Origin: a virus
Length of the DNA: 23,765 nucleotides
Reading direction: 5' to 3' (one strand)
IMG/VR virus record: IMGVR_UViG_3300030103_000107
Location: 1 to 23,765 of that record
The notes under the pieces are model-generated. The model was given only the letters and a program-made list of their open reading frames with translations, had not been told where the DNA came from and searched no databases. Positions 1 through 23,765 of this stretch are shown piece by piece (the first letter of the stretch is position 1; the number at the start of each line of letters is the position of its first letter). Both the position numbers and the translations under genes were made by a program.

Positions 1-2098
1 CTTGACCATCAAAGCCAGTATCAACTGTATAACCTGCATCTCTTAATGCTTGTTCTTTTTCTCTAGCTTCATTAGCATACATAACATCATAATCAGGTGT
101 TCCTAAATCCATAGCTACAAGTTTAGCTATACCTTTTGGATTAGCATAATCGTCATATATTTGTGAACCCATTCTACTTAAATTTTCTTTACTTAATCCA
201 CCTTTTGCAAATATACTTGTTGGTCCTTGTCCTACATTACTTGCTAAATTTGCTCCTTGATTTCCTCCAAATGAAGTAATTTGATTTGTAACATTAGGAC
301 TAAGTTGACCACTTCTTGCAACATTAGAAGCTACATTAGCATTTCCTAAACCTATTTGATTAACACCACCTATTGATTGGCTATATGTTTTAGGAACAGC
401 ACCAGATTTAAAAACTAAGTTTGATTGAGGTATCATTTTATCAACACTTCCTGCTAAACTAGCTGCAGGTGCTGATGATTGACTTCCAAATTGACTTATT
501 CCTCTAGCTGTAGTATTACCTATATTTGGTGGTGGTCCTTGTAAAGCTACCTTTAAAGGTGAAGATTGAAAAGCAGGATTATTAATAGTTAAACCACCTT
601 GTGCTCCACCTGATGCACCTGATGTAACTGCACTTGTACCACCTTGAGCTGCTGATCCACCTAATCCAGAAGAAGCTCCACCTAAGTAAGCTCCACCACC
701 TGCAAATAAACCTGAAAGCAATCCTTGTTTTAAAGCATCTCCAGGTTTAGCACCTGCTATTAAATTACCTGCAAAAGAACCAAGAGCTGTTGATGCTCCT
801 ATTCCTAAAGCTGTTGTTGCTCCAAAAGCATAAGGTGCAGCTATCGCTAATGCAATAGGTGCTATTTTACGTACAGCTTTAAATATACCTTTAAGACTAA
901 ATGCTTCAGGTAATCCTGTTACTGGATTGTATGTTATCTGACCAAGTGATGCTAGTCCTTGTAGTTCTTCAGGATTCATATGGACTAATATATTATCTCC
1001 ATATCTACCAAAACTTGCTAGACCTTCTGCTGTATCAGCAAGAGAACCACCATGTTTAAAACCATACTGTGCTGCTGTATAAGCATTATCCATATTAATA
1101 CCTTGTGCTGCAAGTTGTCTAAATTTTTCTGCACGAGGTGTTCCTGGTACTGTTAATCTACCAGAATGATCTCTTGTAAATCCTTCAGCTATTAATCTAG
1201 CTTCTTCTTTATCTCGAGAATCAGGAATAAAAGCAACATTTCCCATTCCTGGTACAGACATTGAACCTATTGTAGCTTCTCTTATTTTATCTCTTTCCAT
1301 AGAATCACTATAAGGTTTAGTTCCAAATCTACTATAATTATAATTAGATAATAATCCTGGATCTACTGCAGCATATTCATCATTATAAATAAACCTATCT
1401 GCACCTTCACTTAAAGCAAGAGCATTAGCTGTAAAGTAATCCATATCTTTTAAATCATAACCTTGACCAAAAGTATTAACTGGTTGTGGGTTATATAAAG
1501 CATATGGTATTTTACCTGTACGTGGATCTCTATACATAGAACCTACTTGTTCTACATTTTGAACAATAGTTTCAGGTGCATCACTAGGTCTTGATAAAGT
1601 TATACCTGCATCTCTAATATCGCTTGCATTATATATACCACCTCTTTGTTGTACATTATCTAATTGCATTACTGGATCAAGAAAAGAACTATCTACAGCA
1701 GTCTTAGGTAAAACTGTAGGAGCAGCAGAAGTTCCACTAGCTAATGTACCTGGTGCATTTGTTCCACCACTAAAACTACTAGGTGCTGTTGCTGTTTGTG
1801 TTTGACCTTGTAACATACCACCATGTAAAGATCTATTTAATATTCCTTCTTCTGTATTACTAAATACTTGTGTACCATCATCTAATACTTCTACTAAACC
1901 ACCAGTTCCTACTTCACCACCATATTGTCTAGGAACCATAGGCATAGGAGCTTGTACCTGTGGCATACCCATAAGTCCTTGTGACGAAGGTAAAGCTTGT
2001 TCAACAGCCTGTAAAGCTCGTAGTCTATCTAATCCATCAGGACTTTGTACTGCATCCTGAAAGTTATTTAGCTGCTCTATTCTGGTGGGTGGCATCAT
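1..2098 (-). CDS. Large glycine/alanine-rich phage protein, C-terminus cut by window edge
   Basis: An open frame of 699 codons starts at ATG 2098 and runs off the left edge without a stop. A second ATG follows at once, so the true start is either of the two. The start overlaps the stop of the 76-aa gene in a TAATG junction, which suggests translational coupling. The N-terminal half is polar. Around residues 344-425 comes a block with FKHGGSLADTAEG, then GRYGDNILVHMNPEELQGL, then NPVTGLPEAFSLKGIFK. I recall this block from large uncharacterised proteins of marine phages. A hydrophobic Ala/Gly stretch (about residues 410-448) could be membrane-active or a virion-internal helix. A low-complexity Gly/Ser/Thr/Gln part follows. 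Its place after the tail hub suits an internal virion or ejection protein, but that is inference. Confidence 0.75.
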   Translation of the reverse strand, partial: MMPPTRIEQLNNFQDAVQSPDGLDRLRALQAVEQALPSSQGLMGMPQVQAPMPMVPRQYGGEVGTGGLVEVLDDGTQVFSNTEEGILNRSLHGGMLQGQTQTATAPSSFSGGTNAPGTLASGTSAAPTVLPKTAVDSSFLDPVMQLDNVQQRGGIYNASDIRDAGITLSRPSDAPETIVQNVEQVGSMYRDPRTGKIPYALYNPQPVNTFGQGYDLKDMDYFTANALALSEGADRFIYNDEYAAVDPGLLSNYNYSRFGTKPYSDSMERDKIREATIGSMSVPGMGNVAFIPDSRDKEEARLIAEGFTRDHSGRLTVPGTPRAEKFRQLAAQGINMDNAYTAAQYGFKHGGSLADTAEGLASFGRYGDNILVHMNPEELQGLASLGQITYNPVTGLPEAFSLKGIFKAVRKIAPIALAIAAPYAFGATTALGIGASTALGSFAGNLIAGAKPGDALKQGLLSGLFAGGGAYLGGASSGLGGSAAQGGTSAVTSGASGGAQGGLTINNPAFQSSPLKVALQGPPPNIGNTTARGISQFGSQSSAPAASLAGSVDKMIPQSNLVFKSGAVPKTYSQSIGGVNQIGLGNANVASNVARSGQLSPNVTNQITSFGGNQGANLASNVGQGPTSIFAKGGLSKENLSRMGSQIYDDYANPKGIAKLVAMDLGTPDYDVMYANEAREKEQALRDAGYTVDTGFDGQ

Positions 2099-2328
2099 TA
2101 TTTTATTCCTTTGATATTCATGTAATTTGACTGTGGCTTTGTGTTATCAGCTATAAAATTACTATTACTATTATACACTATTTTTGAAGAGTCTGCTATA
2201 GGTTTTACAATTTCTTGTGAATTATACATGTTTGGTGGTATAATTTCTCCTGTATTAATATTACCTACATATGTACTTTCGTTAAGAAACTTAAAAAATT
2301 CATCATTCTTCAATTTAAATTTTCCCAT
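2098..2328 (-). CDS. Hypothetical 76-aa protein
   Basis: A small polar protein rich in Asn, Ser and Ile that starts MGKFKLKNDEFFKF. I recognise no domain. The start lies 19 nt inside the end of the preceding 95-aa gene and I see no clear Shine-Dalgarno, so it probably depends on translation of that gene. Its stop shares a base with the start of the next large gene (TAATG). Position between the tail hub and the large left-edge protein suggests a tail accessory or virion protein. The tight fit on both sides supports a real gene; the function is unknown. Confidence 0.6.
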   Translation of the reverse strand: MGKFKLKNDEFFKFLNESTYVGNINTGEIIPPNMYNSQEIVKPIADSSKIVYNSNSNFIADNTKPQSNYMNIKGIK

Positions 2329-2597
2329 GCTTGTGTTGCTGTTGTACTAACATAACCTTTAAACTTACCTGCAGATGCTGCATAAGCTATATCACCTTTA
2401 CGTGGTCTACCTATATCAGTTATAGTTACAACTGTATATATTTTAGTAGAAGGTGCACTATCTACTTGTGCATCTCTTGTATCTAATTGATTTACTAATG
2501 CTGCACCCCATTGTGATATTTCTCTATGTACTCTATCAGCTTCAGGATTATCTTTTAAGTAATCATATATTTTAGGTACTGCTGGATAACGTGCCAT
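2310..2597 (-). CDS. Small tail-region protein, 95 aa
   Basis: Starts MARYPAVPKIYDYLKDNP and ends in GKFKGYVSTTATQAWENLN. The C-terminal pattern (a GDIAYAASAGKFKGYV stretch followed by a Trp and a Leu-Asn ending) resembles short end-domains of marine phage tail and fibre proteins that I recall, but I cannot name a family. The start codon sits in a TAATG junction with the stop of the tail hub gene. That suggests it is made in step with the hub and acts in the tail. The 3' end overlaps the next gene by 19 nt. Confidence 0.65.
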   Translation of the reverse strand: MARYPAVPKIYDYLKDNPEADRVHREISQWGAALVNQLDTRDAQVDSAPSTKIYTVVTITDIGRPRKGDIAYAASAGKFKGYVSTTATQAWENLN

Positions 2598-4453
2598 TAT
2601 CTTCTACCATCTGGTTGTATGGCTAATCTAATAGAACCCCATTTCCAGCTAGTACCTGCTGCATTGCAAGATACTCTGACTCTCCCCTGCCTTCCTCTTG
2701 CTCTCATATCTATCTTAGCTGTAGAATTTGTTACTGTATGTGGTGGATTTGGTTTTTCTCTTGATGTATTACTTTCAGGAAAGTCTTTTGTTTTAATTGA
2801 GAATGTTAAACTACCATCACTTAAATCAAAATCAGGAATAACTCTATTTAAAAACATAATCTCATTACCAGAATCTATATCAAAATCTGCTGATTCTATA
2901 AACGAAGACATAGGTTGCCCATCTGCTGTATACATATCTTGTACTTCATTGTTATATAATTTATTAACTCCATCTACTACACCTGTTGTAATTGTATTTC
3001 CAAACACATGTTTATCTGCAAAGGTTGTAAATATACTTTCTCCATAAGACCAATAGTTTTCATCAGGAGACCATACAACATAACTATCACATTCACTAGA
3101 ATTTTCAGAAGGATATAACCAAATAACTTCTTTAAACTCTGAATTTATTCCACAGAATATTTTATCTTTTTGACTTACATTTAATCTATCAAATATAAAT
3201 CTTCTTACTGTACAATCTAAACTTCTTACTTGACCATCAAATACATAGAAGTTATCATATCCCATCCATACTGCTCTACCATCATAATCAACTGCTGCAT
3301 GTTGTGCTATTAATCCACAGTTAGTTCCAAGCTGTGAAAAATTAAATATAAATGGTGGACCTACAAAAGTCATTGCCCATAAAGAATTATCAGTCCATAT
3401 ATTAATAGCATTACGAGATCTTTTAGCTCCTACTATTTTTGTACCATCAGCTATAACAACTTCACCAGAAGTAGAATTTATAGATGGTGTCCAATTAGAA
3501 TAATCTTCTTGATTAGACCATCTTACAACCATAGGATTATATGTTCCTGATGGACTTGCTGTAGTACCAAATTCATTTGTTCCTAATGCAATAACATGTC
3601 TATCATTAGGAGATACAACTATAGAATTAACTGTTGTAGGTGAGTTAGTAACTATAGCTGCTCTTACTGGACTTGTTGATGCATCTGCATCCCAATAATA
3701 AATAGCACCACCTCTTCTATTTGCTAATACATCTTCACCCCAATTATCTAAACTCCATTGTGTTATCTCACTTGAGAAGTCACTAGCTCCTGTAGATGTT
3801 GGTTGATTCCATCCTCTAGTATCAGAAGCACATACAGTAGCTTGATAAGATGCAGCACCATAACCAAGACCTGCTGCAGCATTTGATACACCAGTTTTTA
3901 ATAGATAATGTATATGACCATTACCAGAAGATGATTGTGCTGCACTTGCTGTAGTTGCTACATTAATAGCAAATGTATTTGCATTATTAACACTTACTTG
4001 ATAAGTACTTGTTCCTAATAATATATTACCACCTATAGTACCAGTACTTGTAAAGAATACAAAATCACCTGTTTCTCTACCATGTGCTGTAGCTGATACT
4101 GTAACAACATTAGCACTAACTGCTACACTAAATGCATTTGTTAAAGATGCACTAGCTGATACAGGTGTAACATCAAATATCTGATCTCCATTATGTTCAT
4201 ATAACATTTGAGCTGTACCAAACATAGCTCTTTTAAACTGATCATTGTCAGTCCATGTTATAAGATCACGACCTGAACCATTAAATGCAACAGATACTTT
4301 TTGTTCATATCCACCTATATTCTCTGGTTTACCTGCACGAAAACGTACATTATTAGTATCATACCAAGAATTAGTTTCTGCATATTGCGTGGACTCTCTT
4401 CTAATACCAGGTTGAAAGTCCATCTTTACGAGTTTAGAACTTGTAGAAGACAT
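2597..4453 (-). CDS. Tail hub / stabilisation protein, P22 gp10-like
   Basis: A 618-aa protein whose N-terminus (KMDFQPGIRRESTQYAETN, then SWYDTNNVRFRAGKPENIGGY) matches the opening that I associate with P22 gp10-like head-closure or tail hub proteins of podoviruses. Those proteins cap the portal-connector stack and hold DNA in after packaging. A central Ala/Ser/Thr-rich beta region (about residues 95-170) is followed by repeated aromatic-rich strands such as AVWMGYDNFYVFDGQVRSL and DSYVVWSPDENYWSYGE, typical of the beta-rich hub fold. P22 gp10 is 472 aa, so this one is longer, mostly through the inserted Ala/Ser/Thr region. It lies downstream of the fibre genes and starts 3 nt after the 307-aa fibre gene. 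Family assignment is from memory of sequence style. Confidence 0.75.
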   Translation of the reverse strand: MSSTSSKLVKMDFQPGIRRESTQYAETNSWYDTNNVRFRAGKPENIGGYEQKVSVAFNGSGRDLITWTDNDQFKRAMFGTAQMLYEHNGDQIFDVTPVSASASLTNAFSVAVSANVVTVSATAHGRETGDFVFFTSTGTIGGNILLGTSTYQVSVNNANTFAINVATTASAAQSSSGNGHIHYLLKTGVSNAAAGLGYGAASYQATVCASDTRGWNQPTSTGASDFSSEITQWSLDNWGEDVLANRRGGAIYYWDADASTSPVRAAIVTNSPTTVNSIVVSPNDRHVIALGTNEFGTTASPSGTYNPMVVRWSNQEDYSNWTPSINSTSGEVVIADGTKIVGAKRSRNAINIWTDNSLWAMTFVGPPFIFNFSQLGTNCGLIAQHAAVDYDGRAVWMGYDNFYVFDGQVRSLDCTVRRFIFDRLNVSQKDKIFCGINSEFKEVIWLYPSENSSECDSYVVWSPDENYWSYGESIFTTFADKHVFGNTITTGVVDGVNKLYNNEVQDMYTADGQPMSSFIESADFDIDSGNEIMFLNRVIPDFDLSDGSLTFSIKTKDFPESNTSREKPNPPHTVTNSTAKIDMRARGRQGRVRVSCNAAGTSWKWGSIRLAIQPDGRR

Positions 4454-4456
4454 TAC

Positions 4457-5380
4457 CTACCTATCAAAGTTTTTTAATAATACTGCGTCTATTGTTGATG
4501 CACTACGTGCCATGTAAACTAACATATCTACATCACCAGCTCCTGTACTTAGTGTAGGAACTGTTGCTGATACAAATTGAAAAACTGTATTATAAGATAA
4601 AGTTCTTGAGCCTGTACCATCTTGTATAATATAAATAGAACCACTTTGTCCTGCTACTGCATTAGATGGTGCAGCTAATGTTCTATTTCCACCTATAGTA
4701 ACTAAGAAGTTATTACCTACAGCAAAGTCACTTGTAATACTTGCTGCATCTGTTAGTGTTGTAATAGGATTATATGCTCTAGCAGATGTTCCTACTTTTA
4801 ATGAACCTGCTTCTACTACAAAGTCTCCTCTTACTGTAGTATTAGCTGTTACAGAAGTTCTAACATATCTTAAATCTGCTAAAGATACATCAGGAACATT
4901 AGTAGCACATACTCCTATGTCTGCAGAAGCTGCTGTACCTAATCCTAAACCTGCTGCATTAGTAGAGTATACACTTCCATCTGTATCTACTACTATTTGT
5001 GATATAGCTCCTTGAGGAATAGTAAGACCATCACCAGGTGCTGTTTTTATTTTTACTACATTAGTTGTTGTTGTATAAGTTGTTTGATTGTTAACTACAT
5101 ATCCTTTTGTAACATTAGGTATAACCATTGTTATGGTTGTATGTGCTCCACCTACAGTTCCATTAGCTTCAAGGAATGCAGAACGAGGTACATCAGTACC
5201 ACCATCTACTGCAGATAATGTTACAGTTGCTGCTGATCCTAAACTTACAGTAGTATACTTTGCTACAGCTTCATCAACTAGACTAATAACACCATCATTT
5301 AAAACTGTTCCCCAAGAATTAGGATTATCTCCATCTCCTTGTTGATTAAGTCTTATTCTAGTTGTATAATTTGATGCCAT
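4457..5380 (-). CDS. Tail fibre-like protein, 307 aa
   Basis: Starts MASNYTTRIRLNQQGDGDNP and continues NSWGTVLNDGVISLVDEAVA. I recognise this opening as a common first domain of marine phage fibre proteins. The remainder is beta-rich, Thr/Val/Ala-rich and low in charge. A VCATNVPDVSLADLRYV stretch lies near the middle. The last 75 or so residues (TLAAPSNAVAGQSGSIYII onward) resemble the C-terminus of the 782-aa fibre (TLAQPIGCRDGQTGSIFLT), which suggests a shared end-domain for trimerisation or attachment. It sits between the fibre-assembly-like gene and the tail hub gene. Role: host recognition or fibre base; inference. Confidence 0.75.
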   Translation of the reverse strand: MASNYTTRIRLNQQGDGDNPNSWGTVLNDGVISLVDEAVAKYTTVSLGSAATVTLSAVDGGTDVPRSAFLEANGTVGGAHTTITMVIPNVTKGYVVNNQTTYTTTTNVVKIKTAPGDGLTIPQGAISQIVVDTDGSVYSTNAAGLGLGTAASADIGVCATNVPDVSLADLRYVRTSVTANTTVRGDFVVEAGSLKVGTSARAYNPITTLTDAASITSDFAVGNNFLVTIGGNRTLAAPSNAVAGQSGSIYIIQDGTGSRTLSYNTVFQFVSATVPTLSTGAGDVDMLVYMARSASTIDAVLLKNFDR

Positions 5381-5383
5381 GTT

Positions 5384-6004
5384 TTACTCCAATTCTGTCC
5401 ATGATTGTACAGTTGCTATTTGATCTACTGTTCCATCTTCTTTATATGTATCAGTATGTAATGCTATAAATGCATTCATATCTGCTGCATTAGTTATTGC
5501 TGTTTCAATAGCAGTTGCATCAGAACGTATTGCATTTCTCCATGTTTGTATATTAGATGGTATTGCTGTTCCTGCATCTGTTTTACGTATTATATACCAA
5601 TCTGTTTGTGCTAAAAATTCTGCTTGTTGTTTTTTAACTTTTTGTATAGCATTATGTTTTAATCCATAATTAATAATTTGATTACCATCTTTATCTTTTA
5701 ATTTATTTCCATCTTCATCTACTGCATCTTCATTTTCTAATTTTTTATCAGCAGCTTTAACTCCAATAGTTCTTATAACACTATTACCATCTTCTGCTAT
5801 TGCATCTGAATGATTTTTTTCTATATAATAATTAGTATCAAGATGTGATCCTGAAATAACTATAGGTAAAATACCTAAATCTTTACGTTGTGCGTCTGTC
5901 CATATTGTAAATATTTGAGAAGAATAACGTACATTATTTAATACTATAGATTGTTTTCTATCATAGTATTCTACTATATTATTACTTTCTATTCGTGCCC
6001 ACAT
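5384..6004 (-). CDS. Fibre assembly / DUF4376-like protein
   Basis: A 206-aa protein starting MWARIESNNIVEYYDRKQS. The C-terminal part contains QQAEFLAQTDWYIIRKTDAG followed by IPSNIQTWRNAIRSDATAIE and a run of Ala/Asn (TAITNAADMNAFIALH). The 'TDWY ... P.. I..WR.. IR' pattern is that of the C-terminal module found in many phage tail fibre assembly and fibre-tip proteins (DUF4376-type, from memory). An acidic, lysine-rich linker lies between about residues 70 and 115. It sits directly after two large fibre genes, as expected for a fibre chaperone or small fibre subunit. The next gene starts 3 nt beyond its stop. Confidence 0.7.
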   Translation of the reverse strand: MWARIESNNIVEYYDRKQSIVLNNVRYSSQIFTIWTDAQRKDLGILPIVISGSHLDTNYYIEKNHSDAIAEDGNSVIRTIGVKAADKKLENEDAVDEDGNKLKDKDGNQIINYGLKHNAIQKVKKQQAEFLAQTDWYIIRKTDAGTAIPSNIQTWRNAIRSDATAIETAITNAADMNAFIALHTDTYKEDGTVDQIATVQSWTELE

Positions 6005-6013
6005 ATTTTATTC

Positions 6014-8542
6014 CTATCTTGCTGTTGCGTATTTAAATGGATTATGTGCTACTGCTAAGAATACATAAGGATCGTAGCTTGTACTATTAAACATTGCATT
6101 ATTATTACGTACTTTGAAGCCATTACTTAAAAAATCTACATTTGGATTTGCACTTGTATACATAGCACCAGAATCATTAGGTTCTTGAACTCCAATAGAT
6201 TCATTATAAGGAGATGTTGCATTGTCTTGAATCCACCATGCAGCACCTGATACTACACCTTTTCCCATTACAAATGCAGGTCTAAATCCTGTGTATACAA
6301 ATGTACCATTTGAACTTTCACCATTCCCATTATAGTTTCCTACTTTGATATATCCTTCTATATTTCTAAAACAATAATAAATATAATTATTTGTGGAATA
6401 CCAAGTATAATTATGTTTACAAGTAAATATAGAAGAATTAACAGTACCCCACCTACCAGATAATTGAGCATCAGTAGTATTTAATCGTAATCCATACCCA
6501 CTTGTTGTACCACTAGACCAATAAGTATCCCAATTATAGCTAGTATCTAAATTTTTAGATAATATACAATCTGGAGCTGCTGACATTCCATGCGTAACTG
6601 TTTTATCTCCAGAACCTCCATCACCTACTGCTGTTACAATACTAAAACCACCACTAGGATCAACTTGATATGTTGATGTTAAATCTCCAGAGCCAGAAGA
6701 TGTGCTTCCACCATTTGCTCTCCAAGACCAACCAACATAAGTTCCACCACTTGCATTACCTTGTGATTGATTTCCTAATGTAAAACCATCTGCGCCAAAA
6801 GCAGTTATACCAGATGTAAAACTTGTATCTTGTGAACCATTATTATTACTTTCTATTGCTTTTGAAGTACCTCTTGTTGAATCCATCAAAATATGGCTAG
6901 AAGCAGAATCTCTCCTTTTATACCAGACTAGATCAGGTTGATACCCTAATCCAGTTACATTTAATGTTCCTCCATTACCTGTCCAAATAATAGGATTATG
7001 CAATTTCTGTGGAAAATTGTCATCAGTTTGTGCAGGATCAACTTCTGCTGCTACTGGTAAATTGCCAGCACATAATGCTTTACAAGAATTTGCTTCATCA
7101 TAATAAAAATTACCATAGCCAGTAGCATCACTTTCACCCTGTGCTGTAGCTAATCCATTAAAAGTACCATTCTGCCCAAAATTCATATCCCAACCTAAAG
7201 CATCACTTGTTGAACCTCCAGTTCCAACCCAAGGATACAAATCTGTAGTTGTATTTAAATTTGTTTGTGTACCTCTTAAAGTTCCATTAACATAAAATTT
7301 AATTGTAGTATTTGCTCTATCTATTTCTACACCTACAATATCTCCTGCTGAACCTGCTACACCAGTATTAGTATAAGAATTTGCACCATTATATATTCTT
7401 TGATTATCACTATTTGTAATACACCATGCAGTAGGTCTACCTCCTCTATCTGAAGTTAAATCTGCAGTTGGCACATTAACACCTACTGATTGTTCTATTC
7501 CACCACTATGACCAGTTTTCATTCTTGCTTCAAAATAATATTTATTAGTATCACTTGGTGATATAGCAAAGGTGCTCATACAACCCATTTCATTAACAGA
7601 ACCACCACCTCCAGAACCACCCCAAGCTAACATACCATCATTAATTCTTGCTACTGTAGGATCAGGAAATAAAGGATTTAATGTACAATAATTACCACCA
7701 TTAGAATCAGAGTTGAAAGTTGGAGTATCTGTTAATTGATCGTGTGCTGCAAAATTTGCTACAGTAAAATCATTATTATTACCAGATGAATCATTACCTA
7801 AATCAGAACTAGATTCAAATTTTAACCAATATCCATTATTTCCAAAAGTTAATCCACTTGGATCTTTAGGAATCCACACACCATTTTTATATTCACCTAG
7901 CTCAGAATAATAAGATTGTCCATCAAAAAACATACAATCAGCTAGTGATAAATCAGCACCTTCAGTACCATGACCTTTTCCAGATAATCCACCCCATGCT
8001 TGTACTAATCCATCTGCATTTAAATAAGAAAATGTTTCATTTTGTGCAGTATTAGTAATCATAGCTTGATTTCTCCAAGTTGCTGAAGGTGAAGTTCCAA
8101 GCTGTCTACCATTTACATAAACACGAATTCTATCAAATTGTGTTGATTGGCTAGTGTCTATACGAAGAATTACATGATACCAAGCTGAAGGATCACGATA
8201 TTTTTCTGTAGTTAAAAGATAACCTGTACCTTGATTTCCTCCTGAATTTTCCATAGTTAATGTAGCATTATAAGCAATGTAAAAATAATTACCTCCACCA
8301 GTACCAGTTGTAAAAACATTATTTGCTCCTGCATTTGTAGAATCTGGAGTATGTCTTTTAACCCAAAAACTCATAGTCATTTTTGTTGTGCTTGTAGGTG
8401 TTCCTGCTGTAAATTTTAAAGTTGTATCACCAGCAGCACTACCTCGTATAGAGTTTGCTATTTGGTAGTCATAAAAACCACCACCACCTGCACTTGCTGC
8501 TGCTGCTGCAGCTCCCATTAAATTATTTTGAAATATACCCAT
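6014..8542 (-). CDS. Large receptor-binding fibre with LamG-like, SPRY-like and repeated C-terminal modules
   Basis: An 842-aa protein with visible modules. Residues 11-22 are an Ala/Gly-rich linker. Residues 40-240 form a LamG/concanavalin-like region (TTKMTMSFWVKR, WYHVILRIDTS, IRVYVNGRQLG). Residues 335-460 form a SPRY-like beta sandwich (KYYFEARMKTG, GVEIDRANTTIKFYVNGTL). Residues 505-842 hold three degenerate repeats marked by GYQPDLVWYKRRD, SAAPDCILSKNLD and FRPAFVMGKGV, each followed by a Trp-rich strand. The C-terminal region resembles a domain I recall from marine phage fibres (possibly DUF7483). Such carbohydrate-binding folds suggest the main host-binding fibre. The gene starts in a TAATG junction with the 782-aa fibre gene. 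Confidence 0.8.
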   Translation of the reverse strand: MGIFQNNLMGAAAAAASAGGGGFYDYQIANSIRGSAAGDTTLKFTAGTPTSTTKMTMSFWVKRHTPDSTNAGANNVFTTGTGGGNYFYIAYNATLTMENSGGNQGTGYLLTTEKYRDPSAWYHVILRIDTSQSTQFDRIRVYVNGRQLGTSPSATWRNQAMITNTAQNETFSYLNADGLVQAWGGLSGKGHGTEGADLSLADCMFFDGQSYYSELGEYKNGVWIPKDPSGLTFGNNGYWLKFESSSDLGNDSSGNNNDFTVANFAAHDQLTDTPTFNSDSNGGNYCTLNPLFPDPTVARINDGMLAWGGSGGGGSVNEMGCMSTFAISPSDTNKYYFEARMKTGHSGGIEQSVGVNVPTADLTSDRGGRPTAWCITNSDNQRIYNGANSYTNTGVAGSAGDIVGVEIDRANTTIKFYVNGTLRGTQTNLNTTTDLYPWVGTGGSTSDALGWDMNFGQNGTFNGLATAQGESDATGYGNFYYDEANSCKALCAGNLPVAAEVDPAQTDDNFPQKLHNPIIWTGNGGTLNVTGLGYQPDLVWYKRRDSASSHILMDSTRGTSKAIESNNNGSQDTSFTSGITAFGADGFTLGNQSQGNASGGTYVGWSWRANGGSTSSGSGDLTSTYQVDPSGGFSIVTAVGDGGSGDKTVTHGMSAAPDCILSKNLDTSYNWDTYWSSGTTSGYGLRLNTTDAQLSGRWGTVNSSIFTCKHNYTWYSTNNYIYYCFRNIEGYIKVGNYNGNGESSNGTFVYTGFRPAFVMGKGVVSGAAWWIQDNATSPYNESIGVQEPNDSGAMYTSANPNVDFLSNGFKVRNNNAMFNSTSYDPYVFLAVAHNPFKYATAR

Positions 8543-10890
8543 TATGCGTATGCCTGTGAAATTATCATTTGAATGTCTCCTCCTACTCCATCACTTGAAG
8601 CAGATACTACTATATAATCTAATCTATCTACAGCACCATTATCTGTTGACATGGTTGGATCTGTACCACCTATAAACTTAAAGTCTGCGTGATAAGCCAT
8701 TGTACCACTTCCTCCACTCTGTGTCAAGAAAATACTTCCTGTTTGTCCATCACGACAACCTATTGGTTGAGCTAATGTATGTGCTGCTGTAACTGTTGTA
8801 CTAAAGTTTTGTGCATTACCAAAGTTTAATGATACAGATGTTACACCATTAATAGCTGTTGCACATACAACTGCTGCAGCACTTTTAGTTAGTTGTAATT
8901 GACCTTCTAAACTTGTATTACCAGATACTCTTACAGTTCCTAAGAAACCAGAGTTACCAGTTATTGTTGTAGCACCTGTTATTTTAGCAGTACCTCCTAA
9001 TGAAGTATTACCTGCAACATCTAATGTTCCACCTATAGTTGTTGCACCAGATACTCTAGCTGTAGTTAAGAATCCTGCTGCTCCACTTACTGTAGCTGTT
9101 CCTAATAAATTAACTGCACCACCTACTGATAGAGCTCCTCCAACTGACATTGCTCCTGCAACTGTAGCAGTACCACCTACAAAAATATCACCTGATACAC
9201 AAACATCATTATCAAAATCTACTTTATCACCAAATGTTTTATTAGTAAATGTTTGTGTTGCTGCAATACCTGCTAATGTATCTGTTACTGCTGGTAGTGT
9301 TAATGTTATATTACCAGAAAAAGATGCGTGTGCTGGTGCTTGAAGAGCAGCATAGTGAGCATTACCTGATTCACAATATAATCTAACTTCTGATTGTGAT
9401 CCACCATTTTTAACAGCAATTAAACCACTAGATACCATAACATTTCCTGTTATAGTAACTGTTCCACCAAGAGATGCATTACCTGCAACAGCTAGTGTAC
9501 TACCTAATGAAGTAGCTCCACTTACTCTCATTGTTGTTAAAAACCCTGCAGCTCCTGATACTGTTGCTGTTGATAAAAGATTGACAGCTCCACCAATACT
9601 TGTTGTACCACCTACAGAAAGATTACTTGCTATTGTAGTAGTACCACCAATATTTACATTACCACTTACAGAAACATCATCATCAAATGTTGCTGCACCT
9701 ATAACTGTAACTGTACCACCTACATAAAGATTGCCACCTACTGTAGCATTATCAACTGATATATCTCCTGTTATATTAACAGGTACATTTGTAAGATTAG
9801 CACCATCACCATAAAAAGCACTTGCACAAACTTTAGCATTTGCAGCTTGTACATTAGCACCTGATATAGTAACTGTTCCTCCAACTACTAAACCTCCTGA
9901 TACAGAAACATCTCCATCAAATGTTGCATTACCTATAATTGTTACAGTTGATGCAAAATTTGCTGCACCACCTACAGATACTGTACCTTTTAAATGAGAA
10001 GCTCCTGATACACTTAATGTTCCTCCTATTACAGCATTAGATACAGATATATTTCCTGTAATTGGAATACCTGTAATATTAGTACCATCTCCATAGAAAG
10101 CTGATGCACATACTTTTTCTTTAAATGTAGCATTACCACCTACTGTTACTGTATCTTTTAAGTGCGTAGTACCTACAACAGTTAATGTACTTGCAAGGTT
10201 TACAGCACCTCCTACGCTTAATGTAGATGCTAATGATACAGCACCTGCAACTGTTACAGTTCCACCAAAGTTTGAATTACCACTAACAGATATATCATCA
10301 TCAAAAGTTACTGCATCTCCAAATGTTTTATTTGTTAATGTATCAGTAGTAGATGTACCTACTAATGTTGCAGTACTTACTGGTAATGTTATTGTTATAT
10401 TACCACTAAAAGAAGAGTGTGGAGGAGATTGTAAAGCTGCATAATGTGCATTACCTGATTCACAATATAGTTTTATATTAGACTGTGCACCACCATTTTT
10501 AACTTGTATCTCTCCACCAGATACCATTATATCACCACCAACAGTAACATTACCACCTATAGTAGCATTACCTGTAACTATTAAACTAGATACTGAAGCA
10601 TCTCCAGTAAATGTTATACCTGTTAAATTAGATCCATCACCATAATATGCAGAAGCACAAACTTTACTACCTACTAAAAGATCACCAGATACTGAAGCAT
10701 CTTCTGATACTCCAAATTTACCTGCTACTTGTATTACACTTGTAGATATTTGTAGTGCTGAATTAGTACCTTCACCTGATTGTACTTGTTGTAAATCACC
10801 TGTAACACCAGTATTAGTATCTGCACTTACATTTACTTTTAATAACTGTTTATATGTTTGTGATATTTGTTTGTTTGTTAATGTACTCAT
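8542..10890 (-). CDS. Repetitive tail fibre / beta-helix-like structural protein
   Basis: A 782-aa protein made largely of short repeats of the form 'V.G....GG.. V.G', such as TVTVAGAVSLASTLSVGGAV, which suggests a beta-helical or triple-stranded fibre shaft. A KVCASA[FY]YGDG unit recurs at about residues 76-92, 259-275 and 353-369; the GDGSNLTGI motif is common in marine phage fibres. An 82-residue module around KNGGAQSNIKLYCESGNAHY is present twice (about residues 124-205 and 487-568). The C-terminal 100 residues resemble the end of the 307-aa fibre. The start overlaps the preceding stop in ATGA. The protein is poor in aromatic and charged residues, as expected for a fibre shaft. Confidence 0.8.
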   Translation of the reverse strand: MSTLTNKQISQTYKQLLKVNVSADTNTGVTGDLQQVQSGEGTNSALQISTSVIQVAGKFGVSEDASVSGDLLVGSKVCASAYYGDGSNLTGITFTGDASVSSLIVTGNATIGGNVTVGGDIMVSGGEIQVKNGGAQSNIKLYCESGNAHYAALQSPPHSSFSGNITITLPVSTATLVGTSTTDTLTNKTFGDAVTFDDDISVSGNSNFGGTVTVAGAVSLASTLSVGGAVNLASTLTVVGTTHLKDTVTVGGNATFKEKVCASAFYGDGTNITGIPITGNISVSNAVIGGTLSVSGASHLKGTVSVGGAANFASTVTIIGNATFDGDVSVSGGLVVGGTVTISGANVQAANAKVCASAFYGDGANLTNVPVNITGDISVDNATVGGNLYVGGTVTVIGAATFDDDVSVSGNVNIGGTTTIASNLSVGGTTSIGGAVNLLSTATVSGAAGFLTTMRVSGATSLGSTLAVAGNASLGGTVTITGNVMVSSGLIAVKNGGSQSEVRLYCESGNAHYAALQAPAHASFSGNITLTLPAVTDTLAGIAATQTFTNKTFGDKVDFDNDVCVSGDIFVGGTATVAGAMSVGGALSVGGAVNLLGTATVSGAAGFLTTARVSGATTIGGTLDVAGNTSLGGTAKITGATTITGNSGFLGTVRVSGNTSLEGQLQLTKSAAAVVCATAINGVTSVSLNFGNAQNFSTTVTAAHTLAQPIGCRDGQTGSIFLTQSGGSGTMAYHADFKFIGGTDPTMSTDNGAVDRLDYIVVSASSDGVGGDIQMIISQAYA
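9187..9432 (-). repeat. Second copy of the fibre module (protein-level repeat)
   Basis: This encodes residues about 487-568 of the 782-aa fibre. It pairs with 10276-10521, keeping KNGG, LYCESGNAHYAALQ, FSGNIT and TNKTFGD. The two copies are similar in protein but have drifted in DNA, so the duplication looks old or is kept by selection on the fold. Confidence 0.75.
10276..10521 (-). repeat. First copy of the fibre module (protein-level repeat)
   Basis: This encodes residues about 124-205 of the 782-aa fibre, with the same KNGG...LYCESGNAHYAALQ...TNKTFGD order as the copy at 9187-9432. A KVCAS-YGDG unit precedes it. Two further KVCAS-YGDG units lie between the copies. Confidence 0.75.
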
Positions 10891-11165
10891 GCGTTACTCC
10901 AATATCTTATTGTGCTATCATCCCAATCAAAATTAGCTTGTTGCCATTCTACATTTCTACCACCTGTATCAGGTCTTGGATTTTGTATTACTGGGTTATC
11001 CCTTACATCTGGTATACTATTTTGTGGATGGTTTTTTAAATCATATGCACCATCAAAACATGTTTGACAAACTAATAAATTATAACTATTTAATTGCATT
11101 GTTCTATGTGGATATACAAAACTGCATTGATCACACATAGCCATTGCATTACGATTAGTTGCCAC
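10887..11165 (-). CDS. Small CxxC/CxxC zinc-ribbon-like protein
   Basis: A 92-aa protein with Cys11-x-x-Cys14 (CDQC) and Cys33-x-x-Cys36 (CQTC), spaced as in a small zinc ribbon. The C-terminal half is polar, Asn/Pro/Asp-rich and ends in aromatic residues. The start codon is GTG, placed in a TAGTG overlap with the stop of the adaptor gene; the 3' end overlaps the fibre start in ATGA. Its location between an adaptor and the first fibre gene suggests a tail-assembly role, but a regulatory metal-binding role cannot be excluded. No specific family recognised. Confidence 0.7.
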   Translation of the reverse strand: MATNRNAMAMCDQCSFVYPHRTMQLNSYNLLVCQTCFDGAYDLKNHPQNSIPDVRDNPVIQNPRPDTGGRNVEWQQANFDWDDSTIRYWSNA

Positions 11166-11845
11166 TAGATATATCCTAATTTAGGTTTAATAAATAAACT
11201 TGCTCTTTCTCTATCTTCTTCCATAGCATATCCTAATTTTTCTTCATAGTTTGCTTTTAACATTTGTACTCTATCCATAGGTATGCCAGGTCTTTTCATT
11301 GCTAATTGATATGATAAACCACATGTTAATGCTGGTAAAAATCTTTTAGGCATATCTGCATTTTGTCCTGCAGACTTATCTACATCTTCTAATTGATTAA
11401 ACTTTTCTATATTTAAAACACCAGTAGAATTATCTGGAGTTGGGTATAACATTACAGTAGGATTACTACGACCACGTTGCACAGCATATTGTGTTGGTCT
11501 ACCTGCTTGATTTTTATTAGGTAAGTTATGATACTCTTCTCTTGATATTCTTTCTAATGCTATATCAGTTCCACTTACACTTGTTGCATATGTAATAGCT
11601 AGTGCATCTATTGTAGAATCTGATAAAGATACTGAAGCTACTGTATCAGCTACAGTTACTACAGTTGTATTTATAGACCATAAACAAATACCTCTATTTT
11701 GCCAATCAGTCAACATTAAGTTAATTGATCGTCTAGCTGAAGCAGGTGTATGACCTAATGTTTCTTCGCCACCAATCATTTCAGTAGCTTCTTGAATTAC
11801 TTCGTCTATATCTAAATTAAAATTATATGTACCTGATGTTGCCAT
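11165..11845 (-). CDS. Head-to-tail adaptor, P22 gp4-like (adaptor 2)
   Basis: A 226-aa protein with an N-terminal helical segment (DIDEVIQEATEMIGGEETLG followed by SARRSINLMLTDWQNRGICL), a central beta part, then PTPDNSTGVLNIEKF and a C-terminal helical pair ending in the DRERASLFIKPKLGYI region. The order of an Arg/Asn-rich helix, a 'DWQNRGICLW' segment and a 'YPTP' strand is typical, as I recall, of podoviral connector proteins of the P22 gp4 type that bind below the portal. Adaptor 1 at 14645-15337 has a similar plan with VVPTPTSTLAGEIQYTKQP. The start follows the preceding stop as TAATAATG. Exact partner unknown. Confidence 0.65.
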   Translation of the reverse strand: MATSGTYNFNLDIDEVIQEATEMIGGEETLGHTPASARRSINLMLTDWQNRGICLWSINTTVVTVADTVASVSLSDSTIDALAITYATSVSGTDIALERISREEYHNLPNKNQAGRPTQYAVQRGRSNPTVMLYPTPDNSTGVLNIEKFNQLEDVDKSAGQNADMPKRFLPALTCGLSYQLAMKRPGIPMDRVQMLKANYEEKLGYAMEEDRERASLFIKPKLGYI

Positions 11846-11847
11846 TA

Positions 11848-12141
11848 TTATCCACGTTTCTTATGTTTATTTTTTAATTGTACTTTAGCTGCTTTAGCCA
11901 ATCTTGCTTGTTCATTTTTCTTTTGTACTTTAGCTCTTTGTTCTAATACAGTTAATATTTGTATTTTTCTACTATAAGGTTTATTAATTCTTTTTACTTT
12001 AGCTATAGTTTTTTTTGCATCATCTACAGTTGCATATTTAATACTAACTGTATCTTTAGGATTCTCATCAGTATAAAGTCTACGACCAGAACCTTTAGGT
12101 TTTTTTCCTGTTCCTACTTTAGGATCTTTTTTTTTAATCAT
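11848..12141 (-). CDS. Lysine-rich basic protein, 97 aa
   Basis: Very basic: it begins MIKKKDPKVGTGKKPKGSG and ends KAAKVQLKNKHKKRG. A central stretch (TDENPKDTVSIKYATVDDAK) is more mixed and may fold. I chose the ATG at 12141, which overlaps the preceding stop in ATGATTAA; a start four codons earlier (12153, MHLI) is possible. It is the last of four consecutive basic proteins between the holin-like gene and adaptor 2. Binding to DNA or other acidic polymer is likely from composition alone. No family recognised. Confidence 0.65.
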   Translation of the reverse strand: MIKKKDPKVGTGKKPKGSGRRLYTDENPKDTVSIKYATVDDAKKTIAKVKRINKPYSRKIQILTVLEQRAKVQKKNEQARLAKAAKVQLKNKHKKRG

Positions 12142-12568
12142 AATAAGATGCAACTAAAAGAGTGCCACCATGTTTAGCAGCAAATGTTTTTACGTTTGTT
12201 GGTTTACCACCTACACCTTGAGCTTTAGATCTTTTTCTTTTTACTGCAGATGTTTTTTGTGATGTAGACATTCTTTTTGCTTTTGCTAATGGAACACATT
12301 TAGGATACTTACGTTTAGAACCTTTAGCAGATTTTCTACCACAAGGTTGATACTTACCATCTTTCTTAGGTGCTCCTATATCTACCCACTTTTCTTTTAC
12401 CCATTCACGTAAGCCACCACCTTTAGCTTTCTTAACTGTTTTCTTTTTACCACCTGGTTTTACTTTACCACTACATACTGCTGATGCATACATATTTGCA
12501 TATGCTGATGGATATACATCAAACTTTCTTTTAGCTGCAGCTTTTCCTTTAGGACAAAGTTTTGCCAT
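12134..12568 (-). CDS. Basic cysteine-containing protein, 144 aa
   Basis: Two parts are visible. The N-terminal part (CPKGKAAAKRKFDVYPSAY, then ANMYASAVCSGKVKPGGKKK) matches a motif I recall from small basic proteins of marine T4-like phages and others. The middle part (GLREWVKEKWVDIGAPKKDG, then YQPCGRKSAKGSKRKYPKC) resembles a conserved block I associate with DUF5872. The C-terminus has RPTNV-like GGKPTNVKTFAAKHGG. Cysteines near residues 5, 32, 77 and 91 could bind metal. It starts in TAATG with the stop of the repeat protein gene. Function unknown; nucleic-acid binding is inferred from charge and composition. Confidence 0.7.
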   Translation of the reverse strand: MAKLCPKGKAAAKRKFDVYPSAYANMYASAVCSGKVKPGGKKKTVKKAKGGGLREWVKEKWVDIGAPKKDGKYQPCGRKSAKGSKRKYPKCVPLAKAKRMSTSQKTSAVKRKRSKAQGVGGKPTNVKTFAAKHGGTLLVASYYD

Positions 12569-12726
12569 TATTTTCTTTTACGACCAGCTTTACGTTTCAT
12601 AGCACCACCTTTAGACATATACTTTGTTTTTTTCATAGCACCACCTTTAGACATATATTTAGTTTTTTTCATAGTACCACCTTTTTTCATAGTACCACCT
12701 TTTTTCATATATTTAGTTTTTTTCAT
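12568..12726 (-). CDS. 52-aa lysine-rich tandem-repeat protein
   Basis: Built from the 12-residue unit MKKTKYMSKGGA: one variant copy (MKKTKYMKKGGT), a half unit (MKKGGT), then two full copies and a basic tail MKRKAGRKRK. I chose the ATG at 12726 because AAGAGG lies at proper spacing upstream. A longer frame starting at 12837 would lie inside the previous gene and has an unrelated hydrophobic lead, so it is rejected. Net charge is strongly positive with no acidic residues at all. Each unit begins with Met, so internal starts are possible. Its role is unknown; similar short KGG repeat proteins are, as I recall, seen in other marine phages. Confidence 0.75.
   Translation of the reverse strand: MKKTKYMKKGGTMKKGGTMKKTKYMSKGGAMKKTKYMSKGGAMKRKAGRKRK
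12601..12726 (-). repeat. Tandem repeat, 36-bp unit
   Basis: The repeat lies in the 52-aa gene and consists of 36-, 18-, 36- and 36-bp units encoding MKKTKYM[SK]KGG[AT] and its half. The last two full units are nearly identical in DNA, so recent slippage or unequal recombination is likely and copy number may vary between relatives. Confidence 0.85.
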
Positions 12727-13387
12727 TTTTTCCTCTTGCGTAAAGATTATTAAAAGTAATGTCAGGATTTGTATAACTATCGTGTATTTCTGCTGAATGA
12801 ATATACTGACTTGGTGCAAAGTCTGGAGCACCTTCACCAGTTACCCAAAGAGCAGGATTAGTTACCCTAACTCTATTATTAGGTAATGCCACGATATTAC
12901 CTGTCCATTGACCTGCATCTATTAATTGCAGTACGTGACTTTGTTTATGTTGAGCAGGATCATCACTAATATAACTATCTGTGTAATCAACTGTAAACAT
13001 ATATCTTCCTTTATAAAACTCACCACCTATTTTACACATCCAAGGACTAGAACTTATTCTATCCATAACTACTATAGAGTGTCCTCTTGAAGAACAATCC
13101 CAAGGTTGTGCTAGATGTGTATCCATTCTTTCTGGCATTTCATCTAAAACTTCGTCTGCTACTAAACCTGTTATGGGCATTCTTGCCCACATTGCACCTC
13201 CATGTATATTCTCTTCTTCATCTATTCCAGTAAAAACTACTTGAAAACTTAAACATCTATCTGGTATTGTATTGACTGCAATCGCTAGTCCATGCAAATA
13301 TTCTCCATGATAATCTATGTGGTTGTTTGTAAATTCTTTTCTTACCCAACATTTAAAATGAGGAATATTACTTATTAAATATGACAG
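12713..13387 (-). CDS. Conserved phage structural-region protein with no ordinary start codon
   Basis: A 194-aa frame can start at TTG 13297, but the same frame stays open back to TAA at 13388-13390 and the extra part looks coding: SNIPHFKCWVRKEFTNNHID, then YHGEYLHGLAIAVNTIPDRC. I recall relatives that begin with a Met just before the S/NIPHF motif. Here that place reads ATA (13373-13375). The only other upstream candidate is CTG at 13385-13387, directly after the preceding TAA and 7 nt after GGAG. I therefore draw the gene from 13387 (224 aa), with ATA 13375 as the alternative. Later motifs are HGGAMWARMPITGLV, GEFYKGRYMFTVDYTDSYIS and VALPNNRVRVTNPALW. Function unknown, probably virion-associated. 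Confidence 0.7.
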   Translation of the reverse strand: MSYLISNIPHFKCWVRKEFTNNHIDYHGEYLHGLAIAVNTIPDRCLSFQVVFTGIDEEENIHGGAMWARMPITGLVADEVLDEMPERMDTHLAQPWDCSSRGHSIVVMDRISSSPWMCKIGGEFYKGRYMFTVDYTDSYISDDPAQHKQSHVLQLIDAGQWTGNIVALPNNRVRVTNPALWVTGEGAPDFAPSQYIHSAEIHDSYTNPDITFNNLYARGKNEKN

Positions 13388-13681
13388 TTAGCATCTCCAT
13401 CTTTTTCTTGCTTGTCTTAATCTTGAGTTAGGGTTCTTAGCTGCTTTAGGAAACTTCTTCATTTGTCCTGCAGATCTCGCACAATAACTCTTTCTTCTAT
13501 TAGCAGCTTTACTACCTGGTTTAACTTTACCTGTTACAGCAGTCTTTAATTTACTACCAGGATTTTGCCTACGATATTTAGCAACTCCTTTAGCTGAAAG
13601 ACCTGCACCTTGTTTAGTTGGTCTTTTATAACCACCTTTAATAGTCAAGCCTTTCATATTACTTTTTTTACGTGTTGCCAT
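13388..13681 (-). CDS. Small basic protein, 97 aa (possibly DUF6321-like)
   Basis: Highly basic, with GLSAKGVAKYRRQNPGSKLK, then TGKVKPGSKAANRRKSYCAR, then SAGQMKKFPKAAKNPNSRL and a C-terminal RKRWRC. The 'GLSAKG...RRKS[YF]CARS' pattern matches a family of small proteins in marine phages that I associate with DUF6321. Start lies in TAATG with the stop of the holin-like gene. Cys near residue 67 and the terminal Cys are conserved in my memory of the family. A structural or DNA-condensing role is plausible from charge; unproven. Confidence 0.7.
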   Translation of the reverse strand: MATRKKSNMKGLTIKGGYKRPTKQGAGLSAKGVAKYRRQNPGSKLKTAVTGKVKPGSKAANRRKSYCARSAGQMKKFPKAAKNPNSRLRQARKRWRC

Positions 13682-14118
13682 TATTTCTTAACTAAGCTCC
13701 CACCAAAATACAAACCAATGATAGCTGACATTAAGTGTGTATCAAGAGGTGTAATAACTACACCATTAAATAATCTATCCATATAGACTTCTTGTTTATC
13801 TATTAAGAACCAGAAGCCACCTTTAAATTCTGTCCATGTAAGAACAACACCAACATCTGTAAAGACAGGAACAAGTTTAGGATATGCAATAATAAAGAAG
13901 ACTGCAGTTAATGCAATAATCCTTCTTGTCCATTGAAATCCTTTATTGTCAAACTCTCTAGCTTTACCAACTTCTGCCATTTGAAATTTATCTCTAGCAA
14001 GAAGCATCTTTTGTTGGTCTTGTTTATTTTTAGTTGCTTGACTCCACATTGACATAACTCCACCTAAAAGGCTAGAGCCAAGCATTGTAATCATTTCAAC
14101 TGGTAAACCACCTAACAT
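13681..14118 (-). CDS. Holin-like membrane protein
   Basis: 145 aa with hydrophobic segments at the N-terminus (MLGGLPVEMITMLGSSLLGG), in the middle (IIALTAVFFIIAYPKLVPVF) and near the C-terminus (HLMSAIIGLYFGGSLV). Between the first and second lies a charged helix (KNKQDQQKMLLARDKFQMAE, then REFDNKGFQWTRR). Size and three-segment topology fit the 3TM holin type found in gene transfer agents and marine phages, so a role in timing lysis is likely. No lysozyme or other endolysin is visible in the window, so the lysis partner would be elsewhere. ATG at 14118 follows a TAA by 3 nt. A different membrane function cannot be excluded. Confidence 0.6.
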   Translation of the reverse strand: MLGGLPVEMITMLGSSLLGGVMSMWSQATKNKQDQQKMLLARDKFQMAEVGKAREFDNKGFQWTRRIIALTAVFFIIAYPKLVPVFTDVGVVLTWTEFKGGFWFLIDKQEVYMDRLFNGVVITPLDTHLMSAIIGLYFGGSLVKK

Positions 14119-14121
14119 ATA

Positions 14122-14181
14122 TTACTCTTTTCGTAAAGTTTTTAAAAAATTTATAATCTTATTTAATATTTTATTTCTCAT
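14122..14181 (-). CDS. Possible 19-aa basic amphipathic peptide
   Basis: The frame MRNKILNKIINFLKTLRKE starts inside the last codons of the 53-aa gene and stops 3 nt before the holin-like gene. Hydrophobic and basic residues alternate as in an amphipathic helix. It fills an otherwise empty 52-nt gap. There is no clear Shine-Dalgarno apart from coupling, and the length alone could arise by chance. Tentative. Confidence 0.25.
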   Translation of the reverse strand: MRNKILNKIINFLKTLRKE

Positions 14182-14332
14182 TTTTAATTTTTCCACCATA
14201 CATTTTTTGTACTAAGTTTTGACCTGAATTATCTACTTTGTAGACTTTACCACCTTTTTTAGCAAAACCCATTTTGTTTCTAACTTTAGTTGGTAACTTT
14301 TTTAATCCAGGATTATTAGGTTCTTTTAACAT
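14171..14332 (-). CDS. 53-aa basic protein with GLKKLP motif
   Basis: A short gene beginning MLKEPNNPGLKKLPTKVRNK and containing MGFAKKGGKVYKVDNSG, ending YGGKIKNEK. The start codon shares a TAATG junction with the stop of the 75-aa gene. The 'GLKKLP.KVRNKMGF..KGG' pattern is one I recall from small proteins of marine phages. It carries the KKGG motif seen in several neighbours. Too small for a fold assignment; function unknown. Confidence 0.65.
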   Translation of the reverse strand: MLKEPNNPGLKKLPTKVRNKMGFAKKGGKVYKVDNSGQNLVQKMYGGKIKNEK

Positions 14333-14559
14333 TATTTTACTCCAATAACAGGTGAGGTTTTAATACCACCTATATCAAAAGATTCTCCTTGAGGATAGTC
14401 TGCATCAGATACAGCTTCAATAGGTCCTTTAACTTGTGGTCCTTTACGAGCTGCACCAAAGCCTTGACCTGTAGGTTTACCACTTGTTACGCTAGAATCT
14501 TTAGGTTCTAAACTAGATGGAAATCTACCTTGTCCTCCAGTAATAAAATCTTTACTCAT
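14332..14559 (-). CDS. Hypothetical 75-aa protein
   Basis: A polar, Gly/Ser/Pro-rich protein that starts MSKDFITGGQGRFPSSLEPK and ends ESFDIGGIKTSPVIGVK. It is preceded by a strong ribosome binding site (AAAGGGAG, 7 nt before ATG) and overlaps the preceding 29-aa gene in ATGA. It looks largely disordered. No family recognised; position next to adaptor 1 suggests a virion component. Confidence 0.65.
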   Translation of the reverse strand: MSKDFITGGQGRFPSSLEPKDSSVTSGKPTGQGFGAARKGPQVKGPIEAVSDADYPQGESFDIGGIKTSPVIGVK

Positions 14560-14645
14560 TTTTTTCTCCCTTTAGTTTTTTTCTTTTTCTTTTTAGTATT
14601 TGGTTTAATTATTTGTTGCATTATCTTAGCTCTAGTTAATGCCAT
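14556..14645 (-). CDS. 29-aa lysine-tail peptide
   Basis: A micro-gene beginning MALTRAKIMQQIIKPNTK and ending in a run of Lys/Arg (KKKKKKTKGRKK). Its start is in TAATG with the adaptor 1 stop and its stop is in ATGA with the next start, so it exactly fills the space between two genes. That fit and the bipartite composition (short amphipathic helix, then basic tail) support a real gene. Its A-rich 3' end also supplies the ribosome binding site of the next gene, which is the alternative reason for the sequence. Confidence 0.5.
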   Translation of the reverse strand: MALTRAKIMQQIIKPNTKKKKKKTKGRKK

Positions 14646-15337
14646 TAGTTAGCTCCTTGTATAACTGGATTAGGTCCACCTGTAGGACTATTAGCTGATT
14701 GCATATCATCTTGTCTAGTTCTTCTAGCTTGGTTACGTAAAGCATCTATTGAATTTTTATATTTAGCTTCCCATGATTGAACAACTTGAAAATCTTTTAT
14801 AAAATAATTAGCTTCAATCATACATGCATTAAATAAAGCATTATAACAATTTTCACTAAAGTAATTAGAAGTTGTAGCACTTGTATCTGTAGCACTAGCT
14901 AAACCTAAAGGTTGTTTTGTATATTGTATTTCACCTGCTAATGTAGAAGTAGGTGTAGGTACTACATAAATTTGTGTATTTGTTTTACGTGCATAATATC
15001 GTGGAGTTCCTACAGATGTAGGTTTATTCCAATAGTCTATTGCATATTCATATGTTCTTTGTAATAAAGGTATAATACCAGTTGGTTCACCAAGTACAGT
15101 TGCACTTGTTGTAAAGTTTACATTACGTACAACTAATGCACCATCAGGTAAACTTACTACTGGATTGTTTGCTGTAAAAGTAACAGAAGAATAAGAATCT
15201 AAAGCCACATCATCTAACTCTTTCATTAAACGATCTTCAGCTTTCTGCACAAAAAAAGGAATTTGAGTAGCAAACTCATTTGAATCATTCTCTATTGTAT
15301 TTACAATATCATCTTTTAAATAAGAATAGTTAGGCAT
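14645..15337 (-). CDS. Head-to-tail adaptor protein (adaptor 1)
   Basis: 230 aa beginning MPNYSYLKDDIVNTIENDSN, then EFATQIPFFVQKAEDRLMKE: an N-terminal helix pair typical of phage adaptor proteins (I recall DUF6682-type) that bind the portal from below. A beta region with VVPTPTSTLAGEIQYTKQP follows, then helices around CYNALFNACMIEANYFIKDF and SWEAKYKNSIDALRNQARR. The C-terminus is disordered (SANSPTGGPNPVIQGAN). It sits between the 96-aa capsid-side gene and the small genes. Plan resembles adaptor 2 at 11165-11845, so the connector may have two stacked rings. Confidence 0.7.
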   Translation of the reverse strand: MPNYSYLKDDIVNTIENDSNEFATQIPFFVQKAEDRLMKELDDVALDSYSSVTFTANNPVVSLPDGALVVRNVNFTTSATVLGEPTGIIPLLQRTYEYAIDYWNKPTSVGTPRYYARKTNTQIYVVPTPTSTLAGEIQYTKQPLGLASATDTSATTSNYFSENCYNALFNACMIEANYFIKDFQVVQSWEAKYKNSIDALRNQARRTRQDDMQSANSPTGGPNPVIQGAN

Positions 15338-15341
15338 TTAG

Positions 15342-15632
15342 TTATCCTAATATTAAAGTTATACTTGCTGTATCTCCTGGCATAACAACACTTACATTAC
15401 CTTGACATTTAAGTCCTGTTTCTCCCATATAAATATCTGCTGTACCACTTACACCAACATCAAATTTCATTCTACTTCCATTAACATCTTTTATATCAAA
15501 TGTACCAGCAACTGTTACTGCATTAGCATGAATAGCTACAATACGATTTACCATAGATGATTCAAGACCAGACTCTGCTACTATAATATCTCCAGAGTCT
15601 TTTTTATAGGCTGTTGTAATATTTGTAGACAT
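15342..15632 (-). CDS. Small head-region protein, 96 aa
   Basis: A beta-rich protein starting MSTNITTAYKKDSGDIIVAE with Val/Gly/Thr alternation (IYMGETGLKCQGNVSVVMPG) and a C-terminal TASITLILG. AAGGA lies before the ATG. It follows the capsid gene after a hairpin. Size and beta character would suit a capsid decoration, head-completion or small receptor-like protein, but I recognise no family. Confidence 0.6.
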   Translation of the reverse strand: MSTNITTAYKKDSGDIIVAESGLESSMVNRIVAIHANAVTVAGTFDIKDVNGSRMKFDVGVSGTADIYMGETGLKCQGNVSVVMPGDTASITLILG

Positions 15633-15653
15633 AATTTTTCCTTATGTTATAAA

Positions 15654-15679
15654 GGAGGAGAATATTTCTACTCTCCTCC
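15654..15679 (-). terminator. Hairpin after the capsid gene, possible terminator or attenuator
   Basis: In the minus-strand direction, GGAGGAGA and TCTCCTCC pair perfectly over 8 bp around a 10-nt loop, 11 nt after the capsid stop and 21 nt before the next start. A short T run (TTTAT) follows, weaker than in a strong intrinsic terminator. It may partly stop transcription so that capsid mRNA exceeds downstream mRNA, or may protect the 3' end. Confidence 0.6.
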
Positions 15680-15690
15680 AATATTTATAA

Positions 15691-16614
15691 TTAGGCTCCT
15701 TGATTTCCAAACCAACTTCTCCAGTCAGAAACACCAAAAGAATATCTTTCACGTGCTTTGAATCGTAAGTTGCCAGTATCGAAATCTGGTTCCATTTTAG
15801 TTTGTAATGGAGTTCTATTAAACATTTTAGTACCATTTGGTACGTCTGTTTTAATGAACCATGCATTTACATCTGTAAATCTTCTGTTCACATAGAATCC
15901 ATCAGGCAATACACCTAAATGTCTTATAGCATTAATGTCATTGTTTGCAAAGTGATTTGCAGTTCCTAATATACCTGCAGTAGTGCCAGGTGTATTTAGA
16001 AGTACATCTGCTGTAAACATTAGATCTGTTGGTACGTGTAATGAAACACCTGAAGCACCTATAAGGATGCCACGATCATCAGTAGTTTTTTGTATCTGAA
16101 TGATTGCTGCTTCAATAGTACCTTCAGCTATAGCTGCTGCAGTAGTAATGTTAGTTACTGTTCCAGAGCCTACAACTGGGTGTGCTGCACTAAACATTGG
16201 TACACCATCACCTTGATTTGTTGCGAAGCCATTGTTGTACAAGTCAGCAGCTTTTTGCTGTTTTGTACTTCCCATAGCTCTTGCTAATCCTTTTGCTCTT
16301 AGTTTTGCAAAAGTATCATATAAATTATCTTCCATAGCTTCTTCAGTTACTGCGAATGCTAATGCTACAGTTTCGTTAGTATACCTTGAAGTATAACTTT
16401 CTGATGCATCATCATAAACTACAGCAGCACCCTCACCTTTAACAGGTGCAGCACCAAAGCCTGTGAAGAGTACTTCTTCTTCAAAAGCTCTATCTGAGTT
16501 TTCTATTTCGTATAATGGTTTGTGTTCTTCATCTACGCTGCCATATTCTATTCCAAAAACTGCATTTAGTCCAGGAAGTAGCTCTTTGGCAATACTTGCT
16601 CTATTAATAGCCAT
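15691..16614 (-). CDS. Major capsid protein, Mu gpT-like
   Basis: 307 aa, close to the 305 aa of Mu gpT. It opens MAINRASIAKELLPGLNAVF and has YEIENSDRAFEEEVLFTGF, then SRYTNETVALAFAVTEEAME, then a GDGVPMFSAAHPVVGSGT block, which matches the 'GDG.P.FS..HP' signature I associate with Mu-like head subunits (HK97 fold). Later beta parts (LHVPTDLMFTADVLLNTPGT, DPDFDTGNLRFKARERYSFG-like end) fit a shell protein. No protease or cleavage-prone N-terminal delta region is evident. It lies downstream of the scaffold and decoration-like genes, and a hairpin follows it. Confidence 0.85.
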   Translation of the reverse strand: MAINRASIAKELLPGLNAVFGIEYGSVDEEHKPLYEIENSDRAFEEEVLFTGFGAAPVKGEGAAVVYDDASESYTSRYTNETVALAFAVTEEAMEDNLYDTFAKLRAKGLARAMGSTKQQKAADLYNNGFATNQGDGVPMFSAAHPVVGSGTVTNITTAAAIAEGTIEAAIIQIQKTTDDRGILIGASGVSLHVPTDLMFTADVLLNTPGTTAGILGTANHFANNDINAIRHLGVLPDGFYVNRRFTDVNAWFIKTDVPNGTKMFNRTPLQTKMEPDFDTGNLRFKARERYSFGVSDWRSWFGNQGA

Positions 16615-16632
16615 TTAATTATTCCTTTCCTA

Positions 16633-17265
16633 TTAAGCTGTTGAAATAGTTGCTGTTGTATAATTATCAATATGATTATTGATACGTACTTCATACCATG
16701 GATAATCGTCAGTTTCACCTGCTGATGAACTTGTTGCTGTATCCCATGGAGCTCTACGTATTACTCTCATATTAACATCTGTTAGCACAGGTCCAGATGC
16801 GTCTAACTCATAGCCACTATTACCTGTTTTTGTTGAACCTGCACCTGCTGTCCATACACCATTATAAGTACCAGCACCAAAACCTGCTGCTGCTGTTACA
16901 GGACCATCTGCCTGTATAAAGTATGTTTGAGCTGGATCAGTACAAACATGTAATTGAATGTCTGTTGCTGTTGAACCACCTGTCCAATGTCTACTGAATT
17001 GTTGATCACCATTACTATCTACATAGCTACATCCTTGGAAAACTCCTGCAGTTTTTATAGTTGTATTAGCACCTGTAGGTATAATTGTGCCTGAACTATA
17101 AATTGCTATAGGATCTCCTGTAAACATGCTTGTAGGCAATGCTGCTGAAGGAACTATTGGGCTTATGTTATCCCCAACAGGAATCATAGTAACACCAGTA
17201 GAGTTAGAACCTGAGCCATTTTTTCTTGCCAGTACCAGTCCTCTAGGACTATTAACTGAAGCCAT
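16633..17265 (-). CDS. Capsid decoration-like protein, 210 aa
   Basis: Begins MASVNSPRGLVLARKNGSGS and continues with MIPVGDNISPIVPSAALPTS and FTGDPIAIYSSGTIIPTG. It is Ala/Gly/Thr-rich and beta-rich with few charges, and ends EVRINNHIDNYTTATISTA. The 'PRGL.. .. I..G....I..GDPV' plan is, as I recall, that of abundant virion proteins encoded directly upstream of capsid genes in marine podoviruses. A strong ribosome binding site (AAAGGAG) precedes it, as expected for a protein made in high amounts. Probable head decoration or cement protein; not proven. Confidence 0.65.
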   Translation of the reverse strand: MASVNSPRGLVLARKNGSGSNSTGVTMIPVGDNISPIVPSAALPTSMFTGDPIAIYSSGTIIPTGANTTIKTAGVFQGCSYVDSNGDQQFSRHWTGGSTATDIQLHVCTDPAQTYFIQADGPVTAAAGFGAGTYNGVWTAGAGSTKTGNSGYELDASGPVLTDVNMRVIRRAPWDTATSSSAGETDDYPWYEVRINNHIDNYTTATISTA

Positions 17266-17306
17266 ATTCTTTCTCCTTTGTTAATTAATAATAAGTAATA
17301 AAAGGA

Positions 17307-17801
17307 TTAATCCTGAAAGTTAGGTTGTCTTCCTGTTATCACTTTTGATTTACTGTTATTAGAAATAGGCATACGAGAATTATTAGAACCCATAAGTTGA
17401 GCTTCAATAGCTTCGTTCATGGCTTTACTTTTATCTCTGTAAAACTTACTTCTAGCTTCGTATCTACCAGTTGGGATTTTTGCTAATCCTACGTCAGCAC
17501 GACAGACTACCCCTGCGTATCTACCTTCCTCTCTCACGAAAGAGGTTGCACTCATTTCAGGAACTTCAGCTAAGTCAACAAATACCCATCCTTCTTGCAG
17601 TTTCTTGCCTAAATGTTTTACGTCATCTTCACCTTTAAGTGTCATTCTTACCCACCCAAGTGTCATACCTTCGTTGGCGAAACGCTTTTCAACTGCTTCA
17701 GGAATATGAAGAACATCTTGCTCTTCAAATGTGTATTCAACTTCTTCTCTAGCGTTGTTTTCTCTTAAATCAGAACTACGTGTATTATTAATTCGTGTCA
17801 T
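17307..17801 (-). CDS. Hypothetical head-module protein, 164 aa
   Basis: Begins MTRINNTRSSDLRENNAREE and contains MTLGWVRMTLKGEDDVKHLG, then KKLQEGWVFVDLAEVPEMS and a Arg/Lys-rich helix (RYEARSKFYRDKSKAMNEAI). The C-terminus is Asn/Ser-rich. The charged helix and placement between scaffold and decoration genes suggest an assembly or head protein. The start is in TAATG with the stop of the scaffold gene. No family recognised. Confidence 0.65.
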   Translation of the reverse strand: MTRINNTRSSDLRENNAREEVEYTFEEQDVLHIPEAVEKRFANEGMTLGWVRMTLKGEDDVKHLGKKLQEGWVFVDLAEVPEMSATSFVREEGRYAGVVCRADVGLAKIPTGRYEARSKFYRDKSKAMNEAIEAQLMGSNNSRMPISNNSKSKVITGRQPNFQD

Positions 17802-18787
17802 TATTTTCTTCCTCCACGCTGCATATTAATTGTTGTATACTCTCCATCAGCCTGTTCAGACTTTTGTTTTTCAAGAGCATACTGTTCAAGTGGTATATCC
17901 CATTTGTTAGCTAGTCTAATATCTTCTTTTGACAGCTTAACCTTTTTACTGGAACCTGGAGAGCTGCGAGATGCTCCAGCAACCACTTGAGCAGGTTTTG
18001 ACGCTTCTACCTGCTGGCGAACTTCCTCAACTGGAGCAGCTTGTGCTGCAAACTTATGAGGAAATGTTTCTTGTAACCTACGATCTATTTCAGTATAATA
18101 CTCTGGATCTGTAGGATTAAATCCTTCTTCTTTTAACTGACCATCTATTGCTAAAGATGCTGCAGTCATAACTTGATCTGAACCAAACCACTCATTTTTT
18201 TGTGCCCATTCTGCTGCTCTTGGATCAGGAGTAGGTTGGGGTTGATATTGTGGTTGCTGTACTTGTTGTTGTTGTACAGGTTGTTGTTCAAATTGTTGTT
18301 TTGTAGCAGTCAATGATTTTAAATCATTTTGTGCTTCATTCAAAAACTCTTGAGCTTGTAGTATCTTAGCTGAATCACCTTCTTCGTGAGCAGACTTATA
18401 AGCATTTCTTGCAAGTTCTAACTTATCTGTTATTTGTTTTTCACTTGCATTTAAATTTAATTTACTAACAGTATTAAATTGATGCTCTGTATTTTTTAAT
18501 TTACTATTTAACTCTTCATTTTGTCTCATTAGTTCAGCAAGTTTTTCATCTCTTTCTTTACGTTGCTTAACTAATTGACGTATTCTTTTTTGAGCTCCTT
18601 TAGTATCTACGCCTTCAAGTTCTGGTGGAGAGTCTTCTTTGGGAGCTTCCTCTGATTTAACTTCCTCTTTTGCTTTAATAGGCGAAGGAGTTTCAACTTT
18701 TTCATCTTCTTCACCTTCTACTTCATATTCTACTTTTGGTTCTTCTGGAGCTTTAGTTTCTACTTCACTCCATTCTTGATTGTCCAT
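17801..18787 (-). CDS. Scaffold-like protein
   Basis: 328 aa with the expected scaffold layout: an acidic, disordered N-terminus (about residues 1-65, Glu/Pro/Lys repeats), a long predicted coiled coil (about 65-160, KRIRQLVKQRKERDEKLAEL then MRQNEELNSKLKN), a Gln/Pro-rich linker (about 165-190, QQPVQQQQVQQPQYQPQP), and a helical C-terminus with basic clusters (SRSSPGSSKKVKLSKEDI). A C-terminal capsid-binding segment is typical of scaffolds. It precedes the capsid gene and follows a promoter-like site, with AAAGG before ATG. It would guide shell assembly and exit or be degraded; no protease domain is visible. Confidence 0.75.
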   Translation of the reverse strand: MDNQEWSEVETKAPEEPKVEYEVEGEEDEKVETPSPIKAKEEVKSEEAPKEDSPPELEGVDTKGAQKRIRQLVKQRKERDEKLAELMRQNEELNSKLKNTEHQFNTVSKLNLNASEKQITDKLELARNAYKSAHEEGDSAKILQAQEFLNEAQNDLKSLTATKQQFEQQPVQQQQVQQPQYQPQPTPDPRAAEWAQKNEWFGSDQVMTAASLAIDGQLKEEGFNPTDPEYYTEIDRRLQETFPHKFAAQAAPVEEVRQQVEASKPAQVVAGASRSSPGSSKKVKLSKEDIRLANKWDIPLEQYALEKQKSEQADGEYTTINMQRGGRK

Positions 18788-18841
18788 CTTATTACCTTTC
18801 GTTGTTTACGAGACATACGACTTACGTATCTTATATTATAT

Positions 18842-18870
18842 ATTATACACTAAAAAAATTAATAGTGCAA
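18842..18870 (-). promoter_or_regulatory. Sigma70-like promoter before the scaffold/capsid genes
   Basis: In the minus-strand direction, TTGCAC (18865-18870), a 17-bp spacer, and a perfect TATAAT (18842-18847) lie in the 86-nt gap between the GroES-like and scaffold genes. Expected start of transcription is about 18835, about 48 nt before the scaffold ATG. A CACTA-N10-TAGTG inverted repeat spans the -35 edge and spacer, which could be an operator. The -35 matches consensus in only three of six positions. Confidence 0.65.
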
Positions 18871-18873
18871 ATT

Positions 18874-19302
18874 TTAACTACTATATTTAGTTAAATTAAA
18901 AGTAGGATCTAAAAACTTTGGATCTTGTACTTTCATTATAACTTGATCATCATACAATAAAATCATCTTAACATTTTTATATTGTATCTTTTGACCAGCA
19001 TGTTTAGCATAACAAATATAATCTCCTAATTGACACCAAGGTCCTTTAGGAAATTTTTCATTATCATTATAAGCAAGATCACCTATTTTAATAACTTGAC
19101 CTATAGTTGTTAAATACGACATATCGTCTTTAGTTGAATTTGGTAGTAATATACCACCCTTAGTTTTCTCTTTTATTGAGACAGGTCTTACGAGTACATG
19201 AAAACCTGGAAGTTCAGGTAAGACATCTGGAGTACTTTCATCTTCTTCTTCTGTAATCCACATATCGTTCTTTATAGATTTACCTAAATGTGCCTGTTGC
19301 AT
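18874..19302 (-). CDS. GroES-like co-chaperonin
   Basis: 142 aa with a Cpn10-type core at about residues 28-128: LPGFHVLVRPVSIKEKTKGG (start), then ILLPNSTKDDMSY, IGQVIKIGD, GDYICYAKHAGQKI and YDDQVIMKVQ. The GGILL piece (residues 49-53) corresponds to the GroES mobile loop GGIVL that docks on GroEL. Extra N-terminal (acidic, 1-27) and C-terminal tails are longer than in bacterial GroES (97 aa). Phage co-chaperonins such as T4 gp31 adapt host GroEL to fold the capsid protein, and this gene lies next to the head genes. The start is in TAATG with the 64-aa gene stop. A promoter-like site follows its stop. Confidence 0.8.
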   Translation of the reverse strand: MQQAHLGKSIKNDMWITEEEDESTPDVLPELPGFHVLVRPVSIKEKTKGGILLPNSTKDDMSYLTTIGQVIKIGDLAYNDNEKFPKGPWCQLGDYICYAKHAGQKIQYKNVKMILLYDDQVIMKVQDPKFLDPTFNLTKYSS

Positions 19303-19496
19303 TAGTCATCCTCTTCTTCGTATAGTCTTTTCTTAACTACTTCAGTTAATTTATTACGAGACCATTCAATTCCTTGAACAAGTCCTACGAGTTGCCTATA
19401 GTGAGCAAAAGAATCTGCTTGCCCACTAGAGACATTTAATCTTAGTTTATTGAGTTCGTCATTATATTCTTTGACTACCTCATCCCATACATCCAT
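19302..19496 (-). CDS. Small helical protein, 64 aa
   Basis: Begins MDVWDEVVKEYNDELNKLRL and contains FAHYRQLVGLVQGIEWSRN, ending KKRLYEEEDD. It looks mostly helical and acidic at the end. The 'F.HYR.LVG...G..W....' block is one I recall from short head-module proteins of marine phages. I see no good Shine-Dalgarno, and it starts 9 nt after the PqqA-like stop, so coupling is possible. Function unknown; head assembly role suggested by position before the GroES-like gene. Confidence 0.6.
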   Translation of the reverse strand: MDVWDEVVKEYNDELNKLRLNVSSGQADSFAHYRQLVGLVQGIEWSRNKLTEVVKKRLYEEEDD

Positions 19497-19505
19497 ATTT
19501 AGAAA

Positions 19506-19580
19506 TTAAATTTCTGCACATGCATAGCAATTAATCTCTAGTCCTACAGATACTTCTTTTACGACTGGTGATTTCCACAT
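19506..19580 (-). CDS. pqqA: PqqA-like peptide, precursor of the cofactor PQQ
   Basis: A 24-aa gene that opens with MWKSPVVKEVSVG and ends LEINCYACAEI. Glu15 and Tyr19 form the Glu-x-x-x-Tyr pair from which PQQ is made: PqqE joins them, with PqqD as carrier, and later enzymes finish the cofactor. The same numbering (15 and 19) applies to the Klebsiella peptide, and the M-W-x-x-P opening and the G-[LM]-E-[IV] step before Glu-Tyr match the family as I know it. GGGAG lies 8 nt before the ATG. It follows the 68-aa gene stop by 1 nt. No pqqB, C, D or E is in the window, so host enzymes would be needed. Cys18 and Cys21 around Tyr19 make a CxxC, the one unusual feature; some alphaproteobacterial forms have a similar YACA ending, as I recall. 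Confidence 0.75.
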   Translation of the reverse strand: MWKSPVVKEVSVGLEINCYACAEI

Positions 19581-19581
19581 A

Positions 19582-19788
19582 TTATCTTCTCCCTTTAGTT
19601 GGTTCTGGATACTTCCAAGCACTTTGATCATACTCATTTAAAGCTCCTCTTAATTGCATTTTACCTGCAACAGGATAACTATCTTTAGTATAATCTCCAT
19701 ACATGCCACCATCTCCATTTGGAACATGGGTAGGGTATCCATTAGTTACACCCTTTTTTACAGGGTAAGCTTTATTCCCTATTGACAT
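19582..19788 (-). CDS. Hypothetical 68-aa protein
   Basis: Starts MSIGNKAYPVKKGVTNGYPT and contains GGMYGDYTKDSYPVAGKMQ, ending KYPEPTKGRR. I chose ATG 19788 because AAAGGAG lies 9 nt upstream; an ATG three codons earlier (19797) would touch that site directly. It overlaps the portal end by 17 nt. Gly/Tyr/Pro-rich and polar, likely partly disordered. Unknown function; it precedes the PqqA-like peptide. Confidence 0.6.
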   Translation of the reverse strand: MSIGNKAYPVKKGVTNGYPTHVPNGDGGMYGDYTKDSYPVAGKMQLRGALNEYDQSAWKYPEPTKGRR

Positions 19789-22327
19789 TCTGATCATCTC
19801 CTTTCATTTCTTCTTTTAATAGATCCATCATAACATCAACAAGTTTAAAACTTCTTTGTCTGTCATCCAGATCATCCATACTAGCAACTTTAGTTAAAGC
19901 AGCTATACGAATTTTTTCTAAGTCTATAGCATTCTTTTCTTCTGCCATAGTTGTCTTAGCTAATAAGTCTAAAGACTTCATTGTTTCTTTTGAAGCTCTA
20001 TCAAGATCTGCTTTTTCTTTTTTCAATACAGCATCTTGACCAGATTTACCTGCAGCAACCATTAACTTAGCTTCTTCTAATTCTAATTTCTGTGCATCTA
20101 ATGCAGAGTCTGCAGAATATTTAGCAGCTTCTTGTTGTAGTTTTTGTTTTTCTAATTCTACTTTAGCTTGTTCAAGAGCTACCATTTGTTGTTCAGGTGA
20201 TTGAGCTTGTCCCATTTGATTTGCATTTAATACTTGTTGTGCTGCAGTAGCCATAGCCATTTCAGCAACTTGAGGATTTTGTTGTTGATCTGGTGGTAGT
20301 TGTTCCATTGCAGCTCTTGCCATACCATTCATTTGTTCTTGATATTTTAATACAGAATGCTCTTGTATATTTGCTTCTAGTATTGGTTTTAATCTAGCCA
20401 TTATAGGATTAGCACCATTCTGAGGATCTTGTAAGTACATCATCTTCACTTGTATATGTGAGTCATGGTTCTGTCCTGGAAATGCTGCAATAGGTATACC
20501 CTTTGTTGCAGCCATTATATCAGATACAGGATCTAATTTTTGTGGTTCCTTTTTAGGTGGAAGTATTTCTTCTATGTTAGGCAAATTAGCAGCATTTAAT
20601 ATTGTTCTATTCAATGCTTCAAGATTAAACATACCAGGAGGTGATTGCTGTGCCATTTGTAATGCCATCTGCGAAATCATCATCCTATGTGCGTTTGATG
20701 GAATGTTAGGATCTGATACTGGTATCACATCTACTCTACCATCAAAGTCTTGTTTAAGAACATTCTTATCAGCAAAAGGTACTTCATATGGATACTCAGA
20801 AGGTAGATAATCATAGTTTATCTGGGCAAGTATTTTAAATTCATCTCGTTGAGATTTGTGTAATCTCTTGTGAATAGCAGAGAAGAACTTACTTGATGCT
20901 TCTAGTAATGCCATTGTTGTACCCACAGGTCCATAAGATGCTGCATCAGAAACTATTTGTTCTGTACTATCAGCAAACTTTTGACCTGCTTGAGTAATGA
21001 AGCCAAGCATATTGAACAGAGTTGAGGAAGGCTCTTTATATGGGAGAGACACTATAGCCTTATTGAGATCTTGTCCTGTAGCTTCAACTTCTTTAAACTC
21101 ACCTGGTGATATAGGATCGTTGTCTCCAACAATTCTTACACCCTTTGCTTTGAATCCTCCTGGTAAGTTTGCGAATTGACCTGCATCCACTAAACTTCTC
21201 ATGGCTGCAGTAGCAGTCATAGTTAAGTTTCCTAAAAAGTGCATGAGACCAAATCCATAGAAACTAAAGCCTGGTACGAACCTGTAGTGAACAAAGTGAG
21301 ACACTTTTTCTTGGTTCTTATCATCCTTCTTATAGTTTCTACGAATACTTAAAATTTGTTGTGACTTCTCTTCTACTGTAACAATATAAGGAAGAGCATA
21401 GTCTTCTTCTATTTCTAAATAACAATGTTGTTCTAGTAATGTATATTGTGGATCATTTGTTCCTGTAGGAGACAAACCAATAATTGTATCCATCTTTTCT
21501 GAAAAAGAAGTAGGTTGTGGATTAGTTGCTTCTGGTAATTCTACATCTCTATATATTCCTGTTCTCATATCTTTTGCAAGATCAACAGGACTTCTATATA
21601 TTACATGTGTGTATCTATCTGCTTTACGTAGATTAGATGCATAGTAAGAAACATAGAATTGATCAATAGGAACAAACTCAGATACTGGTCTTTTTAAATT
21701 AGCATCATAATAAACTTTTTTAAATGCTGATCCTATTAATGGTAAATGAAATAACATTCTTTCCATCTCATCAAAGTATTCAGGCATCTGATCTGTTGTT
21801 TGATAATTCATAAACTCTTGAACACGATTAGCTTGATCTTCTCTTTCAGGAGTAGACTTACCTATGATCTGAGCTTTAACTGGACCTGATGGTGGAAATA
21901 ATTCTTGTATTGCTTTTGATTGAAACTTAACAGCAGATTCTATTAACATTGGATGTACTGCTGTACATGCACCTTCAAATGGTTCTGAAGATTCTTGTAT
22001 CTTTAATCCTAGTAGATCAAAACCTTTTTCAAACATTGCTTCCCATTCAGCACGAGAATCTTTATCTGATGTATAGTTATCTACTACATCTGCTGCAATG
22101 ATTTCTTTATCTTCATCTTCTAATGTATCTGTAAGATCTCCATACCATTCTTGTATAGATTCTTCAGCTTCCATTTCTACAACACCTGTAAAGTCTACAG
22201 TAACACCACCATCATCTTCCATTTCAAATGTTGGTGCACCTTCCATCATCTCTTCAGGTGTAGGCATTTTTACTACATTAGTTATTTCTTCACTAATTCT
22301 TTCAAATGGATTTTTTTCTGTAGCCAT
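19772..22327 (-). CDS. Portal protein, P22-type
   Basis: 851 aa, longer than P22 portal (725 aa). The wing and stem regions show ESSEPFEGACTAVHPMLIES, then GSAFKKVYYDANLKRPVSEF and PIDQFYVSYYASNLRKADRY, motifs I associate with P22-like portals of marine podoviruses. A loop-helix region with DAASYGPVGTTMALLEASSK follows. The C-terminal 200 residues are Gln/Lys/Glu-rich helices (ALEQAKVELEKQKLQQEAA), fitting the long coiled 'barrel' that helps eject DNA. The dodecameric portal sits at one capsid vertex, receives DNA from the terminase and anchors the adaptors. Start is in TAATG with the stop of the 90-aa gene. Confidence 0.85.
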   Translation of the reverse strand: MATEKNPFERISEEITNVVKMPTPEEMMEGAPTFEMEDDGGVTVDFTGVVEMEAEESIQEWYGDLTDTLEDEDKEIIAADVVDNYTSDKDSRAEWEAMFEKGFDLLGLKIQESSEPFEGACTAVHPMLIESAVKFQSKAIQELFPPSGPVKAQIIGKSTPEREDQANRVQEFMNYQTTDQMPEYFDEMERMLFHLPLIGSAFKKVYYDANLKRPVSEFVPIDQFYVSYYASNLRKADRYTHVIYRSPVDLAKDMRTGIYRDVELPEATNPQPTSFSEKMDTIIGLSPTGTNDPQYTLLEQHCYLEIEEDYALPYIVTVEEKSQQILSIRRNYKKDDKNQEKVSHFVHYRFVPGFSFYGFGLMHFLGNLTMTATAAMRSLVDAGQFANLPGGFKAKGVRIVGDNDPISPGEFKEVEATGQDLNKAIVSLPYKEPSSTLFNMLGFITQAGQKFADSTEQIVSDAASYGPVGTTMALLEASSKFFSAIHKRLHKSQRDEFKILAQINYDYLPSEYPYEVPFADKNVLKQDFDGRVDVIPVSDPNIPSNAHRMMISQMALQMAQQSPPGMFNLEALNRTILNAANLPNIEEILPPKKEPQKLDPVSDIMAATKGIPIAAFPGQNHDSHIQVKMMYLQDPQNGANPIMARLKPILEANIQEHSVLKYQEQMNGMARAAMEQLPPDQQQNPQVAEMAMATAAQQVLNANQMGQAQSPEQQMVALEQAKVELEKQKLQQEAAKYSADSALDAQKLELEEAKLMVAAGKSGQDAVLKKEKADLDRASKETMKSLDLLAKTTMAEEKNAIDLEKIRIAALTKVASMDDLDDRQRSFKLVDVMMDLLKEEMKGDDQNVNRE

Positions 22328-22599
22328 TATATCTGTCCACCCTTTTTAAAACTGTATGTATACTTAGCTCCTATAGAACCTTTTTTACTACCAGGTTCAT
22401 AAACAGCTTCTCCAGAAACTCCATGTCTACCTTTTTTATATTTAGTTGTAGCTTTTATTTTAGAACCTCTTAAAGGTTTACCTGATAAAACATCTTTATG
22501 TTTAATATAACCTTGCAGATCAATATTCATTTTATCACCTGCTTTGGTGTCATATTTTAATTTTGTTTTCGTTGGTTGAAATTTTATTTTTGTTCCCAT
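22327..22599 (-). CDS. Small basic protein, 90 aa
   Basis: Begins MGTKIKFQPTKTKLKYDTKA and ends KGSIGAKYTYSFKKGGQI. The middle has strong Lys/Gly alternation suggestive of beta strands. A shorter start at Met24 (22530) has a better Shine-Dalgarno (AGGTG, 5 nt) and would avoid overlap with the upstream small ORF, so either start may be used. The stop-start TAATG with the portal argues for co-translation. The KKGG ending is shared with other small proteins here. Function unknown. Confidence 0.6.
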   Translation of the reverse strand: MGTKIKFQPTKTKLKYDTKAGDKMNIDLQGYIKHKDVLSGKPLRGSKIKATTKYKKGRHGVSGEAVYEPGSKKGSIGAKYTYSFKKGGQI

Positions 22600-22702
22600 G
22601 CTGTCTCTCTCTTTCTATATAATAATCTACGTTAGGATCGTATTTATTAGTGATAGTTATCGTATGTTTTTGTTTAGGTACAAAAGCACACTTTTTTTCC
22701 AT
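22550..22702 (-). CDS. Possible 50-aa protein before the portal cluster
   Basis: The frame MEKKCAFVPKQKHTITITNK continues YDPNVDYYIERERQHGNKN and overlaps the 90-aa gene's start by 50 nt. The first 35 residues look coding; the end may be a by-product of the overlap. No Shine-Dalgarno lies at proper distance. A 14-aa frame at 22718 with GGAG 6 nt upstream reaches the same A7 run at 22692-22698; loss of one A there would join it to this frame. Real extent uncertain. Confidence 0.4.
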   Translation of the reverse strand: MEKKCAFVPKQKHTITITNKYDPNVDYYIERERQHGNKNKISTNENKIKI

Positions 22703-22708
22703 ACGTAT

Positions 22709-22737
22709 AGTATAACATTAAACTCTCCAGTATGCAA
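22709..22737 (-). promoter_or_regulatory. Sigma70-like promoter at the terminase end, before the portal cluster
   Basis: In the minus-strand direction, TTGCAT (22732-22737), a 17-bp spacer and TATACT (22709-22714) lie across the terminase stop. It shares TTGCA and spacing with the site at 18842-18870. The expected transcription start, near 22702, coincides with the ATG of the 50-aa frame, so the first usable start would be the 90-aa gene. Confidence 0.45.
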
Positions 22738-23765
22738 GTTTTTTTTCTTTTGGTTCGTCATTCCAATCTGGATCTTCTGGATGTGTTAAATGCCATGACT
22801 CTTTTACATAGTGTATAGCCATTGTCATTGCATCAACTTGGTCATCATGTGCAGCATTTGGAAACCTTAACATTTCTTCTAATAAATCTTCTGACCACTT
22901 TTTATTTTTAGGAAACCATACTTTACCAGATTCCATCATAGGAGTAGATGCATATACTCTGGATACTTTATCTCTATCAGGTAAATATTCTAACACAGGT
23001 ATACCAGCTCTACGCATATCTTGTATTAATGATTGTCCTGATGCTTTCTTTTCTACCATACATACATCAGGTCTATGTTCTTGATATAACATTTGTGTCA
23101 TACGTCTAAGTTCTGGATATTCAAATCTTCCTTTAATGTTTCCTAACAAAATAAGATTACCTTGAAAAGATTCTATACCATCTTCAGTTTCATCATACAT
23201 AGAAAAAATTCCCCATGTCTGAATAACACTATAATCTGCTGTAGTTTTTGTAGAGAATGCTGTATCATATGTTTGTATTATAAAATCACATGGAGGAGGT
23301 TCGTCATATTCCCACCACTTCAACCATTTCTTCTTTATAAGTCCACCTTCATCTGGTGTAGGATCTTGCATATACAATGCATTCCAGTATCGTGCACCAT
23401 TTGAAGCTTTGATTTCATGTTCATCTACTTTTAATACTTCATCTGGTTTCCATTCAGGAAAATAACTAGAACCTACTGGTAGTTGTAACAATTCTGCAGC
23501 TTCTTCATCTAACCACGCAGGAATACGTACAACATCCCAAGGAATAACTTCATAATCTCCTACATTCTCTTCTTGTTTTAATAACCATCCACAAAGATCA
23601 TCATAATGATACCTTGTATTTATTATTAATATGGAACCATTAGGCATAATACGTGTTCTTAGTCCTGCTGGATACCATTCCTTAACGTATCTTCTACCTG
23701 CTTCAGAGTATGAATCTTCTTCTGACATGACATCATCAAGGATTGCAATGTGTGCACCTCTTCCT
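22718..23765 (-). CDS. Terminase large subunit, N-terminus cut by window edge
   Basis: 348 visible residues. The first, GRGAHIAILDDVMSEED, carry the Walker B motif (hydrophobic strand then Asp-Asp) of the packaging ATPase. The C-terminal nuclease domain follows: IIQTYDTAFSTKTTADYS supplies the first catalytic Asp, VCMVEKKASGQSLIQDMRRA a Glu, and FPNAAHDDQVDAMTMAIHYV the last acidic cluster, an RNase H-like order seen in terminases. Walker A and the start lie beyond the right edge; an ATG at 23728 is internal. It pumps DNA into the procapsid through the portal and cuts the concatemer. The next gene cluster begins near its stop with a promoter-like site. Confidence 0.9.
   Translation of the reverse strand, partial: GRGAHIAILDDVMSEEDSYSEAGRRYVKEWYPAGLRTRIMPNGSILIINTRYHYDDLCGWLLKQEENVGDYEVIPWDVVRIPAWLDEEAAELLQLPVGSSYFPEWKPDEVLKVDEHEIKASNGARYWNALYMQDPTPDEGGLIKKKWLKWWEYDEPPPCDFIIQTYDTAFSTKTTADYSVIQTWGIFSMYDETEDGIESFQGNLILLGNIKGRFEYPELRRMTQMLYQEHRPDVCMVEKKASGQSLIQDMRRAGIPVLEYLPDRDKVSRVYASTPMMESGKVWFPKNKKWSEDLLEEMLRFPNAAHDDQVDAMTMAIHYVKESWHLTHPEDPDWNDEPKEKKLAYWRV

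What the first reader, a model, noticed from the sequence alone, without database searches (positions are those of the whole stretch)
19506..19580. PqqA-like peptide inside a phage head module
A 24-codon gene has Glu15 and Tyr19 in the exact spacing cross-linked by PqqE to make PQQ, the M-W-x-x-P opening, and a GGGAG site 8 nt before ATG. It lies between structural genes and no other pqq gene is visible. A phage supplying the limiting substrate peptide could raise PQQ and so the host's alcohol, methanol or sugar dehydrogenases during infection. I cannot tell whether this has been described. The CxxC around Tyr19 is the main reason for caution.
Basis: partly seen in the sequence, partly recalled or inferred. 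Interest (0 to 1): 0.88.

Follow-up and report, generated by a model that had tools for sequence, protein, structure and literature searches.

The report
Phage-carried PQQ precursor peptide gene
A marine bacterial virus carries, inside its head-building gene cluster, a 24-residue gene almost identical to the bacterial peptide that is consumed to make the redox vitamin PQQ, and such lone genes turn out to be widespread and mostly overlooked in viruses of marine and freshwater bacteria that use PQQ.

Summary
It passes NCBI's PqqA equivalog model (27.3 bits, cut-off 20). The same gene sits at the same place in 38 of the 41 clade members (window included) whose portal-to-gp64 interval can be read; Glu15, Tyr19, Cys18 and Cys21 never vary and pN/pS is about 0.2. 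Those genomes also encode PQQ-dependent alcohol dehydrogenases. No pqqB, C or E lies in about 2 Mb of phage DNA examined. At least 120 IMG/VR contigs carry intact PqqA of several host-like types. Nine cultured methylotroph-phage records have it, never labelled PqqA. Most likely the phage replaces a substrate consumed one for one, while host PqqBCDE make PQQ during infection. Phage PqqA has been reported before (Lake Baikal 2020; reservoir viruses 2026), so the kind is known; the host lineage, orphan pattern and breadth were not found in the papers searched. Function is inferred; nothing was tested biochemically.

The parts
19506..19580 (-). pqqA-like gene, 24 aa MWKSPVVKEVSVGLEINCYACAEI (Glu15, Tyr19)
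   Evidence: TIGR02107 27.3 bits over cut-off 20; conserved at the same place in 37 of 80 fetched portal loci; pN/pS 0.195
19589..19594 (-). Shine-Dalgarno-like AGGGAG upstream of the pqqA ATG, inside the end of the 71-aa gene
   Evidence: sequence; purine-rich sites also precede the other phage pqqA genes
19582..19797 (-). 71-aa gene of unknown function between portal and pqqA; ends 1 nt before pqqA
   Evidence: no family
19302..19496 (-). 64-aa gene of unknown function, 9 nt after pqqA
   Evidence: no convincing family; directly follows the 71-aa gene in relatives without pqqA
18874..19302 (-). GroES-like co-chaperonin
   Evidence: PF00166 43.8 bits, phrog_3188 61.7 bits
19772..22327 (-). 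portal (head-to-tail connector)
   Evidence: phrog_1216 122 bits; 38-44% identical to portals of Pelagibacter phage HTVC023P, phage 023Pt_psg01 and Roseobacter phage CRP-901
17801..18787 (-). 328-aa protein in scaffold position
   Evidence: phrog_28737, function unknown
15691..16614 (-). major capsid protein
   Evidence: PF25209 and phrog_371
22718..23728 (-). terminase large subunit, 3' part
   Evidence: PF17289, phrog_38

Best explanation
The gene encodes a genuine PqqA, the ribosomal precursor peptide of PQQ, taken by the phage from an alphaproteobacterial host. It works as an orphan substrate gene. Made from the head-module transcript during infection, the peptide would be bound by host PqqD, cross-linked between Glu15 and Tyr19 by host PqqE, trimmed by host peptidases and finished by PqqB and PqqC. 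That would keep the host's PQQ-dependent alcohol dehydrogenases working as an energy supply. Shown here: homology, conservation, genomic place, absence of pqqB/C/E from the phage DNA examined, and the complete pathway with PQQ dehydrogenases in bacteria whose PqqA is nearly identical. Inferred: host identity, time of expression, modification of the phage peptide, and benefit to the phage.
For: NCBIfam PqqA equivalog hit over cut-off. Same gene at the same locus in 38 of 41 clade members (window included) where the interval is readable, against 0 of 24 in the neighbouring clade; 4 changes on the portal tree, consistent with one gain and three losses. Purifying selection, pN/pS 0.195 over 32 distinct sequences; positions 1, 2, 5, 9, 12-19 and 21-23 invariant. 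MarineAlpha9-type genomes (G001, G002, G003, G006) have pqqA-pqqB-pqqC-(pqqD)-pqqE with PqqA MWKSPVVREVAVGLEINCYACAEI; lone copies in G001 and G005 (MWKSPVVKEVAVGLEINCYACAEI) are identical to the peptide of phages L033, L034 and L136 and differ from the window by one residue. PqqB, C, D and E confirmed by equivalog models in one of them. PQQ alcohol dehydrogenases over cut-off in 7 of 10 such genomes. No PqqB/C/E in 223 viral loci, 1.98 Mb. In 20 longer viral records: one PqqA each, no PqqE over cut-off. Convergence: at least 120 IMG/VR contigs with intact 23-24-aa PqqA of several host-like types. Within one head-module family the gene sits between portal and GroES, just after the capsid gene, or upstream of the terminase, depending on type. 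Cultured phages of methylotrophs carry it, in at least three unrelated phage types.
Against: No expression or biochemical data. The gene lies in a structural (probably late) module, late for a metabolic boost. The Pfam score is just below its gathering threshold. Host assignment rests only on PqqA likeness. A few close relatives (L023, L035, L040) lack the gene, so it is dispensable. The window is a fragment, so other pqq genes in this exact phage cannot be excluded, although no PqqB, C or E was found in the 59.6-kb relative G024.
Confidence: 0.78

Rival explanations
1. The peptide is a decoy: it occupies PqqD/PqqE and lowers PQQ, shutting down part of host metabolism.
For: A lone substrate gene without enzymes could in principle titrate them.
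Against: The cross-linked residues and the flanking core are invariant and match functional host copies; a decoy would be expected to lose Glu15 or Tyr19. Peptide types match those of PQQ-dependent hosts.
Confidence: 0.07
2. Extra PQQ serves superinfection exclusion, by filling a PQQ outer-membrane receptor used by competing phages.
For: [quoted passage not shown] coli (PMC12124388).
Against: The hosts concerned make PQQ themselves; whether they have PqqU was not tested; the receptor role of PqqU is documented in that paper for E. coli phages only.
Confidence: 0.05
3. The peptide is a precursor of another radical-SAM product, or has a structural role in the head module.
For: Position beside GroES and capsid genes; no modifying enzyme in the phage.
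Against: No other maturase nearby; near-identity to PqqA encoded beside pqqB in bacteria; in other phages the gene sits elsewhere; some close relatives with the same head genes lack it.
Confidence: 0.05
4. The gene is a passenger picked up by chance, or an assembly or binning artefact with host DNA.
For: Only 75 bp; one database record labelled phage was in fact a bacterial contig with pqqABCDE.
Against: Found in 37 of the 80 fetched loci at one phage position, diverged at synonymous sites, under purifying selection, in a phage context; also in cultured phage genomes.
Confidence: 0.02

Closest known systems
Bacterial PqqA (TIGR02107 / PF08042), alphaproteobacterial type
   Same: Length, M-W-x-x-P, V-G-L-E-I-N-C-Y-A-C-A-E core, Glu15/Tyr19; 22-23 of 24 residues equal to MarineAlpha9-type host copies
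   Different: Carried by a phage, without pqqBCDE, in the head operon
PqqA of Lake Baikal methylophage VP_266 (Coutinho et al. 2020, PMC7678222)
   Same: Phage-borne PqqA proposed to raise PQQ for methanol oxidation
   Different: There a methylotroph phage that also encodes methanol dehydrogenase; here a probable alphaproteobacterial phage in which no PQQ enzyme was found
pqqA/pqqD/pqqE listed as viral genes in reservoir sediments (PMC13188868)
   Same: Virus-borne pqq genes
   Different: Listed as phosphate-solubilisation genes; no orphan pattern or peptide analysis in the passages read
Cyanophage psbA (D1 protein), by analogy only
   Same: Phage supplies the fast-consumed component of a host energy system (own knowledge)
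   Different: Here the consumed part is a cofactor precursor peptide, not a protein subunit
Pelagibacter phage HTVC023P
   Same: Portal, then small genes, then GroES in the same order; portal 39% identical
   Different: No PqqA found between its portal and GroES

Membership tests
PqqA (TIGR02107, PF08042) | Profile match over curated cut-off | tested here: met
   TIGR02107 27.3 vs 20 bits; PF08042 20.2 vs 21.1, marginally under
PqqA (TIGR02107, PF08042) | Glu and Tyr spaced ExxxY, conserved | tested here: met
   Invariant in 32 distinct phage sequences and in the host copies compared
PqqA (TIGR02107, PF08042) | Encoded with, or in an organism with, pqqBCDE | tested here: inconclusive
   Phage DNA examined lacks pqqB/C/E; presumed hosts have them, but the host is inferred
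PqqA (TIGR02107, PF08042) | Glu-Tyr cross-linking by PqqE with PqqD | not testable with these tools
   needs enzymes and mass spectrometry
Phage auxiliary metabolic gene | Stable phage gene, not host contamination | tested here: met
   Same locus across a phage clade, purifying selection; present in cultured phages
Phage auxiliary metabolic gene | Expressed in infection and changes host metabolism | not testable with these tools
   no transcript data; promoter-like sites no more frequent than in shuffles, so probably read from the head operon

The most novel reading that the evidence does not exclude
Orphan pqqA is a recurrent phage strategy: unrelated phages of PQQ-dependent bacteria have each taken the host-matching precursor peptide alone, because it is the one pathway part consumed with each cofactor molecule. 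PQQ supply would then be a general bottleneck in infection of methylotrophs and marine alphaproteobacteria.
Probability: 0.6. Interest if true: 0.75.

Novelty: new member of a known kind. Interest (0 to 1): 0.6.

Why it matters
If true, phages of common marine and freshwater bacteria keep alcohol oxidation running by supplying only a consumed precursor peptide. The gene is too short for routine annotation and was not labelled as PqqA in any of the cultured methylotroph-phage genomes found, so its spread has been underestimated. It can be tested with phage-host pairs already in culture.

Tried and rejected
The CxxC as evidence against PqqA was rejected because operonic host PqqA has it. 'Acinetobacter phage MD-2021a' was rejected as a phage example: it is bacterial DNA with pqqABCDE. 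L043-L048 and others without a PqqA match were not counted as lacking it where the contig ends too early. No structure prediction was run, since 24 residues would tell little. A guessed accession for Venkman EXVC038S was not in the collection and phages MEP431-434 were not examined, so no claim is made for every methylophage.

Full report
What is there. The 24-codon gene is real and lies on the minus strand, 19580..19506. It sits in a tight run of genes read in one direction: terminase, portal, a 71-aa gene, pqqA, a 64-aa gene, GroES, a scaffold-position protein, two small genes, and the major capsid protein. The ATG follows the upstream stop by one base, with AGGGAG 8 nt upstream. Promoter-like sites are no more frequent than in shuffles, and no minus-strand terminator-like site separates pqqA from its neighbours, so it is probably read with the head genes (inference). 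An alternative 43-aa reading from 19637 is open, but relatives and host operon copies share the MW start of the short form.

Is it PqqA? NCBI's equivalog model TIGR02107 accepts it (27.3 bits, cut-off 20). Pfam's 19-position model scores just below its threshold. PHROGs does not know it.

Conservation. The portal was used to fetch 80 related IMG/VR loci; 37 of them carry the peptide at the same place. Counting the window, 41 members of its clade have a readable portal-to-gp64 interval and 38 have pqqA; three (L023, L035, L040) do not. None of the 24 readable members of the neighbouring clade (68-73% portal identity) has it. On a portal tree this needs 4 changes, consistent with one gain and three losses. 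In L023 and the neighbouring clade the 64-aa gene follows the 71-aa gene directly, so pqqA looks like a small cassette. With further relatives from the pattern sweep, 50 genes give 32 distinct DNA sequences: mean pS 0.533, pN 0.104, ratio 0.195; M1, W2, P5, E9, V12-G13-L14-E15-I16-N17-C18-Y19 and C21-A22-E23 never change.

Host copies. In four genomes of or near the MarineAlpha9 lineage (G001, G002, G003, G006) PqqA is MWKSPVVREVAVGLEINCYACAEI, followed by pqqB, pqqC and pqqE; in G003 a pqqD frame lies before pqqE, and B, C, D and E were confirmed there with equivalog models, PqqE in all four. G001, G003 and G005 also hold a lone pqqA between a LysR-like regulator gene and a transporter-like gene (named from the sequence, not scanned). 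That of G001 and G005, MWKSPVVKEVAVGLEINCYACAEI, is identical to the peptide of phages L033, L034 and L136 and one residue from the window. At DNA level phage copies are nearer to the lone host copies (best 68-69 of 75 bases) than to the operon copies (59-63). So the CxxC round Tyr19 is ordinary in this lineage. Seven of ten such genomes have PQQ methanol/ethanol-type dehydrogenases over cut-off. The host of the window phage is inferred from this likeness only.

Orphan pattern. No PqqB, C or E was found in 223 viral loci totalling 1.98 Mb. In 20 longer viral records each has one PqqA, none has PqqE over cut-off, and one has a PQQ dehydrogenase (confirmed).

Breadth. A degenerate pattern found at least 120 IMG/VR contigs (scan stopped at its limit). 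The pattern asks for no stop codon, yet every match reads as a 23-24-aa peptide with a proper stop. There are several types: MWTTPAATEMRFGFEVTMYVMNK (methylotroph-like), MWSKPIITEISVGLEINSYACAEK (like HIMB59-type bacteria, MAWTKPMISEISVGLEINSYACAEK), [23 protein letters not shown], and the window's type. Within phages sharing the window's head module at 35-40% portal identity, the HIMB59-like type lies between portal and GroES, the methylotroph-like type mostly just after the capsid gene, and one upstream of the terminase. This suggests repeated, separate acquisitions matching the host (inference).

Cultured phages. tblastn with the methylotroph-type peptide hits nine Methylophilaceae/Methylophilales phage records (P19250A, MEP301, Venkman, MEP401, MEP402, four Melnitz) and one spring metagenome phage. 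The copies read in six of these genomes are intact with ribosome-binding sites. The features listed under the matches are 'none' or 'hypothetical protein'; in Melnitz-1 and the spring phage the called frame is on the opposite strand. A Pseudomonas-type query found no Pseudomonas phage. The only other hits, labelled Acinetobacter phage, lie (in the record opened) in a bacterial contig with pqqABCDE.

Mechanism. From known biochemistry (own knowledge; overview in PMC12124388) PqqA is consumed in making PQQ, whereas the enzymes are reused. A phage that stops host transcription would run short of the peptide first; carrying it alone is the cheapest remedy. Genomes with HIMB59-like PqqA that hold two to five copies fit the idea that peptide supply limits. 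This is inference; no expression or chemistry was available.

Novelty. Phage PqqA was reported in a Lake Baikal methylophage, and pqqA among reservoir virus genes. The open-access papers found on cultured OM43 phages do not discuss it as far as the full-text searches show. Subscription papers and preprints outside the library were not searched. The class is therefore known; the host lineage, the orphan rule and the breadth are the added points.

Noticed in passing
L345-L349 (P19250A, MEP301, Venkman, MEP402, Melnitz-1): Cultured OM43/LD28 phages of different types all carry an intact pqqA that is not annotated as such; in Melnitz an opposite-strand frame was called instead.
   Followed up: partly
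L351 (G030, IMGVR_UViG_3300025120_009955, 30000-46000): 72-kb viral record with pqqA, a PQQ methanol/ethanol dehydrogenase (608 bits) and a formate dehydrogenase alpha subunit (885 bits); could be a methylophage with a C1 oxidation set, or misclassified bacterial DNA.
   Followed up: partly
L352 (CAKLQF020000010.1): Record named Acinetobacter phage MD-2021a is a bacterial contig with ppk and pqqABCDE.
   Followed up: yes
L338, L340, L343: Marine alphaproteobacteria hold a second, lone pqqA between a LysR-like regulator gene and a transporter-like gene, closer to the phage copies than the operon copy is; direction of transfer unknown.
   Followed up: partly
L208 (NZMJ01000006.1): Contig binned as Maricaulis is a phage contig (portal, GroES) with a HIMB59-like pqqA.
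   Followed up: partly
L040, L043, L044, L047, L048 after the portal: Different small genes (e.g. MANTTFNGPVRAENGF...) are inserted in the same portal-to-GroES interval, so it looks like a cargo site.
   Followed up: no
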